Below, piece after piece: positions 1 to 64,000 of a DNA stretch of 64,000 nucleotides. A program made the translations under genes and the position numbers. The notes under the pieces are model-generated. The model saw only the letters and a list, made by a program, of their open reading frames with translations, made no database searches and was not told the origin of the DNA. Every line of letters begins with the position of its first letter. Position 1 is the stretch's first letter. Location of the stretch: contig JAJEKV010000052.1 of assembly GCA_021234155.1 (NCBI GenBank), positions 2,660,254 to 2,724,253 on the forward strand, written 5' to 3'. This DNA is from Isoetes taiwanensis (Eukaryota > Streptophyta > Lycopodiopsida > Isoetales > Isoetaceae).

Positions 1-790
1 TCATTTCAGCTTGTAATTCTTCCCAATCTTTTGCTTTCCACGTGTTTTAGCTTTTGTATGGCCCTTTCAATGAGAGAGACCGTAAAAAGGTAGAAGTTTG
101 AGGCCTCGGATCTAGCTCATCCCGAGAGAACTGTTGGTTCTTAACATCTAAGAGAGAGTTTGCATATCTTGACCATACCCCTAAATCTTTTAAAGGACAA
201 TCTGATTTTCTAGCTGCCAATTTCCTCCAAAACTGCCCGGAAGCATTACTATAAAGAAGATTTAGCATGTGTTCTCTGTTTTGGATTCGAAGCCCTCTTT
301 TTTTGCGCCGTGTCAATCTTTTATACTCAGCTTTAATTTCTGGTACTATATCAGGGCTGAAGTTCAAAGCATGTTTCAACTTCCTGTGCAATGTTTTACA
401 GTCATGGTCATACCATCCATTTTGAGGCATAGATCCAACTTTTGCCCGCTGTTCTTTGCATTCCCTAACAGAATATGGAAAGCAACCTTTAGAAGCTTCT
501 AGCATGGCATAAGATAAAAGCGCAGCTTTATTCTCTAGTGATCCCCTTTCCTCAATACCTTGGAGGTAAGAATTCAAAACATCATTATAGACCGTGTCCA
601 TGCAGTGATCAAACTCAAAATGATAATCAAGTATCCCACCGACTGGTTTTATTTCTACTTGGGTATGTGGTGATTTAATGGTGAAAACCAAAGGAACATG
701 ATCTCCTTTTGCAGGCCTCTTATCAATATAAAAGGAATCAATCTCACATATGAAGTCAGGGGAACCAATAAGAAAGAAATAAATGATAAG
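1..790 (-). mobile_element. LINE ORF2 remnant (endonuclease end to start of reverse transcriptase)
   Basis: On the minus strand the end of an endonuclease domain is readable at about 790-690, with the typical late motif in the form GDHVPL. It runs into the linker between endonuclease and reverse transcriptase of a plant non-LTR retrotransposon (open frame 691-47), with a WYDHDCKTLHRKLK block and an RRKKR/FWRKLAARK block. After position 47 the start of the reverse transcriptase continues in another frame (KDWEELQAEM near 30-1), so at least one frameshift has occurred. The element leaves the window on the left. The copy is degenerate and not expected to be active. Confidence 0.8.
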
Positions 791-1315
791 GATCTACCCG
801 AGATTGGATAAACCAATTTTTACTCCTTCAATAAGCCGATTTTCGCCCTCTTGTCGAAATATAGATGGCACATAGAAAGCTCAAAGAAATCTCGGAGATC
901 GGCACAGAGAAAGCTTAGAAATCGAGAGAAAACTTCTGTAAAACTGGAAAATATTCAATAAAATCGAAAGAGAAGGAAAAAAGAAGAATTAAAGGTTTTA
1001 CCTGCGAAGACCACCGAAGGTCGTGCCACGCGAAAAGGGATTCAAAATGCTATTGCTCAAGGCGGCCCTGAACATAACCTTGCACTCCATTTAATCATAC
1101 GCAGATTCTCATTACTACGCAGAGGGGGAAAATGGTCGGAAAAGGGACCTTTGTTTAGCTGTAATATGTAGCATAATAACAGGGGGTTTTCTTTGTATTT
1201 TTTTACGCTTTTCACTAAGGTTTTCCTATGATTTCGTGATGTATTCAAATGGATGTACTAATGCGTACATCTAGAGTGCACCATTTCTGAGCCATTGATT
1301 TTAGCCTTTTTTTTT
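791..1315. other. intergenic, no gene recognised
   Basis: Short frames only. No splice-supported coding signal or terminal repeat was recognised between the LINE remnant and the minisatellite. Confidence 0.5.
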
Positions 1316-1319
1316 CCAA

Positions 1320-1491
1320 TGGTCAACAACCAGTGGCTCACAACAAAAGCCCCTTTTTTGTGCGTGTGCTGCATAATGGTCAACAACCAATGGCTCACAA
1401 CAAAAGCCCTCTTTTTGTGCCTGTGGTGCATGATGGTCAACAACCAATGGCTCACAACAAAAGCCCTCTTTTTGTGTGTGTGGTGCATAAT
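1320..1491. repeat. minisatellite, three copies of a 57-bp unit
   Basis: Three head-to-tail units start at about 1321, 1378 and 1435, each beginning GGTCAACAACCARTGGCTCA. Because 57 is divisible by three, every frame stays open on both strands, which produces several overlapping open frames of 60-95 codons. I read these as a by-product of the repeat, not as genes. Confidence 0.9.
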
Positions 1492-1499
1492 GGGCACAT

Positions 1500-3700
1500 G
1501 AAGGGCTTGAAGGGCGCATGTAGTGCGGGTTTCCCACCGCAACACACATTTCTTATCATAACTTTTGATCCGTGAGCTCGTTTGAGATGATTTTTATTGC
1601 GTTGGAAAGCTCTCTCCGAGATCTTTTTGATAGTGTATGATATGGATATGTTTGGTTAAGTTATCTATGATAAAACAGCAATTTTTCGGCCGGGTTTGGT
1701 AGGCTTTCACATCCTACCAGCTGATTAATACAGGATTGCGCTATTAGATATTGTTTTATGGCTCATTCCGAATGTAGGTTGCAAAAAATTACCATGCATT
1801 TTTAGATTTTGAGGCAGTTATTAAGCAAATTCCAAGGCTTCTAGATCCTTGTGCTAACAAGCAGAAAAGTTTCCCACTTTGGTTTCTCACCACAAGAATC
1901 CCTGGAGGCCAAAGGCTGCTGTTAAATTCCAGTTGAAAAATGTTTATGTATGGGTGTTGCAAACTTTATGACTTTCAGAATAATGGGATCAATCCGCTCT
2001 ATCTTTATGGTAACTTTTACTTATGTTCTATTTGTTTTATTGTGATGAAATTCAAAAGCTACAGGTGATGAAAGCCTCAAATGAATTCTAGTTTTTTTTT
2101 GGTTTGAATTCTAAAATTTTTGTCACACCCGGGGGGGGGGGGCCAGGGGCCAAAAAATTTTTTTTGCAACACAAACCATTAGCATCCAACATATAAAAAT
2201 TAAATCTCCCCACACATACCAACCAACACATAACAACCATTGACATTAACAACCAACACATAACTACCATTGACACTAATTAACACAACCATTGGGTCCA
2301 ACACATTTAAATTAAAATCCCCCTTAAATCCCCTTTGGTTTGGGTGCATATTCACACGGAGGGTGACGTAGGGCAGCGAGAGCCCTCTAATTGTATTTTG
2401 CACGTACAAAATCAACACCATATAGTATTTCGCTTGAAATCTTATAGTATTTTGCGAATCTTGTTATACAGTATAGCAAATTTTGTACTTGCATACCCCA
2501 CAAACGAGGAACTTTACGTACGGTGTAGATTAAGGAATAAGGGGTGAATATGCCTATCCAACAGCACCGGAATGAAGCAGTAGAAAAAAAAAACTGATTG
2601 CATGGCCTCAACAGATTGGAAAGCTCATACAACCAGTTAGAACCTTGACAACCTGCATGGTGTAAGGGAACAATCACACGTTTTGAAGCCCAAGATCCCG
2701 CCTGCACCAGCTTCTTAGCTACTTCAACACGAAACATGAATGCTTGATCTTCTACCTCAGTTTGCATTTCTCTGCAGGTACTCTAGAAATTTCCAATCCG
2801 GTGCAGAGAATCTAAGGATCTATGAGCTAGCTTATGTTTGATTAGCCAAGCTGTAATCGGCCCAACCTGATAACAGGCCAGGGGAATGAACCGCCACTAA
2901 AACCCTAAGCTTAAAACCATAAGCAATCTAAGCAAGCAATGCGATTTGCATTGCCGTAAGGTAGATCCAACCCAGTCACTGCCATAATCACACCGAGATC
3001 CACCGCCCCCGAGAAACCTGCCGTTTCGAAAAAATCCACTCTTTGCAACGGAAGGGGGGCGTTTGCCGGAAGAAAAGGAATGTCGCCGGAAAACGCGTTT
3101 TGGCCGGAAAAACGCGTTTTTGCCAGAAAAAGCGTGAGTTTTGGGAGCCGGAAAGGGGACACCGGCATCAGCAAAAACCCCCAAAAACTTTTTAAGTAAG
3201 TAGATAGTTTGGAAGGGCCAAAAGATGATTCACAAGGCAGCGAGAATGTAAAGAAGGTAAAACGCTGTTAGCTGAAAAAATGGGGGTCTTTAGGTTTCGG
3301 GATGGCATTTGCACCCACAATAGCTTTAGCATAGGTATGGGAGCGCTCTCTTAAAGATCTCTTCAGCTCTCTTGATGCCAAATGCCAGATCAAATACCTG
3401 CAAAACAACGTCAAGAGCAGAACATTAGCGACGGAGTAGGTAGCGGCGCCACTGTACAAAAAGGACCAACTTTTATATTCTATAAAAACTAATAAAAAAT
3501 ACAGTAACATGAACCATCTGGGCATTACATAGGGGTTTTTAGGATCATACTTTTAAAGCTCTTAAAACCCCAATTTACAATTTCATTCAAGGGAATGGAT
3601 TTCAAAGGTTAGATGTTCTTGCCTTTTAACTATTAAACTGGTTAACTTGACTAATAAATCAATTATTTAGTCAAAAAAAAATTATTATGAAATGCCCTTC
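1500..3700. other. intergenic with small tandem repeats, no gene recognised
   Basis: No recognisable gene. Visible structure: a G homopolymer near 2131-2142; two roughly 32-bp tandem units containing AACCAACACATAACWACCAT at about 2217-2276; and repeated CCGGAAAAACGCGTTTT-like units at about 3070-3135. A minus-strand frame at 2767-2590 (about 58 residues) looks coding-like but was not identified. Confidence 0.45.
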
Positions 3701-3743
3701 ATAATGCTTGGGTCTCGAACTGACACCAAGTCAGTAAAGAGAA

Positions 3744-4724
3744 ATGTCAGGGGAGTGGCCTGGCGCTTATGACCACCGCGAAATAGAGAGCGTCAAAAAT
3801 AAAATGAAAGATTGTTTCCCAGAGATAGAAAAAGTGAAAAGCTTTAACTGGAAGAAGCTTGTTTCGATGATGGGCGAGTTTCAACAAAAAAGGAGGTACA
3901 TGACCTAGTCATAGTCATAGTCTTATTTTTATTTTTTTTAATATTGTGTTGATCTATCGATTTATATCAAAGGCAAAGAGTGCTTGATAAATTGAAGTCG
4001 GATGCCAAAAAAGCTGGAGGCGATTGGTCAAAAGTTCCTAAAGCACTTAATTTCCATAAGGAAGATATCAAGGTATTTTTTATTTTTGTTGCAATTCGTT
4101 CAATTTAACTGGTGATCATGTTGTGTGCCTTGCAATCAGATCGCTTTCGAACGTGCAAATGATCCTCTGAAGAAACATACAGAACGGACTGCGAAAGCAA
4201 CTTCAAGTAAACGAATTCCGTCTCACTTGGGCTCCGGCGGTTGGAAAGGATTTCACCATAGATTCGTAAGAGCTATAAACTAGTTCACATTAATTTTAAT
4301 GAGAACTTTAAATGTCATTAGCTAATACTCGTCATATTGTCATAGTACTGGCTATACGGGTTCCCCCCTAGCAAGGACCACATACATATAGCCACTACTC
4401 GTGGAGTTGTTTATCTATATCAACAGTTATACGAAGAGGGAACTATCCCACATCACGGGAATGCCAATGTACGTATATGTAATTAATGTAATTCCATGAA
4501 CTACATTAATGCCATATTCTTCTGTTTTTTTATAGGAAGCAGTGGAACACATGAATCAAGCCTTAGCCGAGGACGTGGGAGTGTTCGACGAGGGAGCGTC
4601 GAACTTTGGAGAGTCATCCGATCGCAAACCTCAACATAATAGAACCCAAGTTGAGGATGAGAGGCGTCCTCAAACCACTTACTCGGATGACGACTCCACT
4701 AAGTCTGAGAGAGATTACCTCTAG
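3744..4724 (+). CDS. five-exon gene of unknown function, 229 aa
   Basis: I do not recognise this protein. Five exons join cleanly: 3744-3895, 3973-4072, 4140-4265, 4346-4468 and 4536-4724. All introns are GT-AG, the phases match, and the total is 690 nt, giving 229 residues and a TAG stop. ATG 3744 opens MSGEWPGAYDHREIES. The middle holds DWSKVPKALNFHKEDIK and a conserved-looking SHLGSGGWKGFHHRF / YWLYGFPPSKDHIHIATTRG block. The tail is acidic and hydrophilic (DEGASNFGESS, then TYSDDDSTKSERDYL). No signal peptide or membrane segment is seen. The A-x-x-S-S-K-R-x-P-S-H-L-G-S-G-G-W pattern loosely recalls plant transposase_24-type accessory proteins, and a palindrome-rich block follows at 4.97 kb, so a transposon-borne origin is possible but unproven. 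A piece of its 5' end (about 3700-3750) is repeated at 5570-5617. Confidence 0.65.
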
Positions 4725-4852
4725 GCTAAAAGGGTGGATACTCCCCTTTAACGAGCCTTTTTGTTAGCGTCTTTCAAGGATCGTGATTATAAGCCTATTT
4801 TAAATACTCTAGGCTAAAAGAGTGGATACTCCCCTATACGGGTCTTTTTGTG
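4719..4852. repeat. direct repeat spanning the stop codon and 3' flank
   Basis: A segment of about 46 bp starting CTCTAGGCTAAAAG and containing GTGGATACTCCCC occurs at about 4719-4764 and again at 4807-4851. The first copy contains the TAG stop of the five-exon gene, so the 3' end of the gene was duplicated or overlaps a small repeat. Confidence 0.8.
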
Positions 4853-4972
4853 ATTATTTAAAAATATAAATACAATATACGATTTTCAATTAAAGAAAAA
4901 AAAGGTGACATGCCTTTTGCCTCTTGTACATAATATTGTAATTTTTTTTATTTTATTTTAATTTCCTGCATA

Positions 4973-5320
4973 ACGTCGCATGCGACGTCTAGTATTCTTT
5001 ATTTTAATTTTATTTAATTTACTGATTTTAATTAATAATAACATATATTTATATATATTTATGCACATGCGATGTTTAGTAGACGTTGCATGCGACGTCT
5101 ACTAGACGTCGCATGGTCACGTCTGTGTGGCGTTTGGGTCACGTCTGTGTCACATGGGTCACGTCTGTATCACGTCTGGGTCACGTCTGTAGACATCGCA
5201 CGCGTTGTCTGTACCGCGTCGCATGCGACGTGTCTCTAGCAACATCTAGGTCACGTATGTGTCACGTGGCCAGACGTTGCATAGACATGACCCAGACGTC
5301 GCTATAGACGTTGCTAATTG
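4973..5320. repeat. palindrome and direct-repeat cluster (GCATGC and TCACGTCTG motifs)
   Basis: A perfect 16-bp palindrome, ACGTCGCATGCGACGT, lies at 4973-4988. A 26-bp near-palindrome centred on GCATGC spans 5078-5103, and a related palindrome lies near 5216-5230. Between them GGTCACGTCTG is repeated about four times (about 5115-5195). This resembles the subterminal repeat arrays of some DNA transposons. No matching terminal inverted repeats were found, so the parent element is unknown. Confidence 0.7.
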
Positions 5321-5850
5321 ACCTTTCTCTTGTTGCGTATCCTTCCAGAATGACACCAACAAAGCACCTTTAAGCAATGCAGTTTGAATATTCTTTACTA
5401 TCCCATGTAGCATAGCGCAAATAATGTTGTTCTTTTAATGCCATGGAAAAAAAAAAAGAATAATGTTGCTTTTTCTTTTTTGAAGCCATGGAACAAAAAT
5501 TTAGGCCCTTTCAATCACATCTTTTCCAGTTACAGTTTGAATTAAATATTTTCATCTTGAAATACACTCCATAATACTTAGATATAGACTGACACCAAGT
5601 TAGTAAAGAGAAATGTTCGCAGTGGGCTTGGCCGCCGTGATAAATTTCTTGTATGTATAATTCCCTCTAGATTTTCAATCACAATTGATAGGCCTAGCAT
5701 CCCCCTCCTCCCTTTTTTTTTACTTGATTACTTCAAAACCAATCTAGGGCACATAATTGTATATCGCGTCCACTAATAGCGTCACTATGGGTGTAACATA
5801 AATTCTCTGAAGGAGATGAATTTGCAAAAGTGGTGTTGCGCCATCAGACA

Positions 5851-6622
5851 TTACATTGATACAAACAGGCTAGTACCAATTAATAAGATGATCCACAGGA
5901 TGAAATGGAGAGGTGAATTGGAGAAGGGTGTATGCACAACGCTGATAAACAAGTAAGACAAAAAGTTAGAGAGGGAACAGAGACCAAGAGCAGTTATAAG
6001 AAAGGTGGTTACCTGGAGCCTCGAAACACATTATTTCGTCCGCTAGGTGGTGGGGAAGGAGAGGGAGAGGTCTTAACAGTAGGAGGAGGAGGAGGAGAAG
6101 GAGGAGGAGGAGGTGTATTTGGAGGCGGCGGGGAGTATAAAACACTTGTAGGGGGAGGGGGGGATGGGGGGGTATTTGAAGCATAATGGGTAAAAGTTCC
6201 ATTGTTGAATAATGAAACAACAACGCTATCCAAGTTGGATTTTTCAACAGCAGTAAGATAGAACACAATAGAGGAGTTAAGAGCGGTCCGGACCGCTATA
6301 TAACCCTCGTCGTCTATTATCAGGGCACAAGTATCCGTCGTTGAGTAATCGCCAACCATGGCTATGCCTCCCCATGCGGCCAACACATCATTTGTGCTGT
6401 TCGCTTCCCCAAAATAACACATCATCCCTTCCCCTGCGCTGTTCGAAATGAAGAAAAACGTGTAATATAAATTGTTTAAAGATCGTAGATACACTTGAGA
6501 CTGCGGAAATGTCTCAGTCGAATTTGCAACCATGGAATCAAATGTACCATATGTTGCTCCATGAACTAGCAGAATGCTCTGACAGATGAATGCGCCCAAC
6601 AGCGCTGCTTCTTTACATCCAT
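5851..6622 (-). pseudogene. gene A: secreted proline-rich GPI-anchor-type protein, start frameshifted
   Basis: Two exons on the minus strand, 6622-6013 and 5941-5851, with a GT-AG intron. The product has a hydrophobic signal-peptide-like start (AALLGAFICQSILLVHGA), an ectodomain with two cysteines (GMMCYFGEAN and TDTCALIIDDEGYIAV), and an SPPPP-type extensin-like stretch. Exon 2 ends in a hydrophobic tail (ILWIILLIGTSLFVSM) typical of a GPI-anchor signal. Compared with genes B and C, the matching ATG at 6622-6620 is one base out of frame: a single base is missing near 6608, and no other in-frame ATG lies upstream before a stop. It is therefore probably a pseudogene, or its start has changed. 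It is divergent from B, its closest neighbour. Confidence 0.65.
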
Positions 6623-6629
6623 CTTTCAC

Positions 6630-8290
6630 GAGCCAAATGTGAGATTCGTTGTGATTTTTTATTGGAACCAAATTTGTACCACACTTGTACTCTGAGATTC
6701 ATGACCTCGTCTTGATTGTTATCAGGTCATGGAGTCAGCAATCTTGGCATGGAGCAGAATCGTGGGTTTTGAACAGTTACATATCGCATCTCCACCAGCA
6801 AGTTGCTAAGCGTACAGAATTCGCAAGTTTCAAAAGTCCAGTCTGTTCATTCACTATTTCTGCCGTATTCTGCCGTATAGTGTTGAGGGTAGTGTTGACA
6901 TGGTGTTTTATGTCCTTTCTTAGTTCGTTCCTTGGAAAGACTAAGCAATAAATTCGCTATCAAGAACTTATTTGTTGTAATGCAAAAGGAAACTTGTAGG
7001 CCCCATTTTTGCGGGCTGAGAATTTGTTGAAATACAAAATCTGGATCGTTTGGTTTAATAAGGACCTGTAGAAATGGGCTTTAAGGGTTTTTAGTTGAGC
7101 CCCTTATGATAAATAAGGTGCTCATTTCCAAAAGAGCATCTCATTTCTGTCCTACTTATCTTATTTATTGCCAAAAACAAGTAAGATTCATTGTTTGGAG
7201 AGTATCACCTGTGGAAATGACACAGCCGAATCCATAGCCATGGATGAAAAGATAACATATGCACGTGCACACTAATCCGCAGCGAAAAAGCACGAATTAG
7301 CAGCAAAAAAGCCCGAATTAGCGCAGTTCCTTTCTGCCCATTTCTCTCTCATATGGGACCTTGTTTACTGTCATACTGATTGATTGACTTGGCATGGCTT
7401 TGCCATGATAGTTGCTTGGATGCTTCATGTGTGTTGGCACGTTGACCTTTAAGTTTATGATAGTTAAAAAATGGGTGATCATGCAATTTAGGCTTATAGT
7501 TTGATCTAAATGCGGGCGTTCAAACTTATGAAGCTAAGGTGCTAACATAATGCACAATGGAGCATGCACGTTGTTGGGGGGTTCATTATGTTTCTTTAGC
7601 TTGAATGTACAGTTGAAAAATAGAAGCAGCTTTATGTATCAGGGAAGTATAAAACCACAAATAAGAACTTGCAGCATGCTTGAAGAGCTCATAAGCAACA
7701 TTCTTAATTCTCAAAGAGCTTTGTTTCGTTTCCCTTGTCACCCTCGTGGGCCTTAAATAAGGCCCAGGCAAGCCAAGCTCACCTGTTCTTTGAGCTTCTC
7801 TACAAACAAGGAAGTTCATATTCAGAATATTTGGAATGCCAATAGATAACAGATGCTACTTTCAGTTAGTGTCACAAAATATTTGCCCTGTTATTAATGC
7901 TCAAGCAAGACAAGGAACTACTAACAGATAAAAGTGTAAAATATCTAACTGCACATGCTTATACTAGCTAACAATCTAGCTATAAAGCATCTGCAGTGCT
8001 TGAACTTCCAGCGTCCATACGAGCACGTGCCTGATGTTCAACAAGCCTTTTTTGGGTTTATTTGTTTAGTCTTTGCAATGCACTCACTATCCAGTGATAA
8101 AAGTCTTCGTTCTCAGCATGAAGTTTGGCATATGATTGTAGGAAGGCAACACCCACGATCTTTCCTCTAATATGCCACACAGCTAAAGCAAAGTTGACGA
8201 ACTATGCAAGCAAACTAACCAAAAATAAAATAAAATAAAATAAATGAGGGGATTAAAAGGCCAAAAAAGTCCACAGATTTTGAGAGGGGA
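6630..8290. other. intergenic between divergent genes A and B
   Basis: No gene recognised. The 5' flank of B from about 6886 onward is closely matched by 48488-49760 upstream of gene C, so the promoter region was duplicated with the gene. An (AAAAT)n tract at about 8220-8243 lies just before the B start region. Confidence 0.6.
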
Positions 8291-8291
8291 G

Positions 8292-9093
8292 ATGGATGCA
8301 AAGAAGGCACTCTTCTTAGGGGCGCTACTCTGTCACTTAAGTGTGTTAGTTCGTGGAGCAACATATACTGTTTTTGCATCCATGAAACCAAATGCAAGCG
8401 AGACATTTCCACAGGTCGACATTTTTCAAACTTCGCCAAACAATGTGAATTACCTGTATATGGAAATAACATACACAGCAGGGGCAGGAATGGATTGTTA
8501 TCTGATGGAGGCAAACCTGACAGGCCAGACTGCTCAACTTGTGCAAAAATGGGGACCGGTGACAATGAAACTACTGTACAATGATATATGTCAGCTTGTG
8601 TTGGATGATGGGGGGTATATTGCAGTGGAAACAGATGGCTACTATCTCAACATCTACAATCTCACAAATTATCAGATTGCTCACATGGCTGATGTCAATA
8701 TTTACCTGGAGAACAATGGAACGATTTGGGTTTTGGCTAATGGCACCACCACTCCATCTGCCTCCTCCCCGCCTCCTCCTGCCTCCTCCCCGCCTTCGTC
8801 TCCGCCTCCTGCTGCCTCCTACCCTCCACCTCCTTCTACACCATCTCCCTCCGCCTCCTCCCCTCCGCCTCCTCCTGCCTCCCGCACCTCCCCCCCTCCT
8901 CCTCCTAGTAGTAGAACCGGTATATTCCAAAACAGGTAACTACATCTCAAGGTTTTTTCCTTTTTCACTTGTTGACTTCTCTTACTAACACTCTCCTCTG
9001 TTTTCAATTTTTTGCAGTTCTCCACCTCTCTCCAAATTCTATCTTCCATCCATTTTGTTTTCTCTTTTCCTGCTTTGTAAAATTGCATTCTAA
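8292..9093 (+). CDS. gene B: secreted proline-rich protein with GPI-anchor signal, 239 aa
   Basis: Exons 8292-8935 and 9018-9093, intron GT-AG (CAG/GTAACT to TTTGCAG). Together they give 720 nt, 239 residues and a TAA stop. Parts in order: signal peptide (MDAKKALFLGALLCHLSVLV then RGA); about 125 residues of likely beta-rich ectodomain with a conserved cysteine pair (MDCYLMEAN and DICQLVLDDGGYIAV) and several N-x-S/T sites; about 60 residues of Ser/Ala-Pro3-5 extensin-like sequence; and an exon-2 hydrophobic tail (SKFYLPSILFSLFLLCKIAF) read as a GPI-anchor signal. This implies a cell-surface or wall protein. An upstream in-frame ATG at 8244 exists; I prefer 8292 because it gives a normal signal peptide. 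AATAAA lies at 9098-9103. The ectodomain is not a family I can name; a very distant bulb-lectin-like fold is only a guess. Confidence 0.72.
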
Positions 9094-9136
9094 TTTCAAT
9101 AAAAGTTAATTCATTATGGAGATTGCAATAATGTAA

Positions 9137-9602
9137 TAAACGCCTGGAGCGAATTACTGTTATATTACATAAAATTCGTTTTTCCTTTCAAAGCGGCGCC
9201 TAATTATCGCCGCCTTCTTTTTCTTGCAGCTTTGTTTCTTGCCGCCTCATACTTTTTCTTGCAGCATTCAGATCTAGAACGGGAGGTGCAGTATTCAGAT
9301 CTAGAACGGAAGAACGGGAGCTTCATTTTCCTTCTGTTAAAGATCCACCCTTGTTCTGTCGTTGAAGCATTCTTGCCACAGAGCAGTATAAGGTCATGTC
9401 AGTTCTTTGCACGAAAAGAGAGAGGTCTTGCTATCAGTTCTTTTCCTTGTTTTCCTAAGCAGGGCCATAGACAGATGCTCTGTTTCATTGATCTGGAGTG
9501 CCATAGACAGATGCTCTGTTTTGTCATTGATCTTGTTATGTTGTGGATTGTTGCCGCTATAGCCATCTGCCATGTGTCCGTACGTAATTCGCCCTCTTAT
9601 AC
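9137..9602. mobile_element. 466-bp insertion downstream of gene B (4-bp target duplication)
   Basis: The paralogous flank of gene C reads AATAAAGTAAATGCATG without interruption near 50585-50601. In the B flank the same sequence is interrupted by 466 bp bordered by GTAA at 9133-9136 and 9603-9606. The ends share only a weak inverted match (GCGAATTAC at about 9150 and GTAATTCGC at about 9582). Internally it contains short tandem repeats (CAGATCTAGAACGG twice; GCCATAGACAGATGCTCTG twice). The element type is unknown. Confidence 0.65.
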
Positions 9603-9609
9603 GTAAATG

Positions 9610-10340
9610 CATGTACTAGCTATCTCTGTTTTTCTTCTCTCCAATATCATGTGGATTGGGGACTACAGTTGCTCTAGACTATAGCGAACGGATCATGTTG
9701 CTAAGTCATCCCAAACCTGGCTTTTCCTTCAAGACAGACTCAGGGTTTTCAATCTCTATATAGTTGACTTTGTATTTGTTTTGGCTTTTCAAGCATCTAA
9801 GTTCACATTGTCCTAAACAAACACATATCTAATAACATGCAAATCATATGGATTGTTGTACAAACAAAGGTAACCCAATGTGCAACATGACAACTAGCAA
9901 TAGTTATATGTTGACTTGGAAGATTATGATCGTAAATGTGATAGTCTCATGTACTAAAATAAAAATTTAGCACTTCACACGGTTTCTTTCATTGAAAAAA
10001 TGCATGTGGTTAACTTTTTCTCCTTCAACCTACCTCATCATTAGGTTCTACAATTTGTTTACAATAGATACTATAATTGGAAAATACAAACAAAAAAAAT
10101 TGACCGTCAATTTTTGGCCAAAAGCCCAATATATATGGGTCTCATGATCATCTATTTTTTTCATTTATTCCTTTCCACAACTCTTCTTGCGCACATATGG
10201 AATATGGTAGAAGGGCAGAGTCACTTTTCAATCTTTTTTTGCAGTGCTGCGCTTCTCTCCAACTTCTATCTTCTATCCATTTTGTTTCCCTTTTGCTGCT
10301 TTGCAATATTGCATTCTAATTGCAATATGTGAATTGCAAA
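9610..10340. repeat. downstream duplicated unit with relic of exon 2
   Basis: This stretch matches the repeated units of the gene C flank (about 50600-51480 and 51530-52250). Near 10240-10320 a degenerate copy of exon 2 with its acceptor (TTTTTTTGCAGTGCTGCG) is present without exon 1. It is a gene fragment left by tandem duplication of the 3' part of an A/B/C-type gene. Confidence 0.65.
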
Positions 10341-10965
10341 AGTAAATGCATGTATAGGCTATCTTTATCATGTGAATTGGCCAACACATTCCATGGCTTG
10401 GATGGCCAACACATTCTCCTAGCATCCTACTATAATAGGTGCATTAGAGTCTTTTCGGGATGTACTTTCCCTCTAAGGGGAATAAGAATATTTTATAATA
10501 ACTATTATTATTTTGTTATTTATTCAACAACCACTATCCCTTGTATATAGGTCATTAATATCGACCCTTCATTCGTCTCAACCATGTGCAGTTTTTTTCT
10601 AGGAAACATACCAAAATTAAAACTGCAACTTTTTTTCTAAGGAAAAGTAACAAAATTGAAATTTGAAACTATATTTGTTGTCATAACTGATGTAGCTTCG
10701 ACTTTTTGTTCCCACAATTTATGTCTTCCAACCAAGCTCTTGAAGCCTTGGATCAAAGCCATGTCATCAATCCAGATTTAAAACTCAAGTCAAAGGCTTG
10801 GATGCGCAATACATATTCGCATCAAGGAGTTTCTAGATTTTGCACATGAATTTGCATTTGCAGTTATGTTCTGTTGTTCTTTTGGATTACTTAATTCATG
10901 CACAACATTGTAACAACAAAGATTAGAATTATCATATTTGTAAAAAATGGAATCACTTGGAACAG

Positions 10966-11080
10966 GAAATGTGGAGGCTTCTTCAAAGTTAAAGTGAATG
11001 AGGATCTCTTGAGATCCGAGGGAGCTAAAAATGCATATTTAAGGGCACATGGTGAGATTTATCCCAGGGACCCAATTACG
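10966..11080 (+). other. exon-like open segment, unidentified
   Basis: An open stretch after a plausible acceptor (GGAACAG) encodes FFKVKVNEDLLRSEGAKNAY and then RAHGEIYPRDPITG, and ends at a good donor (GGGTAAGTTT). It looks like an internal exon of about 115 nt. I do not recognise the protein, and no partner exons were found, so it may be a fragment. Confidence 0.35.
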
Positions 11081-11089
11081 GGTAAGTTT

Positions 11090-14055
11090 CCAGTTTTTTA
11101 TTCTGTTACCAGTTTGATAGCAGAAGATGCAGATTGTTGCAATGTTGTGGAATGCTCAAGCTCATAATGTAGATTGTCCTTAGCTAATAATGAGCATGCT
11201 CAAGCTCAAACCTCAAGTCCTGTTCTAGGTAATTTTTCAAATATTGTCTTACGTAGACAGTCTCAGAAGATACCAGTCAACAAGCCTTTGTAAAGGCTAG
11301 TTCACTTAACTCAGTCAGGCGATTGCATGCATTTCTACTTAATCGCGATCATCCTAACATAGTTTAATGCCCAAGAATTCACATTTTTTGGGCGTACAGA
11401 ACATGTGAGTTCAATTATAGGGGGTTATTTCGACCATTTTACATAGGCATACTTACCATTAGGGGATTTTTTCACCACTATTTAGGGTAAACTATATATT
11501 TTAGGCATTAAATTAGCTTTCATAAGTCAGCATACCAGGGGTGTTTTTGGCCACCCCTTGGACGTAGATGGCATATCTCCTTTTTTTATAAGTGAATCCC
11601 TCGGGAGTTTAATGCTGCTCTTTTTCTATGCAAAAATTAAAATGGGTTAACAAGAACTAATATACTTGATTATGGAAAGATAAATTGGAGGACCCCCAAA
11701 TACTGGATTGTGCTATAAAGAAACTGGTCTGCTACATGTGTGCTCAACAAGTTTCTATGGCTGGGACATGCTTTCTGTCGCCATATAGGCCTTACTCTGT
11801 AGGAGCCTTCTTTATTTGCGACTAGTAGTATATATGAGAATCTATCTATCTATATATAATAATAAAACCGAAATAGGATGATAGTTTGTGCACGATCTTC
11901 GCCATTAATTTTATTATGTATAAAAAGTTTCGTTCTAAGCCGAATAGTTAGTTATTATTTTATTTTACCTAGTTGAATGCATGCCCGAAACAACGTCATA
12001 TTGACCGGAATATGTTTTTGCGAATGCTCAATTATCATTTCTCTTGTAAGCCAAGGATCGATTATAGAAAGTATTCTTTCTGGGGCTTGAGCAAGATCGT
12101 TTACATTAGTTTTCTGTCGACAGCCATGGAAAATTTCCAGAGGAATCATGGAGCAGGTATAACCCATCTAATCTGGTTGTTATTTTAATCACATGGTTTT
12201 CAAATAATAGAGTTCTAATCACAGGATGGTTATAATCGCAAAGTTTTCTAATCACAGATTGTTTAGAATGAAGAACCTGTTTCTTGGACACAGAGTAGGC
12301 AATAGAGATGCCGAATTTGTTGAAATCTATACAGACAAACTGTATTCGTCACACCATGGCTACGCGTAGGAGGTATTTTTCTTTATCTGTGCTTTGAATG
12401 TTATTACATGCAGGGAGTGAATGAGTTGAGGTTAGGGTTTAAAAAAGGAGATCCATCGACTGTTTCAACGAAGCATAATAACTAAACGGGATGATTTGCA
12501 TGCTCTTTTTTTCCATGATTCCTTGCAGGGCTTCCATAATGTCTTGATTTGTTGCGGGGTTTCACAATGGAGAGAGCAAACCGAATCCCAAAGATTTTAG
12601 GCAGTACCAGCTTCATCCGGCATCAGGTAGCAGATTTTTCAATGCTTTCGGTTCCTTGGTTTTCTTTGGATACTAAGGGCCTGAAATCTAGCGATGGCAT
12701 CCAGAGAACCTTTTACACAAAAAATATGAGAGCTCCAGCATGCCTTTGATATCTTAATCCACCTTAGATTTTTTATTTGTTTTGGTCAAAACAGATTCCA
12801 TTGTTCTTCAAAATAGAGGTAGGATTATCTTTTGTCCCATCAAATCTTCGGCAAAGTTAAGGGGAAAAGGAAGCCTTGAATCCTGGAGAGACATCAGGAA
12901 TTTTGAAGGAATTTTTCAATGCAGGATAGCATAGATTTCAGGACATTTTCGTTTGAAGGCTTAGGATTTTTAGTCAAGATCGTATTGTTTAAGAGTTGTT
13001 TTAAGGATTCCGTTGTTGATTTGTGCATCAAATTTCAGAATTTGTTTATCCATGAGGTATAAATATTTCCTGAATCTTCCCCTGTACAAATGCTTTGGGT
13101 ATCTAAGATATGTTCTTTCTGTTATTGCAACATTTTGTTAGTGGATGCTTCGCTAGATAATATTCAAAAGGCCCCTTCACCAGCATTCTCACCATGTAAA
13201 GTAAGTATTTTCATGTCTTGGTTTCGTTGTTTGGAAGTTAACAATTACAGAAAATTTCAGTTCCTTTGCATTCATCCATTTCTATGCTGAATTTGACCTC
13301 CAACTTGCCCTTTGCTTTGATGCTTTCCCTTTACTACTCTGTAAGCAAGCAATGAAACTGATCGAGAAGCTTATATTCCTTAGCATGCTTAGATAGTTTG
13401 CTAATTTAGATAACATGCTATTAAAATCTTGCATATTTATTTTGGCATAGTGCACCCTTTTCACCTTCTTGCAAGCAAATAGCTCTATACAGCAAGCAGA
13501 TGTGCAGGTGGAAGTTTTAACACCCATCTGTTTATTACAGCAAAAATTTCATATGTGTTCACTGTTAGTATATTATGTCGCCTATTTTGCATCATGTCTC
13601 TTCTGTGTCCAATCACATGCAACAAATGTGCAGCATATTTTTTTTCAATCGTTTCCAAATTTGTAAATGCATATTCTTCTTTAATGGTTTCCAGAATTAG
13701 ATGTCTATATATGGAAGGCAAGAAAGCCTCAAATGTAGGAAAATATTGAGATTAAACAATTTAGAATAGGTTTCATTAGGGGAATTTTATTGTGCTTATT
13801 ATGGTTGGAAAATTGGGTTTATTTTATTAGAGCTTCTCATGACACGGAGCACTTTATGCAGGGAGCGCTTTAGCCAGTTTAATATGGTCTATTTATCGAA
13901 TTTCATCTTTTTTTAACCGAGGATTCCAGTTCAATATATACATTTTATAGACATCTCATGTGACATTGTCAATGCAAATTAAACGGAGGAGTAAGTAACT
14001 CAATAAGGATGTCCTTGGAATTGTATTTGATGTAATGGTTGTGCAATTCTAGGCA
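11090..14055. other. intergenic, no gene recognised; possible Helitron-like 5' start near 11841
   Basis: Only short frames. At 11840-11870 the sequence A/TCTATCTATCTATATATAAT followed by AATAAAACCGAAA resembles Helitron 5' ends (TC after a host A). I could not pair it with a specific 3' end. Confidence 0.35.
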
Positions 14056-14060
14056 ACAAC

Positions 14061-14390
14061 ATGGAAATAGGGTCGCTTTTTTCGTCGGAAGATGATCTAT
14101 TTGCCGCCACGTGTCCTGTCAGTACATCACGGAATGGAAAGGGGGAAGACGATTCCGCACCTACTAAAAACTTACAGCTTACTCCCGGTTATAACAGATT
14201 TACAGAGATGTTGCAGCTAATCGTGGGATTTGAACCCACAAAACCAAGCCAAAAATTGACTGGATCCCTTTTGCAGGGCATGCATTTATCTAAATCCTCA
14301 CATGCTACAGAGGAATCCGGCAGAGAAATCTCCCGGTTACTCAGAGATTTCTTCACAAGATCGGCCAGAAAGTGCTTGTTAACCACCTAG
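14061..14390 (+). other. exon-like open frame interrupted by the LTR element, unidentified
   Basis: An ATG-initiated frame of about 105 codons (MEIGSLFSSEDDLFAATCPV at its start) has balanced composition. It runs into the 5' LTR at 14377, where it stops. It contains a GFEPT stretch that on the other strand reads as a tRNA T-arm-like sequence, so the frame may be fortuitous. No family recognised. Confidence 0.25.
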
Positions 14391-14732
14391 TGGTTAACAT
14401 TGCGCATGCACATGTTAGGTGCATGCACATGTTAGGTGTCAGTGGTGGCAGACTGACACTTGGCATAATTAGGTTAACATAAGTGTAGGGATTAGATTTA
14501 GTTAGATGTACGGCTCAGATTTGCGGTCTACACTATATTAGACCGGAGCCTCTTCAGATGTACTCAGGTTTATCTCAAATTTGGAGAGCCTCATTTGGCC
14601 ACGTTCCCTTCATTCTTTGTACATATTTCTTTGTCTTTTTCTTGTTTCGTGATCAAGAGCGTGGCAGCTTTGTAGCATCCGGCAGTCATAGACTGCTGCT
14701 GCAGGGTGCATGCCAAGAACTCAACATTAACA
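14377..14732 (+). repeat. 5' LTR of the TRIM-like element
   Basis: 356 bp, ending in CA just before the primer-binding-site-like sequence. A short internal duplication (GCATGCACATGTTAGGT twice) lies near its start. Confidence 0.85.
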
Positions 14733-16869
14733 CTGGCGCCAATTATCTTGGGTTAACTCGTGATCACTTCTTACGCCTTCTTTGTTTTTTTGTTGTCTTT
14801 CTTTGCTCTTATCCTCATCAGTTCTTGAATACTTCTTGTACATTATTCTCAACCCTTCAATCCCTTTTATTGGCCCAACCAGTTGTTGAAATAGTCCGGC
14901 TGGAGGCCCTTTTGTCAATCAATTCCTTAGCAATTAGTCTAGTTATGAAATCAGTTTTCAAAACTCTGTTTTTCATGCTGCAGCAAGCTTAGTTTTACAG
15001 TAGGCGATTTCTGGAGTGGTGACAGCACTCCTCTCTGCAAGATCTTCAGAAAAATCACCAGTTTGATCTTCTTTTTTCTTCTATCTGCTGAAAATTTGTT
15101 AAAATATCATGCTCTTTTTCATTATCCTCTGTTTTTCTCTCAGTTTTATCAGAAATCCAAAAATATTCTCGATCATTTCTTGTTCAGTTTATTTACAGAG
15201 GGGCAGCACTCGGCTAGCCCCCTTTGAGCCCATATGTTCCAGTTCTGGCTGCTTAGTTTCAAGGTTTTCTTCTGCAATCTTCAAAGCCAGTATGTTGTCT
15301 CCATAGCTCCTGCACATACACAGAGTTCCAGAAGTTTCTTGAGCTTATACATTACCCCAGATACCCGCAGAGTTGGCGCAGATCCAAGCAACTATACTGC
15401 CAGATTTTCATCAGCTCTTACCTCGTTTCATTTCCACCTGCATAGAGCCCACTGAATCACACAGATCTTCCAAGTTGCTGAAGCTCTATTCCGTTCACCA
15501 GTCCAGTTCCGGCATGGTTATCCTTTTGCACTCTGTTTTTTTCGGCAAAATATGTGAGGAGAAGGATTTTCTTCAAGTATTTCGGCCTCAAATTCGTCTA
15601 CCTTCTTCTTGATTTCTTTTCGAGGGGGGCGGCACACTGGCTAGCCCCATCCATCTGTTCCAGCATGTACCGGTTGCAACTCCAGCAAGCTCATCTATCA
15701 GTGGATCTTTGAAGCAACAGGTCGGCTTTCTTAAAGCTGTCCTGTAAACAAGTAAACATTTTCATCAGTCAAAGCTGGATTCTATTCGAAAATCTTTGTG
15801 GGTCAGATATTTTATCTCTCCTAGCCAGCACGTCTCAGGTCAGATTCCTTCAGGCTCCTTAATCTGTGCTATCTGCAAAAAAAGCAAATGATTTCATCAG
15901 TTAAAGAGGATTCGACCATCCTTGCGGGGCAAAGTCCAACATCTAAAGCTGTGTGCTTCCAAGTAGCAGCCATTATTTCCCCTCTGCATCAATCTACCCG
16001 GCAGCACCGCTTTCTGCAACCAAATGGCTCTGTTCTAGCACACCCGGCCAGTTCCTATCTAAAAACGCTACAAATTTGGCATCCTATCAGCCTTTACCTT
16101 TTGGCTGCGCATTTCAAGCCATATATTTGGCTCCATTCGCCACCATATTGGCTGCAAATAGCAAGAATCGCACCGCCATAGCCGGCCATTTGTATTTTTG
16201 GCCTCACGCTCTGTTTTTGAGACATATTACTTAAAAAGGCAATTCCCATTTTTAGGGTCACGCCCACGCTCACGGGCTGGGACCACGCCCACGCAGACGG
16301 GCTAGGGTCACCCTCACGGGCTAGGGTCACGCCCACGCTCACGGGCCACAGCCACGGCCACGGCCACGCTTTCCTGCCTCTTACCCACGCCCACGGCCAT
16401 TGCCTCCCGGTCAGCGTCACGCTCATAAATCCACGCTCCTCACGCTCACACTTTGCTTATGGCCACGCTTCTTGCTCAAGATCCACGCTCTGCAAAATAT
16501 TGTGACGCATAGCCACGCTCTTCTATGGTCGATCACGGGGATACTTTTAAGGTGTTTACATTTTTGAAGACCCCATACTTATTTTTTAATGAACTTTTGG
16601 GCACTATATGTTGAAATAGACTTACCCATGATATAAGGGAATAGTCTCTATATTTTTTTGCCCCAACGTTCCTATGATCTATGTTCTACATCGACATTCC
16701 TTTGGATCCTCTTCGTCATCAATGCCTTCATGAAGATCTTTTACGGCGACACAACCCAACCATTACCATCATTTTTACCCCTAATTTTTGGCACCATGTT
16801 GTAATTGTCGGACTTGTCTTATAAAAGTCTGTACATGTTTTCGTGCTAAAAACTTTTAGGGGGAGGCAG

Positions 16870-17225
16870 TGTTAACCACCTAGTGGTTAACATTGCGCAT
16901 GCACATGTTAGGTGCATGCACATGTTAGGTGTCAGTGGTGGCAGACTGACACTTGGCATGATTAGGTTAACATAAGTGTAGGGATTAGATTTAGTTAGAT
17001 GTACGGCTCAGATTTGCGGTCTACACTATATTAGACCAGAGCCTCTTCAGATGTACTCAGGTTTATCTCAAATTTGGAGAACCTCATTTGGCCACATTCC
17101 CTTCATTCTTTGTACATATTTCTTTGTCTTTTTCTTGTTTCGTGATCATGAGCATGGCAGCTTTGTAGCATCCGACAGTCATAGATTGCTGCTGCAGGGT
17201 GCATGCCAAGAACTCAACATTAACA
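16870..17225 (+). repeat. 3' LTR of the TRIM-like element
   Basis: Same length as the 5' LTR and preceded by the polypurine tract. Differences from the 5' copy are mostly transitions, as expected from ageing by cytosine deamination. Confidence 0.85.
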
Positions 17226-17600
17226 GTGTTGTATTTCTTATGCTCCATATACCTCTGCCCTGCCCTGTTTCTTCTGCAATGCGTTGCCGAGATTAGAAGC
17301 AAGAACATTAAAGAAAACATAGTTTTGAAAAGAATGTTAAAAGAAAACACAGCTAAAGAAGCGCCATTGTAGAAAGCAGAGCCATCGCCACAGAGAGCAG
17401 AAAACAGCGCCACAGAAAGCAGAAAACAATGCCATTAAACACAGAAAGCAGCGCCATTGCCACCGTCGCTGCACCTCCGCATCAGCTAAAGGAAAAAAGA
17501 AGTCAGAGAAATACAGCTCTGAAGCAGCGCCATCACCGCCATCGCCGCCTGGAAGGGAAAAAAAAACGCAGAAACAAAAAAGCTCCCTATTTCCATGTTG

Positions 17601-17717
17601 TAGGGGGATGCCCACCGGTCGCACAATCCGGTGTGGCCGGTGACCCGCTCCCGGCTTCGCCGGTCGCGGGGCCCCACCGGTCCACACCGGAAAGTGCTCC
17701 TGGTGGGCATCCCCCTA
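17601..17717. mobile_element. 117-bp GC-rich foldback element (MITE-like)
   Basis: The arms TAGGGGGATGCCCACC (17601-17616) and GGTGGGCATCCCCCTA (17702-17717) are perfect inverted repeats, and the interior pairs further (CCGGTGTGG with CCACACCGG). The whole can fold into one long hairpin of very high GC in an AT-rich setting. Both ends are TA, which could be a TA target duplication. No coding capacity. Confidence 0.7.
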
Positions 17718-17729
17718 TACAAAATTAAA

Positions 17730-19785
17730 TGATGCTGCCTTTTACACTGCTGTGTCCCTTACTATTTTGAGGTTCCTATTTTTCTTCCATCAACGGACCT
17801 TAATAAGCCTCGGAAAAATGTTTTTGCTTCTATGTTGGTCATTAATTTAACAAGACATGTGTTCCAAAGATAGAGGAATGGAGCCCTGGACATGCAAACA
17901 AAATGGCTAAGAAATATATTTGTGCGCTTGTAGTGGTGCTTTGTGTTATAGTTGTAGGACTTCATGATGTAGTTGTAGGACTTGTGCCTTTTCTCTTACG
18001 AAGAGAGAGTGGATGTATTTTAACAATGTCCAATGCAGTGGCACAAATTGGTAAGGGAGATGGTTTTTTAACAATATCCAATGCAATGACACAAATTGAT
18101 AATGCATTTAGAAAGACGATTTTGGGTTGCATGTCTTTGTTTTTGTCTAAGAAAGCCATTCAACACCACATGTTATACTCCACTTGGTATGTCTCCACCA
18201 TCAAGCTTGAAGGACGGGTTCTTCTCTATACAAATTGACGTCCGTATGGTATGTGATTAATTATTGATTTGATTTATATTATGACAAGTATATTGATGAA
18301 TATAATTTCACCCATAGCATATGCAGCACATTCTCACTTTGCTAGATTCTGTTGTCAGTATGGATACAACTTCAAAGAAATGACACACATGATTTTGCCT
18401 AACTTATGATTGCTTATTAGATATGCGTTCCTTTAGTTCCTCTATTATTGAACGTTGTAATGCTTTTGCCTAACTTATGATGTCCAAAATCGCGAGAGCT
18501 TGTGAGCAAAAAATGATGGAACAAGCAAAAATTGATGGAGCAAATTGAGATTTGATCAGAAACAAATTCGGGAGCTTCATGTGCCTTCTTTTTTCTTTTG
18601 AGGAACCATGCACAAAACTGGACGTTGATCCAAAAACGATGCCAAAAAAGTATCCGTTGAAAAAGGACGTTCTATTAAATATGAAAAACTGAAGGGCATT
18701 TTGTAAAACTTGAAATGTTACATAAGGGTATACGTTGAAGGGCATTTAGTAAAATTATGGAAACTTAGGGGCATCTGGTGAAATTCATCAAAACATAAGG
18801 GCATTTTGTAGTTTTTTCCTTCATTTGAATCAATTAATTTAATTTAATGTTCAAGAGCTCATGACGATTTTAATCAAATTTCTAACTTTGTGGCTCTTTT
18901 CTATTGGAGATGGCGCATGAGTTAGAACCAAGTTAGGAATATTTCAAGATGTCATGTTTTGTATCTAAGAGGTGAGCCAATTGAAGTACTTGCATCATCG
19001 CTCACATTGAACATATTGTAAAACAATGTGGGATGGATGCTTATCGCAACAGTGGCATCTAAAAAACCAACGAGGTAGTATGAATGTGTTCATCATAACA
19101 ATGATGTCTACAAGACCAAACAGGTAGTATTTAGACTACGCACTTCTTCAAAGTCAGATTTTGCTTTACTGAAATTGATTTATGATTTTTATTCTTCTTC
19201 GTTCTACCATAAGATGCGGCCTTTTTTTTGTTGATGTACTTAACTACTTCTAAGGGTGAAATTTTGAGCATAAGTTTTGGATCTGACTTTCTAAATTTTC
19301 GTCTTTAGAGGTAGATTTAACTATCCCCCACATTCCTTATAAAGCATTGTTTTCTGTACTAAAATTCACAAAGTTAATACATTGATGATATTGTCATTAG
19401 ACAAATTTGAATAACAGAAATAATCACAAAAGAAAATAATGTCTATTTTTGCCAATATCAACATGCGCTATTGCCGAAGTTGTATCTTGAATGTTAAAGG
19501 GTGAGTAAAAAACATGTGCCTAGACATTAGCCCGATCATGCAGAGTCAGACTTTTTAATAGCTTTATGATGTTTTTGTTTCGAGGTCGAACATGGGATGC
19601 AGACTATAGACCATTTTGAATTTGGGCTTCAAGCTCTCTAAACGTTTTGGAGTTCAGATTTGATTTTTGTCATCATATAAGAGTATAAGAGTAAGCCCCA
19701 TACCTTGTATTTATTTGTTGTATTGCCTTAGTCCAATCTTTATTTCTTTATGATCTTTATCTATGGGACCTGCTTCTATTTTTTT
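17730..19785. other. intergenic, no gene recognised
   Basis: A 111-codon frame at 17903-18238 contains an internal near-repeat and hydrophobic runs but no recognisable motif or splice context. Phrases such as GGGCATTTNGTAAAA recur at about 18694-18815 as degenerate tandem units. Confidence 0.4.
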
Positions 19786-20066
19786 GTTCACAGTCACTAT
19801 TGCCATACACTGCATCTTTTTTTCAAATTCGTAGTGCTAATGCAGCTGCTTCAGATTCATCTATATTACTACAGTTGAAGAATGCCATTCTTGAGGATCC
19901 TTTTAATTCCCTTTATGACTGGAAAACAAATATTCCTTTGTGCAACTGGACTGAAGTAACTTGTGGTGGCCATCAGAATGGGAGTGATGTGGCTCTGGAT
20001 CTTGCCAACATGTCATTGGCATGCACCATCTCTTCAAGGCTTTCTGAACTACGCCATCTTAGGTAG
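19786..20066 (+). pseudogene. LRR receptor-kinase N-terminal fragment
   Basis: After a plausible acceptor (TTGTTCACAG near 19793) the frame encodes an LRRNT_2-type cap: SSILLQLKNAILEDPFNSLY, DWKTNIPLCNWTEVTC, then LDLANMSLACTISSRLSEL. This is the region just after the signal peptide of plant LRR-RLKs, with the CNW-x-x-V-x-C motif intact. It ends at TAG after ELRHLR. No further LRRs or kinase domain follow within the window, so it is a truncated fragment. Confidence 0.7.
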
Positions 20067-20815
20067 CTTGATTTTGAAGCATGCGAGTTAAGTATTTCAG
20101 TTTTCTTTCCTTCCAGACAGATCCTCCTATAGGCTTAAGTAGGTACTTCAACGGATCTGATCTTTGGGAAGTTGTGTACTATGTTTATCTTGAATAAGAA
20201 ATAGAAATATTTTAAAATCTTGTGAAGGAAGTCCGAGATGAAGCTTCTGCCAGGCACATGATTTTTTGTGGCATATAAGCTTGCTTTAAGGCCCCTTATC
20301 ATAACAAGATTGATTTCACTGTTTAATCATAGTGTTGAGGAGAGATCTCGCGATTAATCTTGGCAATCCAGACCATGTAAGAGATTTTCCATGGCTTCAT
20401 TTTTATATTGATCTAGGGTACAATCTGAATTTATCTCTCTCTCAATAATTAGCGTATTTGGGAATTGGGGAGACAGGAATCTGATGTTCTCTATCCGTTA
20501 AAATCCACATTACAGTTTTTGTATGCAAGTACATCTTTCAATGCTTTGTTAAAACTGCCATTCTTATATGTAGTTGCAGCTTTTCAATGCGTGTCAAGAC
20601 TATTTTAATGTGTTATTGGCATGTGGCCTTGGAGTATTGGGGTCTGGTAGTCTTTTGTGCATCAATAAAAAAAACTTTAGATAGCTTGATTCTGAAGAAT
20701 GTGAGTTAACTATTTCAATTTTCTTTCCTTCCAAACAGATCCTCCTATAGGCTTAAATAGGTACTTCAACCAATCTGATCTTTGACAAGTTGTATATTGT
20801 ATTTATCTTGAATAG
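20063..20815. repeat. direct repeat of about 140 bp
   Basis: About 20063-20200 and 20678-20815 share the phrase CAGATCCTCCTATAGGCTTA and its surroundings at roughly 85-90% identity by eye. The sequence starts at the end of the LRR fragment, suggesting a local tandem duplication. Confidence 0.75.
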
Positions 20816-20970
20816 AAAACAAAAGTATTTCTGCATGGTTTCATAACTTTATGGAACTCTCGTAATAGTGCCTACCTCTGTGATGAAATTGTGAATCTTA
20901 TAGTTATCCTTCGTTCTGATTGTTGTTTATCTCACACGTTTCCTAATCTTCTGCCTCATTGTCCTTGCTT

Positions 20971-21060
20971 GTACAGGAGTATGAGTATTACAAGGTGGAG
21001 ATGGTGAATGATGGCATGAACGAATTGTAGTTCAACTTGAAGGCCCTATGCAGAATTGGA
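20971..21060 (+). pseudogene. ubiquitin-conjugating enzyme (E2) exon fragment
   Basis: After an acceptor (CTTGTACAG) the sequence encodes EYYKVEMVNDGMNEL, matching the N-terminal DYKVEMINDGMQEF segment of E2 enzymes of the UBE2H/plant UBC4-6 type. A stop and a one-base frameshift follow, after which YVQLEGP is readable. The catalytic cysteine region is absent. A short decayed fragment. Confidence 0.5.
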
Positions 21061-22029
21061 GCATCTTGAACCCGATCTTCAGACTAGATTTATTATGAGT
21101 CTTTTTCTCTGGTAAGTTCTCTGTGTCTAGATGCTCAGAGTTTATCATCTAGACCATTCTATGATCCATTCTATATCGTAGCAGCATTATTTCCCATGTC
21201 GCTAACTGGCCAGAATCATACCATGCTGCAACTGTCAAGATTCCTGCTAACCTCCAGCGCCGTTGAGTTAATGGATGAACCGAGGCACAAAGTGGAAGAT
21301 TATTTTCCACAGGTATCCACCAACAAGGGGCACTCAACTGATGACATGCAACAAGATCAATACGAAATAGGGTCCGTATTGTCTCCCAAGACTCCAGCAA
21401 GCCTTTCAAAAAAGGAGAGGCATTAGGAAAAGGGCATAGCTGATAAAAGAGACTCCAAGGAAGAAGCGGTTTTAATGAAGCTTTCCCAAAAGGAACACAC
21501 TTTGCAAGTGACTGCCTCACCAACCGCACTCCAGGTGAATCAACCATATCCTTGAGGATCCTCCAAATGAATTTAGAAATTAGAATCTTCTCTGCAAATG
21601 GAAGTCTGTCATACCCAAACCACCTGCAAATTTCGGCTTGGTGCATTTGGACCATGCAACCTTGACCACAGCAGGGTGAAAGTATGCTGGTGGGTAGCAA
21701 AAAAACGCGACGCCAGCACCAGCACCAGCACCAGCACCCAAAATACATTTTTTCCCACCCGTCATACACTTTTTTCCCACCCTTCACCTATATAGTACCA
21801 CCTATATTCTGCCCGTCTATTCGTCTAGCCGGTACCCGTTTATACAATCATGACCTGTTTGCCGCCCCCGGTAATGAATGCGACCCCTGCAATCTGGAAC
21901 CACTAGACAAACGAACGAACTTTCGAATTTGTGTTTTTCCAAATCTCTCTTCCCCAACTTTCTCTACTCCGGCCAAGCAATCCGCGAATTTGCGCTTTTG
22001 GATTTCCACTTTATACAAACAGATCAACC

Positions 22030-24540
22030 ATGGTAAAGAAGGTGATTGATCCGCCCGCTCAAGCAGTAATTCCAACGGAACCCATTATCCGGGTAAGCAA
22101 AAAGCAACAAAACAAAATTTCAATGGGTTTAAGGTTCAACCCTGTTAATTCGATTTTCTTGCATTCTTCCGGGCCGGAAAAACGCGTTCCCTTAAGACCG
22201 GGACTGGCTGATTGCGAACCGAAGAAGACTTCCATGCGTATCGCAGTCCGCCAAAACCGAGGGCGTTCATCCCTCTCAATTTCGAACAGATCTCATATCC
22301 GGCAGAGAGTACAATGAAGTTTGGGATACCAACGGGGTCATTCCCTGGCAAAACTTCCATTGACAAGGTGAGGCCGAGGACCGAAGAAGCTCTAATAGAG
22401 CTTCGAAAGCAAAATATACCCTGACGGGTTGAAGAACGAGAAGTTAGAAAGACGATATCATACCTATTTGCATTCAATAACCGCACTTTGAGAGCAAAGC
22501 GGGATCCACGAAGTTCAAGGTTAATTGGGCGTGATTCGCGGCAAAGAGTAGAGCCTACGGCATGGGTTAAAAGTGAACCCAGCAAGGTGCTCCAGCCAAG
22601 CGAAGCGAGGCCGCAAATCTCAACAAACCCACGGCACCGAAAGCATAGCGTAAAGGCCCGCCTGAGGAGGCACCGGTATTAAATTAGAAGGGAGGCCGTC
22701 CATTAGGAGCTTTGCATCAGGCCCAGCTTACGGCTTATGGGGGGAGAACATATCACGCTGGAAGTCCCGTGCAAAGATTTGCGGGGAAATCCTAGACACC
22801 GCAGCCGGGCTGATTTAGTCTCCAACAAGGAGCTAGTTGTCCAGTCGATCGAGGCTAAAGGGAGCTTTCTTCTTGGCTTCACAAGAGAAATTGCAGAAAA
22901 TTAAAGACAACATCTCACGTCTTCAAGCAGTCATAGGTCCCGATCTTTGGTGCCTCTGGCGAGCTCTTGAGCTTGGAGAGAGAAAAGACATGGCGGAGTA
23001 CATGCTCAAAGCCCTTGTTGAAATGGGGGTGGCCCAATAGATGAGGGATAGTTCAACAGTGGCCACTATAGGCTGGCGAGGTTGCAAACAATGAAGTGCG
23101 ACTTGCAAAAGCCAAGCGAAGATTTTGCGAGAATCTCAACAGCTTAGGGAACTTACAAGAGAGCTGGCCAAACTTGTGAGCATCTATCCCGTGACATTCA
23201 GGGTTGCCAATTGGAGATGAGGAGAGATGCTCCACATGCGGGCTGGCATTCCGGATGATTACACCCTAAGTCCGGGTTGAAATGTGGTCCGCGTATATCA
23301 TGTCACCGCCTCGAGTTTGCTTATGGAGAAGACACAATTGCCTCGAATGCTTTCGGAAAACAGTTCCAGCAGGCTTAGTGGAGGAATTGGGGAAGACAAA
23401 TCAAGCGGGAACCCTTATATCTTTGGGCACACACAAACAAATAGTTGAGACAATTGACCTAGATGAGGTGGTAGCTACAACTCCAGGGCAACGAACGAGA
23501 AAAAGGAAGCATGTGAAAACACCTCTTAGTAAAAGGACCCCTGACACAAGTCTACAAGGACTCGAACTCCACAAGCAAGAACAGCCAAAAAGGTACACGC
23601 TTTGTTTCACGAAGTGGGTACATTAGAAGCGCCGTAGGCGGTGAACGGCATGAGGCAAGCGGTCGGCCAGACATTGCGGCACACAAAGCAACGTGCTAAA
23701 GACACCAACACGGTCCAAAGCAGATTCCAGTGGTTACGGCGATCTTTGAGAAATACAATATAGTGCCAAATTCTGCGAACCTCTACAAAAGGCCTCCTCT
23801 AACACTTTGTTGATGCGGGCGGAACAAGGATGTTGAAGACCCAAATATAGTGGATAAGCGGTGAACAAGGTTGTGGGCGAATCACAAGGCTCACAAGGTC
23901 CGGGACCAAAAGGTTATAGAGCCCGAGTGAGGGTGAGTCGGATGATTCGGTTGATGAGGGCGTGCCTATAGGCGTGGCACTAGGAAAAAAAACCAACCGT
24001 CTAATGTAATTTATATGTACTTGTTTTCAGGCCCAATTTTGTTTGCACAAGACTTGCCAAAAACGATCAGTTAAAAGGTTTTTTGTGTAATACCATAATA
24101 TATGTTTTTTCCCCATTGTGTCCTTGTAAAATTTGTTTCGAGTTTCAACCTAGGGATCAATATGCATTTGCATGCGAGAAGGAGAAGAAGGCGACCACAA
24201 GTGGTGCTTCTTGAATCTAAAAGTCGAAGATAGTGAGAGAACCCGACGGATAATGAAGAAACCAAAGTGCAAAAACAAACTATTACATATAAAAGGTGCA
24301 ATCCAATATTTAAGTTCAAGCGGTTATTTTACTTGTCTTATTTCACTTGGCATAATGTCCCGCGGTTTAGGTTTGGTAATTGTAGCACCACTTTTGATTT
24401 TGCGGAGACCAAGGACCCTAAGCCACCACTTGGTGCGGGTTCGCGATAGCCGAGAAACACCCATACATTGGGGACGAGGGAGATACTAGTAAGGATGTAT
24501 CTAGCTATGGCTATCAGCACTCTCCATCACCGGTAGCAAA
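22030..24540 (+). other. degenerate coding-like region upstream of the FCP1-like gene
   Basis: This stretch is richer in GC and poorer in A/T runs than its surroundings and reads as broken coding sequence on plus. ATG 22030 in a good context (ACCATGG) opens MVKKVIDPPAQAVIPTEPII. A second frame contains PPKPRAFIPLNFEQISYPAE and then FGIPTGSFPGKTSIDKVRPR. Further on are EKLQKIKDNISRLQAVIGPD and LWCLWRALELGERKDMAEYM. Stops and frame changes separate the pieces. No family recognised. It may be the 5' exons of the FCP1-like gene or a separate transposon gene. Confidence 0.4.
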
Positions 24541-24546
24541 AGATAA

Positions 24547-25410
24547 ACCGAGTCCAAAGGGTCTTTCGCAAAGAACTTCCAAAGACGTCCGGATAGCACT
24601 TCCCGGCCAAGTCCAAAGACGCACAAGCACGATCACGGCAGCCCATCGATAGTGGTTGCAAACGTCGAGGGATGGACACCCAGACGGAAGTGCATGGTGC
24701 TTGACATAAATGGTGTACTGGCACAGACACAACAGAGGAGAATGAACCAAAAAATCTTGCATCCACTACAAACGAACCATGTTGTAAAAGAAACTGCAAG
24801 TAAGTACCTCATTTGCAGACCAGGGTATCATGAGTTTGTGGAGTGGGCACTGCAGAGGTTTGATGTTGTGATTTGGAGTGCTTCTCTACTTCGGAATACA
24901 AGGGATATGGTGGATGCATTGTTCCCTGAGTTGCAGACTAGATTCTTGAAGATATATGGTCAAGAGCATTGCTATGCATGCGAGCATCCAACCAGCACAG
25001 AAAAGCAACTCTTTTTCAAGGAGTTGAAGGTTGTTCTTGAGGATTTTCCTCAATATCATGGTATGATTTTCTTGGTTGATGACAGCCTGCACAAAGGGTT
25101 TCTAAACCCTGCACACACAACCGTTCCTGTTATGCCTTTCAAGGGGCAAGAAGAGGACAATTTTTTGCAGAAGTTTGTGTGTCCAGCTTTGGAATACTTG
25201 GCCTCTCATACATTACAGGAAACGATCTCACAAATTGATTTCACTGATGCATGGTTGGCCCCGGAGACAGTTGCAGTGCTGGATTACTGTCTCAACAACT
25301 ACCTTGTCTCGGCCTACTATATCCTCAATGCTCCTATTGAAGTACAAAGGCAGCTGCTGGGCACCCTTCCTGGCGACGAGCATAGATTTGAGGACTTCGA
25401 TGACTCGTGA
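24547..25410 (+). CDS. FCP1/SCP-type phosphatase-like protein inside the transposon
   Basis: The open frame from 24547 to TGA 25408 contains a complete FCP1-homology (NIF/HAD) domain. Numbering from codon 24652: motif I is LDINGVL with Asp18 in place but the second, acid/base Asp replaced by Asn20 (DxN instead of DxD); then CRPGYHEFVEWALQRFDVVI and WSAS (about 55-78); a lysine-bearing KELKVVLEDFPQYHG; and motif IV LVDDS at 141-145. The C-terminus is acidic (FEDFDDS). A DxN motif I also occurs in a plant FCP1-like subfamily, so catalysis may be weak or absent. The first in-frame ATG is at 24694, directly before motif I; the frame is open upstream without an ATG, so the true 5' end (missing exon or frameshift) is unresolved. 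It converges on the transposase-like gene, 440 bp away. The domain frame itself is intact, unlike its neighbours. Confidence 0.7.
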   Translation, partial: TESKGSFAKNFQRRPDSTSRPSPKTHKHDHGSPSIVVANVEGWTPRRKCMVLDINGVLAQTQQRRMNQKILHPLQTNHVVKETASKYLICRPGYHEFVEWALQRFDVVIWSASLLRNTRDMVDALFPELQTRFLKIYGQEHCYACEHPTSTEKQLFFKELKVVLEDFPQYHGMIFLVDDSLHKGFLNPAHTTVPVMPFKGQEEDNFLQKFVCPALEYLASHTLQETISQIDFTDAWLAPETVAVLDYCLNNYLVSAYYILNAPIEVQRQLLGTLPGDEHRFEDFDDS

Positions 25411-25850
25411 AGTAACCATTGTACACTACTTTTTTGTAATATATGCACGATTACTTTGTGTTATCTTGAGTATTGAGTGATCTTGTAAGATGTCTCAAAT
25501 CTTGGGTGTACAATTTTCTGTAATATATATCAAGCTTACTCTCCAATACTACAAGCATTGTTTCCAATACTAAAATACTCCAATACAGCACTACTACAAG
25601 CATTGTTTCCAATACTAAAAGACTCCAATACTCACAAGCATTGTCTCCAATATAATGATCAGAATTTGAGACAAGTACACAAGTAACTACAGACCTGTTA
25701 AAATGATAAAACAACTAGGTCAAAGCATATTCAACCTTCATATGGCAGACTATCAAGGATCATCTGGTGAGTAGCCTGATCAAGGGAAAATCTGTTGGTG
25801 CCAGGAATCTGATTCATCTCAAACTTGATAGCTGATACGTGATGACTATA

Positions 25851-28800
25851 CTAGAAGGTCAGACCTTTGTCTTCAAGTAGCTCCCAAGTACCATCGGGCT
25901 GGACAACATAGTACAAACCAGCCAACACATGTTCATCGACATTGAAGGTCTGACCCCAGCTATCCTTGACAATTCTGTCAAGGATATGCCTCGGCTTAAC
26001 ACATTTCACCACATAGAAATCTGCATTCTCCTGATTTCCCTCCTCGGCTACAACAGCAAAGTTATCACCTTCCTCTATGTTTCCACTAAGCCATTCTCCA
26101 TCACCTTCAAAAAATGCCTCATCGATTTCGTCTTCAGTACCTTCACCAGTAGACTTTTCTGGCTTTAGAGTAACATATTTCCAATTCTTTAACCTCTGCT
26201 TGTTCACACAAGATGACCAGTTTCCTTTCAAACAGTTACCACAGAAACAACTTAAACCTCTATGAGCCACCCTTGTGCTTGATTTGGCCAAGTATGTCCT
26301 GATGCTGTGTATTTCCTTGGTCCCTTCTACCACAGCGCATCCCGCCGGTCTGTCCTATCAACATCATCCTTTCCAATGAACCCGGTGCACGCAAAAAGCC
26401 GGCAACAACTATTGCGGTTCACATATACGATGCAGAGGCACAATCTGACATTACCGCGGCAGATAAAAGCGGATGAAAGCACTTTGTGAAGCGGATGAAA
26501 GCCGTTTAAAAGCGGATGAATGCAGATGAAAGCATATTACCTCTTGATGTCCCCGTTGCTGGCACCTTCATTCCAACTCATAGCGAATTCACAGGCATCA
26601 GCAGCACCCCTAAATCTCACTCCATCATACTTGAGCTGCTCTCTAGTGAATGCCCCTTTAAGGACTGCCCCTTGCCCATCGTGCTCTCCCTTACCATGGG
26701 CTGTCCCAAAGAAATTCCATATTATTTCCTTCCCTAGCTCGTGGTGATATCTTGGTAGGAAATAGAATGGTCGGGCATATTTGAATTGGCTAGAACAACC
26801 ATCTGACCAAACTATATGCCTGGAGAATTCTACACCATTTGATACTAGCCATGAATTGTGCTTTCTAAGACAAAAGCATGTTAGGGTGTCCCTTAAAAAG
26901 TATTATTTAGTGACTAAAAAGGTACCTAAAAAGGTAGCCAGGACTGGGTACTGGGTACCTGTATAATATCTCAATATAAGGTATGTTTTAGAACTTTTTA
27001 TATATATATTGATCTCCGATAGCATTATCTTTATCTTAACTTTGAATATTACCATGTCCTTGACTTTTATTTTGGATTTTTGTATTAGTTTTAATGAAAA
27101 GAAAAATGAGAAAGTACCCAGTTCAGAAGTACCTAGTGTATGTACTTTTGCAGGTTCCAAAAGTGGTACACCCTAACATGCTTTTACCCAATTGCACAAA
27201 AAGAGTGTCATGAAGCTTGTCATCACTCAAGTAAAAATGGGTTTCCTTCAATAGCTTTCTGGTAATTGTGTGACACGAATATCTTCAACATGGAACACAG
27301 ATATGAAATGAAAGCCTTCACTGCCGTTTTCTTGTAGGACAATCTAAGGACTGGCTTTGGTCCTTTCTTTTTTTTCCCCTTGCCATTTGAGGTCTCATCT
27401 TGTCTTTGCGGCTTGGAGGTGTCCCACCAGCTGCCTTGGATTTCTTACTTTTGTTTCCCTTCTTCTCAACTTGTCTTTGCTGACTTCAGTGTGTCCCACC
27501 AGCTGCCTTGGATTTCTTACTTTTGTTTCCCTTCTTCTCAGCTTGTGCTGCAGCTTCAGGCTGTGTTCCACCAGCTACCTTGGACTTCTTACTTTTGTTT
27601 CCCTTCTTGGTGGCATTGGATCTTTTCTTTCTGCTGCCACCTGGCACTTCCTTGGTAACGCAGGCGCAACTCCACCAACTTCTTCCTCGTCTCCACTTTG
27701 GAATCTGTAACAAGGTGCGTAGCATAAAAAAGAAGATCGGTATAAAAGTTTGAAAGCACAAAAGCAGTATTCAGCACATGACAGCACATATCAGCATGCT
27801 TCAGCAAGCAATAAAGAGAGTATTACCTTTTCAAACGTCTTCCATTCAAGCAAGAACTCGTGATTCTCTCTTTCTCTTGGACATATAGGAAGACTTTTTA
27901 TGCCACACTTCGACATGTGCGCATCAAAGCGATCATGTTTATACCATTCTTCACCCTCGCTCTTGCAAACCACAGCCCTCGAGCTTCGGCCGGTTGAGTC
28001 ATACGTATGTTGGGCGGCGGACACTTCTCACCGGTCCACCAGGACCTCAGCGGTGCACTTGCACTCTTCACCATGGAATCCAGTTTTCGCTGACCTTAAT
28101 GCATTCAGTGCTACCCTGGCATACTCCAACTTCATATGGTATATGCAACAACAGGTTTCCCTTTCTGATACTTTCTTTACATAAATAGGCTTCAACTTCT
28201 CGAAAGCCTTTAAGCAAACAGGGTGTTCAGGATGTGCCTTTTTGTATTGTTGATATAGCTGCAGCTGAATGGTGGCCTTTGGTTAGAAATATTTATGCAA
28301 TAATAGCAGAAAAAAAAAGTTTGTATGGAAACTTATACATGTGTGACCTCCATAAGGTGCAAGGGATAAGAAATTCGGAAGCCTGACTCTCCAACAGTGT
28401 TCACAACATCTTTCTTGCAAGGAGAGACTCTGTTGTTTTCTTTCCAGAATTCTGTTATGCTTTGCTTGCAAAGCGAGGGTGAGAGAATCGCACCTCAACC
28501 TCTTTTGGAAAGCGGACCACGCGGACCATTTCAAGGAAAGCTTCGATTTCCTTAATGCAAAGCGATTGCAATTGTTGACCTCATGCAACCTATCATAAGA
28601 AATATTGCACATGTATCAATGAACATATCCCAGCCAGCATCACTCAGCAGATACAAGCACTTGAAAGCATGAAGAAGCACAGGCATGAAGGCAAGAAATA
28701 GATGTACCTAACAGCCCTGCCATAGTGGAATTGCATCTCGAATTTGTGGAAGGAGCCATCACAAGTGTTGAGGTTCTGGCTCTCCAAATATCATGGTTCC

Positions 28801-29021
28801 TTTGCCTCTTTGTGGCTGCCATTGTCTGTTTCAAGTTGTTGAGCAGCACCCCGCTGCCTTGCACTCCTTTGGATTTGGCAAAAGTCCGGTTCTGAGATTT
28901 CCATTTCGTGGTGATGAACCACCCTCTTCATCACATCAGCCTTGAGTTCGGGTGAATGCTTTTTGGTGAGCTTATTGAAGTAATCAACTACTTGCTTGGC
29001 TATTTCTTGCCTGCGTCTCAT
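25851..29021 (-). pseudogene. transposase-like gene, H-G-K-G motif family, decayed
   Basis: Exon-like blocks in order on minus: RRRQEIAKQVVDYFNKLTKK (about 29020); FEKLKPIYVKKVSERETCCC-IYHMKLEYARV (about 28215-28090) with a downstream Cys-rich part; a Lys-rich linker made of three KKGNKSKKSK-AGGT repeats (about 27640-27400); HFYLSDDKLHDTLFVQLG (about 27230-27180); RHIVWSDGCSSQFKYARPFY and IIWNFFGTAHGKGEHDGQGA (about 26785-26640); a donor at 26541; and a last exon 26333-25851 with GLSCFCGNCLKGNWSSC. The SDG...QFK and HGKG..D blocks match an uncharacterised transposase-like family I recall from mosses, ferns and animals; the acidic residues in them are candidate DDE residues. Frameshifts (for example at about 26340) and a MITE insertion make it a pseudogene. 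It lies wholly inside the 7.9-kb TIR element. Confidence 0.7.
26872..27185. mobile_element. 314-bp MITE inside the transposase-like gene
   Basis: Perfect 18-bp inverted repeats, AAAAGCATGTTAGGGTGT at 26872-26889 and its complement at 27168-27185. Flanking AC on both sides (26870-26871, 27186-27187) is consistent with a 2-bp target duplication. Removing the element with one AC restores the transposase frame (FVQLG to LRKHNSW). The interior is AT-rich with scattered GGTACC/GTACCC motifs near both ends and has no coding capacity. Confidence 0.8.
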
Positions 29022-29571
29022 GCTCAGATCCTCCCGCTCAACCGGCCGCTCTTTTCATCTTATTCCTAATCAGTATTCTCTCTTTCTCCGCTGCATCCAA
29101 TTTCTTGTAAATTGCGGAGGAAATCGGATCTTCACGCGTGATATTTCCCTGTGTTGCATTGACATCCAACAAATCGAACACCGTCTTTGGGATTCATCGG
29201 GCCAAAAATCCAATGCTAAACGTGTGATTGCCTCGGGCCGGTCTCTCGGGGGCGCCATGAAATTCCCAGAGAGGGAGGATAAGTGAATTGAGGGAGAATT
29301 TTCATGACCCATGGCGAAATAATCCAATTTGCAACGTAATACCACACCACTCGCGCGAAAATCCAGCCAAAAACCCACAATCATTTTCCTAACGGTTCAT
29401 TCGTGAGGTGGACGTGTTAGTACATGAAGGGCGTAAAAAAAAATGACGGGCAGTTACACCCATCAGCACCCCAAATTAAGCAAAAGCAGGGGTGCTTTAA
29501 GCGGGCTAAAACCCTGCTATAAGCATGCGTCCGGACGCATGCTTTTGATACCCACCAGCATACTTTCACCC

Positions 29572-30720
29572 AGCATGCTCCTCAGTCCCACCCCAAATAA
29601 AATTACGGACAATAGTAACAATCACCTGAAATTTTGACTGAGAAGCCAGAAGGGCAGAGGCCATATAGACATGGGAATTACTTAAAACATGCTTAGCAAC
29701 CGTTATTCGCGCTGGCAAAGAGAGCTTAGCAGTATTCCACCAAAATAAATGCTTACGCAACCCTTCTATGATAATATCCCAAGCATCAGAGGTAGAAATA
29801 TGAATGCCCACAGGAATACCAAGAAGTTTAGTAGCCTTTCATGAGGAAGCACCTTCCAAGGAAACTCTGCAACACAAGGAGGTACACCGATGGGACAGAC
29901 CTATTTGGCAAAAGATTGCTGGTACTCTGCCATTGGTTGCTCCAGAGGATATTGAAGGGTGCATGTGGGTTTCCCACCAGAGTGTTCACGAGCATAGGTT
30001 TGTGAACTCTATATATAGGCTGCTTGTCAATAGTGATATCCTTCCGCCATCCACTAGGTGGTCCCTTCAGCTTTCACCTCCTAATTGGAGACGTATGTGG
30101 ACTTGGGCTTGGGATAAATTACTCCATCCTAAGGTGGCGGTGCTTTGGTGGCAGATTCTTCACAGATGCCCTCGTGTGAACGTGCTTGTCCACAGATTTG
30201 ATCCTCCGATTAATCGACCTCGCCCCTTTGTGCAAGCAAAGGGACGAGACCATTGAGCATTGTTTCTTTTTATGTGTTCATCTCCAGCCTGTTTGGTCTT
30301 GGTTGCTTACTCTTTTTCATGTGACATTGACAAGCCAGCAAGTGCTTCTGGCTATTTATCCGGATGCTTGGAATAAGTTGCGGAGCCAAGCATTTCATTT
30401 AGCATCAGGATGGTTGTTGTGGTCCATCTGGAAGCGCAGAAGACTGTGTATCTTTCAGGGTTTGGATATTCCTCCTGCAGTTGTCCTCCAGAACGCACAA
30501 GCTAGAATCGCTAAGGCATACCATTGTTCTTAAACTTGCTCACCTTGGCGACAATTGATATTTGAGTCCTATCTGAGTGTGTTGTCTTATGCATAGGCTG
30601 GTGGTTCTACTCAGTGGATCATGATTATCCTCTGAGACTTTATTCCTGCCTCTGCATTTGTATTTTGCTTTTGGCTTGGAGTTTCAATAAAGTTTGTCGT
30701 TCTTCAAAAAAAAAAAAAAA
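29572..30720 (+). repeat. zf-RVT LINE 3' segment, arm 1 of an inverted pair
   Basis: About 29952-30720 is closely repeated, inverted, at 31848-31095. Both copies carry the same 3' UTR phrase ending CAATAAAGTTTGTCGTTCTT before the poly(A), so they belong to one LINE family and sit tail to tail 374 bp apart. Confidence 0.85.
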
Positions 30721-31094
30721 TAGCAGCATTATTTCCCTCTTGCAATGGTAAAGATGTGTAGCTAAGTGCACTTTTTAATCTTTGTGGTGCTTTATGCTTG
30801 TGTGGTCAGTTTGAAGAGGCAATTAAAATTTAAGGAGAGCTGGAAAATTAGGCTGTCATGATCCTTTTACCATGGGTTTAAGTCTTCATTGCCAAGATCA
30901 GATCGTTCATGTGATGGGAAATTTTACGAAATGCATAGAGACCAATAGAAATGCAATTGATATACTTGTACACATAAAGCTTTCTAGGGCCTTCGATTTC
31001 TTGCATATGTCAGCAATTTCCCAAGCCATTAACCAAATAGAAAAGGCAGAACAAGGAGAATGAGTTTTTGGGAAAGTAGAAATTAAGGCAAATG

Positions 31095-31848
31095 TTTTTT
31101 TTTTGAAGAACGACAAACTTTATTGAAACTCCAAGCCAAAAGCAAAATACAAATGCAGAGGTGGGAATACAATCTCAGAGGATAATCATGATCCACTGAA
31201 TAGAACCACCAGCCTATTCAAGACAACACACTCAAATAGGACTCAAATATCAAATGTCGCTTGGCAGGAGCAATGAAGAGCAATGGTAGGCCTTAGCGAT
31301 TCTAGCTAGCTTGTGCGTCCTGGAGGACAACTGCAAAACCCTGAAAGATACACAGTCTTCTGCGCTTCCAAATGGACCACAACCACCATCCTGATGCTAA
31401 ATGAAATGCTTGTCTCCGCAACTTATTCCAAGTGTCTGGATAAATAGCCAGAAGCACTTGTTGACTTGTTAATGTCACGTGAAAAAGAGAAAGCAGCCAA
31501 GACCAAATAGGCTGGAGATGATCACATAAAAAGAAACAATGCTCAATGGTCTCGTCCCTTTGCTTGCACAGTGGCAAAGTGCTAACACTCGAGGATCAAA
31601 TCTGTGGACAAGCACATTCATACGAGGGCATCTGTGAAGAATCTGCCACCAAAGCACAACCACCTTAGGATGGAGTAGTTTATCCCAAGCCCAAGTCCAC
31701 ATATGTCTCCAACTAGGAGGTGAGAGCTGAAGGGACCACCTAGTGGATGGCGGAAGGATATCACCATTGACAAGCAGCCTATACATAGAGTTCACAAGCC
31801 TGTGCTCGTGAACACTCTGGTGGGAAACCCACATGCACCCTTCAATAT
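31095..31848 (-). mobile_element. 5'-truncated LINE 3' end, arm 2 of the inverted pair
   Basis: It begins with T10 at 31095 (poly(A) on the minus strand), followed by the same 3' UTR as the plus copy. It carries zf-RVT coding remnants (ETIEHCFFLCDHLQPIWSWL; WQILHRCPRMNVLVHRFDP) and stops matching at 31848. No target duplication was found, and the reading frame is broken near 31570. Confidence 0.85.
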
Positions 31849-31976
31849 TGGCACTTTTTCCCCTTACGATTGGTGCATATCTTACAGAGGTAGTTCTTCT
31901 ATTCCATATTTTTCTGCATGTAATCACGGGACAAAATGCTAACATTCTAGTATCTGCTTTGTGTAGCATCTTTTCT

Positions 31977-33129
31977 TAAAAGGTTTTGGCATGGATTTGA
32001 ACAAGGCATATTGTAGAGCTACAATGATAGTAGGCGAGGCCGTGGCCAATATTTGCGTTGTTGCTACTTTTAGTGTGGTTCTCTTTGTTGCGAATTGGAG
32101 GGACCTAAAAGTAGCTCCTCTGTTTGAGGGTAGATTGCTGGTCTTTGATACGGGCTATCATAGTGTTTTTTATACAGTTCATATGGTCTAGCACTTTGCT
32201 ATGCATCAGAGCTGGTTAGAAAAGGCAGGGTATCATTCAGTCCAATAATGAAGCATTTTGTTTTGCTCATATTTACTGCTTTTGGGGTTGTCAAGACACT
32301 TGCTCTCGCTCTGGATATAATCAAAGGGTCAGATACAATAGGCTCAGTTTTTTACATTCTAGAGTATAAAACAGAAATTGCCTTAGATGATTCAGAGATA
32401 TCAACTTTTACTCATGTTAATGGTGAAATTGGATTAAGACATGCCAGCTTTATTTACCCAACGAGGTATGATATCTTGGTTTTTGAGGATCTGAACTTAA
32501 AAGTCTATGCTGGTAGGAGCATTGCACTTCTGAATCTAGTGGTTCAGGCAAAAGCTCTATTATTGACGTCATAAGCAGATTTTACGATCCAGTATCTGAA
32601 AAGGTTTTGATTGATGTATGGGATATTAAAAGGATAAATCTGAGGTCTTTGGGACAGCATATTGGCTTGTTGCAACATGAGCTACTACTTTTTGCTACTA
32701 TTATATACGAGAACATTCTATATGGTAAACCTAAAGCAACAAAAAGCGAGGTTGTTGAAGCAGCTAAGGCAGTTAACGCTCATACATGCATAAGTGGACT
32801 AACTGATGAATATAAAACAGATGTAGGGAAGATGAGAGTGCAGTTATATGGCGGGCAAAAGCAACGCGTTGCTATTCCAAGGCAGTTTTAAAAAAATCTA
32901 GCAATATTGTTGCTTGATGAAGCTACCGCATTGGTGCATAGTCTGAAAAGATTGTTCATGCTGCACTGGACCGTAGCATGAGTGATAGGACAAAGTGATG
33001 GTAGCACATAGGTTATCTACAATAAAAAATACAGATATTATTGCAGTTCTACAAAGTGGAAAGATGGTTGAGCAATGAAGTCATGATGATCTCATTTTTA
33101 AGTCTGGTACATATATACAAACCTTGTGA
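31977..33129 (+). pseudogene. ABCB (P-glycoprotein/MDR-type) transporter pseudogene, C-terminal half
   Basis: The order of motifs follows plant ABCB proteins: LKGFGMDLNKAYCRA and TMIVGEAVANICVVATFS (about 31977-32075); YGLALCYASELVRKG and FVLLIFTAFGV (about 32180-32290, other frame); LALDIIKGSDTIGSVFYIL; a Walker A, SSGSGKSS, at 32535-32558 displaced by a one-base deletion; the Q-loop region LRSLGQHIGLLQHE; a signature changed to LYGGQ; a stop, then Walker B LAILLLDEAT (about 32893-32925); SEKIVHAALDRS in yet another frame; and AHRLSTIKNTDIIAVL with a final TGA at 33127. Several frameshifts and stops show loss of function. Introns are not obvious across the NBD, but the upstream half is missing. 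Confidence 0.88.
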
Positions 33130-33139
33130 CTTACAAGAA

Positions 33140-34840
33140 AACAGAAAATAAATTGAAAAAATTGTCAAATTGTGCAATAGAGAATAGATTTACAAGAAAT
33201 AGAGACTGATTTATGTGGATAAGAGCATTATTTTGCATCCTGCAAGGGATCAGGACATGCTTGTTCTCAAGAAGTTAAGAAAGTTCCATGATTTTCAAGA
33301 TGGAGGAAGAATTCTCATGAAGATAATCAATGAGAAAAGAGTTGAAAGCTGCAAAAAATGAAAGCAATTATGAACTTTATTTTGTCACACTTTATCCATT
33401 TTGATCCCTAAAATCTGGTTGGATTTAGAAAATACATCAAACTATTCATGATAGGCCTATGTACCAATTATTTTTTTGAGATAAATGCTAATAATTTTTT
33501 TTCCAATGTTGTAAAAGCGTTGGATTGCAAACAGGAGGCAAATATAAAGAGAATAGAGAGTTCCTCAGTCTATATCTAGGTATTGAAGGCGAAGTCACAT
33601 GGGCTGAAATTGCTGCAACGCTTCTTGGCACGCATGCCAACAACAGCAGCTATTGTTCAAGGGTTGGGCATACGCGGGGCTAGCTGCTCAGGTTTGGGCT
33701 TAGCTGCTCTGATGACAAAGGATCTGTAACAGTGCTGCAGTTTATCATGTGAACTAGCCAACAACCTGCTGCCTAGCTTAAAGCTCAGAATCGCTATTGC
33801 ACAGCTTGGGAAGGCCATATGAACTTGGCATGAGCCACTAAACAGACCGAATTTCAAATGGAAGGTAACTTCTTCTTTTATGATGTATAGATCTCTATGT
33901 TCGTGTTTGCCACGTCCATATTTCATTTTCCATTTTCATTTTGTACCTTGTGTTATCTTTGCAAACAAGTTTGCACTTATAATAAATAGTTAGCTGGCAT
34001 ATTTTATGTTCCATTTTCAGCCGTATCTTGTGTTATCTTTGCAAACAAGTACGCACTTATATTAAACAGTTAAATGTTTGAGATTCAAGGTTGGGCAACT
34101 TGCCTTCCTTTTCTGCCACTTTCCTATCTAGCCGTCTGATTCATAACAACTCCTCTTCCTCCTCCTCTTCCTCATCTTCTAACTTGGAACGATAATTGTG
34201 TGTATTGTTAGTTGTATTATCCAAAGCATTTTTTGCGTGCATAAAATTATTTTAGTAGTGGTTCAAGTCCCCCTTGAGTTCTATGAATTGACTTGCATAG
34301 CTTCGTAATCAAAACTCTTGGGCTAAAAAAATGACACTCTATGCTCAAACAAAAAAGACCCACACGAAATGATGAAACAGAAACGACGCCACAGAAACTA
34401 TGAAAACACACTCTCGGACCACTTGAAGGCAATCCCTCGTGTGCAGCACCTTGTTTTTTTTATATAATAAAAAGTACATAGTACAATGTTTCAATTTTCA
34501 TAAAGAAGAAGAAGAAGAAGAAGAAGAGATTTTAACGTCACGCCATAAAGAACTACTACAGGAGAAGCCTCACCATCTTCATCCTCTATGAACTGAAACT
34601 TATTGGATTGAGCAGCAAGAAAAACAAAAGAGGTATAAGACAGAGGTCATAGAACCTGACTCTCAGTATCTTCTGAATCAAAACGAAGGGGTCGCCCTAT
34701 AGAGGGCGTCTTCCACTTCCAGTATCCATCAAGGAGCCCATACATCCTCGACTGTGTGGAGATCAAGGAGCCCATACATCCTCGACCATATGCAGAAGAC
34801 ACCGTGAAACAATCACCATCACTTCTAAGTGGGATAGGTG
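33140..34840. other. intergenic with short repeats, no gene recognised
   Basis: About 33926-33995 and 34010-34074 are tandem copies sharing TTGTGTTATCTTTGCAAACA. A (GAA)n microsatellite lies at 34504-34525, directly followed by GATTTTAACGTCACGCC. No coding sequence recognised. Confidence 0.55.
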
Positions 34841-34844
34841 GACA

Positions 34845-34990
34845 AGCATTTTTTTTTTTTTTTGAAGGTAAGAGATTTTTTTATATTATATATAAATAAA
34901 GAAGTACAATGCTTGATGTTAGTAGAGAATTACTACAGGAGTAATCTCGACATCTTCATTTTCTACTAACACAAGCTTACTGATATACAT
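34845..34990 (-). mobile_element. retroposon 3' end on minus (poly-T then GAAGGTAAGAGA)
   Basis: T19 at about 34845-34863 is followed by a segment resembling LINE 3' ends inserted in minus orientation. A related sequence without the long T run occurs at about 34448-34600 (shared ACTACTACAGGAG and CTCACCATCTTCAT-like phrases). The extent to the right is unclear. Confidence 0.45.
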
Positions 34991-36105
34991 GAAGCCCAAA
35001 TACTGCTCTGATAGCAAATAAGTCTTGATAGCATAAGATCTCCCGTATGGTAACCAGAGTAGCCAAGATGATGCTAGGAAAGAAGGCTCCCGAAAATTCT
35101 TTCAATGTATGAAGAGAAGTAATAAGAAATAAGAAGTGGATGGAGTTATACATCTGCATCAGTATAGCATTAAATTCCAAGCATCTCGACATAGCAGTAT
35201 CGAGTGCACCTATTCCAAGCTTATCAGTACTTAGAATGGAAACCTGTAATTTGGCTTATCAGTACCAAAATCTTACACTCAAACATCAGTATTTGAGCGG
35301 CTATCCAAGTATGATTACTTGAGAAAGCTCCAGGTTTTTGAAAATTTAAATCAAGCATTAGCACTTGAAGAAGCTATTTTCTGCCTTGGCTTAGACAACT
35401 TCGATTCAATCCTTAATACTTCTAAGAAATCCCACAATAAACCTTCTGATTTGAAAGAAAAATCTGATCAAACTTGGTAAACCTGAATCTTTCTGCTAGT
35501 AAGAAAGTACAGGAGAAGAAAATAGCTGCCTCATAGGACAAAATCTCAAAATTAAGAATTTTGATGCTCAAACCAGAAGCAGCTTATCTTACCAGGATAG
35601 TATCAGATCTACTCCACCTTATAGGCCAAGATTCGCCATTTCGGTGTATCTCTGCATGAAAGGAAAAGAATCTGCCTCCCCAAGAACCGTTTGAAAAATG
35701 GAAATGGAAGTAAGGGCTGTCAGATTTGCTTGATTCTTCTCATTCCAGAACAGAAAACATTATGCTTTGGGAAGCAAAGAGGAGAAAAGCCACGTTAGTG
35801 GCATAACACAAAACCTGGAAGGATCCGCCGCGAAGCTACTCCAAGGAAAAAAACATCATAGAAATTGCAAGATTTGCTCCAGAAGCATGCCCAAATCCTC
35901 TGCTAGCATCCGAAATCCTCCCTTGTAAATGTGATGCAGCAGTGCCAGAATGGGAGAGAGAGGGGCGGCCCCTCTCTCACGGCCGCCCTAGCCGCTGAGC
36001 GCCAAGAACGGCATCTCTCCGTGAGCCAAAAAGAATTTGTAGTTTTTTCTTCCTGGACAAGCATTATGACCAAGCTGCATTACTCCTCTTACCATGACAC
36101 TAAAA
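34990..36105. other. no gene recognised
   Basis: Possible body of the minus-strand retroposon whose tail is at 34845, but no reverse transcriptase motif was found. Confidence 0.35.
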
Positions 36106-36109
36106 ATAT

Positions 36110-36330
36110 GATAGATAGATAGATAGATAGTATTTTAACGTCACACCACTAGGCAGCATCCAACTGGACATGTGACCACACTATATTGCTTGGTTGGGCC
36201 CTGCCCCCAACCACTTTACATTGCGTCTGTGGGTTTTGACACCCAACAGTTCAGAGTGCGATTCTGGGCAGTCTCGAACTCGAGACCTATAGTTGCTAGA
36301 TCTAGTGTGTTACCACTAGACTAAATGCCC
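36110..36330 (-). mobile_element. tRNA-derived SINE with (CTAT)n tail
   Basis: On minus the element starts at 36330 with GGGCATTTAGTCTAGTGG. It has an A-box-like TAGTCTAGTGGTAAC and a B-box-like GGTCTCGAGTTCGAGAC (36287-36271), the internal RNA polymerase III promoter of tRNA-derived SINEs. It ends in GTGACGTTAAAATA followed by the tetranucleotide tail at 36130-36110. Length is about 220 bp. The neighbouring (GAA)n at 34504 and (TATTC)n at 39646 are joined to the same TTTTAACGTCNAC motif, suggesting further tails of related elements. Confidence 0.75.
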
Positions 36331-36339
36331 AAATAGATC

Positions 36340-38330
36340 AGTGTTAGGAGAGCAACCTATCACTCTGCTCATAGAAGCTACCCCTGCTTCTTGAATCCTA
36401 GTTTCTCATCTCATAAGCAAGCAAATTATCCTGTACATTAAATTGTATCAGATGTTGTATTGTCGGGGTAAATATTCAACCTGAGACTGGCTAGACAAAG
36501 CATATACCCAGCTACCAGACTCCTCCTTTTAAAGCTCGGTGCAAGATGTATAGATATCAGTAAAACCCTAGCTCAGCAATCCAATCCAATCTAATCCATT
36601 CAACCTACTTGCATTACAAGCTAAAGCGGACCAAAATTGCATAAGTACCTGATCTTTATCTGAACCACAAATTTAGTCTTTTCACTAGCAAGAAAGGGTA
36701 AAAATAAACAAGGGCATTCCAAATCACTTCAAGATTTATTTCCTTAAATAAGCTTACTCAGAAAGAACTCAAAGACTTGACCTGCTTCAATTTGTATCAA
36801 TTCAACCTATATTTTTCCAATCTATCCCAGATCGACTCAGCCACAGAAAAATCCCATACCAGGGAAGGGCCTACGAAGTTTATCCCCCAATTGGGACTTG
36901 GATGGGCCAAAGCTACTTCATTGTTCTAAACTTCTAAATCTAACATTTAAAGTCCACCATTGTCCTTCTTAGAGACGGTTGGAAATTGCAAAGGATTTAA
37001 TGAATAGTAGTCCCACGGAACGGATGAAAATGCAATGATGCTGCTAATTCTCTATTATTATATCAGCTCTATTACATTCCATCATCTATAGCATATCATT
37101 GTCTATGATTTTAGCAATGGTATGGTATATCGATTGAATAATCTAAGGAGAGAGTAAGTCCTGCAAGAGAATTAATGGACATTTTACGTTTCCCATTTGC
37201 AAGGCTAATACTATTGTTATCTACAATCAAAGTGCCACACTTCAACCAATGCTTGTTTCGAAAAAGATGAAAAACGAGAGCCAGCTGACAAACTATTGCA
37301 TCTATCCAAACATGTGCACATCATTGTAGAATTGAAACAGGTCAATGGGACAGTGAGCCACGTGAAACTAGGATTTCTCAGTGTTGTGACATGGGAATAA
37401 GATGGGCACTTTTACTCTTCAAATATGTCCAGATCAGAGCAAAATATGTGGATCCGATTCAACCTAATGAGCCATTACATGTACTTTTGCAAATACCTGG
37501 TATTCACATTTCCCTCCAACATTGATGGTATACTATGTACATATTCATCAACAAGCTTATTATTGTCAAGGTTTTTCCCTCAAAAACCCTATGGAATGGG
37601 GTTTTTTTGCAATCCTGTGTAGTACTCTGCTCTTTTTGTACTGGATCCCATAGATTGAACCCATCTTGCCTCAAGTTTGACTATTTCTAAAGTGATCTTC
37701 CCTCACGATCTGCTATAGCTTCTTCTCCAGTTTCTCAAACTTTTTTCCATGCAATGATTTGGCATCCAAATCACAATTGGAGCTTCAACAACCATCTGAT
37801 ACGATTCTTGTATCTATTTTTTAAATTTGGTTTTTCTGACAGGTGAGAAACTTTTAAGGTTTTTTTCCAGATTCATGTTTCTAAGGTTATAGTAGTTTTT
37901 ATTTTCGGTTCTCCAAAACTCATGCATTTCAGTTCTACTATGAATTCAAAATGCATTTTTGAGCCCGATGGGTTATCTCCCAGTCTTCATGGATTCTTAT
38001 CTTGGGATGACTCATCCTCGGCATGCCTGCCATGGTTGCAGATGCATTTCTGGAGATAAGATTTCAGTTATGCAGCATGATGCGAACATGGATTACGATT
38101 TTTAAGGTACTTCGGCTGGGTATTATCATCGATATGCACTGTATAGGTAGCACAGGCAGTCCGTGAAAAATTCTTGGTGGTATGTAGATGCAAGCTTTGA
38201 GCCTTTCTATGCAACTTTTTATGGAAGTAGATTCTTTTGTTTTTGGCCAAATTTGATTTTGAAGGTGCCATATTGCATTTGAGAGAGGATGAGGCTGAGA
38301 GGACGAAATTGAGAGCGATCTGCATGGCAA
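36340..38330. other. intergenic, no gene recognised
   Basis: Low coding signal on both strands. A phrase AAGGTTTTTCCCTCAAAAAC near 37570 recurs in similar form at about 39532-39560. Confidence 0.45.
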
Positions 38331-38333
38331 GTA

Positions 38334-38848
38334 TGACATATTTAACAAAATTTGGACTTATTCAAATCTAATAAATGTACTTCAAGAATGCCATGATAAT
38401 ATCATATGTATTTCTAGCTCTTATTAATTTTAATAATTTGTTAGATTTATCTTTAGATCGAAAATATGATACTTACTAAAGTTTAAAGTGTTTTCTAAAC
38501 TAATTCTCGCTTTCATCGATTTAAAATTAAATTTTCTTCTAAAATAACTCTGTATTTTCATCGATTTAAAATGCTATTCTTTTCAAAATATTTAAAGAAA
38601 GTTTTAGATTGACATTAATTAAATGATTACGTTTATGTTTAATAAAAAATTAATAGTTTATTATTAATTAAAAATATATTATATTTCATCAATAATAAAT
38701 CATGCAATAGTTATTATTAAACCAATAACTTTATATCATTTAATTAATCTATTAAAGCATATTTGATCTTCTCAAAGCATATTTGATCTTCTCAAAGCAT
38801 ATTTGATCTATTAAATCTGAATAAGTCCAAATTTTGTTGAATATGTCA
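38334..38848. mobile_element. AT-rich MITE, copy 1
   Basis: Imperfect terminal inverted repeats of about 40 bp: TGACATATTTAACAAAATTT at the left, and the complement of ATTTTGTTGAATATGTCA at the right (ending 38848). The interior is extremely AT-rich with stem-forming TTATTATTAATTAA runs. No coding capacity; no clear target duplication. Confidence 0.65.
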
Positions 38849-39212
38849 TCTTAGATGTTTAACACTTAAGATTACTGTAATGCTCCTTTATTCCTACAAA
38901 CTTACCAAGGTACGTAGCCGTCAATGCAAGGCAAAACATTATTAAAGTATGGAAGGTCCCTTGAAGTCCAAGCCTCGTTGACATCACGTCCGACTTCCGA
39001 CTTGCTACTTGTATAGCTATGTTAACTGGAGATAAAGCGTTTGACTCCCAACGAAACGCGTGATCCTCCACAAAAGGTATCCATCTTCTAGGAAGGAAAA
39101 ATCGAAATATAAATAAAAAATGGTATATATAATATAATAAATAAACAAAACAATTATCAGCGCACCTCACGCAAGTTGCAAAAAGGGAGGTTTTTGTGCC
39201 TCTGCAGGCCAG

Positions 39213-40000
39213 ATGTCTAAACTAATTCTCGATTTCATCGATTTAGAGTTAAATTTTGCTATTAATTAGATTGACATTAATTAAATGATTACGTTTATGT
39301 TTAATAAAAAATGAATAATTTATTATTAATTAAATGTCAATGCATTTTATTTCATCAATAATAAATTATTCAATAGTTATTATTAAACCAATAACTTTAT
39401 ATCATTTACTTAATTTCAACATAAAACTTTTCTCAAAGTATTTTTTATAAGTGTAAAAGTTTGTAAATTGTGAAATTCTTATAATAGTTTCAAGTCATTA
39501 TCTCCGATTGTCTAGTATCATCATTACTGCAAAGGTTTTTCCCTTGAAAACCTTTCGAGGCAGGGGTTTTTTAATCCTAGTAGTAATGATTGTACTAGCC
39601 CATTGTATGGGTCCCATGACCTATTGGTCCGTGGACGTTAAAAAATCTATTCTATTCTATTCTATTCTATTCTATCCTATTCTATTCTATTATCAAACCA
39701 TCAAATTTCATTTAATTATCATGATTGCTAAATTTTGAATCTGTTGAATCATTAAAAATTAAATTTTTTATATTCTTGAAATGTCTAATTCTAAATAGAT
39801 TCAAATGAAAATTAGTTTGGAAATCAAGTTAATTCTTTGATAACCCTTATTGTTTTAATTTAAAGATAAACTTATATAATCAAAATTTATAAAAATTATA
39901 ACAATCAAGAAGAATCAAACAATACATAAATTCTTATAATGGCGTTCTTGAAGTGTTATCTATTAAATCTGAATAAGTCCAAATTTTGTTGAATATGTCA
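39213..40000. mobile_element. AT-rich MITE, copy 2, interrupted
   Basis: The interior from 39213 (CTAAACTAATTCTCGATTTC) and the right end at 39961-40000 match copy 1. The left end is missing. About 39500-39692 is an unrelated insertion ending in a (TATTC)n tail, likely a retroposed sequence. Confidence 0.6.
39646..39691. repeat. (TATTC)n microsatellite
   Basis: About nine pentamers with one CC variant, immediately after CCGTGGACGTTAAAAAA. Read as the 3' tail of a retroposed element in plus orientation. Confidence 0.8.
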
Positions 40001-40004
40001 TAAG

Positions 40005-42550
40005 TATTGTTTACACATACAGATGACATGATGTAGAGACAAAGTTATGGGATGTATATGTGTAATGATTATCAGAATTTCTAGGCCCGCTAAAACCCCC
40101 GTGCGGGATTCTGTGCAGGATGAGCTGGATGGTTTGGAGCAGATAATAGATGTACGCATTCAATAAAAGCATCTAGAAGCTAGCAAGTGCAGATGACTCA
40201 TAAGTCTTCTCATAGTCAAATTTGATAATAGGTATGCATTCTACAATTATTCCTTTCGGAGTATGCAATTCTTGATTAGGAAAATGGATTCATTATGACT
40301 TTACTTAATTATGTGGATTGCAAGCTGCTAGATATATGATTCCAAGCTAAGGATTTTCTTCTTACCATTTCCTTTTATGTGCAATGAAGCATGCTTGAGA
40401 AAATGCATACTTTGCCCATCCCTTTTGGCTATTGGTTCGATTAGGACTTCCCTTTTGCATTTTTTTGCTTTCGTAGTTGTTGTTTGCCCAATGGTAATCT
40501 GTTGAATAGGTAGTAGGCACATTGCATACGGTGTCAGAGACTATATGGTCTAAAAGCCCTTTGTGTGCAGGATTCTGTGGCAGCCATTTCCTTTTATGTG
40601 CAATGAAATGTGCTTTGAAAATGCATATATACTTTGCCCATCCTATTTGGCCATTGGTTCCATTTGTAAAATATTGAATACAGAATATGGAATGCATGCA
40701 GAAAAAGCATGCAATGATCCTCAAGCTTAGTGCACAAAAATGTTACAATGTAAAAAATGGTCCATTGCTAAAATATTACAATGTAAGAAATGGTCTATTG
40801 CTGCTTAAGGAACTATTAGGAGCGTTATTCAATCATCTAAGGTAAGTTTAGGTCACACCTGCAATTATCTCTTTTATCACTTATATAGCTAGGTAGATCA
40901 TGAGATTTCAGATTATAGAGTTTTGAATAAGATTTTCCAATAATTATAGATGGCCAAGAGACTAGACCTCTTGCAGGCTTACGGTTGTGTATATATTTGG
41001 TCTCATAGACTCTATGTAGAATTGTTTCTTACAAGAAGCACAATTTCATTCAGATTGCAGGTCACCAGCATGCTTTGGCATAAGAGTCATATTTGTCTTC
41101 ATCCAGCAATGGACATAATTGCAAAGCCACTTTATGTCAGTCTTTTTATGGTCTGTTCTCTACTTTGTATCATGTTTTTACATTATTATTTTAAAAAGCT
41201 GTTTCACAATAATTCTACATATAAGAGGCTATGATTGTTGTTTGGAGGATCCAATCTTCCTTATCATCTAATTATTTATGTATTGTAATGTTGTAGGCAT
41301 TTTTCTGGACATTTTTCTAGCTTATGCCCCACAAAGAAGCATGTTGGGTATATTTCCACATTAGTATGTTCTTTATCTCATACCCATAATACTTCTTTGA
41401 AGAGCAAGATTGCAAGCTGTGGTCAGGTTCTGAGGAAGATACATCCAAGATTCTTTGCCTGGAAAGATGTCACATCTTGCCCAATGCTACATTGAATTTT
41501 AAGATCAATGTAATTTTTGAAATTTGCGAATCTTAGAACAACTAGCGTCCAAGGTTATTGAAAGTTATTTCTAAGGGATTTATGACTGCTATAGGTACAA
41601 TAGTAGGCCCTGTTGCTCTTATCTGTTTAGATGGTCGAAACTTGCATTTGTGCACTTATAAGGTGTATGTTGGTTGCCACAAAGAATCACTGAAGAATCA
41701 CATTTGCTTTCCAAGAACATTCTATCCTCTTGGCTATGTACAGATATATAGGAATTTGGATGTGTCCTACAACTAATGTGATAGCGCCATAATTATTTAC
41801 AATGGGGGTCCGAGGACTGATGGGAGGAGATGTCATGCTTTTATATTTATTGGTGGCATTGAATGGCATCCTATTGCAGATCATTCAGAGCAATTTGGAA
41901 CATTGCATTACAAATATGCATTGTTCATATGGATTTTCTTCTGCAGCTCAACGTACACTGCTCAATGTCTTCTACTTGGAGCTCTCCACGACAAGAGACA
42001 TAGCTATATTGAATTGTACAATATGTTCGTTGTGTGATATTTTGGTTGGCTCCATCAAATTTCTCTCTGTAGATGTAGAGTAATGCTGGCATTTGTAATT
42101 CTTTTTTGCTAGCATCATGTGATAACCATTCAGAACTCCACCTTTGATGCACAACTCTCATTCAGGCATGGGGTTTAATGCTTATTAATAAGTTTGAACT
42201 ATGGGAATATATCTTGCAACCTTGCATAATCATCCTACAAAAAATATGCTAGAAAAAAAATCATTCATGATCTTTTATACAAATGTGAATGGCCTATGAG
42301 CAAAAATGATACTCTAATGTGAAAATTGACTTTCTCAAGATGCACCTTTATTGCACAAATTTAAAGTGTTGCACAAACAAAAACTTCCATTCATTGAATG
42401 CATACTCTCACGAACCTTTGTAAACATAGAACATAACTCTAAATGATACAATCTAACCTTATCTCCCTTCTCCCATTTTATTCTTTCAAATTTAGCAAGG
42501 TGTTCTGAAGATGTCTACAACTTCATGGCTACATATAATATAGTCATATT
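40005..42550. other. intergenic with direct repeats, no gene recognised
   Basis: About 40369-40444 and 40586-40665 are direct copies (CCATTTCCTTTTATGTGCAA). About 40738-40800 holds two tandem units with TTACAATGTAARAAATGGTC. Frames such as 41802-42083 show no recognisable motif. Confidence 0.5.
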
Positions 42551-42553
42551 TAT

Positions 42554-42582
42554 GCCCGGCAACGTCGGGCACACATTACTAG
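42554..42582 (+). mobile_element. Helitron-like 3' end 1
   Basis: A hairpin GCCCGGCAACGTCGGGC (42554-42570) is followed 8 nt later by CTAG at 42579-42582 and then a T, the canonical Helitron 3' terminus (hairpin, short spacer, CTRR, host T). The 5' end was not located. Confidence 0.65.
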
Positions 42583-42589
42583 TTGTTTT

Positions 42590-43750
42590 TTAATCTGACC
42601 TTCACATCATCAATCACATAGCTTTTGCTTTTGTTGTGTTCTTTTCAACAGTTTTAATTACAAGCCTTGGAAGGACAATGGCAAAAAACAACAAGGCAGG
42701 AGATGCCAGAATGATGCAAGAACCGTGCAAGGGTTGTCGGATTTGATGCAGATAATGGGATTTCATGCTCCAGGCAATGGCATAACTAGAGTTTGCAAGA
42801 ATAGGGAACAAAGTATTTTAGGAATATTCAAAAGATTATTGCGATATAGCCATAATAGCCACAATTAGATCCAATGGGCGGGCACAGTGGGATTCATATG
42901 ACTTGCAAAGGACCCGAGTTTAAATTTATTCATTGTCAAAATTTGCATGATCTTGAACCACAATATTCCCAACTCCAACTTCATGCATATGCTTTTATAA
43001 TAAATGGCCAAGTGGGCCATAGGCCACATTGACATGCCAAAATGTGGCCCAGTTGGCCATTGAGAAAATGGAAAAGATAGTTGGGTCCGACACTAGTCAA
43101 TTGCCACTATGTGGTACAATACACATTTCATTTTTCCTCAAATTTTCCAGCGCTTTTCCTTGTTTGCCCTCATTTTTTCGATCGTCTTATTTATCAACCA
43201 CGATCATGTTTGAACAAAAAAAAATACACAGGGTTTTCGTGGACTTAACCAATTTTTTCGTGAGTGTCATGTTAAAGCCATATCGAGGGAAAAAATACAC
43301 GGAGTTTTTTTTTATTTCATGCTGGTTCAAACATGAGCGTGGTTGTACTATTCTATTGTTAAATAAGACGCTCATCATTCTTTACCCAATGATGTACTTG
43401 CAACCACTTTATCAATGATACAAGTACACATTCCCAACGAACTTCCGTATATAGTTTATGGCTTTTGTGTTTACAGAAATGGGCTCAAGGCTACGTGTGC
43501 CCATTACGAACCGACTTTTTGTTATATGGATTATGGCTTTCGTGTTGTAGAAATTGTCTCATGTTAAATGTTTTTATTTGTGTTATGCACCATCTGACTA
43601 TTGGAATATTATGAAATGCTAGTTATGCATGTTCTTAGGGAAGAAATATACTACCTTGAGTATAAGTGACATGAAAAGCAATTGATTTAGTTTTACTGCT
43701 CCCTATATTATGTAGAGTAACAATATACAACCAAAAGTAACTACTCGCGT
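42590..43750. other. intergenic, no gene recognised
   Basis: No coding motif. Near-repeats containing AAAAAATACACRGRGTTTT occur at about 43216-43310. Confidence 0.4.
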
Positions 43751-43755
43751 TTATG

Positions 43756-44866
43756 TATGTATAATTCCATCTAGATTTTCAAGAGTTACAAACAAATCTA
43801 GGGCACATAATGGTAAATTGCCTCTTGCATCACTATTGGTATAACATAAATTCTCCGAAGGAGATGAATTTGCAAAAGTTGTCTAAAGAATTAACCACAT
43901 GGGGAAAACAATATCCAGGATTCCTCTCAATTGACAATGTTGGGTGAACGACATAATTAGGCTACATGAAACATTGCCACTTTCATTTCAATATCCACTT
44001 TCACAATATCGACACCTGTATTTAAACATTATACTAGCCCAACGCTAAATATGCATGTCAATGATTACAATATGATCTATAAATTTGGGTATATATGCAC
44101 CAACAAAGCACCTTTAAGCAATGTAGTTTGAATATTCTTTACTATCCCATATAGCATAATGCAAATAATGTTGTTCTTTTATTACTCTTTGTCTTCGTGG
44201 ACGACATATCACATCTCCACCGGCAAGTTGCTAAGTGTACAGAATTCGCAAGTTTCAAAAGTCGAGTCTGTTCATTCACTGTTTCTGTCGTATAGCATTG
44301 ACATGGAAATTTATGTCCTTTCTTAGTTCATTTCTTGGAAAGACTAAGCAATAAATTCCCTATCAAGAACTTAGGCCTTTTTCCACAGTAGTCCCAAAAT
44401 ACTACTACCATATACAATATACGACACTATTTGTGACTCAGGGCTAAAAATGAGACACATAAACTTGAACTTGCTTTTCCACTGCATGGTAGTCTATGAC
44501 ACCACTAAAATATTAGTGGAAAACCATGAAAAAATAATTAGTTATGTATTCAAATAAGACTAGATGTTTCTATTTTATGGTGGGGGAAATCCCCCGGAAT
44601 AAAATAACACTCCATTTACAATCCAAACCTATTCCGAACCTAAATAAGACATCTCTTATTTTCATAGTGGAAAAGTGATTTTCTTTTAGGGCAATAGATG
44701 GCCAAATATCATTTGATAAAATATGTGTCTGTCCATTCAAGTCTGTTCATTCACTGTTTCTGTCGTATAGCATTGACATGGAAATTTATGTCCTTTCTTA
44801 GTTCATTTCTTGGAAAGACTAAGCAATAAATTCCCTATCAAGAACTTAGGCCCTTTTCCACAGTTA
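43756..44866. repeat. duplicated locus, copy 2, left part (rearranged)
   Basis: Segments match 5646-5848, 5353-5438 and 6780-6975 of copy 1, but in a different order and without gene A. A block of about 125 bp is itself duplicated at 44264-44387 and 44742-44866 (shared TTCTTGGAAAGACTAAGCAA). Confidence 0.75.
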
Positions 44867-44869
44867 TCT

Positions 44870-45900
44870 TATATTATAATGTTATACCGTAAGTGCGTAG
44901 TGCACCGAGCCCTAAATTGGGCGGTCCGGATTAATCTACCCAACGGTGTAGATGATGTCACGTTAAAAGCTTTTAAGGGGTTTCGACCTATTAGGGTTTT
45001 TTGTGCGTTTTTTTTGGGACGGTTCGATTCCTTGATCTCCATATGTGCTCTCTGGTCCGTGCTGGGTTCTCGGCTGCGAAGAATGGTGGATCGCTTCTTA
45101 TTTCTCTGATCTGAGTCATGGTGATCATCTGCAATGCTGCATTTCGGCCTCCTCCAGCACTGGAATCATGGCAGCGAAATCCGAACAGGGGATCCGGCCT
45201 TGCATTTTATAATTTCTGGTTTCCTTGCTGGTTGGGCTCCGAGCCCTGTTGTGCCGGATCGTATGCATCCGTTCGTTTCCTAGGCATGCCAGAAATTCCG
45301 GCATGGCAAGCTGCATGTTTCGCCCTGCAGCATGAGGTTATGCTGTGTATTAATAGAGTAGCCATTCCGGCGGAGCCCATTTTCATTTTACTTCTTCTTT
45401 TTCAGATTGGGTAGCTGCTGTTCTATTTCAGGAGGAGTTATTTGTGAAGAGCCATTCCGGTGGAGCCCATTTCCAGTGAGTATCTCCATCCCTTCTATTG
45501 CAGAGGATAGGGAGGATAGGGCATCAGGAGGCTGGATAGCAAGTCGAAGGTTTTACAAGGGAGGTTTTTATGATGATTTGGCGATGATTTCCTTAAGGAT
45601 TCGCTGGGATGGCTTATCTTTACAAGGCAGGGTTTTATGATTGAAAGCTTCTGGATAAATTTCGTATCAGTGGCGCTATTACTGTGTTTTTGTGCGGGCT
45701 AGATTCTCTGCATTCGATACAGCTCTGCAAAATGGTATTCAGATCCCTTATAGTTGTCAAGTTTTTTATAAAACAGGGGTACTTGGATGTGTCCCGTTTA
45801 ACTAAGTTGGACGTTTTTGTAGATATACTCATTTGAGAAGGCGAAGCTATTCATGGTGCTATGGTGGAATAGTCTGCAGATATGGTGCAAGATTTGTGAG
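44870..45900. other. no gene recognised
   Basis: Somewhat higher GC at 44990-45500 and an imperfect repeat of GAGCCATTCCGGYGGAGCCC near 45358 and 45451. A frame at 45118-45414 has no recognisable motif. Confidence 0.4.
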
Positions 45901-45904
45901 GCAA

Positions 45905-46505
45905 GATGCATGAACCCTACTTTGTATTTACATGACATCCTGCTCAATGTCTCTTTGCTGCATTTCTAAGAAGAGCCACTGTGCCTGTTCCCAAATATTC
46001 CCCCTTCCACAAAGAACAATCAAGGAATTAAAGGTGATGCGGTCTGGCTGCACTCCTCCTCGCTGCATCTCTTCAAACATCTCTAATGCCTTGGACAAAT
46101 TACCACCACCTTTTCCACATGCATCATTGATTGTATTATAAGTTAGAAGATTCGGCTTGCATCCTGACCTTTTCATGCATTCAAAAACTTCCAGAGCTTT
46201 AACACATTTACCACAACGGCATAAGCACTAATCAATGCAGAATAAACATACACATTGTTCCCAAACCCAGCTGATTTAACTTTGTAGAACACTTTTTCTG
46301 CAATCTCAACTTTTCCTAACTTTCCAAGTTATAAGATTGCTCTTGCTCCATTGCCCACGAACCCTTTCCTGCATAACCATCCATTCAAAACTCTTAAGAG
46401 CTTTTTCCCATTCTCCTTTATTGCCAAGTTCTCTAAGAATGTAAGGCAAATGTTGAGCGCCAGTAAGCTTTTCTGAAGCTTTTTCAAGGGAGCCCCATGT
46501 ATAGA
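45905..46505 (-). pseudogene. GUN1-like pentatricopeptide-repeat gene fragment
   Basis: Minus-strand pieces follow the order of the plastid-signalling PPR protein GUN1: SLEKASEKLTGAQHLPYILR; ELGNKGEWEKALKSFEW; GKVEIAEKVFYKVKSAGFGN and VYVYSALISAY; then a full pair of P-class PPR repeats, CKPNLLTYNTINDACGKGG with ALEMFEEMQRGGVQPDRITF and NSLIVLCGRGNIWEQAQWLF, ending at EQDVM and a stop. At least two frameshifts (about 46180 and 46330) break it. It covers only part of the PPR array and lacks the SMR end. It may have been captured by a Helitron, since Helitron-like 3' ends lie on both sides. Confidence 0.75.
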
Positions 46506-46509
46506 AACA

Positions 46510-48459
46510 TAGATCGTGCTGGCATTTAAATGTAATCTTCAGTGATCTCTGGAAAACAGATCAGAGCACTGTACATTTGTATGAATTTTCACCTTTAAAT
46601 AAGCTGTCCAAGACTCTGTGCTTTATTCTCACAATAAAGAGCTGGTCTATTTCTTTGATCTTCTATGTTATTTTATTCTGTTGCATCTATGCCATACAAG
46701 TGTACAGTTTAGGTTTTGTCAAATTGAAATATGGGTCAAAGTTTTCCTTATTTTATGCTTCGATGGAGAGGAAGAAGCAGGATGAATGCACTGAGCTCCA
46801 CAAAGATGGCAAGAGCATGGCCACTAATTTTGAGCCATTGCATGCACTGGATTCTTCAAATATCAGGCCTGCACATTGCATGCACAAGGTTTTAAAACAG
46901 TATAAAGGCGCAGCACATTTGTAAAAATTCTCTAAGATTTATAGTCTTTTTTGTAGATGTTGAGGCACATTGTCATGTGATTATGCAAATAGATGCTGAG
47001 CCACATTGTCATGTGATTGTGCAGATGATATAGGATGACGTTCATCTAAATATGTCTCATATCTCATATGTACCAGTGAAACTATGAAAATAGGAATGCT
47101 TTGGTATCTTCATATTCTGGCATATGTACTTTCTATTTCTACCGCAAAAAACTGCACACAGGCCAAATCTTGCCTCTTGATATACCCACAAAGAAGGCTT
47201 AGAAGACGTGCAATATGACTACTTAAGTTCCCAAGCATTGGTCTGTGGAAGGTTCCCTTTTCAATATTTTATTTTCTTAGCCAGCCTCTTGCAGGTTGAA
47301 TAAATGAGAATATATTCTTTGTTTTAGAAATCTAATTTTCATGTTGTAAAGATCAGGATCTTGGTTATCCACAATTAGCAGGTTGAATCTAAATTATACT
47401 GGTACCTTGGGACTGCAGAATGACAAACAAATTGGATAACATTGCGAGCTTTCGTCTTTGCAAGATTTAATCTTTTCCTTTATCAGTCTTCTTTTGTGTT
47501 TGGTGACGGTGTTTCTAAGGATCATGATATTAGTTATCCACAAACTTGCAAGTTGAATCAACAGAATTATAGCAGCACCTTTGAAGCGCTATATCAAAGT
47601 TATTGTTGTCCGCTTCACACTGAGGCAGGTAGAAGAACAATAAGCTTTTTATTTATCTCATTTTGCCAAGCAAATTTCTGCTTCAGGTTTGAAATTTTAG
47701 GCATGCAGAAACTCAAAACCTTATCCATGTAGCGTGAACACAGGGTTTCACAATAGGTGGTTATGAACAAGATTTTTTTTGCTTTAAGTTATCTATCTAT
47801 TTATTCATTCATTTCTCTGAGTTATTGATGTTTAACTACAGCTGTTTAGACTGTCAATCATAGATATTTCGTTTATTATTTGCAAATTTGAATAGTTTCA
47901 TATACTAGGAAGGTCTATTAGTTCCAGTCAAGATGGGAAGTTAGAACCCTAAAAGTTTGATGGTGTAAATGTGACTTAAAAGTTCCTAGAAATGTTATAG
48001 TAGTCACACGTGGGATACATAGAAAATCCATTTAAGCACATCCTCCATCTTTTGCAAATATTTCATATTTAATTCGCAAGAGCCATGCCCTTGGGTTTCA
48101 TGTTTTATTTGCGCACACAATTAACAACATCCAGGCATTTCAATTTAGAGCTCCAATTAAAGGTTCCAAGTACTTTTAAAGGTAGCTATAGCTAAAGGTG
48201 CAACACACACTAAATAATGAAATCAATGCAATGCCTTTAAATGGTTACATGGTGTTGTAAAAGCAGCAAGAGAGAGTGTTGATCTGAAATTTGGTAAACA
48301 AACTGAACAACTCATAGACATGGCCAATTGCATTCTATAAATTCCCAAAATGGTCAATGACCTAGAAGTTACTCTACAAGTTCCGAAAATGATCCAAGGG
48401 CCCAAAAGTTACTCTACCCAAATGCACAAGTTTCCAACATTTTCAAGATTCTAAATTAT
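46510..48459. other. no gene recognised
   Basis: Frames at 46577-46924 and 47442-47732 have partly coding-like composition (for example MERKKQDECTELHKDGKSMA) but no known motif. Possibly captured or decayed exons. Confidence 0.35.
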
Positions 48460-48487
48460 GCCCAGCAACGCTGGGCACCATTACTAG
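48460..48487 (+). mobile_element. Helitron-like 3' end 2, at the edge of the duplicated locus
   Basis: Hairpin GCCCAGCAACGCTGGGC (48460-48476), spacer, then CTAG at 48484-48487 followed by T. Homology to copy 1 of the duplicated locus (about 6886 on) starts directly after this end, so the element appears to have inserted into or transported the boundary of copy 2. Confidence 0.7.
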
Positions 48488-51400
48488 TATTAACATGGTG
48501 TTTTTTGTCCTTTCTTAGTTCGTTCTTTGGAAAGACTAAGCAATAAATTCGATATCAAGAACTTATTTGTTGTAATGTAAAACGAAACTTGTAGGCCCCA
48601 TTTTTGCGGGCTGAGAATTTGTCGCAAAATCTGGATCGTTTGGTTTAGTACGGACCTGTAGAAATGGGTTTTTAGTCTTATGATAAATAAGGTGCTCATT
48701 TCCGAAAGAGCACCTCATTCCTGTCCTAATATCTTATTTATTGCCAAAAACAAGTAAGATTCATTGTTTGGAGAGTACGAGCTGTGGAAACTATACAGCC
48801 GAATCCATAGCCATGAATGAAAAGATGACATTTTGCACCTGCACACTAATCCGCAGCAAAGAAGCCCGAATTAGCGCAGTTCCTTTCTGCCCTTTTCTTT
48901 CTCATGGGACCTTGTTTACTGTCATAATGATTGATTGACTTGGCATGGCTTTGCCATGACAGCTGCTTGGATGCTTCCTATGTGTTGGCACGTTGACCTT
49001 TACCCGGTGTAGAAGCTACAGTTTATGATAGTTAAGAATGGGTGATTTATGCAATTCAGGCTTCTGATTTGATCTAAATGCAGGTGTTCAAACTTACAGA
49101 ACTAAGGTACTACATATGCACAATGCAGCATGCACATTGTTGGGGGGCCATTGTGTTTCTTTAGCTCAAATGTACAGTCGAGAAAGAGAAGCAGATTTTC
49201 AGCTTTATCCCTACAAACATTCTGGATGGTCCTTAAAATAACTAGCTTTAAGGATGTGTATCAGGGAAGTATAAAACCACAAACAAGAACTTGCAGCATG
49301 CTTGAAGGGTTCGTGAGCCTCATAAGCAACATTCTTCAAATGTCACAATATATTTGCCCTATTATTAATGCTCAAGCAAGACAAGGAACTACAACAGATT
49401 AAAATGTAATATATCTAACTGCACATGGTTATACTAGCTAACAATCTAGCTATGAGGTATCTGCAATCGCTTCTTCCAGCCTCCATACGATCAAGTGCCT
49501 GATATATAACAATCCCTTTTTGGGTTTATCTGTTTAGTCTTTGCAATGCACTCACTAGCCATCCAGTAATAAAAGTCTTCGTTTTTAGCATGAAGTTTGG
49601 CATATAATTGTAGAAAGGCAACATCCGAGATCTTTCCTTTAATATGTCCAAGACTAAAGCAAAGTTGATGAACTACGCAAACAAATTACGTAACCAGCAA
49701 TAAAATAAAATAAATGAGGGGTTTAAAAGGCCAAAAAAGTCCACAGATTTTGAGAGCAGAGATGGATGCAAAGAAGGCACTCCTCTTAGGAGCGATACTG
49801 AGTCACTTGAGTGTGTTAGTTCATGGAGCAAAATATTCTGTTTTTGCATCCATGACACCAAATGCGAGCGACACATTTCCACAGGTGGACATTTTCCTTA
49901 AGTCACCAAACAATGTGTACTATCTGTATATGGGAATAACAAGCACAGCAGGGGAAGGGATGCAGTGCTATCTGGCAGAGGCAAACGTTCAAACTGCTGA
50001 GCTTGTGCAAAAATGGGGAGGGGTGACAATGCTGGGAGATTACTCTGCCAGTGATGTGTGCTCACTTGTGTTGGATGATGGGGGATATATTGCAGTGGAA
50101 ACCTATGGCTACTATCTCAACATCTACAATCTCACAAGTTATCAAATTGCTCACATGGCTGATGTCAAAATTTACCTCTACAACAATGGAACCCTTTTGG
50201 TTTCTGCTACTGGCTCCACCACTCCATCTGCCTCCTCCCCGCCTCCTCCTGCCTCCTCTACCCCATCTCCTTCCGCCTCCTCCACTCCGCCTCCTTCTAC
50301 CCCATCTCCTTCCGCCTCCTCCCTCCGCCTCCTCCTGCCTCCCACTCCAGCCCCCCTCCTCCTAGTAGTAGAACCGGTATATTCCAAAGCAGGTAATTAT
50401 ATTTCTTTCAATTCAGTTTGTTTTTTTTTCCTTTCGTCTTGTTCTCTTATCTTACTAACTCTTTCCTCTCTTTTCAATCTCTTTTGCAGTGCTTCACCTC
50501 TCTCCAAATTCTATCTTCCATCCATTCTGTTTTCTCTTTTGCTGCTTTGCCACATTGCATTCTAATTTGCAATTTGGAGATTGCAATAAAGTAAATGCAT
50601 GTACTAGCTATCTTTGTTTTTCTTCTCTCCAATATGTGGATTGGGGACTAGAATTTCTCTGCAATATGTGAATTGGGGACTACAATTTCTCTGCAAATGT
50701 CATGTGGATTGGGGACTATAATTGCTCCAAACCATAGCAAATGGATCATGTTGACCCTAAACCTGCCTTTTCCTTCAAGATACATTTGGAATTTTCAACC
50801 TTTATAATTGAGTTTGTATTTGTTTTGGCTTTTCCAACATCTAAGTTCTATTTTACTACTTCCATTCACATTGTCCTAAACAAACACATACCTAATAATA
50901 TGCAAATCATATGGATTCTTGTACAAAAAAAGCTAACCCAACGTGCAACTTGACAACTAGCAACAAGAGTCGCAACAATTATAGGTTGACTTGAGAAGGG
51001 CGATTTGTGACCATATATTTGTGATAAAGTCTCACGTACTAAAATAAAAAATGCATGTAGTTAACTTTTTCTCCCTTATTCGGCCTCATCATTAGGTTCC
51101 ACAATTTGCTATTTTAATTGTCAAATATAAATAAAAAAAATTGAAAGTCAATTTTTGGCAAAAAGCCCAATATATATGGGTCACATGACCGTCGATCCCT
51201 TTTTTTTTTTCTTCATTCTTTGCACAACCCTTCTTGTGCGCCAATGGCTTCCCTCCCACATCCCCTTCCTCCTCCCACTAACAGAACTGATTTACTCCAA
51301 AACAAGTAACAAGAACTGGTCCAATTCAAGGTTCCTTCCTTATCATTTTGTTGACTTCTAACACTCTCGTTTGTTTTCAATCCTTTTTTGCAGTGCTGCG

Positions 51401-52270
51401 CTCTCTCCAACTTCTATCTTCCTTCCATTTTGTTTTCTTTTTTGCTACTTTGTAGCATTGCATTATAATTTTATGTAAATTGTGATACAAAAATTGCATG
51501 TGCTAGCTAACTTTTTTTCCTTTCTGCAATATCATGTGGATTGGGAACTACAATTGCTCTAGACCATAGTGGGCAGATCATGTTTCTAATAGATCCAAAC
51601 CTGTCTTCTCCTTCGATATAGATGCTAAAATTTCAACCTTTTTTACTTTGTATTTGTTTTGGCTTTTCAAACATTAAGTCCTATTTCATTCCATTCACAT
51701 TGTCCTAAACAAACACATACCTAATAACATGTATATCATATGATTGTTGTACAAACAAAACTAACCCAATGTGCAACATGACAAAGAGTCACAATAGTTA
51801 TACATTGACTTGGGAAAGGAGATTGTGAGCGTAAATGTTATAAAGTCTCATGTATTAGAATAAAAGATTAGCACTTCAAACGGATTATGTTGCTAAATTG
51901 GTCCCAAATCTGCCTTTTCCTTCCTTCGATCTCTATAGTTGACTTTGTATTTGTTTTGTCTTTTCAAACATCTAAGTTCGATTTTATCTCTTCCATGCCA
52001 TTGTCGTAAACAAAAACATACCTAATAACAAAGAAAGCTAACCCAACGTGTAACATGACAACTAGCAACAAAAGTTGCAACAATTATAGGTTGACTTGAG
52101 AAGGGATATTGTGGTCCTAGATGTGATAAAGTCTCATGTACTAAAATAAATAATTAGCACTTCACACGGTTTCATTGAAAAAATGCATGTGTGTCAACTT
52201 TTTCTTCCATCAATCTTTGGCCAAAAACACAATATATATGGGTCTCATGGGCATCCATTTTTTGGATTGC
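48488..52270. repeat. duplicated locus, copy 2, right part (gene C)
   Basis: Collinear with about 6886-10340: same promoter flank, gene and 3' flank. Downstream, the 3' flank is itself repeated in tandem: units starting GTGGATTGGGGACTA near 50700 and 51536, and a partial one from about 51886. Exon-2 relics lie at about 51388-51470, and a stub of exon 1 near 51255-51310. Confidence 0.8.
49762..50565 (+). CDS. gene C: paralogue of B, frameshifted in the proline-rich region
   Basis: Same design as gene B: signal peptide from ATG 49762 (MDAKKALLLGAILSHLSVLV), two-cysteine ectodomain (GMQCYLAEAN; SDVCSLVLDDGGYIAV), a Ser-Pro-rich stretch, and a GPI-type tail (SKFYLPSILFSLLLLCHIAF). Expected exons are 49762-50392 and 50490-50565. 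One C is missing relative to B near 50320 (TCCTCCCTCCG against TCCTCCCCTCCG), so the spliced message would lose the tail frame. The 97-nt intron contains no in-frame stop after this shift, and retaining it (97 minus 1 is 96) restores the tail frame, giving one continuous open frame 49762-50565. It is either a recent pseudogene or a gene read through the intron. AATAAA lies at 50585-50590. The upstream in-frame ATG at 49714 mirrors that of B. Confidence 0.6.
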   Translation: MDAKKALLLGAILSHLSVLVHGAKYSVFASMTPNASDTFPQVDIFLKSPNNVYYLYMGITSTAGEGMQCYLAEANVQTAELVQKWGGVTMLGDYSASDVCSLVLDDGGYIAVETYGYYLNIYNLTSYQIAHMADVKIYLYNNGTLLVSATGSTTPSASSPPPPASSTPSPSASSTPPPSTPSPSASSLRLLLPPTPAPLLLVVEPVYSKAGNYISFNSVCFFFLSSCSLILLTLSSLFNLFCSASPLSKFYLPSILFSLLLLCHIAF

Positions 52271-54055
52271 CTCTTCAAAAGGGCAATTCCTTAGAGGGAG
52301 GGGTATATTTTGGCATATTTTAGGCATATCTTATGATCGGATGGCCATTATCGCTGATCAATTTTTCTGGCAATGAAAAGTTTTCTGGTACTTTCTCATA
52401 TGGATATACTCTTAAGGTTTTTCGTGTTCTGGATGCCAAGTTTTTTTTTAAAGGCGATTGGAAACTCATTTTACCCTATTTTTATCCTTTAGACAATTGC
52501 TTTTTTTACCTTTAGGCTCGAGTGTTCTTTTATAGAACTTTTCTTAGAATCGATCCTTCTGATATGAATTTTTACGTGCCGTTTTTAGAATTGATTCTCT
52601 CATTTTCAAATAAACATAGTGTAGATCTTGCTTCTTTTTATGCAACGCCCTATTCTTCTTCAGATTTATGCAGCCAGGTTAGGGTCTGTTGGCAAGGCAA
52701 TGTGCGGATCGAAGTTTCTAGGGAAGATGGCAGAATTGCAGTGAAAATGAGTTCTTGATCTATATTTCCAATCTTTGCTGTTAAATTTGGGTATGTCTGA
52801 ATCTTCCATCTTTGTTACTAGTTTTTCTTTTTTTCGTTTCTAGTTTAAATGCTATCGAATCATATATATGACAAAATTCTATTTTCTGTGCTATGAATAG
52901 TAGTGGATATATATCTGCTAGATCTAAATCTTTCACGATTAATCCACTTCAAATCTTTTCATTTTCCAAATAAGTACATAGATTGTTAGATGACTTTCCT
53001 TCACAATATGTAGGCATTGAATTGAAATGGATCTAGCAGAGCTATTTGCAACTTGGAAGAAAATCACATAGCATAACAAGTCTCAACTACAAAGAGCAAC
53101 TTACTCCTCCTAACAAAAGATTAATGTTCCCTTTTGTAGGACCCAAAGCATTGTGGTCATTGTAGGACAAGAGTGTACAACGAACACATTTGTTACCCTT
53201 TCACTCTGGCTCCACTTGACAAGAAAATTGGAAAACTTTTAATTGTTGATTCTTATCTTGGTCTCTAGTTGGCCGCCAAAGGGAACTCTCTAGACAACAA
53301 TCTATTATTTATGCAAATGATTTTGACCTACACGTAAATGCCTCTATATATTTCACAAATTCCAGCACTAGGTGAAAAAGAAGGCATGCTGCATTCTTAA
53401 ATCCAGTATTCTGACCGTCATGCCAAAACTGAGTTTGGCAATGATGAGCTTATTTCTTAACATTTTTGAAGTGGAAAGCAGTGGAAGGTCCACATTGAAC
53501 TATAATGATCTTGGTGAAGCATTAGTTTATCATATGCCCCTGAGACATATCTTGATCTGCGTATTTCCTAATTCATTGTGTTTTTTCGTGTTATATATGT
53601 TTTTGTCACAATCATTAGCAGCTCTATGCAAGTTTCTTCTCTAGCGTCTCATTCATTGACTTGTAATTATCAAGCAATATTCTAAGCAAGACTTTATAGA
53701 TTAAAAGAATGCAAAATATTTAGGTGCACATTGTAGAACATTTGTATTCTGGCTAGATGGCTTCTAGAATGACACGTGCAAAAGAGATACAACTTACCGA
53801 AAAATGACCACCAGCTTGATGGTTGTAAGCTTGCAAGAACTGTTGCTCCATGGGACAAGGGTCCTTATAAATACCATTATTTGATGCCATTTTATGCAAT
53901 TGTGTCCAATCCAAGAGTCAGTATTTTTCGTGCATTTCAAACTCAAATTAATGTACCTTATATGAGGCGCACAATAATACTTATTCTAGTAGATATGCTA
54001 ATCAATAACTATGCTATGTAAGCAGTTTCATGCTCTGCATCCTGGAAACTCGTAC
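52270..54055. other. no gene recognised
   Basis: A frame at about 52540-52758 (FLRIDPSDMNFYVPFLELIL and on) has some coding character but no recognised family. The rest is AT-rich. Confidence 0.35.
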
Positions 54056-54058
54056 TAG

Positions 54059-54283
54059 GATATCTGCCTATTCAGTTCTTCCAAGGAAAATAGACTACGG
54101 TCAAATGCAAGTGCTGACCCAGTAAGTTATGAGATCAGGAATTTGAAGACAATATTAAATCACTTTGATGACGATGAAGTTTTGAGCCATCTAAATGAAC
54201 AGTTGTTCCTAGACCAGGAGCATATATACTTAAATAACTTGGAGATGGCCCACAATTCAAGATGTCTTCGGTTGTTTCAATGA
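54059..54283 (+). other. exon-like open segment, unidentified
   Basis: After ACTAG the frame encodes NASADPVSYEIRNLKTILNH, FDDDEVLSHLNEQLFLDQEH and IYLNNLEMAHNSRCLRLFQ before a stop. The composition is that of a soluble helical protein. A similar unidentified segment (EHLNSRSNVCFIRVVEEQAI, DLPNLVAPIMWLPS) follows an acceptor-like TTGCAG at 54808-54966. I cannot name either. Confidence 0.3.
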
Positions 54284-54399
54284 AGATTGATTTGAGTTTG
54301 CTAGCTGCAGCAACTACTATTTTCTATTGTGAATGTGCTTTTACACATAGACAACATGTTAATACATTTAATTGATCTTATGGTGAACCTAATTAAAGA

Positions 54400-54541
54400 A
54401 TCATAGCATGCATTTGTTTAACATCATAGATAGACATATCGACTTTACATGTTAGATGTATGGATGTAAAGAAGCATAGCATGCATTTGTTTAAAATCAC
54501 AGATAGGCATACCGACTTCACATGTTAGATGTATGGATGTG
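54400..54541. repeat. tandem duplication of a 70-bp unit
   Basis: Two adjacent units share CATAGCATGCATTTGTTTAA and ACATGTTAGATGTATGGATG. Confidence 0.85.
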
Positions 54542-55862
54542 GTCAATTTGATTTTTCTGGGAAATTTAGATCCATAATTTCTCCATTTAAGTCAAACCTC
54601 TAGAAATAATGACTCGAAGATGACCAAGCCAATCTACGCTTAGCAATTTATCCAAGATAAGTAGTGACCAATATTTTATGCCCCTTCAAATATGTAGAGA
54701 TTAAAAAACACTCTGAGAAAACTAGAGATGCAATACGAAGCTAATTAAAGGAGTAATAGAGAGAAATGCATAGTATTTGTTTAAATTTTATCAGTCCTCT
54801 TATGTATCTTGCAGGAACATCTTAACAGCAGAAGCAATGTTTGCTTTATACGTGTTGTGGAGGAGCAGGCAATCGATCTTCCAAACCTAGTAGCCCCTAT
54901 AATGTGGTTGCCATCTGTAATTGCAAATCAAATATTCAGAATAGGCCAAGCTTCCTTCAAAGTTAGGTCATGGTAAATCTACAGGCAAAAAGAAGTTCAT
55001 CAATTTATATGGCAAAAGAAGGCGGTGAAAGTTAGGGTACTCTAGAACAAAAGTGTAAGCGGATACTTGAATTAAAAATGCAAGTGTCTAGATTGAAATA
55101 TAAAGATCTTGGATATATTATGATCTTCCAAATAATCTGTCTACAAATTTCTATCTATAGCGAGTCAAGCTTGATCATCCTTATGATGAGCCAAGCTTGA
55201 ATAATCAAAGGTCCATGTGCATTCATAAAGAAATGTTAGCATGCCATGGATGGTTTGCAGCCTGATTGGTGACTCTATAGCTAAAATTATAAAACTGAGA
55301 GCCATAACTAGGAGACTTGTTTGATCACTGTGCATTTACATGTTACTGTTAGGTAATTTCAATTGGATGGATTGATTATGTATTGTCTGGTGACTGGTAA
55401 GCATAGTCTAGAAATATAGAATTAAAATCGCTGAGAGATATGCAGGAAAAGTCCCTTGCAGAGATCTGATGCTCCATCAATGGTTCTTATAAACATACAT
55501 TATAGTGTTGAATAGTTATGGATATGGATGACCTATGCATGTGCTCTTCATCCACAATTGTTCCTCTTTCTAGTACCATTTGGCTGCACAACAGATGCAA
55601 AGAACATTTTCTGAATATTATGGCATAAGATTATTGCATTGGTCATATATTATTGACAGCAACGTTGAGATGGGCATCCATTCCCTAAAATAACCATCTT
55701 TATAGGAGATCTTCAACATGCTTTCACAAATCCTATATTATAATGTTTTAGTATGTTGTATCAAACTCTAATTTCAATAATTAAAATCATCTTATTGCAT
55801 CCGAAGGCCGAGATTTATCGCATGACTTCCCACTATCGTGGTTGGTCATGCTTTGATCTCTT

Positions 55863-56647
55863 CAAAGGAAAGGGAAAATAAAAAAAGGGAAAAAAAGAAC
55901 AAGAGAAGGAAAGGGGGAATGTGAAGGGCAAAAAGGCACGAGAAAAAGGGTAAGAGGTAAAGGGTAAGGAAAGAAAGGAAAGGAAACGGAAAGGAAAAAT
56001 GACATGGAAAAAGGGAACGGGAAATGGAAAAAGGAGGGAGAAAACAAAGGATAAAAGGGCACTGGGAAAAGGGGAAGGAGGAAAGGGTGGGCAAAGGTGG
56101 AAAAGGGAACAGAGAAAGGGTGGGGAGAAAGGAAGGGGGGAAGGGCATGGGACAAGGAAAAGGGAAAAAAAGAAAAAGGGAGGGAAAAAGGGAATATGAA
56201 GAAAAGGGCACAAGAAAAGGGGGAAAAGGGAAGGGGGAAAAGGCACGGAAAAAAGGGGGAAATGGTAAATATAGGGGAAAAGGGAAGCAAAAGAGCATGG
56301 AAAAAAGGAACGGAAAAATGGCATGGAAAAGGGAAAGGGAAAAAAGGGAGGGGGAAAGGGAAGGGAAAATGGAGGGGATAAGGGAAGAGAAGGGAGGTAA
56401 AGGGAAGGTGGAGAACAAGGGGTATAGAAAGCAAGGGAAGAGGAAAAAAGTAGAAAAAAAGGAAGGGAAAATGGGCATGGAAAAAAAGGAAAAAGAAAAG
56501 GAAGAGGGAAGGAGGAAGGGGTTGGGAAAGGAGGAAAAGTGTTCATTAGAATAAAGAAAAGGAAAAAGAGGAAACAGAGAAAGTGGAGGGTGGAGGGGGG
56601 GATGTGGGGATGTGTGAAAGAAAGGAAAAAGTGAAAAGAAAAAAGGA
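55863..56647 (+). repeat. long purine (A/G) tract, about 785 bp
   Basis: On plus almost every base is A or G, with rare isolated C or T, built from variants of GGGAAAAGG. The long minus-strand frames here encode only Phe/Pro/Leu/Ser low complexity and are artefacts of the tract. Such homopurine-homopyrimidine DNA can form triplexes (H-DNA). It lies within 1 kb upstream of Helitron-like end 3. Confidence 0.9.
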
Positions 56648-56721
56648 ATTGTGTAGGGAAAATCAGGTTATCATTCACATGTTTCCACCTTATGCCCAGT
56701 GTCTAGCTTACGCCTAGCTAT

Positions 56722-56749
56722 GCCTAGCAATGCTAGGCACCATTACTAG
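56722..56749 (+). mobile_element. Helitron-like 3' end 3
   Basis: Hairpin GCCTAGCAATGCTAGGC (56722-56738), spacer CACCATTA, CTAG at 56746-56749, then T. The spacer and terminus are nearly identical to end 2, so they belong to one family. Confidence 0.7.
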
Positions 56750-56754
56750 TATCT

Positions 56755-58550
56755 AATATTGTTCTTATGCAGACTAACTGTTGTGCAAGCTTCTAGTTCC
56801 TGCAAGTCACCTTCTTATATTATGTGCAGACCATAACTTTTGCTCCAGTCCTAGTTAGAAAATGAGTTTGAAAAAGGTGCAACAACTAATGGTTTGGCTC
56901 TTGATTGAACAAATTCAATTTGAAGAATATTGAGACTGTGCAAGTTTGAGAATATTCAGGATGGAAGATTAATGTCAAAGATCAAGGATGAACAAATTTG
57001 TGCTGAAGAAACATGGTCAAAGCACTGAGTATTGGAATTGATATAATTTTTTTTTGATAACTTTGCGATAGTTTGTTTTGCATGCTTATGAGTGTCTTGG
57101 TCCTATAGCTTGCAACTTCCCCTTTGGAGATGAGAAGATTAGCTTTTGATTCTGCAAGATTCAAATGGGCTTTAAGCATGGCATGGTCTTGATCATTTAC
57201 CTTGACCATAACAATTGGTTCTAAGGTGCAAGCTGCTCAGCTCCTTATTCCTTATGCTGGTAAGTTTTCAAATCTTGCCCCATTTCTCTCTCTGAGGCTA
57301 TATTAGCTGCACCATCTTTGATATATTGCTGGTGTGTATTTATAAGTATTCTTATTTATCATGTTGTTTGTAGACATGCTGAATCATTTTTTTACTCCAA
57401 CGTATTCTTATCGTTGGCATACCAAGGATTGTGTGCTGAATGTCGGCCAATCAATCCATGAAGGTGATGAGGTTTGTTATTCTCTGGAGCATAGGCATGT
57501 TGAATTTTTCTGAAGACTCCTTTCATGCTAAGGTGACAATGTTCTTTACTAATTATTAATCTTTTGTTCTCCTAATGTTATCGAAGATGACTCTAAATTA
57601 TATAAGGGGTAAATCAAACCAAGTTGGTAGCTGATCAGAAGCAAGGGTCTGACGGAATAGAAGTCTATACTGCAAAAGATATTCTAGACATTCAGAAGCC
57701 AAGGGTGCATATTTTGCTATACTTCTGATATGTACAAACTAAACATGTGAATATGGTAACTATAGAATAAAAATTCCATAGTTTAACTTTAGCCCACTTC
57801 ATTTTGGTTATATTCTGGTAGCTTGTTTAATTTGTTTCGTAATTACAGACTATTATGGAGATACCAATGGAGCTTATGATTACAGTGAGCGAGAAGCCTC
57901 CATGAATGTTATTTCTTGATATTGTGCCACTTGGACACCCAATATTCGTGGTCATTAATTCGACAAATCCAGAGGTGTGAGCGTTATGTATGTTCTTTCC
58001 TAATGAAGGAAATGGTGGACTGCTTGAACATGCTGGACTGCTTGAACATGCTATGCCATCTTTTGCATCTTAGAGCCTTTACATGAGGTAGAGCACTTGT
58101 ATGTTAACAAAGAAAATTGTCAAATAAAGATGATTCAAGTTCTGGTTTAGCAAATAAGAAGGATAAAGTTCTGATATTGGCTTTCGTTCTGAAACGCTAG
58201 CTAAATCTATTGAAAAACTGTGGGGATGTTTCAGGTATGACCGTGCATTAGCTATATGGAGCTCAGTGTCATGCAGAAGAGGTCGTCAAGATAATCAAAC
58301 AATAGTGAAGAGTTCTGAATCATGTGGTTGGAGATGAATTGAAGGTCATTGTAAAACTTTATGCTGTTATATTGTCTATATCCAAGATCTTTATTGTCCA
58401 AGATCTTTATTCTTTGCTAATCAAGGTCATAAAAACTTTATGTTGTTATATTCCAAGATCTTTAGCCTTTGCTATACTTTATTATTTCATTATGGATGGA
58501 AATTGAGTTTTAGATCTCTACATGTGTTATGTTTGTTGAGTAGCAAATTG
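56755..58550. other. no gene recognised
   Basis: Scattered short frames (for example near 57390-57470 and 57850-57950) have coding-like stretches but no recognised motif. Confidence 0.35.
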
Positions 58551-58555
58551 TATAA

Positions 58556-58635
58556 GGAAAAGGCCCTGTGGCCTTCTTTCCATAAGGGAAAGCTGGCCGA
58601 TGCGACCTTCTGAAAGAAGGCCACAGGGCCTTTCC
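58556..58635. repeat. hairpin-forming inverted repeat
   Basis: The arms 58556-58580 and 58612-58635 (AGGCCCTGTGGCCTTCTTTC and its complement) pair over about 24 bp with one bulged A and a loop of about 31 nt. A further palindrome, CCTTTACGTAAAGG, lies at about 58842-58855. The hairpin could be the core of a small foldback transposon; an RNA function is not shown. Confidence 0.75.
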
Positions 58636-58639
58636 TCAA

Positions 58640-59478
58640 CATAGAGGATGGCTGGGCCCAATTCAGGCGTGTGTCCACATGCAGGTCGAAATGTTAGAAT
58701 CAAAAAGTAAAGAAAAGTCAGAACGTGGCGTAAAAACTACGAAACGCGGAGTAAAAAGGGCCTTGCACATCTTTTCAGGCCTAGAAAAGGTGACACGTGT
58801 CACCTATTTATTGGATGAGACGGCTAGATTGGGCCCAACCATCCTTTACGTAAAGGTCCTTTACGTAAACAAGATTATCTGCAATACAAAAATCATACAT
58901 GTTCTACGTTGTGTTTTAATGTCGGTGTAAAAGCGGTATGCACCTATAATTCTAAATTATAAAGCTTCAACAAAATAATTCGCCAAAAGTTTATAAAACA
59001 AAATGCGTATTTTAATATATTTGCTAGTAAAACTAACCTTATTCTTTTTTACTTTCACCAACCGTTCTATAAAATTGCATCAAAAAGAAAAATAAAAGCA
59101 TTACTGACCAATATGTCCACTAGCTTTTCCAAATATATTGATTTTGTCATGTCCTAAATAGACCTGGTTTGATAGATAAATGGAACAGAAGCACAAAAAG
59201 GCAGCATGGAAACGTATGCTAACACGCTCAACAGGAGTGCATACGTGGAATAGATACGCGATAATGTTCCTTAGATTAGGCCAGTGACCATATTAGTGAC
59301 CAGGTCCAATTAAAATAAAGTTAATTTAACTGGAATGCCTTACAAAAAGAGATACTAAACTGCTAGCAAGAAAAAAGATAGTTTAAGTGGAACGAAATCC
59401 CTTAGCAAAAAGAGATACTAAATTTCTAGAAATCAGAGTAGCTATGATGCACGATAGAGGAAAGGCACGCAGAACTTA
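58640..59478. other. no gene recognised
   Basis: No coding motif. Direct repeats containing AGCAAAAAGAGATACTAAA-like phrases occur at about 59343-59425. Confidence 0.4.
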
Positions 59479-59487
59479 AAGGACTCC

Positions 59488-59814
59488 GGAACGCCGTATA
59501 TCCACTCCGGGATATGGTAAACTTGGACACATGTCCGGGTGGGTTAACCACTGATATGTCCGAGCTTACCACAACTTTTGTCCGAGCTAACCATTGTTTT
59601 TTGGCCAGGATAACCACGCATTGAACTGAGCGTGGGATTGCATTTTGGCATGCTAATCTTTGAATAGAGCTTGCAATCAGCTTCTTTAAAGGTTTAATCT
59701 GAAGCAAGATCAGTGAAAAAACATGCAGAAACCGTTGTCTTTTGAGCTTGAAATTGAGCAGTGGTTAACCCGGATCTAGGTTAACCACATCCCGGAGTAG
59801 ATTTACGGCCATCC
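59488..59814. mobile_element. 327-bp Mutator-type MITE with 9-bp target duplication
   Basis: The terminal inverted repeats of about 35 bp (GGAACGCCGTATATCCACTC at the left; complement of the right end GGATGGCCGTAAATCTACTC) match at about 85%. AAGGACTCC flanks both ends (59479-59487 and 59815-59823), a 9-bp duplication typical of MULEs. It inserted 4 bp beyond the stop codon of the kelch gene, in its 3' UTR. No coding capacity. Confidence 0.8.
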
Positions 59815-59826
59815 AAGGACTCCACG

Positions 59827-60949
59827 TCAAGCAGCTATTGATGCACAACAGATGCAAAGACCAGCAGACCTTATAGGAGAAATCTTCCATTCTTGCCCAT
59901 TCTTGGCTTGAGGATCATAGACAAGTGTTGGACAGTCTTTTGTGGGAAACAAGAACAACTTCCCATCTAAGCTTCCCAGGCAGAAATTATGCTTCACACT
60001 ACTCAATATGGGCATGCTGATTCTTTTCCACACATTATCAGCCTGATTGAATACCACAAGCTTGCATTCGTCTTTCCACTCAACACAGTACAGAAAATCC
60101 TGCAAAACAGTATGAGTTACCACCATGTTACAACCACTCCTTATTTGTTCCCATTTCCTAGATTGAGGATCATAGACATCTATCTGGCGATGACTGCCTA
60201 TGATCAAACTAGAACGACCGCCAAGGATGTGCAACTTCCCTCCAAGAGCACATGCAAATGCCCCCCATCTAGGCCTCTTCAGTGGCAACAACTCGGTCCA
60301 TATGTCTCCATCAGGGTCATACATTTCAACACTAGCAAGGCAATCACTTGCCCCTTGCCCTCCAACAACATACACAAGACCTCCAAGAACTGCACAGGCA
60401 AAGTCTGACCTTGCAGTGTGCATGCTTGCCACTTTAGTCCACCTAAGAAAAAACACATTGATCAGAACTCATGAAAACCTCAAGACCTGTGAAACAACCC
60501 ATAACATACACTGAGTTAGCAACAGACCAGTTCAAAGCAGAATCATATTTGTACACCTCAGATGAAACAACAGCCTTGTTTGCTTTCATGCACAATCCTC
60601 CAATAACAAAGAGCTGCTGATCAATCACAGCATAGTTGAAGCCGTTCTTCGGTCCTCCAGGCATAGGAGGAAGACTAACCCATCTGCCTTCTGAAGGAAT
60701 ATATGCACGCCATCTGGTATTCTGAGCATCTTCAGATACCGTGAGCACGTAAAGCTGTTCCTCAAGTTTTCCTGCCTCAATTCTTGCCTGGTGGAAATTT
60801 TTACTCTGGATTACTTTTCTCCATAGTTTAGACACAAGCCCCATAGTTGGAAATTTTTCGCGGGGAACACGGGCAAGGCACAGCGTGGCAACATCATCTG
60901 GAAGACCTGGGATGATAGGGTCCTCTAGATAATAAGGCATGCCTCCCAT
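59827..60949 (-). CDS. F-box/kelch-repeat protein, 351 aa
   Basis: Two exons, 60949-60510 and 60442-59827, with a GT-AG intron in phase 2; the junction reads NSV-WTKVASM. The product begins with an F-box (IIPGLPDDVATLCLARVPRE then FPTMGLVSKLWRKVI, about residues 12-50), followed by about five kelch-type blades: WVSLPPMPGG...YAVIDQQLFVIGG; WTKVASMHTARSDF...VYVVGG; WTELLPLKRPRWGAF...LHILGG; WEQIRSG...FLYCVE; WKRISMP...GKLFLFP. It is expected to be a substrate adaptor of an SCF ubiquitin ligase, binding SKP1/ASK through the F-box and its target through the propeller. It resembles the At1g16250/At1g67480 type; the exact orthologue is not assigned. The frame is complete and undisturbed, so this is the most secure host gene in the window. 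A TTACAG just before the ATG suggests a 5' UTR intron. Confidence 0.85.
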
Positions 60950-60954
60950 TCTGT

Positions 60955-63280
60955 AAGTAAGTGAATATTCAACTCAAACTCTAAGCAATTTGGTGGACCT
61001 ATTCAGGCAAAAGAGTTATTACTTTGATGTTCATGGAAAGAGAAGAACAAACAGATCGGTTCTACCTTAATTGTTGGAAAAGGATAGACCTTCAAAACAG
61101 GATCCTGAAGATCTGTTCACTGTAATTGCTAGGAGAACCAAGAACCATTGTTGACGTGAATGGTAAAAAAAAACCAGGAAGGTTTACTACTATGAACAAA
61201 ACACTTCGTGGGCAGGGCCTCTAGAGAGGAGTGCTTGATAGCCAGTTGCTCCAAAGTCGCACAACATTCCTTCAATTTCAGATGTCCATTCCCTGCCATT
61301 CTATTCTTTCTGCAAGCAGAACAAAACTGCGTCATGAAAATGCCATGCCAGATCAATCCAGAGGAACACAGAAATTATATGGTGAGATATAATGCTGAGA
61401 TGTAACGCGAGGATTAAAAGTACACCCACCAGAGACCAAGCGCCCTGTTTCCTTAAGAAATTAAATTTGCTTAAGAAATTAAACTACTATGATTACCTAC
61501 CAAAACCAACCACCCAAAACCATTGTGGCCCCTTCTATGCCAAATAAGAGTTAACCATAAGAGGTGACCATAAACACAACAAAAAAATCCTTTGGATCCG
61601 GGGATCAATGGGGCAGATCCAATCAAATGAGCAGAGCAACAAGAAACAAGCAAATAAAGGGATGCAACAAGAAAGCGAAAGACATACAACGAAATGAGAA
61701 TTTTATACCGGAGATTTCTTCAACAAAACGGCGGAGGTATTGCGTGGAAGTTGAACCTGTTTCTGTTATACAGACGCAAAACACTGCGGAAGATGCTTCT
61801 CGGTTTTGCCAAAGAATCAGACGCAAAACCACGACCCAAAGAATCAGACGCAAAAAACTGTACCAGAACGCAAAACACTCGCAAGAGATGCTTCTGGGTT
61901 GCAGGTAAAGAGATGCTTCTGGGTTGCGGGAAAAGATCCAAGCCGGCATTATCCAAGCCGGCATTATCCAGTAAGCAAGATTGTGCCACATTATCCACTA
62001 AGAAAGATTGTGCCATGTTTGCAAATTGAAATGAATAGGCGACTAAGGCCAATATTCGAATAAGGGCGTGCATAGCATCCAAACGCATTTGGATTTCATG
62101 CGATCAGCCTCCGCTCCATTGCCGGAATGCATGCGCCCCTTGCTTATACTGATGCATATAATATCGAGCATTTTTCATGGTTTTATCTAGGCCCGTAAAC
62201 TGCAGTTTTATGAAAATTCCTGGAATATTCTTTGTTTCTTTACTTTAGATAATTTTCATTTTATACGTTTTTTGGCGCCGCCGCCAATGTTCTCATAGCA
62301 GTGCTTCCCATAGCAGATCTTCCCATAGCGTCCCAGAGCTTCTCATAGCAGAGCTTCCCATAGACATCTTGCTTGTTTGCGACAGAGCATTTGTTGGCTG
62401 GCCGACAGAGCATTTGCTGCGTTTGTGCGAAGGTCCCCTGCATTTTGGCAAAGATCCTCTGTTCTTGAGCTATTAGAGCCGAGCAACATATATGACCTTG
62501 TTCTTGAACTTGCAGATCCGGTAGAGCAAACAGGGGCGGATCTTATCTTTCAACACAAGCAGGGGAAGTAGAGGATGCAATGGGCATAAGCAGCCCAAAT
62601 TTGATCGAGTAGGGCAGCCGATAAGGCGCATTTGCAAGCTGCTGCTCTGATATTCGACTCAAATCCCCTGTTTGTGTGAAGATCTAATGTTTGAGCCAGA
62701 CCCCTCTTCTTGAGCTTGCAGATCCCGTTTCCTTTTGCAGCAAAGAAGCTTCAATACGAATAATAGAAGCCAACTAACAAATTATGCCCCTTCTTTAGTG
62801 ATTTCAATTGAAAACTGCCCCTTCTTCAATGATTGTAGACATTGAAGGGCCAAGAAAACACCCAAAATCGCAAAAAACACTAAGAAACACGTCAGATCCA
62901 AGAACGGAATTTTCACAAAACTGACGGTTCACGTTTGGTAGCTGGCCGGATTTTGGGGTTTCCGGCCGGTTACCTAGCACGATTAGGGTTGCTCTCCCCT
63001 TCAAAGCCTTTCCATTTTCCTCGAAACCCTTCTAATTTTCTAAAAAACCCTTCATATTTTTTATAGAAACCCTTCCGTCTTTCATTAATAGAAACTCTTC
63101 CGTATTTATTTTCCATGGAAATCCTCTGAAAACGATTTCTAGCCTTTGAAAACGGGAAGCGTTTCTTTGGAAAATAGGAACGATTTCTTCTTTTAAAAAC
63201 GGGAAGGGTTTCCAGCGAAAGTAGGAAGTGTTTCCAGAACTTATTTAATTTTTAGAATATTGACACGCATAAACATTTAT
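60955..63280. other. 5' flank of the kelch gene, tandem-repeat rich
   Basis: No further gene recognised. About 61790-61975 holds small tandem units (AAGAATCAGACGCAAAA; AGATGCTTCTGGGTTGC twice; AAGCCGGCATTATCC twice), which explains several long overlapping frames. About 62285-62365 repeats TTCTCATAGCAGAGCTTCCC-like units. About 63100-63235 repeats variants of GAAAACGGGAAGSGTTTC. The promoter and 5' UTR of the kelch gene may lie here. Confidence 0.45.
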
Positions 63281-63286
63281 AGATCA

Positions 63287-63314
63287 CTAATAACGTTGCC
63301 AAGCATTGCTGGGC
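63287..63314 (-). mobile_element. Helitron-like 3' end 4, minus orientation
   Basis: Read on minus: hairpin GCCCAGCAATGCTTGGC (63314-63298), spacer AACGTTA, terminus TTAG (expected CTAG, one change), then T. Same family as ends 1-3. The body would extend to the right. Confidence 0.5.
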
Positions 63315-64000
63315 ATAAGTTGAAAGTCTGTAAATATTTTGACCGCAATGAGAAAGGTGTGCAATAATATTTTCTTATAATAAAAATATTGAATAATTTA
63401 AAAACATTCAAAAGTAACTTAGCTCCTTCACGTTAGATACTGTTGCATCAGTATCTTTGAGAGCTTTGAATAGAACATCACGGTGGTTTATAAGAAACCT
63501 AAGCAAGAGTAAATTACCTGAGCAGGTTTTGAGGTGTGGCTATACTCAAAGTCTATAACTATTTGTGAGGCTGGGTATAAGTGGAATATCGTAAATGATG
63601 AACTGGAGTCATCACCCTCACTAAATATAATGATCATAGATACATGCTCACAATGTTGTGGTGAAACACTAATGTCAAAATATAATATGTGAATATAGAA
63701 AAATTGCCTAGCATTGATGGGCAAGGAGACATTTAATTTGCTAAATATTGTAATACATGTGGCAATAGCATTGGCTTGAAGCCAACGTGGGTAGATGGCA
63801 TTGGCGTTTCTTAGCAATCAAAGTGAGAAGACATCATTGGGCTTTTCAAAAATTTCAAATGTTTGTACTGGGGCTTCAGATATTCCATGTCTTTGTTATA
63901 GGAAACCACTTAGTCCAACCTTTGTTCCATGAAAGTATGAAAAGGGTCTTCATGATCAGGACCTATAATGCCTTGACAACCTACATAGCTATTAGTACTT
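63315..64000. other. no gene recognised, possibly Helitron body
   Basis: AT-rich sequence to the window end without recognisable coding signal. Confidence 0.35.

Follow-up and report, generated by a model that had tools for sequence, protein, structure and literature searches.

Element structure and insertion site

The window analysed here is a stretch of 64,000 nt from Isoetes taiwanensis (assembly GCA_021234155.1, contig JAJEKV010000052.1, positions 2,660,254-2,724,253 of the forward strand). Positions 21674-29571 of the window are occupied by a DNA transposon with terminal inverted repeats (TIRs), whose ends and target site duplication (TSD) were read in the window sequence. Between the ends lie an FCP1/NIF-like gene, a convergent transposase gene and, on the left-hand side, a third gene (ORF1) that was overlooked in the initial annotation of this locus. 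Features are given below in window coordinates.

21670..21673, no strand: left TSD, AGCA, 4 bp
21674..21696, plus strand: left TIR, GGGTGAAAGTATGCTGGTGGGTA, 23 bp, with 329 exact copies in the genome
approximately 22030..24004, plus strand: ORF1 region, broken in the window copy (frames, start and stop codons checked)
23228..23350, plus strand: frame-shifted remnant of the RING-H2-like part in ORF1
24547..25410, plus strand: FCP1/NIF-like gene, open frame of 287 aa (Pfam NIF, PF03031, E 1e-20)
residues 48-220 of that protein, plus strand: NIF domain (Pfam PF03031)
24703-24717, plus strand: active-site motif D-I-N-G-V of the FCP1-like gene
25731..29258, minus strand: transposase gene, several exons, disrupted in the window copy (start and stop placed from the majority frames of the copies)
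26675..26698, minus strand: HGKGEHDG motif with the third invariant Asp, invariant in 14/14 rows of alignment A3
26780..26806, minus strand: SDGCSSQFK motif with the second invariant Asp (alignment A3)
26873..27191 (element 5200-5518), no strand: 319-bp nested insertion with inverted ends within the transposase gene, seen as a blastn gap against other copies
approximately 27260..27263, minus strand: point at which ~194 bp are missing relative to copy L001 (L001 5537 to 5732; element 5588/5589)
29549..29571, minus strand: right TIR, exact reverse complement of the left TIR
29572..29575, no strand: right TSD, AGCA, 4 bp

The perfect 23-bp TIRs and the 4-bp AGCA duplication described in the initial annotation were both present as exact copies. 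It had also been stated that removal of the element rejoins an interrupted LINE frame. When the flanks were joined with a single AGCA, a 118-aa minus-strand frame spanning the junction was indeed restored (...NFIWGGTEE^HAVVKVAWSKC...GGLG...); its identity as LINE-like was judged by eye, from the sequence alone.

Outside the window, the exact TIR was counted across the genome (164 + 165 occurrences; none for the reversed-pattern control), and the definition of the element holds. Among 100 TIR places listed, 28 inward-facing pairs on the same contig were less than 25 kb apart, 18 of which spanned 7.54-8.00 kb and none less than 5.7 kb. Selection of the family copies favoured those with intact ends or a near-full length, and derivatives with deletions are therefore under-represented. 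A perfect 4-bp TSD flanked 29/29 copies in which both ends were read (the window copy, 11 and 17 others), and 26 different TSD words were found among them. Copies at different sites share the FCP1-like gene, each with its own TSD, which refutes the idea that an unrelated host gene happens to lie between transposon ends. Small differences between copies, indels included, were concentrated at CG/CHG sites, and therefore part of the apparent gene decay in these copies may be assembly error.

Genes carried by the element

The minus-strand gene that had been recognised by its SDGCSSQFK and HGKGEHDG blocks was located, with both blocks inside frame 26537-26902. Its decay in the window copy was borne out by the nested insertion and the missing ~194 bp, with the reservation that a part of the damage may be assembly error. 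The segment VIDFAENY, which holds the first Asp, sits in the missing stretch, and the window transposase is thus without its first-Asp motif. In other copies, for example L018 and L036, the transposase core is an open frame, and three residues (D73, D160 and D201) were invariant in 14/14 rows of alignment A3, at plausible places.

An RNase-H-like fold is weakly predicted for this protein. The AF2 model of the core was weak (mean pLDDT of 56.8) and had no Foldseek match at E 0.001 or better. In a structural second look (VIA), P-element transposase, IstA, retroviral integrases and Argonautes were abundant, at Z 8.0 or less and with a designed protein as the top row. The transposase pieces gave no match above the curated cut-offs of Pfam, NCBIfam and PHROGs. 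Comparison of alignments A1 and A3 with viral contigs, and of A3 with prokaryotic contigs, gave 39, 69 and 39 pattern matches, respectively, and no relative by tblastn.

The FCP1/NIF frame had been placed inside the element, convergent with the transposase-like gene, and both the position and the NIF domain were upheld. The closest folds to its AF2 model were CTDNEP1, SCP1-3, TIM50 and Fcp1; the NIF domain and predicted HAD fold, which are shared with the SCP/Dullard/FCP1 phosphatases, place the protein in the FCP1/SCP (NIF) family. A match to TIGR02251 (7e-12) was under the cut-off of that model. Active members of the FCP1/SCP family carry the catalytic motif D-x-D-x-(T/V). The element protein is transposon-borne and, unlike these phosphatases, has D-x-N rather than D-x-D, so its phosphatase activity is doubtful and the earlier label of phosphatase is uncertain to that extent. 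The motif D-(I/V)-N-G-V was found in 19/29 family copies, all of those in which it was readable, as well as in the diverged relative L036. A D-x-N site was also present in the FCP1-like genes of three further relatives (L032, L039 and L043), and in other NIF genes (L033, L034 and L037) for which the stretch of sequence retrieved held no transposase. In a tree of FCP1 sequences, the element genes were not resolved as one clade, and the window branch was long.

ORF1 frames in other copies reach 432 aa and include a RING-H2-like Cys/His pattern. The pattern C-x2-C...C-x-H-x2-H-x2-C...C-x2-C was whole in 4/29 family copies and in L036, absent from the window copy, and found 0 times in 237,881 minus-strand residues; in L042, another relative, it had one altered spacing. 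All RING scores of ORF1 were under the Pfam zf-RING_2 cut-off (best of 20.9 versus 27.3 bits), and ORF1 of L036 gave no Pfam RING match at E up to 1. The majority ORF1 sequence of one group of copies still has an internal stop. Fusion of the RING and FCP1 frames by splicing was considered; the guessed donor site was absent from L036.

Recurrence and selection in the genome

The three gene regions recur across the family, and the pair of FCP1-like and transposase genes recurs in diverged families. Recurrence of the FCP1-like frame in other copies had been proposed as a check, and FCP1 sequence was present in 30/30 family copies examined, the window included; among these 30 it was partly deleted in two (L008 and L029) and interrupted by an insertion in one more. 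In the diverged families the transposase core is ~50% identical and FCP1 ~33% identical. FCP1 and the HGKG transposase were convergent in L032, L036 and L043; at L039, a downstream minus-strand frame resembled, by eye, the transposase N-terminus. One complete diverged element (L040+L036+L041) had a 26/27-bp TIR match, the TSD TATA, and an extended open frame at each of the three genes. Local frame shifts relative to relatives were observed in L036, in a short stretch of the core and (by eye) at the end of the last exon.

Among the 150 NIF matches listed, 11 (L032 and L036 being counted among them) had a listed transposase match within 3.2 kb, all in convergent orientation, where 0.15 pairs within 6 kb were expected by chance; 137 of the same 150 had no listed transposase match within 20 kb. 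A rough first look for the transposase gave 9391 candidates in the genome, 138 of which were scored. In L042, ORF1 and the transposase are adjacent with no FCP1 between them, which shows that not every branch of the lineage needs FCP1; this FCP1-less branch is represented by the one copy read. A further FCP1-less copy was looked for beside L046, where neither an ORF1-like nor an FCP1-like frame was seen by eye in 1.8 kb (L052).

Selection was estimated as dN/dS between subfamilies, from group-majority sequences of noisy copies. Values were 0.35 for FCP1 (the comparison among copies that had been suggested earlier), 0.20 for the transposase core, which was the lowest, and 0.30 for the part of ORF1 used (one-sided Fisher p of 1e-4, 5e-6 and 3e-14, respectively). 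The proposal that FCP1 was kept while the transposase decayed, and hence is under separate selection, does not agree with values below 1 for all three genes. Nor does recent capture of FCP1 fit a pairing common to families whose transposase cores are ~50% identical.

Affiliation of the element and possible roles of the accessory genes

The element is probably a decayed copy of a large and diverse Sola-like cut-and-paste TIR lineage, the fuller members of which carry RING-like and FCP1-like accessory genes and a putative DDD transposase. Sola had been raised earlier as a lead, and a sensible one: by size, TSD and DDD residues it is the closest superfamily, with features compared by published description only. 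In the consulted part of a review, Sola elements are described with a 4-bp TSD, a DDD transposase, sizes of mostly 2-9 kb and TIRs of at least 11 bp (PMC10741241). The family here has a 4-bp TSD in every copy read at both ends and in the diverged element, three invariant Asp, a size of 7-8 kb and a TIR length inside that range; that part of the review makes no mention of RING or FCP1-like genes in Sola (PMC10741241). These agreements weigh against membership in another DDE/D superfamily, or in an undescribed one, which is nonetheless a substantial minority possibility, favoured by the missing database matches for the transposase pieces and by the TSDs, only 1/29 of which agrees with AWWT, the type described for a slime mould Sola2 (PMC3627910). 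The same partly consulted source describes Sola2-Fanzor chimeric elements in Dictyostelium fasciculatum and Polysphondylium pallidum, which likewise pair a Sola-type transposon with a second gene, but with Fanzor/TnpB rather than FCP1 or RING cargo, AT-rich TSDs and slime mould hosts (PMC3627910). In the open literature searched, including the consulted parts of PMC3627910, PMC10741241, PMC9976928 and PMC10294476, no description of an FCP1/NIF-transposase pairing was found, nor any work joining FCP1, a RING finger and a transposase, on an HGKG transposase, or on accessory genes of Sola elements in angiosperms.

In the Sola-like reading, the transposase would cut at the TIRs and insert the element at target cuts staggered by 4 bp, using a DDD site of the RNase-H type. 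Ginger transposons also have a 4-bp TSD, with a Gypsy-integrase-like transposase; the pieces examined here had no Pfam integrase-core match, and retroviral integrases appeared together with other RNase-H folds in the weak structural comparison.

Plant transposons with accessory genes include MuDR (mudrB), VANDAL (VANC) and CACTA (TnpA), which are alike in adding at least one protein that helps the element to a transposase, the proteins themselves being unrelated; to our knowledge, none of the three is RING or FCP1-like. Because distant relatives keep them too, the accessory genes here look like working parts and not a chance pick-up. The RING- and FCP1-like proteins may benefit the element through effects on host proteins, with the RNA polymerase II tail and chromatin or silencing factors as candidate targets, and the FCP1-like protein, in which the second catalytic Asp is Asn, is perhaps a phospho-binding pseudo-enzyme. 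A more speculative and rather less likely reading is that a ubiquitin ligase-like RING protein and the D-x-N FCP1-like protein, co-inherited with the transposase over long divergence, form a two-protein module that keeps the element expressed through effects on the RNA polymerase II tail or on silencing by the host.

Capture of host genes by plant transposons is well established, and FCP1 could be a piece of a host gene that was picked up a single time and has no role in the element, as the L042 lineage that lacks it and the missing second Asp would allow. Its retention in all family copies examined and in families whose transposase cores share 50% identity, its dN/dS and its single orientation in all 11 close pairs among the matches listed make such a passenger unlikely. 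Slightly less probable again is that FCP1 was captured several times from the large FCP1-like family of the host, each time beside a transposase; the unresolved tree with its long window branch and the D-x-N NIF genes away from transposases are in its favour, whereas the convergent orientation is identical in the cases seen, and a single gain followed by loss, or a gain after the L042 split, needs fewer events.

We know of few plant transposons that carry conserved accessory proteins, and some such proteins have exposed anti-silencing mechanisms. FCP1-like and RING-like genes kept by a transposon would offer a testable case of an element addressing host transcription or ubiquitin control. The family would also show that Sola-like elements can be numerous in a plant, Sola being a superfamily that, in the consulted part of a review, seems not common in flowering plants (PMC10741241). 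The data suggest that many NIF/FCP1-type genes in the Isoetes taiwanensis genome are transposon genes. If the two-protein module is real, it may help explain why the element has so very many relatives in this genome.

Element boundaries, copy number and gene content

The transposon copy in the window carried ORF1 and an FCP1/NIF-like gene (FCP1) on the plus strand and a transposase gene on the minus strand. The element and an insertion within it were placed as follows.

21674-29571: window element, perfect 23-bp TIRs, AGCA flanking both sides
26873-27191: nested insertion of 319 bp with inverted ends, inside the window transposase gene

When the flanks were rejoined with a single AGCA, a 118-aa LINE-like frame spanned the junction. 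The ends proposed in the initial annotation were not confined to the window, as the genome assembly (1110 contigs totalling 1.66 Gb) contained the exact TIR at 329 places, 164 and 165 on the two strands; the reversed pattern, used as a control, gave none. Left-end, FCP1 and right-end probes yielded 332, 494 and 815 first-look candidates, respectively, and for each probe all of the best 40 scored were matches. Copies were fetched from the probe lists (12) and then from exact TIR pairs of near-full size (17), so that short derivatives were under-sampled. Both ends were present in 28 of the 29 fetched copies (the L012 stretch did not span both), and with the window included a perfect 4-bp TSD was observed in 29 of 29 copies with both ends (26 different words, 29% G+C). 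Among 100 listed places of the 329, 28 inward same-contig TIR pairs lay less than 25 kb apart, 18 of them spanning 7.54-8.00 kb and none below 5.7 kb. Therefore, among the TIR pairs listed, the full multi-gene element is the unit that was multiplied, with no short derivative evident.

The pairing of FCP1 with the transposase likewise recurred, FCP1 sequence being found at the same place in 30 of 30 family copies examined (window included), partly deleted in L008 and L029 and with an insertion of ~240 bp in L005. The gene matched the Pfam NIF domain (1e-20) and a dullard-like subfamily model (7e-12, yet below that model's cut-off). Its AF2 model (mean pLDDT 69.9; >80 over most of the domain) was structurally closest to CTDNEP1, SCP1-3 and TIM50. 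Whereas active NIF members, FCP1/SCP among them, have the catalytic motif D-x-D-x-(T/V), the element gene had D-x-N, reading D-(I/V)-N-G-V in 19 of 29 copies, which is every copy readable there.

ORF1 occupied the left third of the element, the longest frame in any one copy being 432 aa. The whole RING-H2-like pattern C-x2-C-x15-C-x-H-x2-H-x2-C-x9-C-x2-C was present in four of 29 family copies (L008, L018, L023 and L026) and absent from the window copy's ORF1; as a control, the 237,881 residues translated from the minus strand of these sequences contained none. Pfam zf-RING_2 stayed below its cut-off on ORF1 (best 20.9 vs 27.3 bits).

Transposase features and decay of the window copy

The transposase was encoded in several exons and carried the motifs VIDFAENY, WSDGC and HGKGEHDG. 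Three aspartates of the core alignment (D73, D160 and D201) were the same in all 14 rows, which shared 50-95% identity with the first row. The AF2 model of this core was weak (mean pLDDT 56.8), and Foldseek returned no matches at E 0.001, its list being topped by Piwi/Argonaute domains and including unrelated folds. In a VIA comparison of the same model, a designed protein ranked top (Z 8.4); P-element transposase scored 8.0 and IstA 7.8, and retroviral integrases and Argonautes fell at Z 6.4-7.5. Scores of this size may reflect no more than a common arrangement.

The window transposase was without ~194 bp found in L001, the missing part encoding the first-Asp motif. Because a 92% identical piece of the 319-bp nested insertion was present elsewhere in L010 (7432-7748, oriented), this insertion is probably a short mobile element in its own right. 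A ~72-bp repeat of KKGNKSKKSKAAGGTQ-like units in the transposase N-terminal part (window about 27394-27620) varied among copies.

Across 12 copies (11 fetched plus the window), substitutions amounted to 12.1% at CG/CHG bases and 10.1% adjoining them, vs 2.5% at least 4 bases away; the corresponding CG/CHG-linked values were 2.0% vs 0.4% for deletions and 2.1% vs 0.3% for insertions. Substitutions and indels were 4-7 times commoner at or next to these sites than elsewhere. Deamination accounts for C-to-T changes, not indels. Since indels also clustered at CG/CHG, the copy alignment suggests that frame breakage may partly be methylation-linked base-calling error in assembly repeats.

Diverged lineages and NIF genes across the genome

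PF03031 scanning of the genome gave 3263 candidates, of which the best 150 were scored; the 49 of these that exceeded 85 bits appear to be host genes, and the lower-scoring rows formed several dispersed classes. A large expansion of host FCP1-type genes shows in twelve strong NIF/FCP1-type matches (142-172 bits) lying within 4 Mb of contig C1018, at about 22.9-26.8 Mb, and in further matches on C1078, C1060 and C1084. Eight class representatives (L032-L039) were fetched with downstream sequence. HGKG transposase frames were convergent with FCP1 in L032 and L036, and L039 had a minus-strand frame resembling the transposase N-terminal exon; no transposase frame was found in the fetched stretch of the other five (L033, L034, L035, L037 and L038). 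L033 (632-1558, oriented) and L034 (560-1567, oriented) represent another dispersed NIF class with a D-x-N motif (D-M-N-G-V), whose members may be host genes or belong to other mobile elements. In L032 (302-1432, oriented), an aspartic-protease-like retroelement stretch in frame upstream of FCP1 (gag-asp_proteas 16.4 bits, below cut-off) is probably a neighbouring insertion.

Searching with the L036 transposase core as protein query produced 9391 rough candidates, the best 138 of which were scored (identities 54-100%). The best 150 NIF matches were cross-tabulated with the 136 transposase rows listed, four partial transposase rows being left out. Among these, 11 NIF matches lay no more than 3.2 kb from a transposase, in every case convergently (chance expectation 0.15 within 6 kb), and two more had one within 20 kb in other orientations; for the remaining 137, no transposase lay within 20 kb among the matches listed, which is not to be read as absence.

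Extension of L036 revealed an element complete at 6889 bp, bounded by 27-bp TIRs (26 positions matching, GGGTG ends) and the TSD TATA. With 14-base ends and a 4-bp TSD, a pair arose in 0 of 15 shuffles at one mismatch and in 10 of 15 at two; because of the latter, the element call rests on the 26/27 TIR match. The L036 element carried an ORF1 that also showed a RING-H2-like pattern, an FCP1 reading D-V-N-G-V, and long frames for the transposase, with local frame shifts relative to relatives in the core and, by eye, at the last exon's end. Identity to the window family was 50% in the transposase core and 33% in FCP1, and an architecture kept across families so diverged argues against the recent capture of FCP1 first suggested. 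Immediately internal to the TIR, both right ends (window about 29520-29545; L036) carry a CGTCCGGACG-type palindrome, which, present in both despite differing TIRs, is a possible shared subterminal protein site.

FCP1 also adjoined the transposase in the L043 lineage; in L042, the one copy of its line read across this region, ORF1 directly adjoined the transposase with no FCP1 between. In 1.8 kb next to L046, sought as a second copy of that line, neither an ORF1-like nor an FCP1-like frame was seen by eye. As L042/L046 grouped with the window family (96/94) in an unrooted transposase tree and not with the clades of L036/L032 or L043, FCP1 would either have been lost in the L042 line or gained after that line split off. 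Branching order was not settled in the FCP1 tree. In L042 (2-1865 and 3831-5402), a Helitron-like helicase frame (named by eye) adjoined the element, which had ORF1 and a 524-aa open transposase frame and lacked FCP1.

Selection, possible relation to Sola and proposed function

Window family copies formed two subfamilies, between whose majority sequences dN/dS was 0.35 for FCP1 (dS 0.20), 0.20 for the transposase core (dS 0.15) and 0.30 for part of ORF1 (dS 0.85; one ORF1 majority has an internal stop), with a significant synonymous excess for each. The FCP1 ratio and excess indicate that FCP1 has been preserved within the element's own line of descent; nothing in these values calls for the selection separate from the transposase that had been raised. 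Exchange (recombination or gene conversion) between subfamily copies is suggested by the greater distance for ORF1 and by L026, in which FCP1 and ORF1 of one subfamily were combined with the transposase core of the other.

An affinity with Sola had been put forward. Members of Sola are described as having a DDD transposase, a 4-bp TSD and a length of mostly 2-9 kb, and as seemingly not common in flowering plants (PMC10741241). The window family agrees with this in TSD length and size (mostly 7.54-8.00 kb among the pairs listed), its three invariant Asp may be such a DDD triad, and it is a candidate Sola-like lineage. The host is a plant, as judged from an rbcL-like copy aligning over nearly its whole length with RuBisCO large chains, several of them plant entries. 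Sola2 elements carrying Fanzor as a second gene have been reported from slime moulds (PMC3627910), whereas the additional genes here are ORF1 and FCP1. PMC9976928 and PMC10294476 list Sola as one among many superfamilies.

By analogy with DDE/D transposases, the minus-strand protein would excise and reinsert the element with 4-bp staggered joining. ORF1 and FCP1 are proposed as putative accessory proteins acting on host factors. FCP1/SCP proteins work on phosphorylated RNA polymerase II tails; TIM50, whose fold was among the best structural matches, is a binder rather than an enzyme, and the element FCP1, with D-x-N, could be likewise. Novelty is limited, since the transposon kind is probably already known and the accessory roles are putative. 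The element is real, mobile and high-copy, with defined ends, TSD and conserved gene content, and its architecture is kept across diverged families.
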